Source: Acidobacteriota bacterium (lineage in GTDB: Bacteria > Actinomycetota > Acidimicrobiia > Acidimicrobiales > RAAP-2). From it: a stretch of DNA of 64,000 nucleotides. Numbering within the stretch: the stretch's first letter is position 1; each line of letters begins with the position of its first letter. The stretch spans positions 18,667 through 82,666 of the forward strand of contig JAGXBH010000006.1 in NCBI GenBank assembly GCA_018971185.1. The letters are read 5' to 3'. The notes under the pieces were generated by a model. The model saw nothing but the letters and a program-made list of their open reading frames with translations. It was not told where the DNA came from and did no database searches. Shown here in pieces: positions 1-64,000 of this stretch. Made by a program: the position numbers and the translations under genes.

Positions 1-114
1 ATGGACGGCGCCACCCTCGTGGGGATGATCTCCATCGGTGACGTCGTCAAGTGGCGTGTCGACGAGTTGGAGAACGACAAGCGCGACCTCATCGAGTACG
101 TCACGGCCCGTTAG
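1..114 (+). CDS. C-terminal fragment of CBS-domain-like protein (truncated by window start)
   Basis: In-frame translation MDGATLVGMISIGDVVKWRVDELENDKRDLIEYVTAR* ; GMISIGDVV is typical of CBS domain C-termini. Confidence 0.7.
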   Translation: MDGATLVGMISIGDVVKWRVDELENDKRDLIEYVTAR

Positions 115-125
115 CCGCGACGTCC

Positions 126-551
126 TCAGCGAGCCGCGGCCAGCTGCAGGCGCAGTTGGGCGCGCGCCAGCGACGCGAGCACCAGGGCCCGGGCCGCCTC
201 GTCGAGCTCCGCCCCGGTGTTCAGTTGCGCCTCGGCCGACTCCTTGGCGGCCTGGGCGCGCGCGACGTCGATCTCGCTCACGCGTTCGGCGACGCCGGCG
301 AGCACCGTGGCGCGCGTCACGCCCGGCTCGTCCCCCGGACCCACCTGGAAGTATCCGCCGTGCACGCAGAATCCCAACTCACCCGACACCGTCGCCACCC
401 GCACCAAGCCCGGGACCACGTCACCCACCGTCGGCGTGTGCTGGGGCAGGATCGTGAACTGCCCCTCGGACGAACGGGCCATGAGAGCGGTGGCCTCACC
501 GCTCCACAGCGCCGCTTCGGGCGTCACGATCTCGACCTTCAACGACGCCAC
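126..551 (-). CDS. atpC: F1 ATP synthase epsilon subunit
   Basis: MASLKVEIVTPEAALWSGEA...; operon position after atpD. Confidence 0.93.
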   Translation of the reverse strand: MASLKVEIVTPEAALWSGEATALMARSSEGQFTILPQHTPTVGDVVPGLVRVATVSGELGFCVHGGYFQVGPGDEPGVTRATVLAGVAERVSEIDVARAQAAKESAEAQLNTGAELDEAARALVLASLARAQLRLQLAAAR

Positions 552-554
552 GGG

Positions 555-2889
<2,335 letters not shown>

Positions 2890-2923
2890 CGCTCCTCCTC
2901 CCTCGCTCGATCGATCCCGTCGC

Positions 2924-4444
<1,521 letters not shown>

Positions 4445-4457
4445 AGTTTCCTTTTTC

Positions 4458-5369
4458 CTAGTCGTTTCGATTCAATGCAGATTCGTAGAAGTGACCCGCC
4501 GCGACGGCGTCGTGCAATGCGGACAGTCGTCCGCGCGTCGAAGCGTCGAGGCGCACGTCACCCACCTCGACCAGCACCCCACCGAGCAGGTCGGCCTCCT
4601 CGGCCACCTGCAACTCCACGTCGGTACCCGTCAGGGCGACCAGCGAGCGCACCAGGTCGGCCCGCGCGGCGTCGTCGAGCGAGCGCGCGGTGAAGACCCG
4701 CGCCACGCGCCAATTGCGCGCGAGGGCGACGTAGTCCACGATGAAGTCGAGGGTGCCCACGACGTCACGCGGGCGACCGCCCTCGATCACGTACCTCGCG
4801 ACGCGCAGGCTCACCGGTGACACCTTGGCGGCCAGGAGCTCGTCGAGCAGACCCAGACGCGAACCCAGTGGCGCGTCACGGTCGAGCAACACTCGACGCA
4901 GCTCGACGTTCTCCTCGACCGTGCGGGCCCAGCGGAACAGCTCCTCCTCGATCCGGGCGAACTCGTCGGTCGCGGTGTCCTCCAGCAGGGCGTCGGCGTA
5001 ACCCGCGACCCGCCGGCGGGCGGCCAACAGGCCGAGGCTGCGCTGACTGATCGCGCCGGTCTCCTCGAGCACCAGGGCCGTCTGGGCCAACTCGGCGATC
5101 GCCGAGGCGACCTCCTGGGCCGGCGCCACGGTGGCGGCGTAGACCACGACCCGCAGCGTGGTGGCGTCGACCTTGTCGGCGAGGACCTCGCGAAGGACCT
5201 GACCGCGCACCACCCCAGTGAGCGAGGTGTCGCTCAGCATCCCGTGCAGTTCGGGCTGCGCGAGGACGAGACGCTCCAACGACGCGAGCTGCGCGACCAC
5301 CGTGGTCAGCGTCACCTCGTCGAGGTTGCCCAGGAGGGCGGCGGCGTATCCTTCGAGCTTGGGCAGCAT
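4458..5369 (-). CDS. atpH: ATP synthase delta subunit with apparently duplicated N-terminal domain (303 aa)
   Basis: Operon position; C-terminal delta/OSCP features; two similar helical segments (GYAAALL... and GYADALL...). Confidence 0.88.
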
Positions 5370-5371
5370 GA

Positions 5372-5893
5372 TCAGCGATTCGCTTCCTTCTGCGCTTCCG
5401 CGTTCAGAGCGGCCACGGCCTCGCGGACCAGGTCCTGGTGGGCACTCTGGTCCACCTCGCGACCAACGACCTTGGCGACCAGATCAAAGACGATCTCGCC
5501 GATGCGCGCCGACGCCTCGTCGATGGCGCGCTGACGCGCGGCCGCCACCTCGGCGTTGGCCTGAGCGACGATGCGCTCGTACTCGGCCTCCCCGCGGGCC
5601 CCCGACTCCGCCTTGACCTGGTCCGAGAGGGCCTGCGCGTTGGCCACGATCTCGCGGGCCTGGTCACGGGCCTCATCGAGCACCCGCGTGCGCTCGTCCC
5701 CCGCGGCCTCCGCGGCCGCGCGGGCCTCGTCGGCCGCCGTGAGGGCGGTACGGATCTTGTCCTGTCGCGCCTCGATCGCGGTGTTCAGCATCGGCAGGGC
5801 GTACTTCGTGACGACCCACAGGATGACGAGCACGACCGCGAGTTCGACGAACCACGTCCCGTTGGGGAGGAGGAAGATGGAGCCTGTACTCAT
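5372..5893 (-). CDS. atpF: F0 ATP synthase b subunit
   Basis: N-terminal TM followed by long charged helix; position between c and delta. Confidence 0.93.
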   Translation of the reverse strand: MSTGSIFLLPNGTWFVELAVVLVILWVVTKYALPMLNTAIEARQDKIRTALTAADEARAAAEAAGDERTRVLDEARDQAREIVANAQALSDQVKAESGARGEAEYERIVAQANAEVAAARQRAIDEASARIGEIVFDLVAKVVGREVDQSAHQDLVREAVAALNAEAQKEANR

Positions 5894-5953
5894 GTCGGGT
5901 GACCTTCTTTACTGAACGGCCTCGGACGGTCCCACGGACCCGTCGCGGAGGAA

Positions 5954-6223
5954 CTAGTTGCTCTTGAAGACGTAGACGAAGACGACCATGAACAGCAGGT
6001 TGATGAAGTACATGGCCTCCACCAGACCCACGGTCAAGAAGAAGTACTGACGCGCCTTGTTCTCGATCTCCGGCTGACGGGCGATGGCCGCGATGGTCTG
6101 GCTACCCGCCAGGCCGTCACCGATCGCCGCACCGATGGCACCTCCGCCGAGGGCGAGTCCGCCACCGATGAGCGCACCGGCGTTGCGTACTGCAGCCGCA
6201 ATGTCGTTTGGATTTGTTGCCAT
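5954..6223 (-). CDS. atpE: F0 ATP synthase c subunit
   Basis: [18 protein letters not shown] Gly-rich helix, GLVEAMYFI carboxylate helix. Confidence 0.97.
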
Positions 6224-6247
6224 TTCTGTCTTTCCTCCTGGGTTGGG

Positions 6248-7030
6248 TTAGTGAGAGGCCTGAAGCACGTCGTGCGATTCGACGTGACGCTCGTCGTGTG
6301 ACTCGTCGTGGCTCGTGGCCATGCCGAAGTACAAGACGGCGAGGAGCATGAAGATGTACGCCTGGATGACGCCGATCAGGGCGTCGAAGGGCTTCCAGAT
6401 GATCTCCCCGAAGGGGATCACGTAGATGGGCAGCAGCGTCGTCATGACCGCGATCATGAGCCCGCCCGAGAACATGTTGCCGAAGAGACGGAAGGTCAGG
6501 GTGATGGGCTTGGTGATCTCCTCGATCACGTTGATCGGGGCCAGGGCGGTGTAGGGCTGGGCGTAGTGCTTGAGATAGCCACCGACGCGGCGCGCCCTCA
6601 GCGACTCGACGTGCACCCAGACGATCACCAGGACGGCCATGGCGAGGGGCAGGTTGACGTCACCGGTGGGCGCCGGGAAGATCTCGCCGGACTGACCCGG
6701 GTGCATCGACGTGGGCAAGAAACCGATCCAGTTGCAGATGAGGATGAAGAGGAAGAGGGTCACGCCCAGCGGGACGAAACGACGGCCGCGCTCGCCCATC
6801 GCCGACTCGGCGAGGTCACTCACCATCCCGACGATCATCTCCCAGAAGACCTGGATCTTGGACGGCACGCCATCGGTCACTTTGGAGGTCATACGAAAGA
6901 CCAGGAACATGAAGATCGCGAGGGCCAGGAGCGTCGACATGATGATGTCGGTGTCGAAGGTCAGACCCAGGAAGTGGGCCGTCGGGTGCACCCCGACCTC
7001 GATGGTCTTCGCCGCGTACAGCGTCTTCAC
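6248..7030 (-). CDS. atpB: F0 ATP synthase a subunit
   Basis: Multi-TM; RLFGNMFSGG motif. Confidence 0.96.
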   Translation of the reverse strand: MKTLYAAKTIEVGVHPTAHFLGLTFDTDIIMSTLLALAIFMFLVFRMTSKVTDGVPSKIQVFWEMIVGMVSDLAESAMGERGRRFVPLGVTLFLFILICNWIGFLPTSMHPGQSGEIFPAPTGDVNLPLAMAVLVIVWVHVESLRARRVGGYLKHYAQPYTALAPINVIEEITKPITLTFRLFGNMFSGGLMIAVMTTLLPIYVIPFGEIIWKPFDALIGVIQAYIFMLLAVLYFGMATSHDESHDERHVESHDVLQASH

Positions 7031-7431
7031 TTCATGTCCCCCTGCTTCGCCACCACACTCAACACGTTGACGACGAAGACGATCTGATAAATCACGAGCC
7101 CTGCAACAATACCTATTCCGAGCGCCGTGTCCAGTACGAGGGCGCCGACCGCCACCACCGTCATCACGGCGAGGCGTCCCATGGTGTTGCTGCCGAGTTG
7201 CCGGCGCACCGCCTTGGTGCTCTGCTCACCCTTGATCTCGACGCGAGCGACCTGGCGGTCGAGGAATCGCAGGTTGAGGATCGCCATCCCCACGCCGATG
7301 ACGACGCCGAGTCCCGCCAACGGGTTGATCATGACGCCGATCACGAATCCGACGGCGCCCGCGACGATGGCCGAGAGCACTGTACGACGCAGCAGGCGCG
7401 GCAGTGTTGTCGGGGAGAGGTTTTCGAGCAC
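7027..7431 (-). CDS. AtpI-like small membrane protein preceding atpB
   Basis: Four hydrophobic segments; GTG start proposed at 7431 (VLENLSPTTLPRLLRR...); 4-nt overlap with atpB. Confidence 0.7.
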   Translation of the reverse strand: MLENLSPTTLPRLLRRTVLSAIVAGAVGFVIGVMINPLAGLGVVIGVGMAILNLRFLDRQVARVEIKGEQSTKAVRRQLGSNTMGRLAVMTVVAVGALVLDTALGIGIVAGLVIYQIVFVVNVLSVVAKQGDMK

Positions 7432-7442
7432 GGTGATGGGTT

Positions 7443-7691
7443 CTAAAGGTAACGCCGGACTTGCTGAACCACGCTCACCACGGCGGCGACCGTCCCTAAC
7501 ACTATCCCGATTAGCAGGCCCGCGGGAGCGGTGTGGAAAATGTGGTCGACCCAGATGCCCAGAGCCACCCCCGCCCCGACGCACCCGGCGATGGTCGACC
7601 CCATGACGGCGAAGGCCGCGAGTCCGGGAAGCCCGGATCCATCAGGAGATTTCTCACCTGAGGGCGGAGGCGGGGACCCGGGGTCGCTCAA
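7443..7691 (-). CDS. AtpZ/AtpI-family protein
   Basis: GLAAFAVMGSTIAGCVGAGVALGIWVDHIFHTAPAGLLIGIVLG, two TM; TTG start overlapping the preceding stop. Confidence 0.7.
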   Translation of the reverse strand: MSDPGSPPPPSGEKSPDGSGLPGLAAFAVMGSTIAGCVGAGVALGIWVDHIFHTAPAGLLIGIVLGTVAAVVSVVQQVRRYL

Positions 7692-8827
7692 CGGTGCGCC
7701 TCGTCGCGCTCGTAACGCTGGTGCTCGAGACGGCGTCGACGCGTCAGCAGCGGGCTCGACCAGGTGAAGAGAGCGATCAACAGGACCGCGACCGCCAGCG
7801 GCAAGAACACGTTGGTGCGCGGGTAGAACAGCGGGAAGAGCACGAAGCCGCACAGCAACGCGGTCCAGAGCCACAGGATGATCACGGTGCGACGGTGCCC
7901 GTGGCCCAAGCGCATCAGTCGGTGGTGGATGTGGTTCTTGTCGGGAGTGTGAAAGCCCTGACCCGACATCGTGCGCCGGACGAACGCCCAGACGGCGTCG
8001 GTGAGGGGCACGCCCAGGATGAACACGGGGATCAGCAGCGGCGCGAAGAAGAAGAAGGTGACGCCACTCGCCGGTGGTGTGCGCCCGCCGATCACCATGG
8101 TCGAGGCCGACATCAACAGACCCAGCATCAACGCGCCCGCGTCGCCCATGAACAGCTTCGCTGGATGGAAGTTGTCGCGCAAGAAGCCCACGCAGATCCC
8201 GAAGGTGAGGGCGGCGATCAGGGGGCCCACGTTGGTCGAGGGCAGCAGGCCCAACTCCTCCAAGCGCAGGCCGTAGATGCACAGGGTGCCTGAGGCGATG
8301 GCCACGATCCCCCCGGCGAGTCCGTCGAGCCCGTCGATCAGGTTGACGGCGTTGGAGAGGGCGAAGACCCAGATGGCCGTGATGACGGGCAGGATCGACG
8401 GACCCAGCACGATGAAACCCGCGAAGGGGAGTTTCAGCTGGTACATGGTGCAACCGCTGTAGTAGAGGATCGTCGCGGCCAGGACCTGACCCGCCACCTT
8501 GGCCGGGGCGCTCATCTCGCGAAAGTCGTCCACCACGCCGACCACGAACATCACGCCGGTGGCGAGCAGGACCCCGAACATCTCGTGGGACGACTCGATG
8601 ACCGCGCGCGTGGTCGGCAGGACGAAGGCCACGACCAGGGCGACGCAGAAGCCGACGAACATCGCGCCCCCACCCCCGTAGGGGGTGACGATCTGGTGGA
8701 CCTTGCGCTCATCGGGCTGTGCGCTGTAGTTGACCGCGAGGGCGATCTTGCGCGCCCACGGGTTGCTCATCAGGGTGACCAGGGCACCTACGAGGGCAAT
8801 GATCCCGTACGTGCCCAGTGAGTTCAT
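7688..8827 (-). CDS. Undecaprenyl-phosphate GlcNAc-1-phosphate transferase-like (MraY/WecA family)
   Basis: NAVNLIDGLDGLAGG, FLRDNFHPAKLFMGDAGA, HHRLMRLGHGHRR motifs. Confidence 0.92.
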   Translation of the reverse strand: MNSLGTYGIIALVGALVTLMSNPWARKIALAVNYSAQPDERKVHQIVTPYGGGGAMFVGFCVALVVAFVLPTTRAVIESSHEMFGVLLATGVMFVVGVVDDFREMSAPAKVAGQVLAATILYYSGCTMYQLKLPFAGFIVLGPSILPVITAIWVFALSNAVNLIDGLDGLAGGIVAIASGTLCIYGLRLEELGLLPSTNVGPLIAALTFGICVGFLRDNFHPAKLFMGDAGALMLGLLMSASTMVIGGRTPPASGVTFFFFAPLLIPVFILGVPLTDAVWAFVRRTMSGQGFHTPDKNHIHHRLMRLGHGHRRTVIILWLWTALLCGFVLFPLFYPRTNVFLPLAVAVLLIALFTWSSPLLTRRRRLEHQRYERDEAHR

Positions 8828-8830
8828 GGG

Positions 8831-10117
8831 CTACTTCGTGAAGGAGGCGTAGGGGTCGAAGAGCGCGCAGAGCTCGGCGACCTCCTCGCGCACCCGCTCG
8901 ACCTTGGCGGCGTCCTCGCGCTCACGCAGCGCCCGGGCCATCAGCGAGGCCACGGTGGCGAACTCGTCCTCACGCAGTCCGGCGGTCGTCTCGGCGGCCG
9001 TCCCCACGCGCAGACCCGACGTGATGAAGGCGCTGCGCGGGTCGTCGGGGATCGTGTTGCGGTTGGTGGTGATCCCGGCGCGGTCCAAGACCTCCTGGGC
9101 CACCTTCCCGGTGAGGTCCGCGTCGAAGTCGCGAAGGTCGAGAAGCACCATGTGATTCTCACTGCCCCCCGAGACCAACCGGAAGCCCTCGCGGGCCAAC
9201 GCGTCCCCGAAGGCCGAGGCGTTGGCCACGACCTGACGGGTGTAGGTCGAGAAGCTCGCCTGGGCGGCCTCGCGGAAGGCCACCGCCTTGGCCGCGATGG
9301 CGTGCTCCAAAGGTCCGCCCTGCTGGCCCGGGAACACCGCCATGTCGATCGCCTTGGCGTGGTCGCTGCGGCACAGGATGGCGCCCCCGCGCGGTCCGCG
9401 AAGGGTCTTGTGCGTGGTGAAGGTGACCACGTCGGCGTAGGGCACGGGATTGGGGTGCGAGCCGCCGGCGATGAGTCCCGCCACGTGGGCCGAGTCGAAC
9501 ATCAAGAGGGCACCGACCTCGTCGGCGATCTCACGGAACGGGGCCGGGTCGATGCGTCGCGCGTAGGCGGTGGCCCCCGCCACGATCATCCGCGGTCGAT
9601 GGGTGAGGGCCATGTCACGCACGTTGTCGAAGTCGATCATCTCACCGGGCGCCGCCGGGTCGTCGTTGCGCGGCGTCACGCCGTAGGACACGAAGTTCCA
9701 CGCCTTGGACGTCATCGACGCGGGCGATCCGTGCGTGAGGTGACCACCCTGGTCGAGGCGCATCGCGAGCACGGTGTCACCGGGCTCCAGCAGCGCCTGG
9801 TAGACCGCGACGTTCGCGTTGGCCCCGGAGTGGGGCTGGACGTTCGCGTGGTCCGCGCCGAAGAGCCCGATCAGCCGACGACGGGCGAGGTCCTCGATCT
9901 CGTCGACCACCTGGTTGCCCCCGTAGTAGCGGCGACCCGGATACCCCTCGGAGTACTTGTTCGTGAGGACCGAGCCGGTGGCGGCCATCACGGCGGGCGA
10001 GGCGAAGTTCTCGCTCGCGATCAACTGCAGCGTGCTGGTCTGGCGCGCCCACTCCTGGGCGAGGAGATCGAGTACCTCGTCGTCGCCGGTGATGAAAACG
10101 TCGAAGGGAGAGCTCAC
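8831..10117 (-). CDS. glyA: Serine hydroxymethyltransferase
   Basis: LIASENFASPAVMAATGS, TTHKTLRGPRGG PLP-Lys motif. Confidence 0.97.
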   Translation of the reverse strand: MSSPFDVFITGDDEVLDLLAQEWARQTSTLQLIASENFASPAVMAATGSVLTNKYSEGYPGRRYYGGNQVVDEIEDLARRRLIGLFGADHANVQPHSGANANVAVYQALLEPGDTVLAMRLDQGGHLTHGSPASMTSKAWNFVSYGVTPRNDDPAAPGEMIDFDNVRDMALTHRPRMIVAGATAYARRIDPAPFREIADEVGALLMFDSAHVAGLIAGGSHPNPVPYADVVTFTTHKTLRGPRGGAILCRSDHAKAIDMAVFPGQQGGPLEHAIAAKAVAFREAAQASFSTYTRQVVANASAFGDALAREGFRLVSGGSENHMVLLDLRDFDADLTGKVAQEVLDRAGITTNRNTIPDDPRSAFITSGLRVGTAAETTAGLREDEFATVASLMARALREREDAAKVERVREEVAELCALFDPYASFTK

Positions 10118-10136
10118 GAGGGAACCTTTCGTTGCG

Positions 10137-10589
10137 CTAGGCGCGTTGGTCGAGTTGACGGAGTTTGTCGATTCGCGCGAGGTGGCGACCGTCCCCGGGT
10201 TCGGCGCCCAGCCACGCCGCGAGGGCGTCCTGGGCCACCGTTGGTCCGATCAATCGCGCGCCCATGCAGAGCACGTTGGCGTGATTGTGCTCGCGCGCGA
10301 GGCGCGCGGAGGTCGCGTCGTGCACCAACGCGGCGCGCACGCCGGGCACCTTGTTGGCCGCGATCGAGATGCCCACGCCCGAACCGCAGACCGCGACACC
10401 CAGGTCGGCGTCGCCGCGCGCGACCTGGTGCCCGACGGCGGAGCCGAAGTCGGGGTAGTCGACCGAGTCAGAGGCGTTGGTGGTCCCCAGGTCGATCACC
10501 TCGTGGCCCCATTCGCGCAGGGTGCTGACGAGGATCGACTTGAGGTCGTACCCGGCGTGATCCGCTCCGAGGGCGATTCTCATAACCAC
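10137..10589 (-). CDS. rpiB: Ribose-5-phosphate isomerase B / RpiB-LacAB family
   Basis: MRIALGADHAGYDLK, CGSGVGISIAANK. Confidence 0.94.
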   Translation of the reverse strand: MVMRIALGADHAGYDLKSILVSTLREWGHEVIDLGTTNASDSVDYPDFGSAVGHQVARGDADLGVAVCGSGVGISIAANKVPGVRAALVHDATSARLAREHNHANVLCMGARLIGPTVAQDALAAWLGAEPGDGRHLARIDKLRQLDQRA

Positions 10590-10592
10590 ACC

Positions 10593-11210
10593 CTACTGGT
10601 CGCCCGCGGCCGCTTCGGGTCCGAGGACCGCCTCAAGGTCCTCGCGACGCACCGCTCCCTCACGCCGCAGATGCCAGCCGTCGGACGCCAACTCCACCAC
10701 CGTCGACACCTCGCCGTCGCAGACGCCCGCGTCGAGGACCCCGGCCACGGGCGCCCCCCAGGTCGTGCCCTCGACGTCCTCGACGCTGACGCACGGACGA
10801 CGGCCGTGCTCGTTCGCGCTGGTCACCGCCAGGGGACCGCACTGGGCGATGATCGAGGACAACTGCGGCTGGCGCGCGAGGCGCAGGCCCAACGTGGACC
10901 TCGCGCCGACGCGGGCCGCCACCGACGCGGGCGCGTCGACCACGATGGTCAGGGCCCCCGGCCAGAAGCGCTCGGCCAGACGCTGCGCGTCGTCGGACCA
11001 GTCGACGCCCAGTTCCGCGACCTGCGCCAGCGAACCCACCAGCACGGGAAGCGCCACGTGCTGGGGGCGTCGTTTCACCGCGAAGAGCCGCGCGACCGCG
11101 TCGGCGTCGGCGAGGCGCGCGGCCACTCCGTACACGGTGTCGGTGGGCACGACCACGACTTGCGCGCTCAGTAGCGCCCGGACCGCCTCCCCCACGTCCA
11201 GACGCCTCAC
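10593..11210 (-). CDS. L-threonylcarbamoyladenylate synthase (Sua5/YciO/YrdC family)
   Basis: VVVPTDTVYGVAARLADADAVARLFAVKRRP; GTG start overlapping prmC stop; the track's longer ORF is an upstream extension. Confidence 0.9.
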   Translation of the reverse strand: MRRLDVGEAVRALLSAQVVVVPTDTVYGVAARLADADAVARLFAVKRRPQHVALPVLVGSLAQVAELGVDWSDDAQRLAERFWPGALTIVVDAPASVAARVGARSTLGLRLARQPQLSSIIAQCGPLAVTSANEHGRRPCVSVEDVEGTTWGAPVAGVLDAGVCDGEVSTVVELASDGWHLRREGAVRREDLEAVLGPEAAAGDQ

Positions 11211-12034
11211 GTCGGTCGCCTCGCGACGAAGACGCGAGGACGCCCACTCAGGTCGTCGACGCCGCGAACGTCGACGTACCCGCGCGCGCTCGTGAGTCCC
11301 CGGAGCGCCTCGCGGTGTCCGACGCCGTGCTCCACCACCAAGGATGCGCCCGGACGCAGCCACTCGAACGCCTCGTCCACGATGATGCTCAGGTCCTCGA
11401 AGCCCACGACGCCGCGCGCGTCCGGCGACACCAAGGCGCCCCGGGGCTCGTGTCCGAGCACCGGGTCCAGGTCCGCCATCTCTGAGTCGCCCACGTAGGG
11501 CGGATTCGCCACGACCAGGTCCACGCGCGAGCGCAGCGAGTGGTCGAGGGCGTCGAACCACGAGGACGCCACGAACGAGACCGCCGTCAGCGCGTGCTTG
11601 CGCGCGTTGGCGCGCGCGACGTCGAGGGCGGCCGTCGACTCGTCCACCGCGATCAGGGCTCCCCCCACCCCTCGTGAGCGCAGTTCGTCGAGTATCGCCA
11701 GTCCGAGCGCGCCCGAGCCGCACCCCAGGTCGACGATGAGCGGGGCTCGGTCCGCACCGGACAGCTCGCCGAGGGCGACGTCCACCATCTCCTCGGTCTC
11801 GGGGCGCGGGATCAGGACGCGAGGGTCGACGTCGAGGTCGAGTGCGCGAAAGGGCCAGTGTCCGATGACGTACTGCAGTGGCTCGCCCGCGAGGCGCCGA
11901 CGCGCCGCGGCGAGCAGTGTCGACTGATCCGCGTCAGGGCGCGTCGCGAACTCCTCCACCAGCCACCGGGCCTCGTGTCGCTCGACGCCGAGGGCCACGA
12001 GGTCGGCGACCCCCATGGTCTCAGCGTCCGTCAC
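11207..12034 (-). CDS. prmC: Peptide chain release factor N5-glutamine methyltransferase
   Basis: NPPYV motif, VDLGCGSGALGLAIL. Confidence 0.95.
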   Translation of the reverse strand: MTDAETMGVADLVALGVERHEARWLVEEFATRPDADQSTLLAAARRRLAGEPLQYVIGHWPFRALDLDVDPRVLIPRPETEEMVDVALGELSGADRAPLIVDLGCGSGALGLAILDELRSRGVGGALIAVDESTAALDVARANARKHALTAVSFVASSWFDALDHSLRSRVDLVVANPPYVGDSEMADLDPVLGHEPRGALVSPDARGVVGFEDLSIIVDEAFEWLRPGASLVVEHGVGHREALRGLTSARGYVDVRGVDDLSGRPRVFVARRPT

Positions 12035-13100
12035 TCTCGGCCAGTTGACGTGCGCGCTGGTCCGCGAGCAGGGCGTCGATGAAGGGATCGAGGTCGCCGG
12101 CCAGGACGGCGTCGAGGGTATAGGACGTCATGGAGATGCGATGGTCGGTGACGCGATTTTCCTTGAAGTTGTAGGTGCGGATCTTCTCGCTGCGCCCGCC
12201 ACCGCCGAGCTGGGAGCGCTTGAGGTCACCGAGTTCGTTGGCCTGGGCGTCCTGGGCCGCCTTGAGCAGACGCGAGCGAAGGACGATGAGAGCCTTCGCC
12301 CGGTTCTGGATCTGACTCTTCTCGTCCTGCATCGAGACCACGATGCCCGTGGGGATATGGGTGATACGCACGGCGGAGTCCGTGGTGTTGACGCTCTGGC
12401 CCCCGGGGCCCGAGGAACGGTAGACGTCGATCTTGAGTTCGTTGGGGTCCAGCGCCACGTCGACCTCCTCGGCCTCGGGCAGGACCGACACGGTGGCCGA
12501 GGACGTGTGCACCCGGCCCTTGGCCTCGGTGACGGGCACTCGCTGGACGCGGTGGACCCCGGCCTCGTGCGACAGGCGCGTCCAGGCGTCATCGCCCTTG
12601 ACCAGGTAGGTGGCCTCGTCGAGCCCGCCGTGATCGGATTCACGCTCCTCGACCACCTCGAGCTTCCAGCCGCGTAACGACGCGTAGCGCCGATACATCT
12701 CGGCCAAGTCCCCGGCGAAGAGATTGGCCTCCTCGCCCCCCTCGGCCCCGCGGATCTCCAGGATCACGTTACGTCCCTCGTTGGGATCGCGAGGCAGCAG
12801 GAGGGTCTCGAGGTTCTCCTCGAGGGCGGGCAGGCGCTCCTCGGCCGCCACGACCTCGTCGCGCCAGAGCTCGCGGTCGTCGCCACTGGTCTCGTTGAAC
12901 ATCTCGCGCGCCGTGGCGAGGTCGTCGCGGGCGGACTTGAGTTGGTTCCACGCGGCGTTGATCTCCGCCAACTCCTTGAATCGGCGCGACAGGTCGCGAA
13001 GACGCGCCAGGTCCGACGCGACGTCGGGTTGGGCGAGGGCGGCCTCGACGGAGCGAAGCTCCTCTTCGAGACTGGAGAGGGTGTCGTCGAGCGAGCGCAC
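12021..13100 (-). CDS. prfA: Peptide chain release factor 1
   Basis: SSGPGGQSVNTTDSAVRITHIPTG (GGQ motif). Confidence 0.97.
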   Translation of the reverse strand: MRSLDDTLSSLEEELRSVEAALAQPDVASDLARLRDLSRRFKELAEINAAWNQLKSARDDLATAREMFNETSGDDRELWRDEVVAAEERLPALEENLETLLLPRDPNEGRNVILEIRGAEGGEEANLFAGDLAEMYRRYASLRGWKLEVVEERESDHGGLDEATYLVKGDDAWTRLSHEAGVHRVQRVPVTEAKGRVHTSSATVSVLPEAEEVDVALDPNELKIDVYRSSGPGGQSVNTTDSAVRITHIPTGIVVSMQDEKSQIQNRAKALIVLRSRLLKAAQDAQANELGDLKRSQLGGGGRSEKIRTYNFKENRVTDHRISMTSYTLDAVLAGDLDPFIDALLADQRARQLAESDGR

Positions 13101-13121
13101 GAAAGGTGGCGGCTCGCCGGC

Positions 13122-13349
13122 CTACGCCTTGGGAGCGCGCGCCTTGTTGGTCTTCTGGGCGTAACGACGCTGGAAGCGCTCGACGCGGCCACCGGTGTCG
13201 ACCAGCTTCTGCTTACCGGTGAAGAAGGGGTGGCACTCGTTGCACAGTTCCACCTTGATCTCGGCCTTGGTCGACTTGGTCGTGAAGGTGTTACCACACG
13301 AGCAGGTGACCTGCGCGTCGATGTACTGAGGGTGAATATCGGTCTTCAT
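13122..13349 (-). CDS. rpmE: 50S ribosomal protein L31 (Cys-containing form)
   Basis: MKTDIHPQY...CSCG...[28 protein letters not shown]. Confidence 0.97.
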
Positions 13350-13387
13350 GGGTGCTCCTTGGTGCGGATGAAGAGTTTACAGGAAAA

Positions 13388-15136
13388 TCAGCTGGTCGGT
13401 GCGGGGCCCCGGGCGATCTCGGACAGGAACTCCTCGTTCGATCGCGTGGTCTTGATCTTGTCGATCAAGAGTTCGAGCCCCGCGGCCTCACGGCCCTCCG
13501 ACGCCAGCCCGTTGAGGACCCGGCGGAGTCTCCAGACCTGGGGCAACACGTCGCGATCGAAGAGCAGCTCCTCGTGGCGGGTGGAGGAGCCGTTGACGTC
13601 GATGGCCGGGAAGAGTCGGCGTTCGGCCAGTCGACGATCCAGTTTGAGCTCCATGTTGCCGGTCCCCTTGAACTCCTCGAAGATGACTTCGTCCATCTTG
13701 GAGCCCGTCTCGACCAGCGCCGATGCGAGGATCGTCAGGGAGCCACCCTCCTCGATGTTGCGCGCGGAGCCGAAGAACTTCTTGGGGGGGTAGAGCGCGC
13801 CCGAGTCCACGCCGCCCGACATGATGCGACCGGTGGCGGGAGCGGCCAGGTTGTAGGCCCGCGCCAGACGCGTGATGCCGTCGAGGATGATCACCACGTC
13901 ACGACCCTGCTCGACGAGGCGCTTGGCGCGCTCGATGCAGAGCTCGGCCACGTGGGTGTGCTCCTCCGCCGGGCGGTCGAACGTCGAGGCGACGACCTCG
14001 CCGTTGACGCTGCGGCGCATGTCGGTGACCTCCTCGGGACGCTCGTCGACCAGGAGGACCATCAGATGGACTTCGGGGTTGTTCGCCTCGATCGACTGCG
14101 CGATCTGCTTCATGATCGTCGTCTTGCCGGCCTTGGGCGGCGAGACGATGAGCCCGCGCTGCCCCTTGCCGATGGGCGCGAGCAGGTCCACGATGCGCGG
14201 GGTGAGTTCGGACTTGCCCTCGTTGCTCGCCAGACGTAGCTTCTCGTCAGGGAAGAGCGGCGTCAGGTCCTCGAAGCGCGGGCGCAGCTTGGCGACCTCG
14301 GGATCGTATCCGGCCACGGTGTCGACGCGCAGCAGCGCCGGGTACTTCTCGTTGGAGGCGGCCGGCCGGTAGCCGCCCGTGATGGCGTCACCCTTTCTCA
14401 AGTGGTAGCGACGCACCATGTTGATGGACACGTACACGTCGTTGGGCGACGAGTGGAATCCCTTGGTCCGCAGGAAGCCGTAGCCGTCGTCGCGCAGGTC
14501 GAGCAGACCGTCGACCTCGACGAGATCGCCGTTGTAGGGCTGGTCGGCGTTGGGCATGGCCTCGGAGAACCGATCGCGACCGTTGCCGCCCGCGTTGCGA
14601 TTGCGTCGATTGCGTCGGCTGTTGCGGCCGCCGGGCTCGTTGGTGAACTCCCGGGGTTGGCGCTCGCGGGGCTGGGAACCCTGTCGGGGGGCGGCCACGT
14701 CGCTGGTCGAATCGGCCACGCTCGCGGTCGCGGGCGCCACGACGGGGGCGGCCACGGATGCGCTCTCCGCGCTCGCGCCACGGGGCGCCCGGCTCGAGCG
14801 GCCCGCGTTGGCCCCCGCGTCGGCGTCGGCGTGCGCTCCGTTGGCGCGCGCGACGTCGGGGGTCGGCGCCGCGGCGGCGTCGGCGCTGAACTCGTTCACC
14901 AGCGCGTCGAAGTCCTCGGGCGTCGCCACCGTCCGCCGCGAGCGAACCGCTCTCGTCGGACGTGCGAGGTCGGCGTCGGCGGGGCCGGCCGCGGCACCCA
15001 TGATGGTCTCGATCAGCGTCGCCTTAGAGGCACGCGCCGAGACCTCGGCACCCGTGAGCTTGACGATCGCCTGAAGGTCCTCGCGCGACTTTGATTCGAG
15101 GTCCGAGCGTTCTGGGGAGTTGGACTTCACAGCCAT
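13388..15136 (-). CDS. rho: Transcription termination factor Rho with long low-complexity N-terminal insertion
   Basis: PPKAGKTTIMKQIAQSIEANNP, VDERPEEVTDMRRSV; MAVKSNSPERSD preferred as start. Confidence 0.97.
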   Translation of the reverse strand: MAVKSNSPERSDLESKSREDLQAIVKLTGAEVSARASKATLIETIMGAAAGPADADLARPTRAVRSRRTVATPEDFDALVNEFSADAAAAPTPDVARANGAHADADAGANAGRSSRAPRGASAESASVAAPVVAPATASVADSTSDVAAPRQGSQPRERQPREFTNEPGGRNSRRNRRNRNAGGNGRDRFSEAMPNADQPYNGDLVEVDGLLDLRDDGYGFLRTKGFHSSPNDVYVSINMVRRYHLRKGDAITGGYRPAASNEKYPALLRVDTVAGYDPEVAKLRPRFEDLTPLFPDEKLRLASNEGKSELTPRIVDLLAPIGKGQRGLIVSPPKAGKTTIMKQIAQSIEANNPEVHLMVLLVDERPEEVTDMRRSVNGEVVASTFDRPAEEHTHVAELCIERAKRLVEQGRDVVIILDGITRLARAYNLAAPATGRIMSGGVDSGALYPPKKFFGSARNIEEGGSLTILASALVETGSKMDEVIFEEFKGTGNMELKLDRRLAERRLFPAIDVNGSSTRHEELLFDRDVLPQVWRLRRVLNGLASEGREAAGLELLIDKIKTTRSNEEFLSEIARGPAPTS

Positions 15137-15257
15137 GAATAAATCCTCTCTCTCCGCGCACACGCCAAAATCCGTGGGGTGGAGAAAAAAACGGGAAACG
15201 CCGTAGTTGGAAGAGTTCCGCACGTCGGCGAACGGCCAGACGTGAACGACAAGGCCA

Positions 15258-15285
15258 AGTGTAGCGGATGCCCGCCCTCGTGCAA
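15258..15285 (-). promoter_or_regulatory. Candidate sigma70-type promoter for rho (TTGCAC-N16-TACACT)
   Basis: Reverse-complement reading of 15258-15285, about 120 nt upstream of rho start. Confidence 0.5.
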
Positions 15286-15289
15286 GCGA

Positions 15290-16327
15290 CTACGAGAGTT
15301 CGCCCAGCAGCGCCTCCAACGTCGCGTCGACCACGGTGGGCATGGCGCTGGTCGACACCGCGGTGTCGGGGTCCTTGAGACCGTTGCCGGTGAGGACGCA
15401 CACCACCGTCGACCCCGGGGGGACACCGAACTTCATGATGCCCGCGACCGAGGCCGCCGACGCCGGTTCGCAGAAGATCGACTCGTGACGCGCCACGAAG
15501 CGGTAGGCCTCGAGTATCTCGTCGTCGCTCACCGCGCGGATGTCTCCCAGGGACTCGTGGATCACTTCGAGGGCGGGGATCCAACTCGCGGGATTGCCGA
15601 TGCGAATCGCGGTGGCGATGGTCTCGGGGTTCGCGACGGGGTGTCCTAGGACGATGGGTGCCGCACCCGCCGCCTGGAAACCCCACATCTTGGGGAGCCG
15701 CTTGGCCAGACCGGCGGTGTGGTACTCGATGAACCCGCGCCAGTACGCGGTGATGTTGCCCGCGTTCCCCACGGGGATCGCCAGGACGTCGGGCGCCTCA
15801 CCCAGGACGTCGACGATCTCGTAGGCACCGGTCTTCTGGCCCTCGATGCGGTCGGGGTTGATCGAGTTGACGATGGTGATCGGCAGGTGCTTGGTCAGTT
15901 CGCGCGCCAGGTCCAAGGCCTGGTCGAAGTTCCCGCGGATCTGCAGGACCTGGGCCCCGTAGACGATGGCCTGGGCCAACTTTCCCATGGCGATCTTGCC
16001 CTCGGGGACGAGGACCACACAGTCCATCCCCGCCTTCGCGGCGTACGCCGCGGCCGCCGCGGACGTGTTGCCGGTCGAGCCGCAGATCACCGTCCGCGCG
16101 CCCTGCGCCTTGGCCTTGGTGATGGCCATGGTCATGCCGCGGTCCTTGAACGAGCCCGAGGGGTTGAGGCCCTCGAACTTCAACCACACGTTGGCCCCGA
16201 CGCGCTCGGAGAGTCGCTCGGCGAAGATCAACGGGGTGTTGCCCTCCTGGAGGGTGATGATCTCGTCAACGCCCTCGAGATCGAGCCACTGCCCGTACTC
16301 CTTCAGCAAACCATTCCAACCGGTCAC
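15290..16327 (-). CDS. thrC: Threonine synthase
   Basis: [21 protein letters not shown]-Lys motif, [17 protein letters not shown]. Confidence 0.96.
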
Positions 16328-17625
16328 GCGACACCTCCGTCAATTACGCGAATGGATGCGCCGATGGAATCCACCGACGCCAACTGGGCGAGGTCCTCGA
16401 TCGTCGAGGCGACATCGCGGGCCTTGACCTCGTGGGTCAGGAACGAGAGCCGGGCCTCTCGACCGAAACCGGACTGCTCCATGGACTGGATCGAGACCTG
16501 ATGGCGGCCGAACACCCCCGCGACCTGCGCCAGGACGCCGGGCTCGTCACGCACGTCGAGACTCAAGTAGAACACGCTCGAGAGCTCGCCGGCGTCGACG
16601 CTCTGCAATCGATCGTCGACGCTGAAGGGCACGTCGTGGCGCCCGCTCACGCGATTGCGCGCCGCGTGCAGGACGTCGCCGAGCACCGCGGTGGCGCTCG
16701 GGGCACCCCCGGCCCCCTGACCGAGCCACATGAGCGGACCGCTCTTGTCGCCCTCGATGAACACCGCGTTCATCGCTCCGTGCACGGCGGCCAGCGGGTG
16801 CTCGACCGGGATGAACGCGGGGTGGGTACGACGCGACAGCCCGTGCTCGCCCACTCGCTCCACCACGCCGATGAGCTTGATCACGTACCCGGCCCGACGC
16901 GCGAACTCGACGTCCACCGATCGCACCGCGCTGATCCCCTCGCGCGAGATCGGCTCGCCGCGCAAGGCGGTGCCGATGGCCAGCGACGAGAGGATCTGTA
17001 CCTTGGCCGCCGCGTCGAACGCCTCGACGTCGGCGGTCGGATCGGCTTCGGCGTAGCCCAGGTCCTGGGCCTCCTTGAGCGCCTCCGCGTAGTCACGGCC
17101 CTCCGAGGTCATCTGGGAGAGGATGAAGTTCGTCGTACCGTTGACGATGCCCAGTACCCGGTTGATCTTCTCACCGGCGAGTGAGGTGCGCAGGGCCCGG
17201 ATGATCGGGATCCCCCCGGCCACCGACGCCTCGTAGAGCAGGTCGGCGCCGTTCTCGTGGGCGAGTCGGGCGAGTTCGGTCCCGTGCTCGGCCATCAGGG
17301 TCTTGTTCGCGGTGACCACCGAGGCGCCGCGACGTAGCGCGGTCTCGATCCAGGTTCGCGCCGGCTCCACGCCGCCGGCCAGTTCGACGAGGATGTCGAC
17401 GTCGTCACGCGCGGCCACGGCGAGCGCGTCATCGACCAGCAGGGCGCGATCGACCCCGACGCGCGCGGCGTCGAGGTCGCGCACGGCGACGGCGACCAGG
17501 TCCAAGACAGCGGTGGCGCCGTCGAGCAGGGCGATCTGGCGCGACTCGTCGGTCAACATCTCGACGAACGCGCGGCCCACGTTGCCCGCGCCGATGACCC
17601 CGAGGCGCACGTGTGGCGTGTTCAT
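16324..17625 (-). CDS. hom: Homoserine dehydrogenase
   Basis: [27 protein letters not shown]-terminal ACT domain. Confidence 0.96.
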
Positions 17626-17656
17626 GCTAAAAGGCTAACCGTAATCATGGAGGGCG

Positions 17657-18940
17657 CTAGTTGACTTCGAGGCGCGCGAGGTCGTCGAACGTCTCGCGGC
17701 GCAGCACCTCGCGGGCGCGTCCCTGGTTGACGAAGACGACGCTCGGGCGCGGCACCCGGTTGTAGTTCGAGGCCATCGAGTAGCCGTAGGCGCCCGTCAC
17801 GGGCGTCGCGATCACGCTGCCGACACCGGTGGACGCGGGTAACCAGGCCTCGTCGATCAGGACGTCGCCGCTCTCGCAGTGGCGGCCCACCAGGCGCACC
17901 GCCTGGGGACGCGGGGCCAACGGGTGCGCGACGTCGAACGCCTCGTAACCGGACCCGTAGAGCACCGGGCGAGGGTTGTCGCTCATCCCGCCGTCGACGG
18001 CGAGGTAGGTGCGCTGGCTCAGCGGTTTGCGCGCCCCCACGGTATAGAGGGTGAGCGCCGCCTGGGCCACGATGGCGCGTCCCGGTTCCGCGGTGATCCT
18101 CGTCGCGGGGTCGAGTCCCGCGGCCATCGCCGAGGTCCGTACCGCCCGGCCCCATTGGGCGATCGAGAGCGCCTCCTCGCCGGCGACGTAGGCCACGCCG
18201 AGTCCCCCTCCGACACACATCTCGTCGAAGCCGTCGTCGCGGATGAAGTCGACCAGGACCTTGACCTCCTCGTCGAACCCGCCGACGTCGAAGATCTGTG
18301 AGCCGATGTGGGCGTGCACGCCGTGGACGTGGACGTGGGGGACGCTCCGAAGGAGGTCGATGGCGCGTCGCGCGTCGCCGGCCGCCACCGAGAAGCCGAA
18401 CTTGCTGTCCTCCTGGCCCGTGCGCACGAATTCGTGCGTGTGCGCCTCCACGCCCGGCGTCACGCGCACCAGGCAGTGCAGGGGACGCCGCGCCGTCACC
18501 AGCGCTCGCAGGCGCTCGATCTCGTCGAAGTTGTCGACGACCACGCGGTGCACGCCGACCTCGAGGGCGGTCTCGAGCTCCGAGGTGAGCTTGTTGTTGC
18601 CGTGCAGGACGACGCGTGACGGCGCGACGCCCGCGCGCAGCACGAGGTCCATCTCCCCTCCGGTGGCGACGTCGACGCACAGACCCTCCTCGACCGCCAG
18701 GCGCGCCATCGCGCCGCACAGGAAGGACTTCGACGCGAAGGCCACTCCGTCGTCGAAGGCGGCTGCGGCCTGCGCGCACCGTGCACGCAAGGTGGCCTCG
18801 TCGTAGACGAACAGCGGCGTGCCGTACGTCGCGGCGAGACCGAGGAGCGAGACCCCGCCGACCTCGACGTCGTCCTCGAGGAGGCGCGCGGTGTCGGGCA
18901 GCAACGAGGCCCGGATCGCCTCAGAGGACACGCCAGCCAC
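17657..18940 (-). CDS. lysA: Diaminopimelate decarboxylase
   Basis: VAFASKSFLCGAMARL; EPGRAIVAQA; CESGDVL. Confidence 0.95.
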   Translation of the reverse strand: MAGVSSEAIRASLLPDTARLLEDDVEVGGVSLLGLAATYGTPLFVYDEATLRARCAQAAAAFDDGVAFASKSFLCGAMARLAVEEGLCVDVATGGEMDLVLRAGVAPSRVVLHGNNKLTSELETALEVGVHRVVVDNFDEIERLRALVTARRPLHCLVRVTPGVEAHTHEFVRTGQEDSKFGFSVAAGDARRAIDLLRSVPHVHVHGVHAHIGSQIFDVGGFDEEVKVLVDFIRDDGFDEMCVGGGLGVAYVAGEEALSIAQWGRAVRTSAMAAGLDPATRITAEPGRAIVAQAALTLYTVGARKPLSQRTYLAVDGGMSDNPRPVLYGSGYEAFDVAHPLAPRPQAVRLVGRHCESGDVLIDEAWLPASTGVGSVIATPVTGAYGYSMASNYNRVPRPSVVFVNQGRAREVLRRETFDDLARLEVN

Positions 18941-18961
18941 TTCCGGTAGGCTCGTCTACGC

Positions 18962-19033
18962 GCCCTCGTAGCTCAGGGGATAGAGCATTGGCCTCCGAAG
19001 CCATGTGCGCAGGTTCGAATCCTGCCGGGGGCA
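18962..19033 (+). tRNA. tRNA-Arg (anticodon CCG)
   Basis: Cloverleaf by eye: GCCCTCG/CGGGGGC acceptor, loop CTCCGAA (CCG anticodon), GCAGG TTCGAAT CCTGC T-arm; 3' CCA not encoded. Confidence 0.93.
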
Positions 19034-19195
19034 CGCGACGAAGAACGAGGTCTGGGGCGAGGCGAGCGCACTCCCTCGACCCGTCGGGGCCCCACGACGA
19101 CCCACGAATCGCCAACGTCATCGCTTCCCCATCCCACGGCGTCTCGCGCCGACTCGCTCTCACACTACCTAACGATCCCGCGCCCCCCGGCGTGA

Positions 19196-20614
19196 TCAGG
19201 GGACGATGAGCATGCGCACGGTGTCGGTCACTTGCGCGCCACCCGACGTCGACCCCGCCATGATCACGATCGGGTCGCCCGGCTGGGCGATGCCGGCCTT
19301 CTTCACGGCGTTCACGGCGACGTCGCAGAGCTCGTCGATGTCGTGCGAGGGCGAGAGGACGACCTCATCGACGCCCCACGAACCGCGCAGTTGGCGCGCC
19401 GTGGCCGTACTGGGCGTGATGGCCACGATGGGCATCGGCGGACGGAACCGTGAGATGGCGCGCGCGGTCATGCCCGAGCGGGTGCACGCGACGATGGCCA
19501 CCGCGTTCTCCTCCATCGCCGCGCGCCACGCGGCGCCGGTGATGGCGGCGGTGACGCGGGTGGACTGGTTGGCGTGGCCCACGCTGGATTGCAGCTCCAG
19601 CGAGGCCCCCCACTTGGCGTAGTCGAAGGAGGCCTCCGCGCGACGCACGATGCGGTCCATCGTGATCACGGTGCCCACCGGGTCGTCGCCGATCGCGGTC
19701 TCGCCCGACAACATGACGGCGCTCGCGCCGTCGAGCACCGCGTTCGCCACGTCGGTGACCTCGGCGCGCGTGGGCACCTGGGCGTGGGTCATCGATTCGA
19801 GCATCTGCGTCGCGACGACCACCGGTCGCGCGTAGCGGATGCCGTGACGCACGATCAACTTCTGCAGGTGCGGCACCTCCTCGATGGGCATCCGCACTCC
19901 CAGGTCACCGCGCGCCACCATGATGGCGTCGGAGACGGCCACGATCTCGTCGAGGTTCTCGACGCCCTCGCCGGTCTCGATCTTGGACATCAACATCACG
20001 TCATCGCGGCTCAGCACCGATCGCACCGAGACCATGTCGAAGGCCGAGCGAACGAAGGACACGGCCAGCATGTCGATGTCCTCGTCCTTCAGCGCCTCGA
20101 GCCGTGCGCGGTCGTCGTCGGTGGGCAGTCGGTCGTTGAGGATCGACGAGGGCAGGCCCATCCCGGGCTTACCCACGACCGCGCCGCCGGAGGTGACCTC
20201 GGCCATGGTGTGTGCGCCGACCGTGGTGATCACGAGCGAGATGCCGCCGTCACCGATGTGGATCCGGTCACCGGGCTTCAGCTGCGACAGGACACCCTCG
20301 CGTTCGACGGCGATGCGCTCGGCCGTCGACGTCTCGCCGAAGGCCTCCACGAGTTCGATCGCCTGACCGATGTCGAGATGGACCGGCATCGTGCCGAAGG
20401 AGCCGGCGCGGATCTTGGGTCCCGGGATGTCGACCATGATCGCGATGTCCGGCGCCACCGCGCGCACGCGACGCAGTCGCTCCAGGTTCGAGGGGATGTC
20501 CCCGTGGGCCATCGACACGCGAAAGACGTCAACCCCCGCCTTCACCAGGTTCTTCAAGACCTCGTCACTCTCAGAGGCCGGTCCAATGGTTGCTACGATT
20601 CGCGTGCGCCGCAC
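19196..20614 (-). CDS. pyk: Pyruvate kinase (divergent N-terminal K+-site motif)
   Basis: RRTRIVATIGPAS, MSKIETGEGVENLDEI, ARGDLGVRMP, ATQMLESM. Confidence 0.93.
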   Translation of the reverse strand: MRRTRIVATIGPASESDEVLKNLVKAGVDVFRVSMAHGDIPSNLERLRRVRAVAPDIAIMVDIPGPKIRAGSFGTMPVHLDIGQAIELVEAFGETSTAERIAVEREGVLSQLKPGDRIHIGDGGISLVITTVGAHTMAEVTSGGAVVGKPGMGLPSSILNDRLPTDDDRARLEALKDEDIDMLAVSFVRSAFDMVSVRSVLSRDDVMLMSKIETGEGVENLDEIVAVSDAIMVARGDLGVRMPIEEVPHLQKLIVRHGIRYARPVVVATQMLESMTHAQVPTRAEVTDVANAVLDGASAVMLSGETAIGDDPVGTVITMDRIVRRAEASFDYAKWGASLELQSSVGHANQSTRVTAAITGAAWRAAMEENAVAIVACTRSGMTARAISRFRPPMPIVAITPSTATARQLRGSWGVDEVVLSPSHDIDELCDVAVNAVKKAGIAQPGDPIVIMAGSTSGGAQVTDTVRMLIVP

Positions 20615-20716
20615 GATAGTCCCCTTAAAGATTTTTCAGCAGTCTACTTGAGGGCAACGTTGTCTCTCCCGTGGACACGTGAACGTTACGTTTCGCGCGA
20701 CGGCCGCATCGCTTAC

Positions 20717-21499
20717 TCACGGGTAGACCTTGCGCACGGGAACGACGACGTCGGCGCCGTCGATGTTCACGATCCGCAGCGCGACCCCGTAACTGCGCTG
20801 CATCTCCTCGGACTGGATCACGTCGTGTGCGGCGCCGTCGAGCACGACGCGACCGTGATCGAGCAGCACCATCCGATCCGTGAAGAGGCTCGCCAACGTG
20901 AGGTCGTGCAGGGTCGCGATCACCGTCAGCTCGCATTCGGCGACCTCCTTCTTGAGCAACTCCAACAGGTCCATCTGGTGACGGACATCGAGCCCGCTGA
21001 TGGGCTCATCGAGCACCAGCACCCTCGTCGACTGCGCGAGGGCCCGCGCCAGGACCATCCGCTGGCGCTCACCCCCCGACAGCGAGGTCCCCTCGCGCTC
21101 GCGGAACCCCGCGAGCGCGAGGCGCTCGAGCACACCATCGACGACGGCGCGATCGCCGGACGATGGTGGTCGCATCACCCCGTGAAACGCGATGCGTCCG
21201 AGCGCGACGTACTCGAGCACGCTCATCCCGGTCGGGATCTGCGGGTGCTGGGGGACGTAGGCCACCAACCGGGCGCGCGCACGTTCCTTGAGGTGGTCCA
21301 GGCGCTGCCCGTCGATCGACACGTGACCGCCGTCGAGGGCCCTCAGCCCCGCCAGGGCCGACACCAGTGACGTCTTGCCGGCCCCGTTGGGTCCGATGAT
21401 CGTGCACCACGTGCCGCGCGCCACCTCGAGGGACACGTCGTGCACCAACGTCGTCGACCCGGCGCGCAGCTCGACGTGGGACAGCGAGACCATTCTCAC
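20717..21499 (-). CDS. ABC transporter ATP-binding protein (BtuD/FecE-like)
   Basis: IIGPNGAGKTSLVSAL, SLSGGERQRMVLARALAQ; GTG start overlapping permease stop. Confidence 0.92.
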   Translation of the reverse strand: MRMVSLSHVELRAGSTTLVHDVSLEVARGTWCTIIGPNGAGKTSLVSALAGLRALDGGHVSIDGQRLDHLKERARARLVAYVPQHPQIPTGMSVLEYVALGRIAFHGVMRPPSSGDRAVVDGVLERLALAGFREREGTSLSGGERQRMVLARALAQSTRVLVLDEPISGLDVRHQMDLLELLKKEVAECELTVIATLHDLTLASLFTDRMVLLDHGRVVLDGAAHDVIQSEEMQRSYGVALRIVNIDGADVVVPVRKVYP

Positions 21500-22530
21500 G
21501 TCGTCCCCCAACGCCGCAGGCTCAGGATCACCACGAAGACGGGCGCGCCGATGACTGCGGTCACCACGCCGAGCGGCAACTCCGACGGGGCCATCACCGT
21601 GCGCGCGAGGGTGTCGCACACGACGAGGAACGCGGCGCCGAAGACCACCGAGAGGGGAAGGATCCGCCGATACGACGTACCCACGAGCAGGCGGACGATA
21701 TGGGGCACGATGATGCCCACGAAGCCGATGAGGCCCACCACCGAGACGATCGCCGCGGTCCCGAGCGACGAGGCGCCCACCACGAGCAGACGGATCGAGC
21801 GCACCGACACTCCGAGCGATCGTGCCTCGTCGTCGCCCACGCTCATGACGTCCAGGGCGCGCGCCGCGAGCAGGCAGACGGCGACGCAGACGCCCACGTA
21901 GGGAACCACGATCTCCACCGAGCTCCAACTCGCCGACGCGAGGGAGCCGAGGAGCCAGATGTAGACGCGCGCGATCGACTGGGTCGAGGACTGCTGCTGT
22001 AAGAACGTCTGGGCGCTCGTGAACAGTGCCGAGACCGCCACGCCGGCGAGGACCAGGGTCGCCGGCGTCGATCGGATGCCACGCGCTCCGATGACCCACG
22101 TCGCGACGACCGCCACCAGCGCGCCCCCGAACGCCAGCAGCGGTGTCCACGCGGGCACCGAGGTGCCGTTACCGATGTTGACGATGGCGAGCGTGGCGCC
22201 CAGGCCCGCCCCCGCCGCGACACCCAATAGATAGGGGTCGGCGAGCGGATTGCGAAAGACCCCCTGATAGGTCCCGCCCGCCACGGCCAGCATGGCGCCA
22301 GCCAGTAGGCCCAGCACCATCCGAGGCGCGCGCAACTGCCAGACGATGGTCGACTGCAGGGAGGTCAGGGTCGAATGCCCCCAGCCCAGGTGGCTGAGCG
22401 CGTCGCCCACGATGCGCTGCGTGGAGATCGACGTCGGCCCGACGACCAGCCCGAGGAGGACGGCGAGCACGAGCAGGACGATCGTGGCCACCGTCACGAC
22501 CAGCACCCGCAACGTGCTCGGCGTCCTCAC
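21496..22530 (-). CDS. FecCD-family permease (BtuC-like)
   Basis: RAPRMVLGLLAGAMLAVAGGTYQGVFRNPLADPYLLGVAAGAGLGA. Confidence 0.93.
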   Translation of the reverse strand: MRTPSTLRVLVVTVATIVLLVLAVLLGLVVGPTSISTQRIVGDALSHLGWGHSTLTSLQSTIVWQLRAPRMVLGLLAGAMLAVAGGTYQGVFRNPLADPYLLGVAAGAGLGATLAIVNIGNGTSVPAWTPLLAFGGALVAVVATWVIGARGIRSTPATLVLAGVAVSALFTSAQTFLQQQSSTQSIARVYIWLLGSLASASWSSVEIVVPYVGVCVAVCLLAARALDVMSVGDDEARSLGVSVRSIRLLVVGASSLGTAAIVSVVGLIGFVGIIVPHIVRLLVGTSYRRILPLSVVFGAAFLVVCDTLARTVMAPSELPLGVVTAVIGAPVFVVILSLRRWGTT

Positions 22531-22535
22531 GGCGG

Positions 22536-23462
22536 CTACTTCCAGACTCGGGGGTCGGCGAGGACCCTCTTCACCGCGGTCGTGAGTTGGTTCATCAATA
22601 GCCCCAGGCGCGGACCCCAGCGCGACGCCACGTCATCGTTCAGATTGACCACGTGCCCGTTCACGACCGCGTTCACCCTCGCGAACCCCGCTCGCGACGC
22701 GACCTTGGCCGGCGTGACGTGACAGCACACGGTGTCGGCCAGGAAGATCAACTTGGGATCGGCACTCACGACGTACTCCGCGCTCAGTTGGGGATACCCC
22801 GCGTCCGCGCTCGTCGCGTGGGGGTCGGCGATGTTCACCACGCCCAGCGACTTCATCAGGGCGCCCACGAAGGTCGAGCTGGTGAGTGAGTAGAAAGTGG
22901 GGTCCAACTCGTAGTAGACGCTGACCTTCTTGTGCGTCGGGTTGTGCACGGAGGCCACGTCGGCACTGATGGTGCGCTGCAGCGACGTCGCCAGGGCGTC
23001 AGCGGCGGACCGGTGACCGGTCAGCGACCCCAGCTGACGGATCTGGGCGAGTGCGCCGGCCAAGGAGGTCGGCGCGTCCTGGGCCACGACCTTGACGCCC
23101 AGCCTCGTCAGCTTCTCCATGATCGAATTGGCGTCGTAGGAGATGATCACGAGATCGGGTTTGGTCGCCGGCGACCCCGGGGTCGACCTGCAGATTCCGA
23201 TGATCGACTCGACGCTGGGATTGAGGGCGTTGATCCGCTTGGTCGGCAGTCCGCGGGTCGGGTAATTGGAGTCCGAATCGACCGCCTGGACCTGGGGTCC
23301 CGCCCCGATGGCGTAGAGCGTCTCGGTCGCGGTGGGCGACAAGGACACGACGCACGACGGTCGCGCTGGCGCCGCGGCGTGCGCGGCGGTGGCGGAACCA
23401 GCCAGGGGGACGGCGATCGATCCGACGATGAGGGCCAGTGCGACCCGGGGGACCTTGAACAT
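22536..23462 (-). CDS. Periplasmic substrate-binding protein (BtuF-like, cobalamin)
   Basis: Signal peptide; [31 protein letters not shown]; cobalamin riboswitch upstream. Confidence 0.88.
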
Positions 23463-23535
23463 GGATATCTCCTTTCCGTCGAAGTGGTGGGGACGACGGA
23501 TGGATATCCGAACGACCGCCCTTTACCTCGAGAGC

Positions 23536-23648
23536 TGTCTTCACAATCTCCTCGTCGCAGGCGACCTGGCTTCGTGGACGTGGTCCACTTACAGTTGCGG
23601 GACAGCGTTGGAATCTCACCAACTTCGCTGCTCCGAGGCACCCCGACT
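23536..23648 (-). ncRNA. Cobalamin (AdoCbl) riboswitch
   Basis: Minus-strand GGTGCC (23637-23642), CCCGCAACTGT (23591-23601), GCCAGGTCGCCTGCG B12 box (23556-23570), upstream of btuF-like gene. Confidence 0.88.
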
Positions 23649-23711
23649 CTAGCGCGTGGCGCGTGTCGGGGCGTGGTGAGGATGGCGTGGGCGCCGACAG
23701 AGTCGGCGGGG

Positions 23712-25427
23712 TCACATCTGCTCGGGGGCCTCGATGCCGAGGAGGGAGAGTCCCAGACGCAGGGTCCGCGCGGTGAGATCACAGAGAGCCAGGCGCTCGG
23801 TGCGGCTCGGCTCGGGGGCGCTCAGGACGGGACAGGCTTCGTAGAACGTCGTGAACCGCTGGGCGAGCTCGAAGAGGTATCCGCTCAGTCGGTGCGGGTG
23901 CAGGGTGGCCATGGCGGCGTCGACGGCCTCGGGGAAGGCGATCAGACCCCGCGCCAGGTCGCGCTCCGCGTCGGCACCGAGCGAGAACCTCGCGGCGCGA
24001 GGGTCCCACGCCGTCCCCAGGCGACGGAAGATCGAGCGCAACCGAGCGTGCGCGTACTGCAGATAGGGACCCGTGTCGCCCTCGAAGGCGATCATGCGCT
24101 CGAGGTCGAACACGTAGTCGCGCTGGCGGTCGTTGGACAGGTCGGCGTACTTGATCGCGGCGCGCGCGATCTGCGTGGCGAGTTGGTGTCGCTGCTCGGG
24201 GGAAAGGTCCTGAGAGCGCTGGACCAGCGCCGCCTCCGCGCGCTCGGTGGCCTCATCGAGCAGGTCGATCAGCTTGATGGTCTCCCCCGATCGGGTCTTG
24301 AACATCTTGCGGTCGGGACCGAGCACGTTGCCGAAGGCCACGTGCTCGCAGCGCAGCGCGGCGGGCAGCCACCCCGCGGCGCGCGCCACGGCGAAGACCA
24401 TCTCGAAGTGCTGACTCTGGGGGGCGCCCACCACGTAGAGCAACTCGTCGGCGTGGAGGTGGTCGACGCGATCGCGGATCGCCGCGAGGTCGGTCGCGGC
24501 GTAACCGAACCCCTCGTCGCTCTTCTTGACGATGAGCGGCAACGGCTCGCCCTCGCGATTGGTGAAGCCCTCGGGGAACACGCACAGCGCGCCCGCGCTC
24601 TCGACCAGGAGCCCCGCGGCGTCGAGGTCGGTGACGACGGCGTCGAGCATGTCGTTGTAGTACGACTCGCCCACGACGTCGTCGGGGGTGAGCGTCACGT
24701 CGAGCGCGCTGTACACCTCGGCGAAGTAGGCCACCGACTCGTCCACCAGGATCTGCCAGAGTCGACGGGTCTCGGGGTCGCCGCCCTGCAGGGACACCAC
24801 CCGCTGACGACTGCGCTCGCGGAAGTCCTCGTCGGACTCGAACTTCACCCGCGCGGCGCGGTAGAAGCCGTCGAGGTCGCCGATCGACAGCGCGGCCATC
24901 GCGGTCGCCTCGCCCAGGTCGACCAGGTGTTCGATGAGCATCCCGAAGGGCGTGCCCCAGTCGCCCACGTGGCTACGAGCCACGACCGAATAGCCACGGA
25001 AGCGGTAGATGCGCGCCAGGGCGTCGCCGATGACCGTCGAACGCAGGTGCCCGACGTGCATCTCCTTGGCGACGTTGGGCGCCGAATAGTCGATGACCGC
25101 CGTGCGGGGGGTGAGCGTCGCCACCCCGAGTCGCTCGTCATCCAACAGGGCGCGCAGGGTCTCGTCGAGGTACTCCGACGTGAGGGTCAGGTTGAGGAAG
25201 CCCGGGCCGGCCACCTCGACCTCGGCCACTCCCGAGAGGTCGAGCACGTCGAGGACACGCTGGGCCATCTCGCGCGGCGCCATCCCCTGGGACTTGGCGA
25301 GCGCCATGATCCCGTTGGCCTGATAGTCGCCTCGATCCGACGGCCGAAGGACGGGGTCGGCGCCCACCACCACGTGGTCGAAGGCGCTCTGCAGTCGGCT
25401 GAGGAGTACGTCGTAGGGGCAAGTCAT
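23712..25427 (-). CDS. argS: Arginyl-tRNA synthetase
   Basis: [23 protein letters not shown] (HIGH-like HVGH), [11 protein letters not shown]. Confidence 0.97.
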
Positions 25428-25505
25428 CGTCGTATTCTCCCACTTGCCCCGCACGCGCGGGCGCCAGGCCCCCACGCGCGAGGCAAAAAGGGGCAGAATG
25501 GTGTC

Positions 25506-28187
25506 ATGACCCCTTCCCTCAACTCCTTCAACGCGCTCGACAGCCTGGACGTGAACGGACGCACCCTGCAGTACTACTCGTTGCGCGCCAGTGGCCTCAG
25601 CGCCTTCGCCATCGACCGTCTGCCCTATTCGATCAAGGTCCTACTCGAGAACCTGCTGCGTCACGAGGACGGCGTCAAGGTGACCGCGTCGGACATCGAG
25701 GCGCTGGCCCGGTGGAGCGAGACACCCACCCGCCACGGCGAGGCCGCCGGCGACGAGGCCAAGGAGATCGCTTTCACCCCCGAGAGGGTCCTGATGCAGG
25801 ACCTGACCGGCGTGCCCGCCGTGGTGGACCTGGCCTCGATGCGCGACGCGATCATCGCGCTCGGCGGCGACCCGGCCAAGATCAATCCCCTCGTCCCCGT
25901 GGAGTTGGTCATCGACCACTCGGTGATCCTGGAGCGCACGGGAACGCCCGAGAGCTACGACCAGAACGTGGCCATCGAGTACGGACGCAACATCGAGCGC
26001 TACACGTTCCTCAAGTGGGCCCAGAGCAGTTTCGACCAGTTCCGCGTCGTCCCCCCGGGGATGGGAATCTGCCATCAGGTCAACCTCGAACACCTCGCGC
26101 GAGTCGTCTTCGAGAACCAGGGAGTGGCGTACCTCGACACCGTGGTCGGTACCGATTCGCACACCACCATGGTCAATGGGCTGGGCGTGCTCGGCTGGGG
26201 CGTCGGGGGCATCGAGGCCGAGGCCGGGATGCTGGGCCAGCCGACCTCGATGTTGATCCCGCCCGTCGTCGGGTTGCGCCTCTCGGGCGCGACGCGCGAG
26301 GGTGTCACCGCGACCGACGTCGTTCTCACCATCACCGAGCTGCTGCGACGCCAGGGCGTGGTCGGCAAGTTCGTCGAGGCCTACGGACCGGGCGTATCGT
26401 CGCTCTCGCTCGAAACGCGCGCCACCATCGGCAATATGTCGCCCGAGTACGGCGCCACCTGCGCCATCTTCCCGATCGACCAGGTCACCCTGGACTACCT
26501 GGCCTTCACCGGTCGTCCCGCGGCCCAACTCGCTCTGGTGGAGTCGTACGCCAGGGCCCAGGGTCTCTGGCACAGTGCCGAGTCGCCCGAGCCCACGTAC
26601 TCCGAGTACGTGGAACTCGATCTGGCGAGCGTCGAACCCAGTCTGGCCGGGCCCAAGCGCCCCCAGGACCGCGTGTCACTCTCGGGGGCGCGCGGCGCCT
26701 TCCGCAACGCCCTCGGACGCGAACCCAAGGAGGTGCTGGGCGTGGAGGCCGCGGCGCACCTGCGTGACGGCGCCGTGACGGTGGCCGCGATCACGTCGTG
26801 CACCAACACGTCCAACCCTTCGGTGCTCGTGGCCGCGGGCCTCGTCGCCAAGGCCGCCGTCGAACGCGGTGTCACCGTCAAGCCGTGGGTGAAGACGTCG
26901 CTCGCGCCGGGCAGTCGCGTGGTGATGGACTACCTCGAGCGCGCCCAGCTGGTCGGGCCGCTGGACCAACTCGGTTTCTACCTTGCGGGATACGGCTGTA
27001 CGACGTGCATCGGCAACACCGGACCCCTCCTCGACGGCGTCTCCGACGCGGTCAACGAACACGATCTCTCCGTGGTGTCGGTGCTGTCGGGCAACCGCAA
27101 CTTCGAAGGGCGCATCCACCCCGACGTGAAGCAGAACTTCCTCGCCTCGCCGCCGCTGGTCGTGGCCTACGCGCTGGCCGGCACCATCGACATCGACCTC
27201 TCCAGCGAGCCCCTCGGCGTGGACCGCGACGGAGCGGCGGTGTTCCTCGCCGACCTGTGGCCGAGCGACGCCGAGGTCGCCGCGGCCGTTCGCGCCTCGA
27301 TCACGCCCGAGATGTTCGAAGAGCGCTACGCCAGCGCCTTCAGCGGCGACGAGAGATGGCAGGGCGTGCCGACCACCAACGCCGTCACGTACGCGTGGGA
27401 CGACCGTTCCACGTACGTGAAGCTACCCCCGTACTTCGAGGGCCTCACCATGGAGCCGGGTCTGGTGCGCGACATCGACAACGCTCGCGTGCTGGCGAAG
27501 TTGGGCGATTCGGTCACGACGGACCACATCTCCCCCGCCGGCAACATCCGCCCCAACGTCCCCGCGGGTCGTTACCTGACCGACGGGGGTGTGTCGCCCG
27601 CCGACTTCAACAGCTACGGGACTCGGCGCGGCAACCACGAGGTCATGGTGCGCGGCACCTTCGCCAACATCCGGCTTCGCAATCAGCTGGCGCCCGGCAC
27701 CGAGGGCGGTGTCACCCGCAAGTTACCCGAAGGCACCGAGATGTCCATCTTCGACGCCGCCATGGCCTACCAGGCCGAGGGGACGCCGTTGTTGATCATC
27801 GGGGGCAAGGAGTACGGCAGCGGCTCGAGTCGTGACTGGGCCGCCAAGGGCACCAAGCTCCTGGGCGTCAAGGCCGTCCTGGTCGAGAGCTTCGAGCGCA
27901 TCCACCGGTCCAATCTGGTGGGCATGGGCGTCCTACCACTGCAATTCCTGGCGGGCGAGTCCGCCGCGACGTACGGCCTCGAGGGCGACGAGAGCTACTC
28001 GGTGCGCGGCCTCGACGCGCTCAACCGCGGTGAGACCATCAGCCGAGTGACCGTCGATGTGGTGCGCCCCAACGCCGAGCGGCTCTCCTTCGAGGTGCGC
28101 CTGCGCATCGACACGCCCACCGAGGCCGAGTACTACCGGCACGGCGGCGTCCTCAACTTCGTGCTGCGACAGTTGGCCCAGGCCTAG
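25506..28187 (+). CDS. acnA: Aconitate hydratase
   Basis: [26 protein letters not shown]...; [25 protein letters not shown]; 893 aa. Confidence 0.97.
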
Positions 28188-29890
28188 TTCGACCGCATCA
28201 CGTGGGTGGCCGCGGCGTCCACGCTGTCGTAGTTCCTCAGACCCCGTAGCGCCTCGTCGGGCGCGCTCGCCAGCGAGCGTCGCAAGGCCTCGTTGGCGCG
28301 CGCGAAGGACAGTGTGATGTGCTCGTGGTCTAGGTCGCGGGCGATCTGTCCCAGGGTGGCCAGGGCGGTGAAGTCGACGTCGGAGATCGCCACCGCGTCC
28401 AGCACCACGTGTCGGGTCTTGGGGTGTTGGTGCATCAAGTCGTGCAACTCACGGCGAAAGACGCCGGCGTTGGCGAAGAACAGGTCCTCGTCGAAGAAGA
28501 TCGCCAGGACGTGGTCGACCCCCTCGACCGACTTCGCGTCGTAGGGCTCCCAACTCGTCGTACCGCGTCGACGCCCGAGCTCCACCATGCGTGGTCGCGC
28601 CGAGCGCCACATCTGGGCCAGGATGGCCAGGGCGACGGCGAGGGCGAGCCCCAGTTCGACGCCCAAGAAAATCACGCCGACCACGGCCACGAGAGCGAAG
28701 ACGAACTCCACCCGACTCGTGCGCCAGATGCTGCGCAGCCGCGACACCTTGACCAGGCGGCCCGCGATGAACAACAAGATGCCCGCCAACGAGGCCAGCG
28801 GGATCGTCCGCGCGTTCCCGGCGAGCGGTGAGAGGAGTAGGGCGCCGCCCCCCGCCACCATGGCCACGAGCTTGGTCCGTCCCCCGGCGAGCTGTGAGAC
28901 CGTGGTGCGCGCGGGCGAGGCGTCCACGGGGATCGTGCCGAGGAGTCCCGCCGCCACGTTGGCCACGCCGATACCCACGAAGTCGCGACTGAGGTCGTCG
29001 GCCACGCCGATCTCGTCCGCCGACGACCGGGCCGTCGCCGCACTCTGGCTCATGATCACCACCACGAGGGTCAGCGACGTCGTGACGATGACGCCCCAGT
29101 CGTGCAGCGAGAACCACGCCAGTCGCCAGTGCGGCCAACCGACGCTCACCGATCCCAGCACCTGCACTCCGTGATGCCCGAGGCCGAGGGCCGACGAGAG
29201 CACCGCGCCGGCGCACACCGCGGCGAGCGCCCACGGTAGTCGGGGGTTCACCACCTCGCCGACCACCATGATCCCCAGTGTCGCCACCGCGAGGCCGGTG
29301 GACCACCCGCTCACCTGGCCCCAGTGATGACCCAGCGAGGCGAGACGCTGCAGCAGCGAATCACCGCCCGACGCCACTCCCAACGCGTGGGGTAGCTGAT
29401 GGACCACGATGATGACGCCGATACCGGCCAGGAATCCCGTGACGATCGGCACCGACATGAAGTCCGCGAGCCAGCCGAGACGGAACAGTCCCACCACCAT
29501 CACCAAGATCCCCGTCACCACCGCCGTGGCCGCCACCACCGCGTAGTACTGAGGGGAATCGGGCAGCGCGATGCGTAGCAGGGCGACCGCGAAGAGCGGC
29601 GCGATGGTCGAGTCCGCGCCCACCGACACGATGGGGTTGGACCCGAAGAAGATGAAGGCGACGGTCGCCGCGATGAAGGCGATCATCGCGGCGAACGCGG
29701 GTACCCCCGCCAGCTGCGACGTGGCCAACTGCTCGGGGATGGCGATGGCCAGGAGCGTCACGCCCGCGAGGACCTGCCCCGGGGCGTTGTGGCGGGTGAC
29801 CCCCTTGAGGAGGTCGCTGATGGCGTGCGAGGCGATGCGCTCGCCAATCGGGATGCGTTCGTTGTGGTCGCTCGGCGACGGTCGCGCCAT
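28184..29890 (-). CDS. SulP-family anion permease with C-terminal STAS domain
   Basis: Multi-TM N-terminal half; [14 protein letters not shown]-terminal [24 protein letters not shown]. Confidence 0.93.
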
Positions 29891-29914
29891 GGGACCACCC
29901 TAAACCCGGTGCGA

Positions 29915-30652
29915 TCAGGCGGTGTTGACCACCCGGAAGGTCTCACCCAGTCGTTCGGGCCCCAAGCCGGCCGCGAGGGCGTTAGCGCTCGCCCAGTTGC
30001 GCATCGTTTCTTCGAGGTCGTCGCGATGACCCACCTGCGAGACGTGCGAGCGCAGGGCGGCGAGTTTGGTCGAGAAGCTGTCGGTGATGTCCACCACCAG
30101 GTTGGGGGAGTTCCCCCCCACCCAGACCGTCGCCACCGCGTGGGGGGCGTACCCCTCGGCCAGGAGTTCCGGAAAGGCGTGGGGGTTGCGGGCGTCGGGG
30201 TAGACCGCACGCAGTGTCGCCTCGCCCGCCGCCAGGTGATCGGGGTGCGACGCGTAGATGCGCTCGTAGTTCCGCTCAGGACTCTGGGTGATCACCAGGT
30301 CCGGTCGGTGCTCACGGATGACCCGAGCGATGGCCTTGCGCAGTTCGAGCGTGGGCTCGACCTGACCATCGGGCCAGCGCAGGAAGGTCAACTTCGTCAC
30401 GCCCACCACCGCCGCGGCCGCGGTCTGCTCGGACTCGCGAACCTCGGCGCGCTCCTGCTTGGTCAAGGTGGACTCGTCGCCCCCGGCGTCGCCCGAGGTG
30501 ACAAGACAGTACGCCACATCCACGCCCTGACTCGTGAGGACGGCCATCGTGCCGGCCATGCCGAAATCGATGTCGTCGGGGTGCGCCACCACTACGAGCG
30601 CACGCTGGATGAGCGGGTCGGGCTGGTGGACCTTCAGCACGGTGTCGCTCAC
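29915..30652 (-). CDS. PIG-L/LmbE-family deacetylase
   Basis: VVVAHPDDIDFGMAGTMA, SHPDHLAAGEAT; GTG start overlapping helicase stop. Confidence 0.92.
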   Translation of the reverse strand: MSDTVLKVHQPDPLIQRALVVVAHPDDIDFGMAGTMAVLTSQGVDVAYCLVTSGDAGGDESTLTKQERAEVRESEQTAAAAVVGVTKLTFLRWPDGQVEPTLELRKAIARVIREHRPDLVITQSPERNYERIYASHPDHLAAGEATLRAVYPDARNPHAFPELLAEGYAPHAVATVWVGGNSPNLVVDITDSFSTKLAALRSHVSQVGHRDDLEETMRNWASANALAAGLGPERLGETFRVVNTA

Positions 30653-31896
30653 GAGGCTGCGGACTCCTTGGTCGGGTCCCACGTCGCGAGGTCCTTCAGT
30701 CGAACGTCGTTCGAGAACACCTCCACGATGGGTCGCTTCATGGCGAGGCGTCGCATGATGACCTCGGCCTCGATCACCTGGTTCCACAGCAGCAGTGAGA
30801 CCACCACCCCCGTCGAGCCGGCCCGCGCGGTGCGACCGGATCGGTGCAGGTACGCCTTGTGGTCCTCGGGCGGGTCGAAGTGCATCACGCAGTCCACGCC
30901 GTCGATGTGCAGGCCGCGCGCCGCGACGTCGGTCGCGACGAGCACCGGAAGCTTGTCCGCACTGAAGTCGGCCAGGGCCTTCTCACGCTGGCTCTGTCGC
31001 AGGTCCCCGTGGATCGCCGCCGCGTCGACGCCCTCCTTGTGGAGTTGCTCGACCAGACGGTCCGCGCCGCGCTTGGTCCGACAGAAGATGATCGTCTTGT
31101 CGAAGGAGTTGCAGATGGCCGCCGCCACCTTGATGCGGTCCATCTGGTGCACGTTCAAGAAGTGGTGCACCATGAGCGAGACCGTCTGGGTGTCGCTCGC
31201 CACCTCGTGGAAGACCGGGTCCGTGAGGTAGCGCTTCACGAGCCGGTCGATCGCACCGTCGAGCGTCGCCGAGAACAGCAATGTCTGGTGCGGGTGCTGG
31301 GCGATGCGCCGCAGCACCCATTCGACCTGGGGCATGAAGCCCATGTCGGCCATGCGGTCGGCCTCGTCGAGCACCAGGACGTCGAGACCCTCGACGTTGA
31401 GCTCGCCGCGATCACCCAGGTCGATCAGTCGACCCGGGGTCGCGATGATCACGTCGCACCCCTTGCGCAGTGACTTCACCTGTCGTTCGATGTCGGCGCC
31501 GCCGTAGACGGCGTTCACGTGCAACCCGAGGGCGGCGCCCAGTGGCTCGAGCACCTCGTGCACCTGCACCGCGAGTTCGCGCGTGGGCAACAGGACCAGG
31601 CCCCGCGGTCGCGCCGCGGCACCCTCGCCCCTCTCGAGCCGCGCACTGGCCGCGACGCGCTGGAGCAGCGGCAGGCCGAAGCCGAGGGTCTTGCCCGAGC
31701 CGGTCTTGGCCTTGCCGCACACGTCGCGGCCGGCGAGGGCGTCGTGGATCGTCATGGCCTGGATGGGGAAGGCGGTGGTGATGCCCTGGGCGGACAGGAC
31801 GGCGACGAGTCCCTCGGCCACGCCCAATTCGGCGAACGTCTTCTTCGTGTCGTACGAGTCCTGGGACACGGCGGTCGGGACGGTTTCACTACTCAT
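30649..31896 (-). CDS. DEAD-box RNA helicase
   Basis: AKTGSGKTLGF, PTRELAVQ, VLDEADRMADMGF, SATL, HRSGRTARAGSTG. Confidence 0.96.
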   Translation of the reverse strand: MSSETVPTAVSQDSYDTKKTFAELGVAEGLVAVLSAQGITTAFPIQAMTIHDALAGRDVCGKAKTGSGKTLGFGLPLLQRVAASARLERGEGAAARPRGLVLLPTRELAVQVHEVLEPLGAALGLHVNAVYGGADIERQVKSLRKGCDVIIATPGRLIDLGDRGELNVEGLDVLVLDEADRMADMGFMPQVEWVLRRIAQHPHQTLLFSATLDGAIDRLVKRYLTDPVFHEVASDTQTVSLMVHHFLNVHQMDRIKVAAAICNSFDKTIIFCRTKRGADRLVEQLHKEGVDAAAIHGDLRQSQREKALADFSADKLPVLVATDVAARGLHIDGVDCVMHFDPPEDHKAYLHRSGRTARAGSTGVVVSLLLWNQVIEAEVIMRRLAMKRPIVEVFSNDVRLKDLATWDPTKESAAS

Positions 31897-32061
31897 GGGC
31901 CTACGGTCGTTTCTCGGTCGGACCCGGAACCGGCGTTCGTAAGGAGGGCCCAAGCTCACTTCACGAGCTTCTCCCCTATTCTAGGGGCGAGGTCGACCTC
32001 GGCCGACACAACACGGCCACGAACCCGATCGCCACCGGTCGGCCCCGACAGAAGGAGAACC

Positions 32062-32526
32062 ATGACTCGACTCGAAGTCGGCGCGACAGCCCCACCGTTC
32101 TCGTTGCCCAACCAAGACGGCGAGGTCGTCACCTCGAACTCACTCGCCGGCCAACGCTTCGTCCTCTACTTCTACCCCGCCGACGACACGCCCGGCTGCA
32201 CCGTCGAGGCCTGCGGCTTCAATGACGAGTTGGCGGGCCTGGGCGATCTCGGTGTGCGCGTCGTGGGAGTCTCGCCCGACGACGCGCCGTCGCATCGGGC
32301 GTTCCGCTCGAAGTTCGCTCTGGCCTTCGACCTCCTGAGCGACCCCTCGACCTCGACCATGGCCGCCTACGGCGCCTACGGCGAGAAGACGCTCTACGGC
32401 AAGAAGGTGGTGGGCGTGATCCGCTCGACCTTCGTGATCGGCCCCACCGGTCTCATCGAGCACGTCTGGTACGGCCCGCGGACCAAGGGCCACGCCCAGC
32501 GAGTGCGCGCGGCCATCGAGGCTTAG
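32062..32526 (+). CDS. Peroxiredoxin (BCP/AhpC-TSA family)
   Basis: YFYPADDTPGCTVEACGFND. Confidence 0.94.
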   Translation: MTRLEVGATAPPFSLPNQDGEVVTSNSLAGQRFVLYFYPADDTPGCTVEACGFNDELAGLGDLGVRVVGVSPDDAPSHRAFRSKFALAFDLLSDPSTSTMAAYGAYGEKTLYGKKVVGVIRSTFVIGPTGLIEHVWYGPRTKGHAQRVRAAIEA

Positions 32527-33158
32527 CCGCGCCCGCGGGCGTGCCGTGGCGGCTTCTTCATCGAGTGCCAGCGGTGCCACACGCCCGCCGCGAGGACCAG
32601 GACCACCAGCGCGATGATCGGGTACTCGGCGTCGTGGAAGTACTTCACGAAGTGCTGGTTCTTGCCCGCGTGGTATCCCAGTTCGGTGAGGAGCACCGCC
32701 CAGATCAACGATCCGAGGGTGGTCAGAGCCAGGAACCGGCCGCGCTTCATCTCGGCCAGTCCGGCGGGCAGCGAGATCACCGCGCGCACCACCGGTACCA
32801 GGCGACCCAGGAACACCGAGGGCGTACCGTACTTCTCGAACCAGACCTCCGCGGAGTCGAGGTCCTTGTGCGAGAGCAGTAGGTACTTCCCGTAGCGGTC
32901 GACGATAGCGCGCCCCGCGTAACGTCCGAGTTCGTAGGCAATCACCGCGCCGATCACCTCGCCGATCGTGCCGATGATGACGACGCTGGCGACGCTGAAC
33001 TGCGGATGCGTGGTGAAGGCCGTCGTGCAGAAGGCCCCGGCTAGCCCGAAGGCCACCTCCGAGGGGATGGGCAGGCACGCGGACGAGAGCACCGTGATGA
33101 GGAACAGGCCGAAGTAACCGTAGTGCGAGATGAAATGTTGCATCCGTACATTCTTCAC
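32523..33158 (-). CDS. DedA-family membrane protein
   Basis: GYFGLFLITVLSSACLPIPSEV; FLGRLVPVVRAVISLPAGLAEM. Confidence 0.92.
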   Translation of the reverse strand: MKNVRMQHFISHYGYFGLFLITVLSSACLPIPSEVAFGLAGAFCTTAFTTHPQFSVASVVIIGTIGEVIGAVIAYELGRYAGRAIVDRYGKYLLLSHKDLDSAEVWFEKYGTPSVFLGRLVPVVRAVISLPAGLAEMKRGRFLALTTLGSLIWAVLLTELGYHAGKNQHFVKYFHDAEYPIIALVVLVLAAGVWHRWHSMKKPPRHARGRG

Positions 33159-33195
33159 TGTTTTGGCCGGGGCCCTCGCCGGGCCAAGGAAATTC

Positions 33196-33981
33196 TTACT
33201 TTTGGTGCGAAGAGCACCAGTAGGTGGTCCGCCCGCCGATCACGGCGCTGCGCATCGGCGCCCCGTCGAGCGGGCAGAACCCGCCCGGGGTGCGCCCGGG
33301 CATGTGATCGCCCAGATGCGATCCACCTCGGCGCCCGAGTGCCTTCATCGTCCGCGTGAACGACGCGTACAGCGCGGCACGTTGATCGATGGACAATCGC
33401 GCGGTCGGCGTTCGCGGGTCGATGCCCGCGCGAAAGAGAATCTCGTCACCCAACAGATTGCCCACGCCGGCGACCACGGACTGATCGAGGAGGCGGGCCT
33501 TGATCGCCGGCCCCTCCCCCCTCGTGATGTCGACGACCGCGCGAAACTGCGTCTTGGTGAGCGCCAGGGCGTCGGGTCCGAGTGAGGAGAGGTCGGGGTC
33601 GATCTCCACGCGCGCGAGTCGGCGAGGGTCGTGCAGCACCAGCCGTCGACCGTCGGAGAGTTCGAGCCCGGCGCGGATCCACTGCGCCCGATAGGTGTGG
33701 GGACCGTAGAACAACCCGTCGATGCCCGTCGTCGAGTCGATGAGCAGGACGCCGGTCATGCCGAAACGCATGGCGAGACGCACCCCGTCGGTCTCGAGGT
33801 ACATCAACTTGCCCCGTCGACCGGTGCCGGTGATCGTGAGACCCCGCACGGTGCGACTCCATTGGGTCGTCGTCACGAGCTTCTTCGCGGCGTAGGCGTC
33901 GCTCCAGCCCTTGACGATGGTCGTGCCGACGACGCGCTCGGCGAGCCGACGATACGACTCCACTTCCAGCACTTCGGGCAC
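33196..33981 (-). CDS. Fpg/Nei-family DNA glycosylase with unusual zinc-finger ligands
   Basis: With GTG start at 33981 the protein begins (M)PEVLEVE; GRRGKLMYLE; DQSVVAGVGNLLGDEILFRAGIDP H2TH; C-terminal FCPLDG...YWCSSHQ. Confidence 0.9.
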   Translation of the reverse strand: MPEVLEVESYRRLAERVVGTTIVKGWSDAYAAKKLVTTTQWSRTVRGLTITGTGRRGKLMYLETDGVRLAMRFGMTGVLLIDSTTGIDGLFYGPHTYRAQWIRAGLELSDGRRLVLHDPRRLARVEIDPDLSSLGPDALALTKTQFRAVVDITRGEGPAIKARLLDQSVVAGVGNLLGDEILFRAGIDPRTPTARLSIDQRAALYASFTRTMKALGRRGGSHLGDHMPGRTPGGFCPLDGAPMRSAVIGGRTTYWCSSHQK

Positions 33982-34026
33982 CTCGGCACAATATCGGAAC
34001 CGAGAGCCACTCACTAAGGTTGTTGC

Positions 34027-35151
34027 ATGGCTCTCGAGAAACCCCAGTGGCGCGAACTCTTCAGTGAGGTCGTCACCTCAGGACTCTGCACCGGCTGCGC
34101 CGCCTGCGTGGTGGCCTGCCCCCACGACGTCTTGGACTACGACGCCAACGGTGGCGCCTACAAGCCCTTCCACCTCGACATCGACGGCGGCCGCGAGGAC
34201 TGCACGCACGGCGTCAAGGGTTGCACGATGTGCACGCGCGCCTGCCCGCGCTTTCGCAACTGGGAGTCGGAGATCGACCAGCACCGCTTCGCACGCGAGC
34301 GCACCGACGAGGAGGTCTTCGGCATCGGCGACGTCCTCCTGGCGCGCTCCACGGACCCCCGCATGGTCGAGAACGGGCAGGACGGCGGTTTCGTCTCCAC
34401 CCTCTTGATACACGCGCTGGAGAACGACCTCATCGACGCCGCGCTCGTCAGCGGCCTCGAGGGGGACGGCTCGACGTGGCGCGCCGAGCCGCGGGTGGTG
34501 CGCACCCGCGACGAGGTCCTCGATACCGCCAAGTCGCGCTACACCTACAGCGCCAACCTGCTCGCGTATCCGCGCGCCGTCGAGTTCGGCGCCGAGCGGA
34601 TCGCGCTCGTGGGCATGGGGTGCATGGCGTCGGCCCCGGGCGCGATGCAGACGCGCAAGGCCGGCAAGATCGCGCGTCGCCTGAGCCTCACCATCGGGCT
34701 GCTCTGCTCCAAGACCTTCGACGACTCGATCTTCGAGGAGCTCTTCGAGAAGGACTACGGGCTACGTCGGGCCGACATCGTCAAGATGAACATCAAGGGA
34801 GTGTTCCAGATCTGGACGCGCGACGGCGCCTACCACGAGGTCCCGCTCAAGGAGGCGCACGCCTTCACCCGCGAGGGCTGCACGACCTGTCCCGATTTCG
34901 CCGCCGAGCACGCGGACCTGTCGGCGGGAGGCATCGGCGCCTTCAACGACTGGACCCTGGTGATCGTGCGCACCGACAGCGGCCGCGAGATGATGCGCGC
35001 CCTCAAGGACGCCGGACTGATCGAGACGCGCCCCGGGGACGACGACCCGGGTGCGGTCGCCCTCTTGCACCGACTCGCCCAGGTCTCGCGCAAGCGCTGG
35101 CCCGAGTCCGCGGCGCCGGGGCCGCGTCGGATCCCCGTCCGCGGGTCGTAG
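34027..35151 (+). CDS. Coenzyme F420 hydrogenase/dehydrogenase beta-subunit-like (FrhB/FdhB family) ferredoxin-type protein
   Basis: CTGCAACVVACP and CTMCTRACP 4Fe-4S motifs; FGIGDVLLARSTDP; DLSAGGIGA. Confidence 0.87.
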   Translation: MALEKPQWRELFSEVVTSGLCTGCAACVVACPHDVLDYDANGGAYKPFHLDIDGGREDCTHGVKGCTMCTRACPRFRNWESEIDQHRFARERTDEEVFGIGDVLLARSTDPRMVENGQDGGFVSTLLIHALENDLIDAALVSGLEGDGSTWRAEPRVVRTRDEVLDTAKSRYTYSANLLAYPRAVEFGAERIALVGMGCMASAPGAMQTRKAGKIARRLSLTIGLLCSKTFDDSIFEELFEKDYGLRRADIVKMNIKGVFQIWTRDGAYHEVPLKEAHAFTREGCTTCPDFAAEHADLSAGGIGAFNDWTLVIVRTDSGREMMRALKDAGLIETRPGDDDPGAVALLHRLAQVSRKRWPESAAPGPRRIPVRGS

Positions 35152-35156
35152 TCGCG

Positions 35157-35801
35157 ATGGCGCGAACCCCTCGAGACCCGGCGACCACCATCCTGCTGGT
35201 GCGTCACGGCGTGACGGGCACCACCGGAAAGGTCCTGCCCGGGCGGGCCCCCGGACTTCACCTCTCGGCGCGTGGCCACGAACAGGCGCAGCTTGCCGCC
35301 GCTCGCCTCGGCGAACTCGAGGTCGCGCCGAGCGCCCTCTACGCCTCGCCGCTCGAACGCACCCGTGAGACGGCCGCGCCCATCGCGCGGCGCCTGGGCG
35401 TGCGCACCAAGGTCGATCGCGGGCTCCTCGAGTGCGATTTCGGTGATTGGACCGGTAAGTCGTTGTCGTCGTTGCGCAAGAAGCCCGAATGGCGTGCGGT
35501 GCAGAGCGCGCCGAGCACCTTCCGATTCCCGCAGGGGGAATCCTTCGCCGAGATGCAGCACCGGATCTGGACCACTCTCGAACGCCTCGCGCGCGCGCAC
35601 CGGGGCGAGAGGATCGTCGTCGTGAGTCACGCCGACCCGATCAAGGCCGCCGTCACCTTCGCCCAGGGCGTGCCCCTGGACCTCTTCCAGCGGACCGTCA
35701 TCTCGACGTGCTCGATCAGCGCCATCGTCCTCTCCGACGCGACGCCCCTCGTGGTGAGCGTCAACAACACCGGATCCCTCAAGGAGCTCATCGCCTCATG
35801 A
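35157..35801 (+). CDS. Histidine phosphatase family protein (MSMEG_4193-like putative phosphomutase)
   Basis: ILLVRHGVTGTTGKVLPGRAPGLHLSARG; SPLERTRETA; VVSHADPIKA. Confidence 0.9.
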   Translation: MARTPRDPATTILLVRHGVTGTTGKVLPGRAPGLHLSARGHEQAQLAAARLGELEVAPSALYASPLERTRETAAPIARRLGVRTKVDRGLLECDFGDWTGKSLSSLRKKPEWRAVQSAPSTFRFPQGESFAEMQHRIWTTLERLARAHRGERIVVVSHADPIKAAVTFAQGVPLDLFQRTVISTCSISAIVLSDATPLVVSVNNTGSLKELIAS

Positions 35802-36280
35802 AGTACGAATTCGACGCACCCGAGAAGGTCATGGTGGGAGTCCGCGGCGAGGTCGGCAATCGGCTCTTCCTCCTTCAGGCCCGACAGGGGCGTCGCCTGG
35901 TCATCTTGAAGTGTGAGAAGGTCCAACTGGCGGCCCTCGCGCAGTGGATCTCCCAGGTCATCGACGACATGGGCCGCCCGGGCCACCTCCCCGACGACTT
36001 CACCCTCGAGCCCGAGTACGAGGCCGACTTCACGGTGGGTGACATCGCCATCGCCATCGACGAGGAGAACGAGCTCCTCGAGGTCACCTTCGAGTCCGCG
36101 GGTGAGGACGACGACGTGGCGACCATCGCCTTGACCAAGGAGTGGGCGGGTGGGCTCGCCATCGCCATCACGCGACTGGTCGAGGCGGGGCGCCCACCCT
36201 GCCCCCTGTGCGGTGGCCCTCTCGACCCTCGTGGCCACGACTGCCCGCGCACGAACGGTCACCGCGCGCCCCTGCGCTGA
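35798..36280 (+). CDS. DUF3090 family protein
   Basis: MKYEFDAPEKVMVGVRGEVGNRLFLLQARQG; C-terminal CPLCGGPLDPRGHDCPRTNGH; ATG overlaps upstream stop. Confidence 0.88.
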   Translation: MKYEFDAPEKVMVGVRGEVGNRLFLLQARQGRRLVILKCEKVQLAALAQWISQVIDDMGRPGHLPDDFTLEPEYEADFTVGDIAIAIDEENELLEVTFESAGEDDDVATIALTKEWAGGLAIAITRLVEAGRPPCPLCGGPLDPRGHDCPRTNGHRAPLR

Positions 36281-36282
36281 GC

Positions 36283-36990
36283 GTGCGACGCGACGACCAG
36301 ATCGAACTGCTGCGCCACGGTGCGTTGCACGTCGAGGGACGCGTCGCCGGTTCCTCGAACCAGGCGCTGCTGGTCTCGGTGTGCCTCGGCGGCACGAGCG
36401 CGCTGGCCTGCTACAAGGCGGAGGCGGGTGAGCGGCCCCTCTGGGACTTCGAGGAGGGGCTCTGGCGTCGAGAGGTGGCGGCGTGGGAGCTCGATCAGCT
36501 CCTCGGCACCGACCTCGTCCCGACGACGGTCGCTCGCGAGGACGCCCCCTTCGGCGTCGGCTCCCTGCAGTGGTGGGTCGAAGGAGCCACCGACGACCAC
36601 TACTTCACCCTGCGTGAGAAGGAGGACCTCCTCCCCTGGTTCACCGACCTCTGCGCGTTCGACGTCGTCGCCAACAATGCCGACCGCAAGGGGGGTCACA
36701 TCCTCTTCGACTCCGCGCGGTGCTGGGCCATCGACAACGGGCTGTGCTTCCACGAGGAGGACAAGTTGCGCACGGTGATCTGGGAGTACGCCGAGCAGAC
36801 CCTCCCCGACCGGCTACTCGAACCGCTCGCTCGCCTCGCCCAGGGCGAACTCGGCAACCTCGGTCACCTCCTGAGTGCCGAAGAGCTCGACGCCACCGCG
36901 CGCCGCGCCCACGGGCTCCTCCTCGCCAGCAGTTTCCCCTCGCCCGACGACGACCGCGACTGGCCGCCCTACCCCTGGCCGTTGATCTGA
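36283..36990 (+). CDS. SCO1664-family protein, PI3/PI4-kinase-like fold
   Basis: FDVVANNADRKGGHIL...WAIDNGLCFHEEDKLRTVIW; GTG start 3 nt after DUF3090 stop. Confidence 0.85.
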   Translation: MRRDDQIELLRHGALHVEGRVAGSSNQALLVSVCLGGTSALACYKAEAGERPLWDFEEGLWRREVAAWELDQLLGTDLVPTTVAREDAPFGVGSLQWWVEGATDDHYFTLREKEDLLPWFTDLCAFDVVANNADRKGGHILFDSARCWAIDNGLCFHEEDKLRTVIWEYAEQTLPDRLLEPLARLAQGELGNLGHLLSAEELDATARRAHGLLLASSFPSPDDDRDWPPYPWPLI

Positions 36991-38451
36991 TCAGGGGACG
37001 ATCAGATCACCCTCGAGTTCGGGGACGCCCGACTCGAGCAGCAAGAGCGTGACGAGGGCGCCGACCCCGAAGAAGCCCGCCGCCCACCAGAAGGCCACGG
37101 CGTACCCGTGCAGGGTCGCCGCCACTGCGCTCGCGCACGTCGATGTCGCTCCCGTCGGCCGGCAGGCGAGCGCCCGGCGCGACGTGATCACCGCGATGGT
37201 GTTGAGGGTGGCGATGCCCACGGATCCCCCGATCTGCTGCGCGGTACTGACCATCGCCGACGCCGCGCCGGCGTCGCGCGGCTCGATACCCGCGGTCGCG
37301 GTCGCGGTGGACGGCGCGTAGATCAATCCCAGACCGAGTCCCGTCACGATGAGTCCTGGCATGACGTGTCCGAGGTAGTCGGCGTGGGCGGGCAGCTTGG
37401 TGAACAGGATCATGCCCATCATCCCCAGGAGCATCCCGACGGGCACCAACGGACGCGGCCCCACGAGGGCCAGGAGGCGGGCACTGGCCAGCGACGCGGA
37501 GAACGCCAGGGCCGCCACGAGCGGCAAGAAGAGGAGACCCGTCTTCATCGGCGAGTAGCCCAGGGTGTTCTGCAGGTAATACGCCAGGAACAACGAGATG
37601 CTGAAGATCCCGATGTTGGTGAAGAAGAGCGCGATGAGTGACCCGCCACGAGTGCGGTCCTTGACGATGCGCAGGGGTAGCAAGGGGTGGGCCGAGCGGC
37701 GCTGCCACAGCACGAAGACGACGAGGAGCACCGCGCCGACGCCCAGACTGAACCAGGTGTCGAAGTTCCCCCAACCCGTGGTCACCGCGTGGCCGAGCCC
37801 GAAGACCAGCGCGAACAACCCAGCGCTGGCCAACACCGTACCGACCAGGTCGAGGTGGACCGCGCGCTCGCCGCGTCCGCGTTCGACGAAGAGGATGACC
37901 CCGACCATCGACAGGGCGGCGAAGAAGAGGTTGATCGTCAGACACCAGCGCCACGACGCCCACTGGGTCAGCGCGCCACCCAGCAAGAGGCCGATGGCGG
38001 CACCGGATCCGCCGACCGCCCCGAAGATCGAGAAGGCCGTGGCGCGTTCGCGCGGCTCTCGGAACGTGAGCGTCAACGCCGCCAGGGCCGCGGGGGCGAG
38101 CAGCGCGCCGAAGGCGCCCTGCACCGCTCGAGCGCAGACGAGTGCCGCGAAATTCCGCGCCGCACCACCCACTGCGGACGCGAGCGCGAACCCGACCAAC
38201 CCGACCATGAGCGACGCACGCCGGCCCCAGAGGTCGCTCAGTCGACCGCCCAGGAGCATGAGCGAGCCGAAGGATAGGGCGTAGGCCGTGATGAGCCACT
38301 GTCGATTGGCCACTGAGAAGTTGAGGTCGACCTGGGCGCGCGGCAACGCGATGTTGATGACCGTGGAGTCGAGGGCGACCATCAGCTGCGACACGCTCAC
38401 CGTCATCAGGACCCACCACCGACGGGCGTGTGACGTGGCGATGTTGTCCAT
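36991..38451 (-). CDS. MFS transporter (DHA2/EmrB-QacA-like)
   Basis: VALDSTVINIALPRAQ motif; 14-TM length. Confidence 0.93.
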   Translation of the reverse strand: MDNIATSHARRWWVLMTVSVSQLMVALDSTVINIALPRAQVDLNFSVANRQWLITAYALSFGSLMLLGGRLSDLWGRRASLMVGLVGFALASAVGGAARNFAALVCARAVQGAFGALLAPAALAALTLTFREPRERATAFSIFGAVGGSGAAIGLLLGGALTQWASWRWCLTINLFFAALSMVGVILFVERGRGERAVHLDLVGTVLASAGLFALVFGLGHAVTTGWGNFDTWFSLGVGAVLLVVFVLWQRRSAHPLLPLRIVKDRTRGGSLIALFFTNIGIFSISLFLAYYLQNTLGYSPMKTGLLFLPLVAALAFSASLASARLLALVGPRPLVPVGMLLGMMGMILFTKLPAHADYLGHVMPGLIVTGLGLGLIYAPSTATATAGIEPRDAGAASAMVSTAQQIGGSVGIATLNTIAVITSRRALACRPTGATSTCASAVAATLHGYAVAFWWAAGFFGVGALVTLLLLESGVPELEGDLIVP

Positions 38452-38535
38452 AACGTTGCTTCTCAGCCTAAGGAGTGCGCGTCGCCGTACGCTGGCGAAA
38501 ACGCCGACGCACCGGAACTTCTAAGGAACAAGGGA

Positions 38536-39492
38536 CTACGCCCGGGCCTTCAGGAGCTCAATCAGCGCGGGAAGGACTCGCTGCACGTCGCCAACGACAC
38601 CGAAGTCGCTGATGGCGAAGATCGGCGCGTCGGGATCCTTATTGATGGCGATGACGTTGGCGGCACCCTTCATGCCGACCATGTGCTGCGTCGCGCCCGA
38701 GATCCCGCAGGCGACGTAGAGGTCGGGCTTGACGGTCTTACCCGTCTGGCCCACCTGGTGCGAATACGGCACCCAGCCCGCGTCGACGATCGCACGACTC
38801 GCGCCCGGTGCGCCGTCGAGCAACCTGGCCAACTCCTCGACGAGCGCGTACGAGGAGGCGTCGCCCAGACCTCGTCCGCCCGACACCACGACCTTCGCGT
38901 CCTCCAACGCGGGACCGTTGCGCTCCTCGACGTGCGACGAGCGAATCGTCGCCGTGCGCGACGAGGTGACCGGTGTCACGCTCTCGCGCAGCGCCACGTC
39001 GACGCCGTCGGGCGTCGCGGAAAAGGACTTGGCGCGAACGACGAAGAGCCCGGGTGCGCTATCGCGCAGGCGCGCCAACACGGTGTGGGTGCCCCCGAAG
39101 ATCGGGTGCTCACTCTCGAGGGTGGCGCCGTCGCGAAGTCCGGTCACGTTGGTCAGCACCGGCGTGTCGAGTCGCGCCGACAGCCGGCCCGCGATGTCGC
39201 GTCCGTCGTTGCTCGCCGGGATCAGCACCGCGTCGGGGGTCTCCCCCTCCAGCAGGCTTGCGACCGTGTTGGCCACCACGCTGGCCGGCAGGATCGCGCC
39301 TAGGTCACCAAGGTCCCAGAGTCGACTCGCGCCGTAAGAACCGACCACTCGTGCGACGTCGTCGTTCGCGCCCCAGGTGATCGCGGTGACCGTCGCGCCG
39401 AGTCGTCGCGCCTCGCTGATGAGCTCCTTGGAGGTCGTGGTGACGTCGCCTCGCGCCGGCTCGGCCAGCACCCACAGGTTCGACACACTCAT
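38536..39492 (-). CDS. etfA: Electron transfer flavoprotein alpha subunit
   Basis: VVSGGRGLGDASSYALVEELARLL; SGATQHMVGMKGAANVIAINKDPDAPIF. Confidence 0.96.
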   Translation of the reverse strand: MSVSNLWVLAEPARGDVTTTSKELISEARRLGATVTAITWGANDDVARVVGSYGASRLWDLGDLGAILPASVVANTVASLLEGETPDAVLIPASNDGRDIAGRLSARLDTPVLTNVTGLRDGATLESEHPIFGGTHTVLARLRDSAPGLFVVRAKSFSATPDGVDVALRESVTPVTSSRTATIRSSHVEERNGPALEDAKVVVSGGRGLGDASSYALVEELARLLDGAPGASRAIVDAGWVPYSHQVGQTGKTVKPDLYVACGISGATQHMVGMKGAANVIAINKDPDAPIFAISDFGVVGDVQRVLPALIELLKARA

Positions 39493-40271
39493 GATGCACT
39501 CCCCGCGAGGATCTTGATCCTCTCGAGGAACGCCACGATGCGCGCCGCCCCCTCACCGTCGTCCACGTACTTCTCGCCGGCGTTCTTGGTCGCAGCGAGC
39601 TCGACGGACACGACCTCCTGGCGCGGGACCAGGGCACTGGCGTCGAGTCCGAGGTCCGCCACGCTGAGGACCTCGACCGTCCGGGACTTGGCCGCCATGA
39701 TCCCCTTGAAGGTGGCGTAGCGCGGCTCCACGACGCCCGCGGTCACCGTGACCACCGCGGGCAGCGCGGCGACCACCTCGTCGTAGCCCAATTCGGTCTG
39801 ACGATGGACCACGACGTCGCCACTCTCGACGGCCACCGACGTGGCGAAGGTGAGCGCGGGAAGCCCGAGCAACTCAGCCAGTTGCACGGGCAGCGTGCCC
39901 GTATAACCGTCCGAGGACTCCGTCGCGGCGAGCACGAGGTCGGGCACGTCACGCGAGATCACCGCGGCCAGCACCTTGGCGGTGGTCAAGGCGTCGGCCC
40001 CCTTGAGGAGGGGGTCCGAGACCACCGTCGCGCGCATCGCCCCCATCGCGAGGGCGCTACGGATTCCGGTCACGTCCGTCGCGTCACCCATTGAGACGAG
40101 CGACACCTCGCCGTCACCCGACGCCTCCACCAGGCGCAGCGCCACCTCGACACCGTAGGTGTCCGCCTCGTCGAGGATCAGCTTGCCCGATCGATCCAAG
40201 CGATGCTCCGCGTCCAGTGACGGGGTGGCGGCCGGGTCCGGAATCTGTTTCACGCAGACGACAACGTTCAT
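39489..40271 (-). CDS. etfB: Electron transfer flavoprotein beta subunit
   Basis: MNVVVCVKQIPDP; DLVLAATESSDGYTGTLPVQLAELL. Confidence 0.96.
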   Translation of the reverse strand: MNVVVCVKQIPDPAATPSLDAEHRLDRSGKLILDEADTYGVEVALRLVEASGDGEVSLVSMGDATDVTGIRSALAMGAMRATVVSDPLLKGADALTTAKVLAAVISRDVPDLVLAATESSDGYTGTLPVQLAELLGLPALTFATSVAVESGDVVVHRQTELGYDEVVAALPAVVTVTAGVVEPRYATFKGIMAAKSRTVEVLSVADLGLDASALVPRQEVVSVELAATKNAGEKYVDDGEGAARIVAFLERIKILAGSAS

Positions 40272-40294
40272 GACACCAATCTAGGTCACGTCCC

Positions 40295-40984
40295 TCACGC
40301 GGTAGGGCCGAGACCGTCACGGAGTCGGCGCGCGAGCACCACGTCATCGGTGATCACGGCACCGACACCGAGTTCGAGCATCCGTCCGATGTCGCGGGCC
40401 AGGTTCGGGGTCCACACGTGCAGTTCGACTCCGCGCTCTCGCGCCTCGTCCGCCACCGCCGCGTTCACCCGTGAAAACGCGAGGTGGGCGGAGGTCAGAC
40501 GATGCTTCGTCACCTGATCAAGCACGAACGCCGCGGGGCGGCGCTCCGCCAGCCAGCCCACCCGTCGCTCCGGCGAGACCCGTCGCACCTCGTCGCAGAT
40601 CGCCAGGGAGAAGCTCGACACGAGGCACTGCGCCGACACGCTCGAGGCGTCGAGGAAGGCCGCGACGTCACGGGCCACCGCCAAGTTGTACGGAACCGAA
40701 CGAGTTGATTTTATTTCAACGTTGATCCGCAGTGGACCGGCCGCGACCAGGGCGTCGTCGAGTGACGCGATCTCTCCTCCATGGGCGAGGTCGTCTCGCC
40801 GCGTCGCGGGTATCGACTGACCCCCCACGGTGCGGTCATGGTTCACGATCAGGAATTTGTCGGAGGTGAGCCACACGTCGAACTCGACACCGTCGGCTCC
40901 GACGTCGCGGGCGGCCGCGATCGCACCGGTCGAGTTCTCGGGGAAATGGACGTGGTGCCCGCGGTGGGCGAAGATTGAAGTCAC
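40295..40984 (-). CDS. Glycerophosphodiester phosphodiesterase family protein
   Basis: IFAHRGHHVHFPENSTGAIAAARDVGADGVEFDVWLT. Confidence 0.93.
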   Translation of the reverse strand: MTSIFAHRGHHVHFPENSTGAIAAARDVGADGVEFDVWLTSDKFLIVNHDRTVGGQSIPATRRDDLAHGGEIASLDDALVAAGPLRINVEIKSTRSVPYNLAVARDVAAFLDASSVSAQCLVSSFSLAICDEVRRVSPERRVGWLAERRPAAFVLDQVTKHRLTSAHLAFSRVNAAVADEARERGVELHVWTPNLARDIGRMLELGVGAVITDDVVLARRLRDGLGPTA

Positions 40985-41037
40985 GATAAGAATTGTGACA
41001 TCCTGGCGTCCGACGTCGCCGACTCGACAAAAAAACC

Positions 41038-41067
41038 TTGAAAATACAGGCTCATCCGAGTAAAATT
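41038..41067 (+). promoter_or_regulatory. Candidate sigma70-type promoter for whiB-like gene (TTGAAA-N18-TAAAAT)
   Basis: TTGAAA at 41038-41043, TAAAAT at 41062-41067 in a locally AT-rich stretch. Confidence 0.6.
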
Positions 41068-41088
41068 GCCTTCCCGCCCTTAACGGCC

Positions 41089-41110
41089 CCCGGTGACGAT
41101 ACTCCGGGGT
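41089..41110 (+). promoter_or_regulatory. 5'-UTR hairpin CCCCGG-N10-CCGGGG upstream of whiB-like gene
   Basis: Perfect 6-bp inverted repeat followed by TTTCTCGTT, then AAAAGG SD and ATG at 41138. Confidence 0.55.
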
Positions 41111-41137
41111 TTCTCGTTAATTTAAAAGGAATTTGTC

Positions 41138-41434
41138 ATGTCGTTGATTTGGAACCGTACTCACGCTTGGGACGACGCCGACTGGCGCGCCAGCGCCGCA
41201 TGTCGCGACACGGAGCCCGAGTTGTTCTTCCCCGTCGGAACCACGGGTATGGCCACCGACCAGATCGAATCCGCCAAGCGGGTGTGCATCAACTGTGACG
41301 CCCAGAAGCACTGCCTCGAGTTCGCACTCGCGACCAACCAGGAGTCGGGCGTATGGGGCGGGACGACCGAGGACGAGCGTCGCAAGTTGCGCAAGCAGTG
41401 GTTGGCGGCGCGTCGGCGCATGCAGCAGAACTAG
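41138..41434 (+). CDS. WhiB-family Fe-S transcriptional regulator (WhiB1-like by context)
   Basis: Four Cys (ACRD..., CINCDAQKHC), GVWGGTTEDERR. Confidence 0.95.
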   Translation: MSLIWNRTHAWDDADWRASAACRDTEPELFFPVGTTGMATDQIESAKRVCINCDAQKHCLEFALATNQESGVWGGTTEDERRKLRKQWLAARRRMQQN

Positions 41435-42921
41435 GACACCATCTCGGTCGGTACGACCACGCGAATCAGGGTCCCACCACCGTCGCGCTCATCCACGGTG
41501 GTCATGTCGATGGTCCCGTTGAGTTGCGATCGCACGAGGTCGCGCACGATGGAGAGACCCAGACTGGTGGCGCCTTCCAACTTGAAGTCCTCCTGCAATC
41601 CTCTGCCGTTGTCGCGGATCTCGGCCACGGCGAACTCGCCGTCGAGACTGAGGTCGAGGGTGACGATGCCCACGTGCTCGTCATGTTCGTCATCCTCGTC
41701 GCCGAAGTCGATGAAAGCGTGCTCGACCGCGTTGGTCAACAATTCGGTGAGGGCCAGGGCTAGCGGCGTCGCGAGATCCGTCGGCAGGGTGCCGAGCTCA
41801 CCGTTCACCACGATCTCGACGGGGTGCAGGGCGAGCACCGTGTCCTCGACCAACAGGACGACCGAACGCACGATCTCGTCGAACACGACCTCCTCACCAG
41901 GTTCGCGCGAGAGGACCTCGTGCACCACCGCGATCGACCGAACTCTGCGCTCGGCCTCCTGCAGGGCCAGCACCGTCTCGTTCTCATCACTCCGACGCGC
42001 TTGAAGGCGCAGGAGCGAGGAGATGGTCTGGAGATTGTTCTTCACCCGGTGGTGCACTTCGCGCACCGCCGCTTCCTTGTTCAGTACCAGGCGATTGAGC
42101 TGTCGGAGATCCGAGACGTCGCGCAGTAGCACCACGACGCCGGTCACGGTCCCCGCGTCAAAGAGCGGAACACAGTGGAAGAGGATCGCGACATCGCTCG
42201 AGCGATCGACCTCTTCCATCGCGGGGATCCCGTACTCCAGGCAGCGCTCCACCACGCGCAGCCGCAGGCCCGCCGCCGTGAAGGTCTTGCCCTCGATCGC
42301 GGCGTAGACGCCCAGCCGGTGCAGCGCGTTCGTGGCGTTGGGTGTGGCGAACTCCACCGCGCCGACGTGGTCGATCAGGATGATCCCGTCTCCCACCCGG
42401 GGCATCCCCGGTCCCGCGACGGTGTCCTCGCGATAGGGGAACGTGGCGTCGGAGACCATGGAGCACAATCTCTCGAAGATCGAGAGGTACGCCTGCTCGT
42501 ACAACGAAGCCGGTCCGCGTAGTGGCCCCTGCAGACGCACCAGCACGGCGATCACCCGACCGTCGAAGCGCACCGGCACGCACCAGACCGGCACCGACTG
42601 ATCGACGCCGGGCAGGTCGACCTCGCCCACCGTGCGCTGCGCACCGAGGAAGGCCTCGCGCACGAGTGGCCATTGCAGGGAGGATTGCGTGGTGCCGACG
42701 AGGTCGTCGACGATGAGCGTGGAGCGGTTGTTCGGTCGAACTTGGCCCAGGACGACGAACGACGAGACGCCGGCGACCTGCTCATCCGGTGCCACGAGGA
42801 CCATGTCCGAGAAGGAGAGGTCCGCCAGTAGCGACCACGACGCGGTCAGTCGCAGGAGGTGGTCGATCGCCGCGTCCGAGAGCGAGGTGTGGTCCTCGCA
42901 CAATTCCGCGAGCGTCGTCAC
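41431..42921 (-). CDS. Sensor histidine kinase, PdtaS-like (HisKA_2 type)
   Basis: EVHHRVKNNLQTISSLLRLQARR; HATPase LTELLTNAVEHAF; GTG start at 42921 overlapping PHP gene stop. Confidence 0.92.
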   Translation of the reverse strand: MTTLAELCEDHTSLSDAAIDHLLRLTASWSLLADLSFSDMVLVAPDEQVAGVSSFVVLGQVRPNNRSTLIVDDLVGTTQSSLQWPLVREAFLGAQRTVGEVDLPGVDQSVPVWCVPVRFDGRVIAVLVRLQGPLRGPASLYEQAYLSIFERLCSMVSDATFPYREDTVAGPGMPRVGDGIILIDHVGAVEFATPNATNALHRLGVYAAIEGKTFTAAGLRLRVVERCLEYGIPAMEEVDRSSDVAILFHCVPLFDAGTVTGVVVLLRDVSDLRQLNRLVLNKEAAVREVHHRVKNNLQTISSLLRLQARRSDENETVLALQEAERRVRSIAVVHEVLSREPGEEVVFDEIVRSVVLLVEDTVLALHPVEIVVNGELGTLPTDLATPLALALTELLTNAVEHAFIDFGDEDDEHDEHVGIVTLDLSLDGEFAVAEIRDNGRGLQEDFKLEGATSLGLSIVRDLVRSQLNGTIDMTTVDERDGGGTLIRVVVPTEMVS

Positions 42922-43796
42922 GAGGTGGCGCGCAGTGGCACCATGACCCGCTGGCGACCCTCGTAGGACGCGAGTTGCTGGACCCCGCGTGCTTCGAGGA
43001 GGTCGGCCAGGTCCTCGGCTCGCGATCCGACCCGTTCTCGGCCGTGCGCGTCGGAGGCAGTGGTGAACGTGACCCCGCGTGCCACCAGGCGATCCAAGAA
43101 GCCCTCGGCCGGGTACTGCTCGCCCACCGGCTTGAACCAGCCCGCCGACGAGCACTCCACCGATACGTCCGCGGCCGCGGCCGCGGCGGCCATACGATCC
43201 CACAGAGGCTCGGGATCCGAGGCGACGAAACTCGCTACCTTGATGACGTCGGGGTGGGCCAGGACGTCGACGACCCGGGCGGCCGCCAATTCCTCGAGTG
43301 CCAACGTGTAGTCAGCCCAACTCTGGTCGACGTCACGGGTACGCCACTCGGCCATGTGAAGGGCATTGTCGATATCGTCGAACTGCCACGTGTTGAGCCA
43401 GTGCACCGAGCCGATGAGGACGTCGAAGGGGTACTGACGCAGGAGCCCGGCGACGTCGTCCATCTGGTCGCGGTAGTAATCGACCTCCAGGCCCACCTTC
43501 ACCGGCAGTCCCTCCGATTTGGCCCGCTGGGCGAAGCTGACGTAGGCCTCGAGCGAATTGCGCGCGTGGAAGTCGAAGTACTCCGCCATGAGCGGTGCCG
43601 TGGGCTCGTGCCCCCACCGGGTCCAGAAGTCGCCCACCGTCGCACGCATCTCGACGAAACGGTAGAGGTGCTCGGTCAGCGCGAGCTCGTTCACCCCGTG
43701 GCGAGCGGCCTCCTCACAGTAGGCCGCCACCTGGTCGAGTCGATAGTCGACCGACGAGTCCTCGTGACTCCACAGATGAAGGTGGTAATCGATCAC
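42918..43796 (-). CDS. PHP-domain histidinol-phosphatase-like protein
   Basis: MIDYHLHLWSHE; LALTEH; VDVLAHPDVIK; TTASDAHG. Confidence 0.92.
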   Translation of the reverse strand: MIDYHLHLWSHEDSSVDYRLDQVAAYCEEAARHGVNELALTEHLYRFVEMRATVGDFWTRWGHEPTAPLMAEYFDFHARNSLEAYVSFAQRAKSEGLPVKVGLEVDYYRDQMDDVAGLLRQYPFDVLIGSVHWLNTWQFDDIDNALHMAEWRTRDVDQSWADYTLALEELAAARVVDVLAHPDVIKVASFVASDPEPLWDRMAAAAAAADVSVECSSAGWFKPVGEQYPAEGFLDRLVARGVTFTTASDAHGRERVGSRAEDLADLLEARGVQQLASYEGRQRVMVPLRATS

Positions 43797-43799
43797 GGC

Positions 43800-44036
43800 T
43801 CAGACGGCGCCGAATCCCACGTTGCGCTCCACGGTCGAACTGAATTCGACGTAGGCGATCCGGGCCGCCGGCACCCCGACGCGGCGACCCTTGCGGTCGG
43901 TCAGCCAGAGGAGCTTGTCACCCTCCAAGGCCGCTTCGACGTCCTTCTGGACGGCGTCGCGGTCGGTACCCTCGGCCAACTCGACGGAGAGCTCCTTCAT
44001 CGACTGCACAATGCCAATTCGAATTTCCATGACCAC
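43800..44036 (-). CDS. DUF3107 family protein
   Basis: MEIRIGIVQSMKELSVELAEGTDRDAVQKDVEAAL...GRRVGVPAARIAYVEF. Confidence 0.85.
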   Translation of the reverse strand: MVMEIRIGIVQSMKELSVELAEGTDRDAVQKDVEAALEGDKLLWLTDRKGRRVGVPAARIAYVEFSSTVERNVGFGAV

Positions 44037-44350
44037 TCCCGGCTCGATGACGACGCCACCATGTTACGGCCTTGGGGCAAGATGATGGTCGTGGAACTCC
44101 ATTCTCCGACCTTGAGACCCGCGCGGGTGACGCGAGTGAATGGGGGTGTGACGCGCGTGACGTCGAGGTGGTCGTCCCGTGACCTTCCTCGTCACCAACC
44201 CGTCGTACCCGCCATGATGCGCACGCGCCGCTCGACGTCCTTCACCCTCGCGTCGGCGCACGAGCCCCACCGCGTGACCAGCGCGACAGCACACCTCGAC
44301 ACATCGAGTTTCGCCGGTCGACTGGCCACCAGTGCGGGTGAGGGGACTCG

Positions 44351-45463
44351 ATGACCATCGACCGACGCGGGGAATGGACGGCGACCATGAGGGGCAGTCC
44401 CGGTGCCGAAGGGATGGTCTTCGCTCACCGTGGCACTGCTCCCGCGCGGGTCGAGCCACTCAAGGTCACTCGTGAGCAGCGCGAGGAGATCGAGGATCGT
44501 CACCTCACCGGGGGCGCGACCCGGGCCCGCGGCGCGGGGAATCGGGCGCTGAGCGAGGCCCCCGACGCGAACCGCACGTGCTTCGAGCGCGACCGCGACC
44601 GGATCCTGCACTCCAACGCCTTTCGACGTCTGGCCGGCAAGACCCAGGTCTTCGTCTTCCCCGCCGACCATCAGCGCACGCGCCTGACCCACGCGCTCGA
44701 AGTCGCCCAAGTCGCCACCGCCGTCGCCGCCGCGACCGGACTCAACGTGGCGCTGACCGAAGCCATCGCCCTCGGCCACGATTGTGGCCACGGACCGGGC
44801 GGACACGCCTCCGAGGAGGTCTTCGACCTCTACATCCCCGGCGGGTTCCACCACGCGCTGTGGGGTGCCGACGTCGTCCTCAAGCCCCTCAACCTGTGCG
44901 CGGAGACCCTGGACGGGATACGCCACCACTCGTGGTCGCTGCCGACGCCGATGACGCCCGAGGGCGTGGTCGTGAGTTGGGCCGACCGCTGCGCCTACAG
45001 CGCCCACGACCTCGAGGACGCGGTGGGTACCGGCGTCGTCAGCGCCGACGAGCTTCCCGCTTCGGTCTCGGAGATCCTGGGTACGTCCAGGTCATCGCAG
45101 TTGCGCGCCTTGATCGGTGCGCTGGTGTCGAGCATCAGTACGACGGGGCTGGTCGCGATGGACCGCGAACACGCCGACGCCCTGTCCGATCTCCGGGCGT
45201 TCAACTACGAGATGATCTACAACCGTCCCGAGTCTCTCGCGCAGGGACGCGCGGTGATGGAGGTTCTCACCGCACTCGTCGAGGCGTTCATCGCGTCCCC
45301 CGGGCTCCTGCCCGACGCCGAAGGCGAGGACGTGACCGCCGCTGCCGTCACCTACGTGGCGGGGATGACCGACCGATTCGCCTTCGACACGGCGACGCGC
45401 CTCCTGGACTGGCCCGTCGAACGACTGCCCCGGGGGATCTACGGCACGTTGCTGGGTGAGTAG
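44351..45463 (+). CDS. Deoxyguanosinetriphosphate triphosphohydrolase-like HD protein (start uncertain)
   Basis: FERDRDRILHSNAFRRLAGKTQVF; RTRLTHALEVAQVA; ALGHDCGHGPGGHASE. Confidence 0.92.
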   Translation: MTIDRRGEWTATMRGSPGAEGMVFAHRGTAPARVEPLKVTREQREEIEDRHLTGGATRARGAGNRALSEAPDANRTCFERDRDRILHSNAFRRLAGKTQVFVFPADHQRTRLTHALEVAQVATAVAAATGLNVALTEAIALGHDCGHGPGGHASEEVFDLYIPGGFHHALWGADVVLKPLNLCAETLDGIRHHSWSLPTPMTPEGVVVSWADRCAYSAHDLEDAVGTGVVSADELPASVSEILGTSRSSQLRALIGALVSSISTTGLVAMDREHADALSDLRAFNYEMIYNRPESLAQGRAVMEVLTALVEAFIASPGLLPDAEGEDVTAAAVTYVAGMTDRFAFDTATRLLDWPVERLPRGIYGTLLGE

Positions 45464-45616
45464 CTCGCCGCTGCGACCGACGAATCCCATGTGCTCTCTG
45501 GAGCTGGTCGACTGACGACCGACTTCGCCTCGACGAGTGGGCGCCCGAGACAATGACGTCGATGCGTGGTGGGCACTTGCGACGCGAGAACGACCTCGAT
45601 CACACGCTAGGACCTT

Positions 45617-45640
45617 CGCCCCTACCCCTTCGGGTAAGGG
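45617..45640. promoter_or_regulatory. Candidate CsoR-type palindrome CCCC-TACCC-CTTC-GGGTA-A-GGGG
   Basis: TACCC(N4)GGGTA perfect inverted repeat at 45623-45636, about 50 bp upstream of the SHOCT/cupredoxin operon. Confidence 0.45.
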
Positions 45641-45686
45641 GAACCGATGCTGGGTTGAGAACCGATCGAGAGTCGAGGAGTCAACG

Positions 45687-45938
45687 ATGTACGGATGGTA
45701 CGGAGATGGGATGGGAGGTGGTTGGGAAGTCGCGATGTTCGTCATGATGCTGGTCCTCCTGACGGCCGTGATCGTGGGGGTCGTGGGATTGGTCCGTTGG
45801 AACTCGGGCGGCCACCGAGGTGGTGCGACACCCTCGGACTCGGTCGCCACGTCGATACTCAAGGAGCGTTTCGCCCGCGGAGAGATCACCGAGGAGGAAT
45901 ATCGCCAGAAGATCGAGGTGATCGGCCGACCCAAGTGA
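45687..45938 (+). CDS. Small membrane SHOCT-domain protein
   Basis: MYGWYGDGMGGGWEVAMFVMMLVLLTAVIVG TM plus ILKERFARGEITEEEYRQKIEVI SHOCT motif. Confidence 0.9.
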   Translation: MYGWYGDGMGGGWEVAMFVMMLVLLTAVIVGVVGLVRWNSGGHRGGATPSDSVATSILKERFARGEITEEEYRQKIEVIGRPK

Positions 45939-46477
45939 AGTCGGGTGGCGCGGCGGTCCTGGTGATCGTCGGCGTGACGGGCATCGCACTCATGGGTGCA
46001 ACCTTGTCGGCCCAGTCGCGCGGCACGGATCGGCGATTCTCGTCTCCGGTCGAAGTGTCGTGCGCGCCCGCGCACGTGCGTGGTGAAGTGGTGAGGGTCG
46101 AACTCTCCGACGATGGCACGATGATGGGTGGCGTCGCCCCCATGGGGGTCTCCCTGTCCGCGACGCCCGCGTCGGTGAAGTCGGGGACCATCACCTTCGA
46201 GGCGACGAATGTCGGGTACCTTCCCCACGAACTCGTCGTCATGCCGGCTCCGACCACGGGGGTGGGTACTCGTCGAGTGAACGCGGACGGAAAGATCGAC
46301 GAGACGCGAAGCCTCGGGGAGGCCTCGACGTCATGTGGCGCCGGCGCCGGCTCGGGGATCGAACCGGGGGCCACCAGCTGGGTGACCATGAGCCTGAGAC
46401 CGGGTCTCTACGAGTTGGTCTGCGATGTCCCGTGGCACTACGCCCAGGGAATGGTGAGCGCCCTGCGCGTGTATTGA
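45935..46477 (+). CDS. Cupredoxin (sulfocyanin/plastocyanin-like) exported blue-copper protein
   Basis: N-terminal TM/signal; ATNVGYLPHELVV and CDVPWHYAQGM (His...Cys-x4-His-x4-Met type-1 Cu ligands); GTG start overlapping upstream stop. Confidence 0.87.
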   Translation: MKSGGAAVLVIVGVTGIALMGATLSAQSRGTDRRFSSPVEVSCAPAHVRGEVVRVELSDDGTMMGGVAPMGVSLSATPASVKSGTITFEATNVGYLPHELVVMPAPTTGVGTRRVNADGKIDETRSLGEASTSCGAGAGSGIEPGATSWVTMSLRPGLYELVCDVPWHYAQGMVSALRVY

Positions 46478-46580
46478 CGAGCCGCGGCGTGGGGAACTCG
46501 TAGCGGGGGCCGTGCGGCGAACGTCGCGACGACACGTGGCGCGAGCCTCGGGGGATGTGACCAAAGCCACCGTGCGAGAG

Positions 46581-46620
46581 TCGACGTCGGCGGGTCCGCT
46601 TCTTATACTCCCTAGGGGTA
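46581..46620 (+). promoter_or_regulatory. Candidate csoR promoter with overlapping CsoR-type operator TACTCCCTAGGGGTA
   Basis: TCGACG (46581-46586)-N17-TATACT (46604-46609); G/C-tract quasi-palindrome at 46606-46620. Confidence 0.55.
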
Positions 46621-46798
46621 GCGAGTCATCGTGGTGAAGGAGGCCACCGGTGGTGCGATTCACGTCGCACGCTCAGCGCAGGACCTGTGATCGGCGTCGA
46701 AGCCAGCCCGCCGTCACATCCTCCTAAGCGACCGGCGATCGCCGTACCCGCACCTCGCGAACCCCGATAGCCACGATTCACTCGCGAAAGGAGAACCC

Positions 46799-47086
46799 GT
46801 GACCCAACCCGGATACACCGACGACAAGTCCACGATCCTCGCTCGTCTCAAGAAGGTCGAGGGTCAGGTGCGCGGCGTCTCGAAGATGGTCCAAGACGAC
46901 CGCTACTGCATCGACATCCTCCAGCAGATCTCCGCGGCGACCCGTGCGCTCCAGAGCGTGGCCCTGCACCTGCTCGACGACCACATGAGTCACTGCGTGG
47001 TGGCCGCGGTACAGGCGGGCGGCGACGAGCAGCACGTGAAGCTCCGTGAGGCGTCGGCCGCGATCTCCCAACTGGTGCGGTCGTGA
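46799..47086 (+). CDS. CsoR/FrmR-family metal-sensing transcriptional repressor
   Basis: ILARLKKVEGQVRGVSKMVQDDRYCIDILQQI; HLLDDHMSHCVVAAV (Cys-His-Cys set). Confidence 0.93.
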   Translation: MTQPGYTDDKSTILARLKKVEGQVRGVSKMVQDDRYCIDILQQISAATRALQSVALHLLDDHMSHCVVAAVQAGGDEQHVKLREASAAISQLVRS

Positions 47087-48846
47087 CCACGCTGGCCGCG
47101 TTGTCAGCCGTCGTCGACATCGCCCGGGGGCTTCGCGAGGGCTTCTTCATGCTCTGGGAGACGCTGTGGGCTCTGATTCTGGGGTTCTCCCTCTCGGGTG
47201 CGGTGCAGGCCTTCGTCTCGAAGGACCAGATGCGCGCCAAGCTTGGTGACCACCGGCCCAGGACGATCGCGCGGGCGTCGGGCTACGGCATGGTGTCCTC
47301 GAGTTGTTCCTACGCGGCGTCGGCAATGGCGAAGTCCCTCTTCGCCAAGGGTGCGGACTTCACGACGGCGATGGTCTTCATGTTCGCCTCCACCAATCTC
47401 GTGGTCGAACTGGGCATCGTCATGCTGGTGCTCTTGGGTTGGCAGTTCGCCGCCGCCGAGTTCGTCGGCGGCCCACTCATGATCGTGCTCCTCGCCACGG
47501 CCGGTGGACTTGTCTTCGTCGGTCCCGCGCTGGTCCACGCGCGTAGCCGCGTGCTCGGGGGAACACCTGACGACGACCCCTCGTCCGCTGAGTCGGCGCC
47601 CACGACGTCGTTCACCTCCAAGTTCCGCTCGGCGGCCGCCTGGTCCGACGCGTCACGCTACGCGATCGCCGACGCCACGATGCTGCGTCGCGAGCTCGTG
47701 ATCGGTTACCTGGTCGCCGGACAGCTCGCGACCCTCGTACCCACACGCTTCTGGAATGACTTGTTCATTCACGGTCACGGGCCCTGGACGGACATCGAGA
47801 ACGCCCTCGTCGGCCCCCTCATCGCCGTCATCAGTTGGGTGTGCTCCATCGGTAACGTCCCCTTGGCCGCTGCACTGTGGGCCGGCGGCATCTCCTTCGG
47901 CGGCGTGATCGCCTTCATCTTCGCCGACCTCATCGCCATGCCCCTCATCCTCATCTACCGCAAGCTCTACGGCACCGCCCTGACGTTGCGGATGGTGGGC
48001 CTCTTCTACGTCGTGATGGCGCTCGCGGGTATGGCCACGCAGGTGATCTTCGCGGGACTGAACATCATCCCCGCTCGACGGAGCTTCGCGATCAGTGCCG
48101 CACATTTCTCGTGGAACTACACCACGTTCCTCAACTTCGCCTTCATCATCGTGGCCGCGGGGGTGTGGTGGTTGGCACGACACGCCGATCGCTTCGGAGG
48201 TGGCGTCGGCTACGCCATCGACCCGGTATGCGCCATGCAGGTTCGCATCGCGGACGCCCCGGCGACCTCTCGATGGTCAGGTCGCACCTACTACTTCTGC
48301 TCGGACCATTGTCGAGAGAAGTTCGACGTCAGTCCAGAACCCTACGTGCTCAAGTCCTCCCCGCCCTATCGCGAGGGGCACACTGAACACCCCGCAGGTG
48401 CGGCGCCGCGCGATCCCGTCTGTGGCATGACGGTGGACCCGGCGACCGCAGCGGCCCACCGCCGGTACGAGGGTGTCGACGTCTGGTTCTGCAACCCCGG
48501 CTGCGCCGAGAGCTTCGACCGCGACCCCGGGCGCTACCTTCCGACGAATGTCTCCTCTGCGGCGCTGCGCGATCCCGTCTGCGGCATGACGGTGGACCCG
48601 GCGACCGCAGCGGTCCACCGCCTGCACGAGGGCGTCGACGTCTGGTTCTGCAACCCCGGCTGCGCCGAGAGCTTCGACCGCGACCCCGGGCGCTACCTTT
48701 CGACGAATGGCTCCGCCGCGGCGTCAGTCAGAATCTCGCTGGGCACGAAGGGTGCGCGACGCTCGCCGACATCCACGCGATCTGACAGCGACGAGAACGT
48801 GGCACCGCAGGGCGAGGCGAGCAACTTCGACCCACGACGGCGCTGA
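47083..48846 (+). CDS. UPF0718/ArsP-like permease fused to three C-terminal YHS domains
   Basis: Multi-TM permease with SSSCSYAASAMAKSLFAKGADFTTAMVFMFASTNLVVELG; YHS units YAIDPVCAMQV..., RDPVCGMTVDPATAAAH..., RDPVCGMTVDPATAAVH... Confidence 0.9.
   Translation: MTTLAALSAVVDIARGLREGFFMLWETLWALILGFSLSGAVQAFVSKDQMRAKLGDHRPRTIARASGYGMVSSSCSYAASAMAKSLFAKGADFTTAMVFMFASTNLVVELGIVMLVLLGWQFAAAEFVGGPLMIVLLATAGGLVFVGPALVHARSRVLGGTPDDDPSSAESAPTTSFTSKFRSAAAWSDASRYAIADATMLRRELVIGYLVAGQLATLVPTRFWNDLFIHGHGPWTDIENALVGPLIAVISWVCSIGNVPLAAALWAGGISFGGVIAFIFADLIAMPLILIYRKLYGTALTLRMVGLFYVVMALAGMATQVIFAGLNIIPARRSFAISAAHFSWNYTTFLNFAFIIVAAGVWWLARHADRFGGGVGYAIDPVCAMQVRIADAPATSRWSGRTYYFCSDHCREKFDVSPEPYVLKSSPPYREGHTEHPAGAAPRDPVCGMTVDPATAAAHRRYEGVDVWFCNPGCAESFDRDPGRYLPTNVSSAALRDPVCGMTVDPATAAVHRLHEGVDVWFCNPGCAESFDRDPGRYLSTNGSAAASVRISLGTKGARRSPTSTRSDSDENVAPQGEASNFDPRRR
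48403..48720 (+). repeat. Two tandem 159-bp copies encoding YHS domains 2 and 3
   Basis: Near-identical units 48403-48561 and 48562-48720, about 9-10 mismatches counted by eye. Confidence 0.9.
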
Positions 48847-48864
48847 GATTCGACCCGACGCCGA

Positions 48865-49977
48865 CTAGCGGATGCGCAGTTCCTGTCGGTAGACGCGCGC
48901 GGGTCCTTGGGCCATCACCTTCGACGCGAGATCGCCGAAGGCACGGGCGGCCTCGCTCTCGGGCTGGCTCACGACCAGGGGCACCCCGAGGTCACCACCC
49001 TCACGCAGCGGCGTCTCCAGGGGGATCTGCCCCAGGAGCGCGACGCCGAGGTCGCGGGCCAACCTCTCGCCGCCGCCGCTGCCGAAGATCTCGTAGCGTG
49101 TGCCGTCATCACCGCGGAACCAGCTCATGTTCTCGATGACCCCGCGGACCGAGAGCTTGAGTTTGCGCGCGGCGAAGGCGGATCGCTGGGCCACGCGCTG
49201 CGCGGCGGCCTGGGGTGTGGTCACGACGTACATCTCGATTCGCGGTAGGACCTCGGACAGGGTCAGCGCGACGTCGCCGGTGCCAGGCGGCATGTCGATC
49301 AACAAGAAATCTGGCTCATCCCACCACGCCTCGGAGATCAGTTGCTCGATGGCCTTGTGCAGCATCGGACCACGCCAGATGACGGGCTGTTCGTCGGGGA
49401 CGAAGTAACCCATGGAGACGCAGTGCACGCCGTGGGCCAGGGTGGGCAGGACCGTGTCGCCCAGCACGATCGGGTCCGCGACCGCACCGAGCATCTTTGG
49501 CAGGGAGAAGCCGTACACGTCGGCGTCCAACACGCCCACGTGACGCCCCTGCTGCGCGAGGGCGATCGCCAAGTTGACGGTGACCGACGACTTGCCGACA
49601 CCGCCCTTGCCCGAGGAGATCCCCAAGACCCGGGTCTTGGAGAGACGATCGAGGAACTTGGGTTGATCGCCGGCGTGCGAGTGATCACCCGGTGTCGACG
49701 CACCGGTCATGGAGCCGCGCAAATAGTTTCGCAGGCGTAGCAGCTCCTCCTCGTCCATCGTTCGCACGCTGAGGCGCACCGACGGCTCCGCGGCGCCGAT
49801 GCGCTCCACGAGATAGTCGCGCTGGGGCCAGTTCGACGCGGGTAGGACCAGCGTCGCCTCGAGTCCCGACGCCGTCGACCTCACCCCGTCGAGGAAACCC
49901 AGCTCACCCAGGGGGCGGCGGACCTGGGGCTCCACGATGTCCGCGAGAGCTGGGTACTGGGAAACGTCGAAGGTCAC
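48865..49977 (-). CDS. Mrp/NBP35-type ATP-binding Fe-S carrier protein
   Basis: GISSGKGGVGKSSVTVNLAIALAQQG; N-terminal DUF59/MIP18-like domain. Confidence 0.94.
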   Translation of the reverse strand: MTFDVSQYPALADIVEPQVRRPLGELGFLDGVRSTASGLEATLVLPASNWPQRDYLVERIGAAEPSVRLSVRTMDEEELLRLRNYLRGSMTGASTPGDHSHAGDQPKFLDRLSKTRVLGISSGKGGVGKSSVTVNLAIALAQQGRHVGVLDADVYGFSLPKMLGAVADPIVLGDTVLPTLAHGVHCVSMGYFVPDEQPVIWRGPMLHKAIEQLISEAWWDEPDFLLIDMPPGTGDVALTLSEVLPRIEMYVVTTPQAAAQRVAQRSAFAARKLKLSVRGVIENMSWFRGDDGTRYEIFGSGGGERLARDLGVALLGQIPLETPLREGGDLGVPLVVSQPESEAARAFGDLASKVMAQGPARVYRQELRIR

Positions 49978-50069
49978 GGCTGGTCCTTTGTGATGTTGCC
50001 TACGAGGCTACCGGCGCCGCTGCGGGGCTGCGCTCACGGCGGGGCGCGAACACCTACACTCTTGAACGT

Positions 50070-50780
50070 ATGCCAGCAAGTCACGAGACGGACCTCGACC
50101 CCGCGTTGTTCACGGCGACCGTCACGAGTCTGGCGCACTCCTTCGGCGACAACACCCGTCGCAAGATCTACCTCTACCTGCGTGAGAATCCCGGGGCCAC
50201 CGCGACCCAGCTCGCCCACCATTGCGGCGTCCACGCCAACGTCGTGCGCCACCATCTGGAGCGACTCACCGAAGGTGGTTACGTCACCTACGACAACGTC
50301 CACCGCACCACCGTGGGCCGGCCGGCGAAAGGATACCGGGTGGTCGACACCACCGTCGCCATCGAGGGGTCACTGCGACGCGACGCCCTGCTCGTCGCGC
50401 TGCTCGAGATGGCCCTGGAGCGTCTGGGCCCGAAGGCGGCCGAGTCCCTGGCCCACGACGTCGGCCTCGAGTATGGACGGACCCTGTGCGTGGGCGCCAA
50501 CACCAACGACTCGTCGACCACGGTCAAGTCGGCCATGTCCTCGATCGCGGGTCTCCTCACGGCCCACGGTTTCGCCGCGCGGGTGGAGGAGGACGCTTCG
50601 AGGCAATCCGTCGTGTCCGACAACTGCCCCTTCGGGTCGGCGGCCCAACATCACCCGGTACTTTGCGCCGTGGACCGAGGTCTCATCGCCGGCATGCTCG
50701 AGGGGCTCGGCGCCCGGTCGACGCAGATCACGTTGACCTCGCGGGCCCGCGGGGACGACACCTGCCGCGTCACCGCCTGA
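50070..50780 (+). CDS. HTH transcriptional regulator, SufR/ArsR-like with C-terminal Cys motif
   Basis: TRRKIYLYLRENPGATATQLAHHCGVHANVVRHHLERL wHTH; NCPFGSAAQHHPVLCAVDRGLIAGMLEGLG. Confidence 0.85.
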   Translation: MPASHETDLDPALFTATVTSLAHSFGDNTRRKIYLYLRENPGATATQLAHHCGVHANVVRHHLERLTEGGYVTYDNVHRTTVGRPAKGYRVVDTTVAIEGSLRRDALLVALLEMALERLGPKAAESLAHDVGLEYGRTLCVGANTNDSSTTVKSAMSSIAGLLTAHGFAARVEEDASRQSVVSDNCPFGSAAQHHPVLCAVDRGLIAGMLEGLGARSTQITLTSRARGDDTCRVTA

Positions 50781-50787
50781 GGCGACC

Positions 50788-50820
50788 GGTGTCGCCGCGG
50801 TGTCGCCGCGGTGTCGCCGC
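50788..50820. repeat. Three perfect tandem copies of GGTGTCGCCGC (11 bp)
   Basis: 50788-50798, 50799-50809, 50810-50820. Confidence 0.95.
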
Positions 50821-50919
50821 GGATGCCCGTGCGCCACGGCGGCGGGCGCGGGCCGCCTGATGTTACGGCCACGACCCACACCTATGCCCACACCGAGGCC
50901 CACGGCGGGCTCGCGGCTG

Positions 50920-51130
50920 GTCGGGGGCGCGTTCGAGGTGGGTCGCCTGTCCTACGGCGGCGGCTTCGCGATCGTCCCCCTGGCGCCCCACGACGTGGCG
51001 AGCACCCATCAGGCGATGGGCGGCGCCCGGTCCTAGAACACCGTGGCGCTGGGTCAGATCACACCCGGTCCGGCGCCCCTAACGATCTCTGCCGCCGGGT
51101 CGCTGGTCACCCTGACGACGGGCTACTCGC
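50920..51130 (+). pseudogene. Remnant of chromate transporter (ChrA C-terminal half) with in-frame stop
   Basis: Single frame: LVGGAFEVGRLSYGGGFAIVPLAPHDVASTHQAMGGARS*NTVALGQITPGPAPLTISAAGSLV; ChrA-like (S)YGGGF.IVPL and VALGQITPGP motifs interrupted by TAG at 51034-51036. Confidence 0.78.
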
Positions 51131-51871
51131 GATGCCTAACGCGCGAAGGAACGGCGCCGCGACGGCCAACTGGGCCTTCGAGGGGTGCAACCGCACGAAG
51201 GTGCGCAGCTGCGAGGTGGCCAGGGCGCGATTGCCGGGAGTCTCGTAGGCGACGATGGCGTAGTAGAGCCGCGGCGCCGGGGACGAGGGTGCGAGCGTGA
51301 CCGCCTCGTGCAGGAGACTCACCCCCTTGGCCACCACCGCGGCGTCGCGGGACTTGGCGCCCGCTGAAGCCTCCAACCAGCCGGCCTCGGTCAAGGCGAC
51401 CACGTTGGTGGGTTGGAGCGCGAGGATCTGCTGGTAGGCCGAGAGCGCCGCGGCGTCGTCACCGGCCGCCACGTCGGCCTCGCCCTCGGTGACCAGTTGC
51501 TGCAGTTTCTGGGTCTGCGAGAGCGTGAGCCCCCCCGTCGCGGACGAGCCGGCTTGACGCAGACCCAGATTGGCCCACACCAGCACGCCCGCGGCCACGG
51601 CGAAACACACCAGCGCCACGATCAGACGGCTCCTCCGGCGCCGACGGGCCGGGTGCCGGGCGCCCCTCGTCGCGTCGAGCGGCGTCGTGGTCTGCGAGCG
51701 CGACACCTCGTCGAGCGAGCGACGTGCGATGTCAAGGGCCGCGCTCTCACGTTCGTTGATCGCCGAGAAGTCCTCGTCACTCAACTCACCCAGCGCGTGC
51801 TCGCGCCGGGCGTCCTCGAGCGAGGCCTCACGTAGGCGAATCTCGTCGAGGAGTCGGCGTTCGCTCCTCAC
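51107..51871 (-). CDS. TPR-containing cytochrome c biogenesis protein (CcmI/CycH-like)
   Basis: N-terminal coiled segment, one TM, TPR-like repeats; follows ccmH. Confidence 0.72.
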   Translation of the reverse strand: MRSERRLLDEIRLREASLEDARREHALGELSDEDFSAINERESAALDIARRSLDEVSRSQTTTPLDATRGARHPARRRRRSRLIVALVCFAVAAGVLVWANLGLRQAGSSATGGLTLSQTQKLQQLVTEGEADVAAGDDAAALSAYQQILALQPTNVVALTEAGWLEASAGAKSRDAAVVAKGVSLLHEAVTLAPSSPAPRLYYAIVAYETPGNRALATSQLRTFVRLHPSKAQLAVAAPFLRALGIASSPSSG

Positions 51872-52281
51872 CGCCGCCTCCGCAGGACCACGAGCGTCGC
51901 CACGAGACCGGCGAAGACCAGGGTGGGCAGGAGCCAGAGCAGCGTCCCCACCCCCGACGTCGACGGGCTCAGCAGGATGCTCGTCCCGTAGGCCGCCTCG
52001 ATGGTCGTGAGGATCTGCGTGTCACTCTCCCCCCGGTCGACCATGCTCACGATCTGGTGACGCACCGCCAGAGCCGAGGATGACGTGCTCTGGGCGACGG
52101 AGAGGTCCTGGCACGAGGGGCACTTGACCAGGCTCTCGAGGTGGGACACGCGTTGGGCCGGGCCCGCGGTGCTCGGTGCGCTCAGCGCCGCCAGGGCGAC
52201 CACCGCGACCAGGGCGACCAACCAGACGCGAAACGACCCCAGACGTCGAAGCGTCGACGCGACGGACCGGTCGGTACTCAC
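51868..52281 (-). CDS. ccmH: Cytochrome c maturation protein CcmH
   Basis: HLESLVKCPSCQDLSVAQS (LRCPxC-like), C-terminal TM; GTG start overlapping ccmG stop. Confidence 0.9.
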   Translation of the reverse strand: MSTDRSVASTLRRLGSFRVWLVALVAVVALAALSAPSTAGPAQRVSHLESLVKCPSCQDLSVAQSTSSSALAVRHQIVSMVDRGESDTQILTTIEAAYGTSILLSPSTSGVGTLLWLLPTLVFAGLVATLVVLRRRR

Positions 52282-52814
52282 GCGCGCACCCGGGCGAGCA
52301 CCTGGTCGAGTTGGGCGGTGGTCACCGGACCGAGCAACTCCGCCGCGACGCGACCTCGGGGGTCGATGACGAAGGTCGAGGGCGGCGAGGTCACGCCGTA
52401 GTGGAAGGCGAAGGCCCCGTTGGGGTCGTCGATGGAAGGGTAGAACTGCGAGGTGCCCCACTTGACGTCGAAGGCCTTGGCGGCGTTGACCGTGTCGTTG
52501 AAGACCACGCCCACCACGGCGACACCCCGGTGTCGTTGCTGCCAGGCGAAGGTGATGAGATTGGGCTCCTCCACTTGGCAGGGACCGCACCAGGACGCGA
52601 AGAAGTTGACCACCACCACCTTGCCACGTTCGCTCGCGAGTGAGAACCTCGCACCGTCAAAGGTCGTCGCGTTGATCGGCGGGGCCACCTTGCCCAGAAG
52701 GGGACTCGGCACCGACGTCGCCGACACCGGCTGGCGCGTCACCAGCAGCACCGAGAGGCCGATGACCACCGATAGCGCGACGAGCGCGACCACGAGCACG
52801 AGACGACGTCTCAC
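52278..52814 (-). CDS. ccmG: Thiol:disulfide oxidoreductase CcmG/ResA-like
   Basis: VNFFASWCGPCQVEEPNLITFA. Confidence 0.9.
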   Translation of the reverse strand: MRRRLVLVVALVALSVVIGLSVLLVTRQPVSATSVPSPLLGKVAPPINATTFDGARFSLASERGKVVVVNFFASWCGPCQVEEPNLITFAWQQRHRGVAVVGVVFNDTVNAAKAFDVKWGTSQFYPSIDDPNGAFAFHYGVTSPPSTFVIDPRGRVAAELLGPVTTAQLDQVLARVRA

Positions 52815-54769
52815 GCCGCCGCCTCCTCGCGGTGGCGCCGTCGGGCGAAGGAGAGCGCACTGCCAACACCCACCATGAGACCACCGATCCAGAGCCAGGA
52901 CAACAGCGGCTCCACGGTCACCCCGAGAACCACCGACCCGGCCGGGACGTCGGTGGCCACCTGGGCGCCCGACGTCGCGCCGTTGCCCCCCACCGCGTCG
53001 AAGGTGACGTAGACGTCACGCAGCAGGTTGGAGTCGATCGCCGGCGTTCCCACGGGCTGACTGGAGCGACCGTTGAACGTCGTGATGGCCGGCCGCAGGA
53101 CGTGTCCATCGACGTTGACCACCAGCTGGGTCTGCTTCTCCAACGCCGACGACACGTTGGCGAAGCCGTCGAAGCGCACGTACTGCCCGTCGATCACGGT
53201 GCGTTGGTGGCTCGCGAGGGTGACCTCGGAGCGGGTCGTGTACGAGGTCGACACCACGATCCCCACCGCGAGGACGACCACCCCGAGGTGCACGATCATC
53301 CCCCCGGTGGATGGTGCGCGCCACGCCGACCACAGGTCCCCCCGGCGCCGGGCGCTGACGAGCACCCCCTTGAGGGTCCGGATCGCCGCGCCGGCCGCCC
53401 CGACCGACAGGAACACCGCCACCAGGACGGACCAGTGCCGCACGCCCACGACGATCAGCGCCACGACACTCCCCAGGGCCACCCAGGCCGATACCCTCAC
53501 GCGCCGCCACAGGACGGGGGCGTCCACGGTGCGCCAACTCACGACCGGCGCCAGGCACATCAACAACAGCAGGACCACGCTGACCGGCGCGGCCACCGCG
53601 GCGAAGTAGGGCGTGCCCACGGTGACCTGGTTCCCGTTGACCGCCTCGTACAGCAGGGGGAACACGGTCCCCAGCAGGACCACGAAGGCGAAGCCCACGA
53701 ACAAGATGTTGTTGGCCACGAAGAGGCCTTCGCGCGACGCCGGATGGTCGACGCCGACGGGCGAGCGCAGTTCGTCGCCGCGCCACGCCACCAGGGCCAC
53801 CCCCGCGCCCACCGTCACGGCGAAGAATCCGATCAGGGCGGGTCCGAGGGTGCTCGAGGAGAACGCGTGCACGCTCTGCAGGACCCCCGATCGGGTGAAG
53901 AAGGTCCCGAGCACGGTGAAGGCGAACGTGGCGATGGCCAGCGAGAGGTTCCAGATGCGAAAGAGGCCGCGACGGTCCTGCACGATCACCGAGTGGATGT
54001 AGGCGGTACCCGTCAGCCACGGCAGCAGCGCGGCGTTCTCCACGGGGTCCCACCCCCAGAAGCCGCCCCAACCCAGGACCTGGTAGCTCCACCAGGCGCC
54101 GAGCACGATCCCCACCGAGAGCGATCCCCACGCCAGCACCGTCCAGCGCCGCTGCTCCAGCGGCCATCGATCGTGCACCCGACCCGTGATGAGCATCGCG
54201 ATGGCGAAGGCGAAGGGGACCGAGAACCCGACGAAGCCCGCGTAGAGCAGAGGCGGATGGACCGCGACCAGCGGATTGTCCTGGAGCAGCGCGTTCGGCC
54301 CGGCCCCCTGGAGCACGCGGGCCGGGTTGTGCAAGAAGGGATCGGCCGGTCCGACCATGAGCAGGATGAAGAAGCCGCCCACCACGAACATCACCAGGGT
54401 GGCCCAGGCGACGACGGCGTCGCGCGCGTCGCGTCGATAGTGATGGACCAGCGCCACGGTGAGGGAGCTCAGGATCAACGCCCACAGCAGGAGCGAGCCC
54501 TCGAGGGCCGACCACATGCCGGTGATCGAGTAGATGAGCGGCGTGAACGTCGCGTTGTTCTGCGCCACGTAGGCCAGGGAGAAGTTGTGGGTCACGAGGG
54601 CGTACTGCATCACCGCCACTGCGCCGATGACGCCGAGCAGCGTGACCCCGGCGAAGAGCCCCGCGTGCGAGGGACGCCCCCGCAGGGTCCTCGCCTGGGA
54701 CACGACCCCCACGACGCAGGCGAGGAAGGCCACGTCCAGGGCGATCCGCCCCATCCACGTCAAGGTCAT
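52811..54769 (-). CDS. ccmF: Heme lyase CcmF
   Basis: GWGGFWGWDPVENAALLPWLTGTAYIHS (WWD domain); ALEGSLLLW. Confidence 0.96.
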   Translation of the reverse strand: MTLTWMGRIALDVAFLACVVGVVSQARTLRGRPSHAGLFAGVTLLGVIGAVAVMQYALVTHNFSLAYVAQNNATFTPLIYSITGMWSALEGSLLLWALILSSLTVALVHHYRRDARDAVVAWATLVMFVVGGFFILLMVGPADPFLHNPARVLQGAGPNALLQDNPLVAVHPPLLYAGFVGFSVPFAFAIAMLITGRVHDRWPLEQRRWTVLAWGSLSVGIVLGAWWSYQVLGWGGFWGWDPVENAALLPWLTGTAYIHSVIVQDRRGLFRIWNLSLAIATFAFTVLGTFFTRSGVLQSVHAFSSSTLGPALIGFFAVTVGAGVALVAWRGDELRSPVGVDHPASREGLFVANNILFVGFAFVVLLGTVFPLLYEAVNGNQVTVGTPYFAAVAAPVSVVLLLLMCLAPVVSWRTVDAPVLWRRVRVSAWVALGSVVALIVVGVRHWSVLVAVFLSVGAAGAAIRTLKGVLVSARRRGDLWSAWRAPSTGGMIVHLGVVVLAVGIVVSTSYTTRSEVTLASHQRTVIDGQYVRFDGFANVSSALEKQTQLVVNVDGHVLRPAITTFNGRSSQPVGTPAIDSNLLRDVYVTFDAVGGNGATSGAQVATDVPAGSVVLGVTVEPLLSWLWIGGLMVGVGSALSFARRRHREEAAA

Positions 54770-55260
54770 CGAGTGGTTCCGTTCGGGGCCTTCACCCGGT
54801 TCGGGTGCGCGGCGATGTAGTTCGACGTGTGCTTCACCATGATCTGGGTGCCAACGAAGTCGAGTGAGGTGGAGGAGACGAAGTGCCCCACGACCACCAC
54901 GGGGATGTTCGCTTGGAACAGTTGCGGGGGCGAACCTTGGGCCGAGACGAAGACGTGGTTCGAGCCCGTCCCGGTCAGGGTGAAGGACGCTCCGGCGTTC
55001 GTCCGCGAGATCGTCCCCGGTTCCACGACTCCCTCCAGGCGGATGACCTTCGTTCCCAGGGAGGCCCGCTGGCCCAGCGCCTGATCCACCGTCTCGAAGT
55101 AGTTCAGCGACTTGAGGAGACCCTGGCTCAGCAGGACCACCACGACGACGACCAATACCGCGATCACGACGAGTGATCGCCGCGAGGAGCGCGACGTCGA
55201 CCGGGGGGGCTCGACCGGCGTGAGCACGTCGTGCGGGGATGACTCAGCCACGACGCCCAC
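54766..55260 (-). CDS. ccmE: Heme chaperone CcmE
   Basis: Single TM; VVVVGHF; IMVKHTSNY (HxxxY heme-binding motif). Confidence 0.93.
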   Translation of the reverse strand: MGVVAESSPHDVLTPVEPPRSTSRSSRRSLVVIAVLVVVVVVLLSQGLLKSLNYFETVDQALGQRASLGTKVIRLEGVVEPGTISRTNAGASFTLTGTGSNHVFVSAQGSPPQLFQANIPVVVVGHFVSSTSLDFVGTQIMVKHTSNYIAAHPNRVKAPNGTTR

Positions 55261-55333
55261 GCCAGTAGATCGACAGGGCGTAGAGCGCCAGCCCGCCGAA
55301 GGCGACCGCGTAGCCCGCAGCGACGTAGCCCAT
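55244..55333 (-). CDS. ccmD: CcmD-like 29-aa membrane peptide
   Basis: MGYVAAGYAVAFGGLALYALSIYWRGRRG*; located between ccmC and ccmE; TGATG overlap with ccmC stop; absent from the ORF track. Confidence 0.8.
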   Translation of the reverse strand: MGYVAAGYAVAFGGLALYALSIYWRGRRG

Positions 55334-56049
55334 CAGACGCCCTCGCGCCGACGCTGCGCCAACGCCTCGTCGACGGTGCTGGCCACGAGCCGGTCCCGCT
55401 TGACCTCGAGGCGGTAGCGCTCACGCAGGAGCCAGAAGAAGAGGAGGGTGAATCCGACGAAGCCGATCAGCATGGTCCAGAGCATGGAGCCGTGGACGTT
55501 GAGCTGTCCGGTCGAGGTGAGGACCGACGCCCCCTGGTGCAGGGTCTTCCACCACAGCACCGAGAAGTGGATGATCGGCACGTTGATGGCGGTGAGGATG
55601 GCGAAGACGGCGCCGCGACGCGCGCGCTGGGTCGGGTCGTCGTTGGCCCGTCGCAGGGCCAGGTACGCCAGCGCGAAGACGCCCAGTATCGCCGTCGAGG
55701 TGAGCCGGGCGTCCCACGCCCACCAGACCCCCCAGGTGGGCCGGCCCCAGATCGAACCGGTGATCAAGGTCAGCGCGATGAACACCACGCTGATCTCCAT
55801 CGAGCAGTAGGCGATGCGGTCCATCGTCATCGAACGGGTCCGCTGCCAGAGGTAGAGGCAACTCGCGATGGTCGCCGTGCCGAAGGACACGTAGAGCGCG
55901 ACCCACGCGATGGGTGGGTGCACGTAGAGCAGGCGCACGAGGTCGCCCTGGACGGCGTCGGGGGGCGTGACCCAGAGTCCCAGCCAGAAGGTCAGGGCCA
56001 GCAGGAGGAGCGTGAGGGGACCGAGTAGTCGTTGGGAGAGCTTGATCAT
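55333..56049 (-). CDS. ccmC: Heme exporter/transfer protein CcmC
   Basis: WGVWWAWDARLTSTAIL (WWD); MIKLSQRLL start. Confidence 0.95.
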   Translation of the reverse strand: MIKLSQRLLGPLTLLLLALTFWLGLWVTPPDAVQGDLVRLLYVHPPIAWVALYVSFGTATIASCLYLWQRTRSMTMDRIAYCSMEISVVFIALTLITGSIWGRPTWGVWWAWDARLTSTAILGVFALAYLALRRANDDPTQRARRGAVFAILTAINVPIIHFSVLWWKTLHQGASVLTSTGQLNVHGSMLWTMLIGFVGFTLLFFWLLRERYRLEVKRDRLVASTVDEALAQRRREGV

Positions 56050-56705
56050 GATTCCTCCAGAACACCGTAAAGCAGAACCCCCACCGCCGTGTACGCCGCG
56101 AAGGCGACCACGACGATGACCCACCACTGCCACAGTGCTCCCCCTTGCAGGGCCGCGCTGAAGGAGCGTTCCCCCGCAATCAGCAATGGCGCGAAGGCCG
56201 GAAGGGTCAAGACCGGCAACAAGGTGGCCGGGCCGTCACCGCCCTGCGTGAGTGCTCCATAGAGCGTACCGGCTGCCGACAGGGCCGCGAGCGTGACCAG
56301 GATGCTCGGCAGCGCCTGGAGGCTGTGGAGCAGGTCGGTGTGCAGGACCAGGACCGATCCGGCCAGGAGCACCACGCCGGTGACCCAGAGTTCGATCGTC
56401 AGAGCCAGGGCCTTGCCGAGGAACACCCCCGCCGGGTCGAGTCCGAGCGTGGCCACCGACGCGCGCGTGCCCGACGCATTCTCCAGGGCCTGGGAACGGT
56501 TGATCATCAGCAGCGCGACGAACAGCGTCACGAGGTAGAACAGGCCGGGCCCGAGCGTTGACGTGCCGGCCCGCGTGGGCCCGAGGGCGAGTCCCGAGAG
56601 CAACAAGGCGATGACGCCGAAGGGCAGGACCTGCCAGAGCAGGACGCGACTGCGGGCCTCGATGCGCAAGTCCTTGGTGGCGACCAGCCAGGCGATACGG
56701 ATCAC
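56046..56705 (-). CDS. ccmB: Heme exporter protein CcmB
   Basis: KDLRIEARSRVLLWQVLPFGV; multi-TM; GTG start. Confidence 0.9.
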   Translation of the reverse strand: MIRIAWLVATKDLRIEARSRVLLWQVLPFGVIALLLSGLALGPTRAGTSTLGPGLFYLVTLFVALLMINRSQALENASGTRASVATLGLDPAGVFLGKALALTIELWVTGVVLLAGSVLVLHTDLLHSLQALPSILVTLAALSAAGTLYGALTQGGDGPATLLPVLTLPAFAPLLIAGERSFSAALQGGALWQWWVIVVVAFAAYTAVGVLLYGVLEES

Positions 56706-57352
56706 GGCGCCGACACCCGACCGCCCACCATGCGCACCTCGCACGACTCCAGGTCGCTCGAGCGCAACGCGTCGTGCGCGCTCAGAACCACCGTGGCACC
56801 CCCGGCGAGAACGTCGGCGAGCAGGCCATCGAAGAAGACGCGGCCCGCGTCGTCGAGCGAGGCGTAGGGCTCGTCCAGCAGCCAGAGCTCAGGACGACGT
56901 ACTAGGAGCCACGCGATCCCCAATCGCCGACGCTGTCCGGCGCTGAGCCGTTTGGTCGTGGTCGACGCCCGGTGCGCGAGCCCGACGCGCTCCAACGCCG
57001 CCGCGACCTCGCCCACGGGCCGCTCGAGGGCCCGGGCCGCGAACTCCAGGTTCTCGCGGGCACTGAGATCGGCGTAGAAGGAGCCCTCGTGGCCGAGCCA
57101 CCCGACCCTGCGCCGCAGGAGTCGACGATCTCCGTCGAGGAGATCGATCCCCGCCACGCGACCCTCACCACTGGTCAACGCGTCAAGTCCCCCCAGCAGA
57201 CGCAACAGACTGGTCTTGCCCGCGCCGTTGGCGCCGGTGACAATGGTGAGCGTCGCGCGATCGATGACGAGGTCGACCCCACTCAGGAGCGGGAAGCCCT
57301 TGGACATCACGACAGCGTTGGCGAGTCGAACGACCTCCTGGTCGCCCCGCAA
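56702..57352 (-). CDS. ccmA: Heme exporter ATP-binding protein CcmA
   Basis: VTGANGAGKTSLLRLLGGL; LSAGQRRRLGIAWLLV; LLDEPYASLD. Confidence 0.93.
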   Translation of the reverse strand: MRGDQEVVRLANAVVMSKGFPLLSGVDLVIDRATLTIVTGANGAGKTSLLRLLGGLDALTSGEGRVAGIDLLDGDRRLLRRRVGWLGHEGSFYADLSARENLEFAARALERPVGEVAAALERVGLAHRASTTTKRLSAGQRRRLGIAWLLVRRPELWLLDEPYASLDDAGRVFFDGLLADVLAGGATVVLSAHDALRSSDLESCEVRMVGGRVSAP

Positions 57353-57356
57353 GTGA

Positions 57357-58394
<1,038 letters not shown>

Positions 58395-58414
58395 TCAGCG
58401 CGTAACGTGGCGCC

Positions 58415-59449
58415 ATGTCGCGGATCGCCCTGGTGAGCTTTCGCCTGGGAGGCACTGACGGCGTCTCGATCGAGGCCGCCAAGTGGGTGGCGGCCCTGCG
58501 CCGACTGGGCCACCACGTGACGACGGTCGCCGGCGCGGGGGTGGCCGACCGTCTCGTTCGCGGACTCGCCGCCGACGCGACGTCGGCGCCGAACCGCGCG
58601 CGACTGCACGAGGCCCTCGGCGACTGTGACGTCGTCATCGTCGAGAACCTGGCGTCGCTACCGCTCAACGTCGCCGCGCGCGATGTCCTCTACGACGTGC
58701 TCGAGGGTCGCGACGCGATCTTCCGTCACCACGACCTGGCCTGGCAGCGGGCCCACCTCGCCCACCTCGAGGGACCCCGCGACGCGCCCCGGTGGCGCCA
58801 CGTGACGATCAACGAGCTCTCGCGACACGAACTCCTCGCGCGCGGCATCACCTCGACGACGATGTACAACTCCTTCGACTGCGATCCCCCGCCTGGGAGG
58901 CGCGCGTTCGCGCGCGACAAGCTGGGCGTCGGACCCGAACGTCTCGTGGCGATGCCCACGCGCGCCATCGCCCGCAAGAACGTCGGGGGGGCGTTGGAAC
59001 TCTGCGCTCGTCTCGGGGCCACCTTGTGGCTCATGGGCCCCGCCGAGGACGGCTACGACGACGAACTGTCGGCACTCCTTCGCGACGTGAGGGTCGAGGT
59101 GCGCCGCATGGTGCCCGCGGGTGTGACCATGGACGACGCCTACGCCGGCGCCGACCTCGTGGTGATGCCCTCGACCTGGGAGGGGTTCGGCAATCCCGTC
59201 CTCGAGTCGGTGACGCACCGAAGAGCGCTGGCGCTCCATCCCTATCCCGTGGCCCGCGAGATCATCGACTTCGGCTTCGAGTTCTTCGACCTCGACGACG
59301 TCGCGGGGATCGAGGCGTTCCTGCGCGCGCCCGACGACGACCTCCTGGCATCGAACCTCGACGTGGCGCGGCGCCATTTCAACCTGGCGGACCTTCCCGC
59401 CCGCTTGAGTCGTCTCCTCGACGGTCCCCTCGCCGGGCCCGACGGTTAG
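58415..59449 (+). CDS. Glycosyltransferase, GT4-like
   Basis: FRLGGTDGVSIEAAKWVAALRRLGHHVTTVAG; VVMPSTWEGFGNPVLES. Confidence 0.88.
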   Translation: MSRIALVSFRLGGTDGVSIEAAKWVAALRRLGHHVTTVAGAGVADRLVRGLAADATSAPNRARLHEALGDCDVVIVENLASLPLNVAARDVLYDVLEGRDAIFRHHDLAWQRAHLAHLEGPRDAPRWRHVTINELSRHELLARGITSTTMYNSFDCDPPPGRRAFARDKLGVGPERLVAMPTRAIARKNVGGALELCARLGATLWLMGPAEDGYDDELSALLRDVRVEVRRMVPAGVTMDDAYAGADLVVMPSTWEGFGNPVLESVTHRRALALHPYPVAREIIDFGFEFFDLDDVAGIEAFLRAPDDDLLASNLDVARRHFNLADLPARLSRLLDGPLAGPDG

Positions 59450-59458
59450 ATTTGACCC

Positions 59459-60070
59459 ATGGCGTTACGCGATGATCGTCCGGCCAATCTCGAGAGGCGC
59501 GAGCACATCCTCCAGGTCGCCAAGGCCGTCTTCGCCGAACGCGGCTACTTAGCGACCACCATGGACGACATCGCGCGGGCCGCCGGATTCACCAAGCCGA
59601 TCCTGTACCAGTTCTTCGAGTCCAAGGCCACCCTCTACCAGGAGATCATCGCCCACACGGGGGCGGTACTCGTGGAGAAACTCCGTCGCGCGGTCACGTC
59701 GGTCACCACCCCGCGGTCGAAGATCGAGAGCGCCTTTCGCGTGTACTTCGACATGGTGGTCAACGACACCGACGCTTTCCGCCTCCTCTTCATCCACGCC
59801 CACGAGGGCGAGACCGCGACGGAGCTGCGCAAGATCGAGGTGAGCATCGTCGGCTTCCTGGTCCCCTACATCGATCCGGCGATCGGTCACGACTACCGCC
59901 GTCAGTTGGCGGCCGGGATCGTCGGGATCGCCGAAGGTGCGGCCATCGTCTGGCTGCTACAGCAGGAGGCCAAGGGCTGGCCGCGCCCGGCCCCCGACGA
60001 GGCGAAGCGACTTGCGGCCCACAGCGCCACGCTGGCCTGGGGCGGGCTGCGCGCGGTGCACCGCGAGTAG
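59459..60070 (+). CDS. TetR-family transcriptional regulator
   Basis: ILQVAKAVFAERGYLATTMDDIARAAGFTKPILYQFFESKATLYQEI. Confidence 0.94.
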   Translation: MALRDDRPANLERREHILQVAKAVFAERGYLATTMDDIARAAGFTKPILYQFFESKATLYQEIIAHTGAVLVEKLRRAVTSVTTPRSKIESAFRVYFDMVVNDTDAFRLLFIHAHEGETATELRKIEVSIVGFLVPYIDPAIGHDYRRQLAAGIVGIAEGAAIVWLLQQEAKGWPRPAPDEAKRLAAHSATLAWGGLRAVHRE

Positions 60071-60087
60071 GCGGTCGCCGAGGGGCC

Positions 60088-61305
60088 TCAGCGGATGCGC
60101 ACCCCCGAGATCGCGCGAGCTATCACCAAGCGTTGAATCTCCGAGGTCCCCTCGAAGATCGTGTAGATCTTCGAATCGCGATGCCAACGCTCCACCGGGT
60201 AGTCACGCACGTACCCGTAGCCGCCCAGGATCTGGATGGCCTCCTCAGTGACGTGCACGGCGGTCTCGCTCGCGAAGAGCTTGGACTGCGAGCCCTCCCC
60301 GTTGAGGAAGGGCTGGCGCGTGGCCGCCATCCAGGCCGCACGCCACACGAGGAGGCGTGCGGCGTCGGTACGGGTCTTCATGTCCGAGAGCTTGAAGGCG
60401 ATCGCCTGGTTCTCGATGATCGCGCGATCGAATTGGCGACGTTCCTTGGCGTAGTCGAGCGCGTACTCGTAGGCCGCACGGGCGATGCCCACCGCCTGCG
60501 CCCCGACGAAGGGACGCGTGGCCTCGAACGTGGCCATGGCCGCCTGTCCCGACGTCTTGACGCCCTCACGGGCGTGCGACAGCCGCTCGTCGAGACGGTC
60601 CTTGCCCCCGAGCAGGCAGCGCCCGGGGATGCGACAGTCCTCGAGGACCACCTCGGCGGTGTGGCTGGCGCGAATGCCCATCTTCTTGAACTTCTGGCCC
60701 ATGCGAAGACCCGGCGTGCCCTCGGGAATGACGAAGGAGGCCTGGCCGCGACTGCCGAGAGCCGGATCGACGGAGGCGACGACGACGTGCACGTCGGCGA
60801 TTCCGCCATTGGTGATCCAGGTCTTGGTGCCGTTGAGGACCCACTCGTCAGTGGCCTCGTGGTAGACGGCGCGCGTTCGCAGGGACGAGACGTCCGAACC
60901 CGCGTCGGGCTCGCTGACGCCGAACGCCGCGACCTTGACGTCGCCGGGCGACCCGAAGCACGCGGGTATCCACTCACCCACCTGTTCTGGCGTCCCGTTG
61001 GCCATGATCGCCGCCATGGCCAGTGTCGAGCCCATGATCGCCATGCACAGTCCCGCGTCGCCCCAGGACAACTCCTCGAGGACGAGCACCATGGTCATCC
61101 CCGTCGGATCGGCCATGGCGTTGGCGAAGAAGTCCAGCGAGTAGATCCCCACCTTGGCGGCCTCCTCGATCACGGGCCAGGGGGTCTCCTCGCGCTCGTC
61201 CCATTCCTGGGCCACGGGACGCATCACGTTGAGCGCGAATCCGTGGATCCAGTCGCGAACGGTGGTCTGATCTTCATTGAGGGAAAGTGAAAACTCAGTC
61301 ATCAA
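60088..61305 (-). CDS. Acyl-CoA dehydrogenase
   Basis: [61 protein letters not shown]. Confidence 0.96.
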
Positions 61306-61386
61306 CGTCCCAACGCTCGGTCATGGGTTACCCATGAGTAACGACGACCACTCTACGCCAAGTGATCGCGCCGTGGAGAAATGAAA

Positions 61387-61412
61387 CAACCGCCGCCCGA
61401 GGGCGGCGGTTG
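61387..61412 (-). terminator. Rho-independent terminator-like hairpin downstream of csp
   Basis: CAACCGCCGCCC/GGGCGGCGGTTG perfect stem; minus-strand transcript continues into TTTCAT. Confidence 0.75.
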
Positions 61413-61431
61413 CCTACTGCAAGATGTTCGG

Positions 61432-61632
61432 TTAGCTCAGAACGACGCGCTTGGCCAGCGGGCCACGATCGCCCGGCTCGACATCAAACTCGACAGTCTG
61501 ACCCTCGACGAGCGTCTTACGACCCTCACCTTGAATCTCCGAGTAGTGAACAAAGACGTCCGGCTGGCCATCGACGGCGATGAAGCCCCAGCCCTTCTCG
61601 TCATTGAACCACTTGACGGTTCCAACAGCCAC
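61432..61632 (-). CDS. Cold-shock protein (CspA family)
   Basis: (M)[43 protein letters not shown] start with AAGGAGG upstream. Confidence 0.96.
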
Positions 61633-61744
61633 TGTGGGCCTCCTTGTTTCTTTGGAAATGGCGTCAGCCATATCCGGAGGGAACCACAACGGCAACCTCA
61701 GTGCAAAGGCTACCTGTTCGCAGGTGAATCGACAAATATTTTTT

Positions 61745-63136
61745 TCAGCCGCGACGCACTCGCGTCCCGTCGGCCGAGTCCTCCACGATCCACCCTCGCG
61801 ACACCAATTCGTCACGCAAACGGTCGGCTTCGCCCCATCGCCGCGCGCCGCGCGCGGCGTCACGGGCCTGCACGAGCGCGCGCACCTCGTCGTCGGAGTC
61901 GTGCACGGTCGCCACGAGGTCGAGGCCCAGGGCCCCGAACAGCACGGCGACGGCCAGGGCCAGCGAGGACGCCTCCTCCTGTTCCTCCTGGTCAAAGAGA
62001 GCATTAGCGGAGGAGACGGCCTCGAACAGCGCCGCGACTGCCAGCGGCGTGTTGAGGTCGTCGTCCAAGAGGGCGCCCACCGTCTCGACCAACTCCGCCG
62101 CACGACCCGAGAAGTGGTAGTCGCCCTGTCGCACGAAGTCACCACCCGCGAGACGCGGGAGCGCGAAACGCCGCGCGAAGGCGTCGAGTCGAACGAGCGC
62201 GCGCTCCGCGTCGGCGATGGTGGCCGGCGTCACCTCGATCGGCGAGCGGTAGTGCGAACGGATCACGAGGAGGCGGTAGGCCCGCGCGTCGGTCTGGGCC
62301 AAGAGATCGGTCAGTGAGGTGAAGTTGCCGAGGGACTTGCTCATCTTCTCGTCGCCCACCATCACCCAGCCGTTGTGCGCCCAATGCCGGGCGAAGGCCC
62401 GATGGGCCGCCTCGGCCTGGGCCCGTTCGTTCTCGTGATGCGGGAACTTGAGGTCGAGCCCGCCGCAGTGTAGGTCGAAGTCGTCGCCGAGGAGCCCGAG
62501 CGACATGACCACGCATTCGGTGTGCCAGCCGGGGCGCCCGTCGCCGAAGGGAGCGGGCCACGACGGCTCGCCCGCCTTGGCGAACTTCCACAGGGCGAAG
62601 TCCAGCGGGCTGCGCTTCTCCTCGCTCGCCTCGACGCGCGCCCCGGCGCGCAGGCTGTCGAGCGATTGTCCCGCGAGCAGGCCGTAGTCGCTGACCCTCG
62701 ACGTGTCGAAGTAGACGCCGTCGCTGATCGTGTAGGCGATGTCGTCACGGAGGAAGGACGCGATGAGATCCACCATCGACGCGACGAACTGCGTCGCGTG
62801 GGGCGTGTCGTCGGGACGTGCCACGCCGAGGGCGGTCATCGCTCGCCACCACTCGTCCTCGAAGCGCCGTGCCACTTCGGCCTCGCTCGAGCCTTCGCGC
62901 AACGCCCGATTGATGATGTTGTCGTCGATATCGGTGATGTTCGAGACGAATCGCACCTCCAGCCCCCGGAAGCTGAACCATCGACGCGCGACGTCCCAGA
63001 CCAGGGTGTAGCGACCATGTCCCAGGTGCGGTAGGTCGTAGACCGTCGGTCCACAGACGTACATCGACAGTCGTCGCGCGTCGCGAGGGTCGAGGTCGAG
63101 GACCTCGCCACGGGCGGTGTCGTAGAGGCGCAGCAC
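61745..63136 (-). CDS. cysS: Cysteinyl-tRNA synthetase
   Basis: [38 protein letters not shown]. Confidence 0.95.
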
Positions 63137-63221
63137 GAGTACAAACTACGTCACGGGGTCACGCGCGCGCGGCCGGGGCCGCTCTTCGGGGCGAGAGACA
63201 CCTGACCTAAACTCGCTAGCC

Positions 63222-64000
63222 ATGACCGAGGACCTCAGTTCGCACACCGTACCCGAGAAGCCCACGATCGACGGTCTCGAGGAGAAGTGGCTGGGCCGCT
63301 GGGAACACGAGGGGGTCTACCGCTTCGATCGTGGGGCCGCGCGCGACGACGTCTACTCGATCGACACGCCACCGCCCACGGTCTCGGGCGCGCTGCACAT
63401 CGGCCACGTCTTCAGCTACACCCACGCCGACCTGATCGCGCGCTACCAGCGGATGTCGGGCAAGAAGGTCTTCTACCCCATGGGCTGGGATGACAACGGC
63501 CTGCCCACCGAGCGACGCGTGGAGAACTTCTTCGGCGTGCGCTGTGACCCCTCCCTCCCCTACGACCCCGACTTCGTGGCGCCTGAGAAGGCGGCGGAGA
63601 AGAAGGTCTCGATCTCGCGCAAGAACTTCGTCGAACTCTGTCACCGACTCACCGCGGCCGACGAGGAGGTCTTCAAGGACCTCTGGCGCCACCTCGGCGT
63701 CAGCATCGACTGGACCCTGGAGTACTCCACCATCTCCTCGCACGCCCAAGCCGTCTCCCAGCGGGCCTTCCTCGAGATGCTCGAACGCGGCGAGGTCTAC
63801 TCGCGCGTCGCGCCCACCCTGTGGGACGTCGACTTTCGCACGGCGGTCTCCCAAGCCGAGCTGGAGGACCGTGAGCGGCCCGCCAACTATCACCGCGTCG
63901 CCTTCGTCCGCGCCGACGGCCAGGGGACCGTCGAGATCGAGACCACGCGACCAGAGCTTCTGCCGAGCTGCGTCGCCCTGGTGGCGCACCCCGACGACGA
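63222..64000 (+). CDS. valS: Valyl-tRNA synthetase, 5' part (truncated by window end)
   Basis: IDTPPPTVSGALHIGHVFSYTHADLIARYQRMSGKKVFYPMGWDDNGLPTERRVE; open to the window end and absent from the ORF track. Confidence 0.93.
   Translation, partial: MTEDLSSHTVPEKPTIDGLEEKWLGRWEHEGVYRFDRGAARDDVYSIDTPPPTVSGALHIGHVFSYTHADLIARYQRMSGKKVFYPMGWDDNGLPTERRVENFFGVRCDPSLPYDPDFVAPEKAAEKKVSISRKNFVELCHRLTAADEEVFKDLWRHLGVSIDWTLEYSTISSHAQAVSQRAFLEMLERGEVYSRVAPTLWDVDFRTAVSQAELEDRERPANYHRVAFVRADGQGTVEIETTRPELLPSCVALVAHPDD

Follow-up and report, generated by a model that had tools for sequence, protein, structure and literature searches.

The closest described relative of the locus that we report here is a set of three actinobacterial genes, whose products belong to the families MSMEG_4193 (TIGR03848), TIGR03847/DUF3090 and SCO1664 (TIGR03843). 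All three families are defined in NCBIfam, with no assigned function, and as we understand it the entries treat them as one system of three genes. The mycobacterial version is Rv2133c-Rv2134c-Rv2135c, where we take Rv2133c and Rv2134c to be the kinase and the DUF3090 protein. Our search of the open-access literature did not turn up a published function that explains the three genes; it returned only a phosphatase activity for Rv2135c and isolated screen results. The acid-phosphatase activity of Rv2135c is weak, and mutase activity is absent (PMC3866925). Insertions in MSMEG_4192 are over-represented after dibucaine (PMC10127668), MSMEG_4192 is in a ClpC1 interactome (PMC10433963), and the Rv2134c ortholog appears in a rifampicin screen of BCG (PMC11329110). 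A review describes SCO1664 as invariably linked to mshC and mycothiol genes (PMC4255298).

Gene content of the locus

The window, by which we mean the whole 64 kb stretch of DNA that was analysed, is on contig 30 of a genome of 2.18 Mb that is 89% complete. The four genes of interest are:

34027..35151, forward strand: FrhB/FpoF-type Fe-S flavoprotein with two N-terminal 4Fe-4S motifs (PF04432 122.9 bits, PF04422 74.1 bits)
35157..35801, forward strand: histidine phosphatase, branch 1, MSMEG_4193/TIGR03848 type (PF00300 E 1.2e-47; TIGR03848 197.3 bits)
35798..36280, forward strand: DUF3090 protein with a zinc-ribbon-like C-terminal CxxC...HxC tail (PF11290 104.8 bits)
36283..36990, forward strand: SCO1664-family kinase (TIGR03843 218.7 bits)

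A gap of 5 bp separates FrhB from the phosphatase, the phosphatase and DUF3090 genes overlap in an ATGA, and 2 bp lie between DUF3090 and the kinase. The original prediction, of a four-gene module with its last three genes coupled, had the ORFs and positions right. We call the last three genes (35157-36990) the trio. Upstream of it is FrhB and downstream is an MFS gene, followed by EtfA/EtfB. A scan for promoters and terminators found none.

The window shares the families, the order and the coupling of the actinobacterial set. It differs in that its phosphatase and DUF3090 protein score just under the NCBIfam cut-offs (203.85 bits for TIGR03848; 107.7 against 117.25 bits for TIGR03847), in having FrhB upstream and EtfA/EtfB downstream past the MFS gene, and in having no mshC neighbour; a profile test for mshC adjoining the kinase found none in the neighbourhood of the trio. 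Because those two scores are just under the cut-offs, the assignments rest on the Pfam scores (the gathering score of PF11290 is 27) and on gene order. TIGR03848 is the best NCBIfam match of the phosphatase, which we call MSMEG_4193 type through its position in the trio and not by its family score. The kinase is above its curated cut-off of 172.4 bits. Taken together, Pfam, NCBIfam and gene order uphold the three families that had been named from the sequence, and the window is a divergent member of a known set.

Conservation of the trio in Actinomycetota

In our set of 179 Actinomycetota genomes, the kinase and DUF3090 were both found in 74 genomes, DUF3090 only in one, the kinase only in none and neither in 104, counts in which relatedness is not factored in. 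The one genome with only DUF3090 has the kinase side of its locus cut by a contig end. We then took 72 neighbourhoods, clustered their ORFs and mapped the order of the genes. Contig ends truncate four of the loci, and in all 68 of the readable ones (window included) the phosphatase, DUF3090 and the kinase follow each other in the same order on one strand. This constant arrangement is far beyond chance, and the coupling proposed for the last three genes is borne out by it. About half of the phosphatase-DUF3090 junctions in the Actinomycetota loci have the ATGA overlap. A second copy in one genome (locus L052 in genome G008) has the phosphatase and the kinase without DUF3090, and in the C. glutamicum control genome the kinase was matched and DUF3090 was not.

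The genes around the trio vary. Most of their names were read from the sequence and not from family scans, and no pathway recurs among them, so we rejected the idea of a common pathway read from the neighbours. With that limit on the names, we observed enolase-DUF501-Ppx-AMP ligase in family f9, Pho/Pst in f15, fumarase in f41, f44 and f46, ProRS/Era/RecO/UppS in f17, EtfA/EtfB in the window's class and homoserine dehydrogenase in Anaerolineae.

The FrhB gene had been offered as a possible functional clue, and this part of the original prediction fails by the refutation test named with it, as FrhB is not conserved with the trio. The gene does have the FrhB_FdhB N and C domains (Pfam E 1e-20 and 1e-35), and it scores under the equivalog cut-offs (176.9 against 331.5 bits for frhB and 137.8 against 475 bits for FpoF). 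Within the fetched flank, FrhB turned up at 10 of the 13 loci that belong to the window's class and at none of the 60 that belong to other classes. A further 48 Acidimicrobiia-type loci include 38 with FrhB, and in 23 of these 38 a reverse-strand uracil-DNA-glycosylase-like gene sits between FrhB and the phosphatase. Close adjacency of FrhB and the phosphatase is confined to the window's nearer relatives. The same chromosomal block continues with EtfA, EtfB, glycerophosphodiesterase, WhiB and a histidine kinase. FrhB is a member of this block, which is seen only in the window's class, and is not a component of the trio, although in the window's clade FrhB and the trio probably share a transcript. 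From synteny, with its absence outside the class and the intervening gene, we rejected it as a functional partner, and both phyla in our survey include trio genomes without F420 synthesis.

Chloroflexota and dissociated forms

Outside of Actinomycetota we surveyed 151 Chloroflexota genomes, with the kinase in 82 (and one doubtful case) and DUF3090 in 101. Here 79 genomes have both, 3 have only the kinase, 22 have only DUF3090 and 47 have neither. The trio genes are less tightly linked than in Actinomycetota. Twenty-three of the kinase genomes do not read as DUF3090-kinase: DUF3090 is elsewhere in the genome in 18, about 6 kb off in 1, adjacent and reversed in 2 and absent in 2. Genomes without the kinase have DUF3090 in only 22 of 69 cases, so in Chloroflexota the retention of DUF3090 alongside the kinase is well above background, on counts that ignore kinship. 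This co-retention without linkage is the best evidence for a functional connection of the kinase and DUF3090, because hitch-hiking in one operon cannot account for genes that are unlinked.

In Chloroflexota it is common for the phosphatase to be unlinked or to go unmatched, which means that strict pairing with the kinase is not universal. The phosphatase is unlinked in three Anaerolineae genomes, at 175-187 bits. In six Chloroflexota loci the DUF3090 gene is followed by a Cys-based phosphatase, PTP-SAK, in place of the kinase.

There are also cases where the phosphatase and the kinase stand alone. In Micrococcaceae (Arthrobacter, Kocuria and Citricoccus) genes of the same two families are adjacent and in the same order as in the window, but with no DUF3090 between them, and an AAA+ ATPase gene and a VWA gene are divergently oriented to the pair. 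DUF3090 was matched elsewhere in the Arthrobacter genomes and nowhere in those of Kocuria and Citricoccus. On a maximum-likelihood tree the kinases of this pair group with those of the window's order within Acidimicrobiia, with a support of 85/83 that is not decisive. The grouping suggests that the Micrococcaceae pair may have been acquired by horizontal transfer, and a stand-alone pair with such a kinase would mean that the two genes can move as a unit.

Predicted structures and active sites

Kinase. The original prediction called this protein kinase-like, and the modelled fold agrees. The AlphaFold model has a pLDDT of 95.2 and a pTM of 0.92, and its best Foldseek match in the PDB is PI4K-II alpha (E 2.6e-8), followed by PI4K-II beta, Fam20C, Fam20A, Hydra Fam20, Rio1 and CtkA; TkArkI is also among the matches (E 3e-4). 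Sequence profiles match PI4K2B (E 4e-4) and FAM20A (E 2e-3). The protein appears to resemble PI3/PI4 kinases in its working but is not filed as PF00454 (PI3/PI4 kinase), where it scores 23.6 bits against a gathering score of 27.1. Type II PI4K and FAM20 have the same kinase fold and the same order of catalytic motifs, and their DR-x(3)-N/E/H and ID(N/H)G motifs align with those of the SCO1664 kinase, which by comparison is minimal at about 235 aa and has motifs of its own, GERPLWDFP and KLRTVxW. The DRKGGH of the kinase aligns with DRGNDN in PI4K-II and with DRHHYE in FAM20A, which puts H139 at the site of a metal-binding Asn in PI4K-II or Glu in FAM20A.

The ATP lysine is K45, the glutamate is E64, the catalytic aspartate is D134 (NNADRKGGH) and the metal aspartate is D151 (DNG/DHG). 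K45, E64, D134, R135, K136 and D151 are invariant in all 147 rows of a kinase alignment in which one sequence was entered twice, and H139 is present in 146 of them. The motif ADRKGGHIL...IDNGL, singled out in the original prediction, is predicted to be a genuine catalytic and metal-binding pair of the kinase fold. The closest sequences are from actinobacterial metagenome genomes, several of which are labelled Acidimicrobiaceae, and this makes it very likely that the host belongs to Acidimicrobiia. A search of viral contigs for the kinase gave 9 pattern matches, none of which was confirmed.

Phosphatase. The catalytic motifs RHG, SPLER, E and SHAD are intact and are conserved over the 72 loci, which, with the strong PF00300 match, points to an intact enzyme. 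The nearest solved relative is phosphoserine phosphatase 1 (E 3.6e-18), and the other near ones are also small-molecule phosphatases, such as those acting on alpha-ribazole phosphate.

DUF3090. The AlphaFold model (pLDDT 92.4, pTM 0.80) predicts the element order bbbba-bbba, that is, two strand-strand-strand-(strand)-helix repeats, and then the CxxC...HxC tail, in which C135, C138 and C149 are invariant and H147 is near-invariant. Apart from these putative zinc ligands, the conserved residues are Gly, Pro, Arg, Phe, Glu, Lys, Gln and Asn. Conservation in at least 75% of the sequences is not reached at any Ser, Thr or Tyr, which makes DUF3090 an unlikely phospho-substrate. A sequence search against the PDB gave no match. 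The best Foldseek match is to repeats I-II of human PURA (probability 0.99, TM of about 0.5), with an E of 0.011 that is over the usual threshold and an rmsd of 10.9 angstrom. All 72 Actinomycetota sequences are acidic, with net charges of -6 to -29, and because of this we treat the PURA match only as a lead; in Chloroflexota not all of them are acidic. DUF3090 has no close solved relative and its fold is unrecognised.

A proposed make-and-remove system for one phosphate ester

Both enzymes look intact from their motifs, their genes are coupled and they seem able to move as a pair, so the simplest reading is that the kinase would add a phosphate and the phosphatase would remove the same one. 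A reversible phosphorylation circuit was what the original prediction proposed, and it would still be the most economical account of the two enzymes. The shared substrate would more likely be a small hydroxylated compound or a lipid headgroup than a protein, which is favoured by the small-molecule relatives of the phosphatase and the kinship of the kinase with PI4K-II and FAM20. DUF3090 would be a zinc-binding adaptor or regulator that binds the kinase, the substrate or both without being phosphorylated. This role is suggested by its co-retention with the kinase, by the lack of any conserved phospho-acceptor and by its absence from the Micrococcaceae pair. We give this reading, with the two enzymes opposing each other on one phosphate ester and DUF3090 as the adaptor, a little less than an even chance. 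The kinase and the phosphatase could also act on different substrates.

The alternative that survives best is a protein-phosphorylation switch, in which the kinase phosphorylates proteins, the histidine phosphatase reverses this and DUF3090 is a scaffold or targeting factor. SixA-type histidine phosphatases act on proteins, the Foldseek matches of the kinase include the protein kinases Fam20C, CtkA and Rio1, and DUF3090 is a small accessory protein. However, the closest fold to the kinase is that of a lipid kinase, PI4K-II, the phosphatase is nearest to small-molecule phosphatases, and DUF3090 is without a conserved Ser/Thr/Tyr. We consider the protein switch rather unlikely.

Possible links to F420, mycothiol and inositol

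The trio might also make, salvage or regulate coenzyme F420 or precursors of it, and FrhB would then be the enzyme that uses the cofactor. In favour of this are the placement of FrhB, which belongs to the same block within the window's class, and the distribution of CofD, which is in 71 of 75 Actinomycetota trio genomes (the other 4 lack F420 synthesis by that marker), in 85 of 101 Chloroflexota genomes with DUF3090 and in 21 of the 22 that have DUF3090 but no kinase. A partial match to CofD is present in the window's genome. Against it, CofD is absent from 16 Chloroflexota genomes with DUF3090 and from G008, which is reported as 100% complete and has the trio; it was also not matched in the C. 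glutamicum control, where the kinase was. In the two phylum samples 30 and 7 genomes have CofD without DUF3090, and in classes other than the window's no FrhB lies near the trio. The association of the trio with CofD is real, yet the trio persists without CofD, and joint loss of the two in reduced lineages may inflate the association. We rejected a requirement for F420, with the statistical association remaining, and think an F420-linked role improbable.

Mycothiol is the other cofactor to weigh, and we find this role very improbable. The phosphatase would be MshA2 (GlcNAc-inositol-phosphate phosphatase), or the trio would regulate MshC. The mycothiol gene that we profiled is mshC. All 15 of the Actinomycetota genomes with a true mshC carry the trio, and in families f26, f31, f35 and f38 mshC comes after the kinase. 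The linkage claimed in the review (PMC4255298) holds here only within the true-mshC families, and not for all of them, as mshC in G008 is on a different contig from the trio. The trio adjoins mshC in Actinomycetes, whereas the trio of the window's class does not, and the only MshC-like protein in the window's genome (432 bits against a cut-off of 485) is on another contig. No true mshC was found in 60 of the 75 trio genomes; 21 of these 60 have an MshC-like protein under the cut-off, and about 35-39 trio genomes are without even that. The kinase is also widespread in Chloroflexota. We therefore rejected MshA2 or mycothiol as the general function of the trio. A PIG-L gene of the window (29915-30787) was considered as MshB and rejected at 41 bits against a cut-off of 224.

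Profiling against F420 and mycothiol genes, the check put forward with the original prediction, showed 60 of 75 trio genomes lacking true mshC and 4 of 75 lacking CofD. Neither mycothiol nor F420 explains the trio. A requirement for inositol synthesis (Ino1) was rejected as well, since Ino1 is in 72 of the 75 trio genomes but also in 53 of the 104 that have no trio, and is missing from 3 that have one.

Finally, it seems far-fetched that DUF3090, through its PUR-like repeats and zinc ribbon, brings the kinase and the phosphatase to RNA for reversible nucleic-acid phosphorylation, as archaeal ArkI acts on tRNA: the PURA and TkArkI matches speak for this, and the poor E and rmsd of the PURA match and the acidic charge of every Actinomycetota DUF3090 speak against it.

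Significance

To the defined families our analysis adds a wider distribution, co-retention without linkage, dissociated forms, a structural assignment with a histidine substitution, and evidence against both cofactor links. Much of Actinomycetota has the trio, mycobacteria and Streptomyces among them, and the linkage to mshC, the usual pointer to mycothiol, proves to be local in the wider survey. The Micrococcaceae pair without DUF3090 and the unlinked components in Chloroflexota are two sharper handles on the system.

We tentatively describe the trio as a self-contained reversible-phosphorylation system of two phyla, made up of a minimal kinase of PI4K-II/FAM20 type with a histidine at the metal site, a histidine phosphatase and, as adaptor, a zinc-ribbon protein whose fold is unrecognised. 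The system would act on a phosphate ester outside of the mycothiol and F420 pathways. This fuller description is possible, and we hold it with caution. If it is true, the SCO1664 family would be a conserved bacterial relative of the lipid and secretory-pathway kinases of eukaryotes, paired with an erasing enzyme of its own.

Variation of the trio among the sampled loci

The phosphatase-kinase pair is found with DUF3090 missing in L135, L161, L171, L172, L173, L177, L179 and L052 (a second copy in its genome). In the Micrococcaceae, genes for an AAA+ ATPase (AAA_5/ChlI-like) and a VWA protein are divergent from this DUF3090-less pair. The DUF3090 gene has no adjoining kinase in the Chloroflexota loci L265, L266, L267, L269, L270 and L278, where a PTP-SAK (dual-specificity-type) phosphatase gene lies directly 3' of it.

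Neighboring genes and an MshC-like protein

Window 36991-43203, 3' of the trio, opposite strand: MFS transporter, EtfA/EtfB, glycerophosphodiester phosphodiesterase and PdtaS-like histidine kinase genes
Window 22932-28187: open frame, 1751 aa, aconitase domains
Window 31519-32526: PrxQ-like peroxiredoxin frame, 335 aa
Window 29915-30787: PIG-L deacetylase frame
G000:C3:61119-62228 (another contig of the same genome): MshC-like protein

The Etf-GlpQ-WhiB-histidine-kinase block is kept across loci of the window's class.

Two frames may have been called too long. Aconitase domains begin only at residue 942 of the 1751-aa frame, the first ~940 residues having no Pfam family match at E 0.001, and its true start may be further downstream. 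The ~180 residues N-terminal to the AhpC/TSA domain of the peroxiredoxin, also without a family match, may be a start-codon artefact.

For the PIG-L frame, the nearest families were BshB1/BshB2, with scores well below their cut-offs; we rejected MshB as its identity. The MshC-like protein scored 432 bits against a cut-off of 485, and its type is common to many genomes of the class and some other families. This group is set apart from CysS-level matches (about 280-310 bits), and it is possible that these proteins are an unrecognised cysteine-ligase group.
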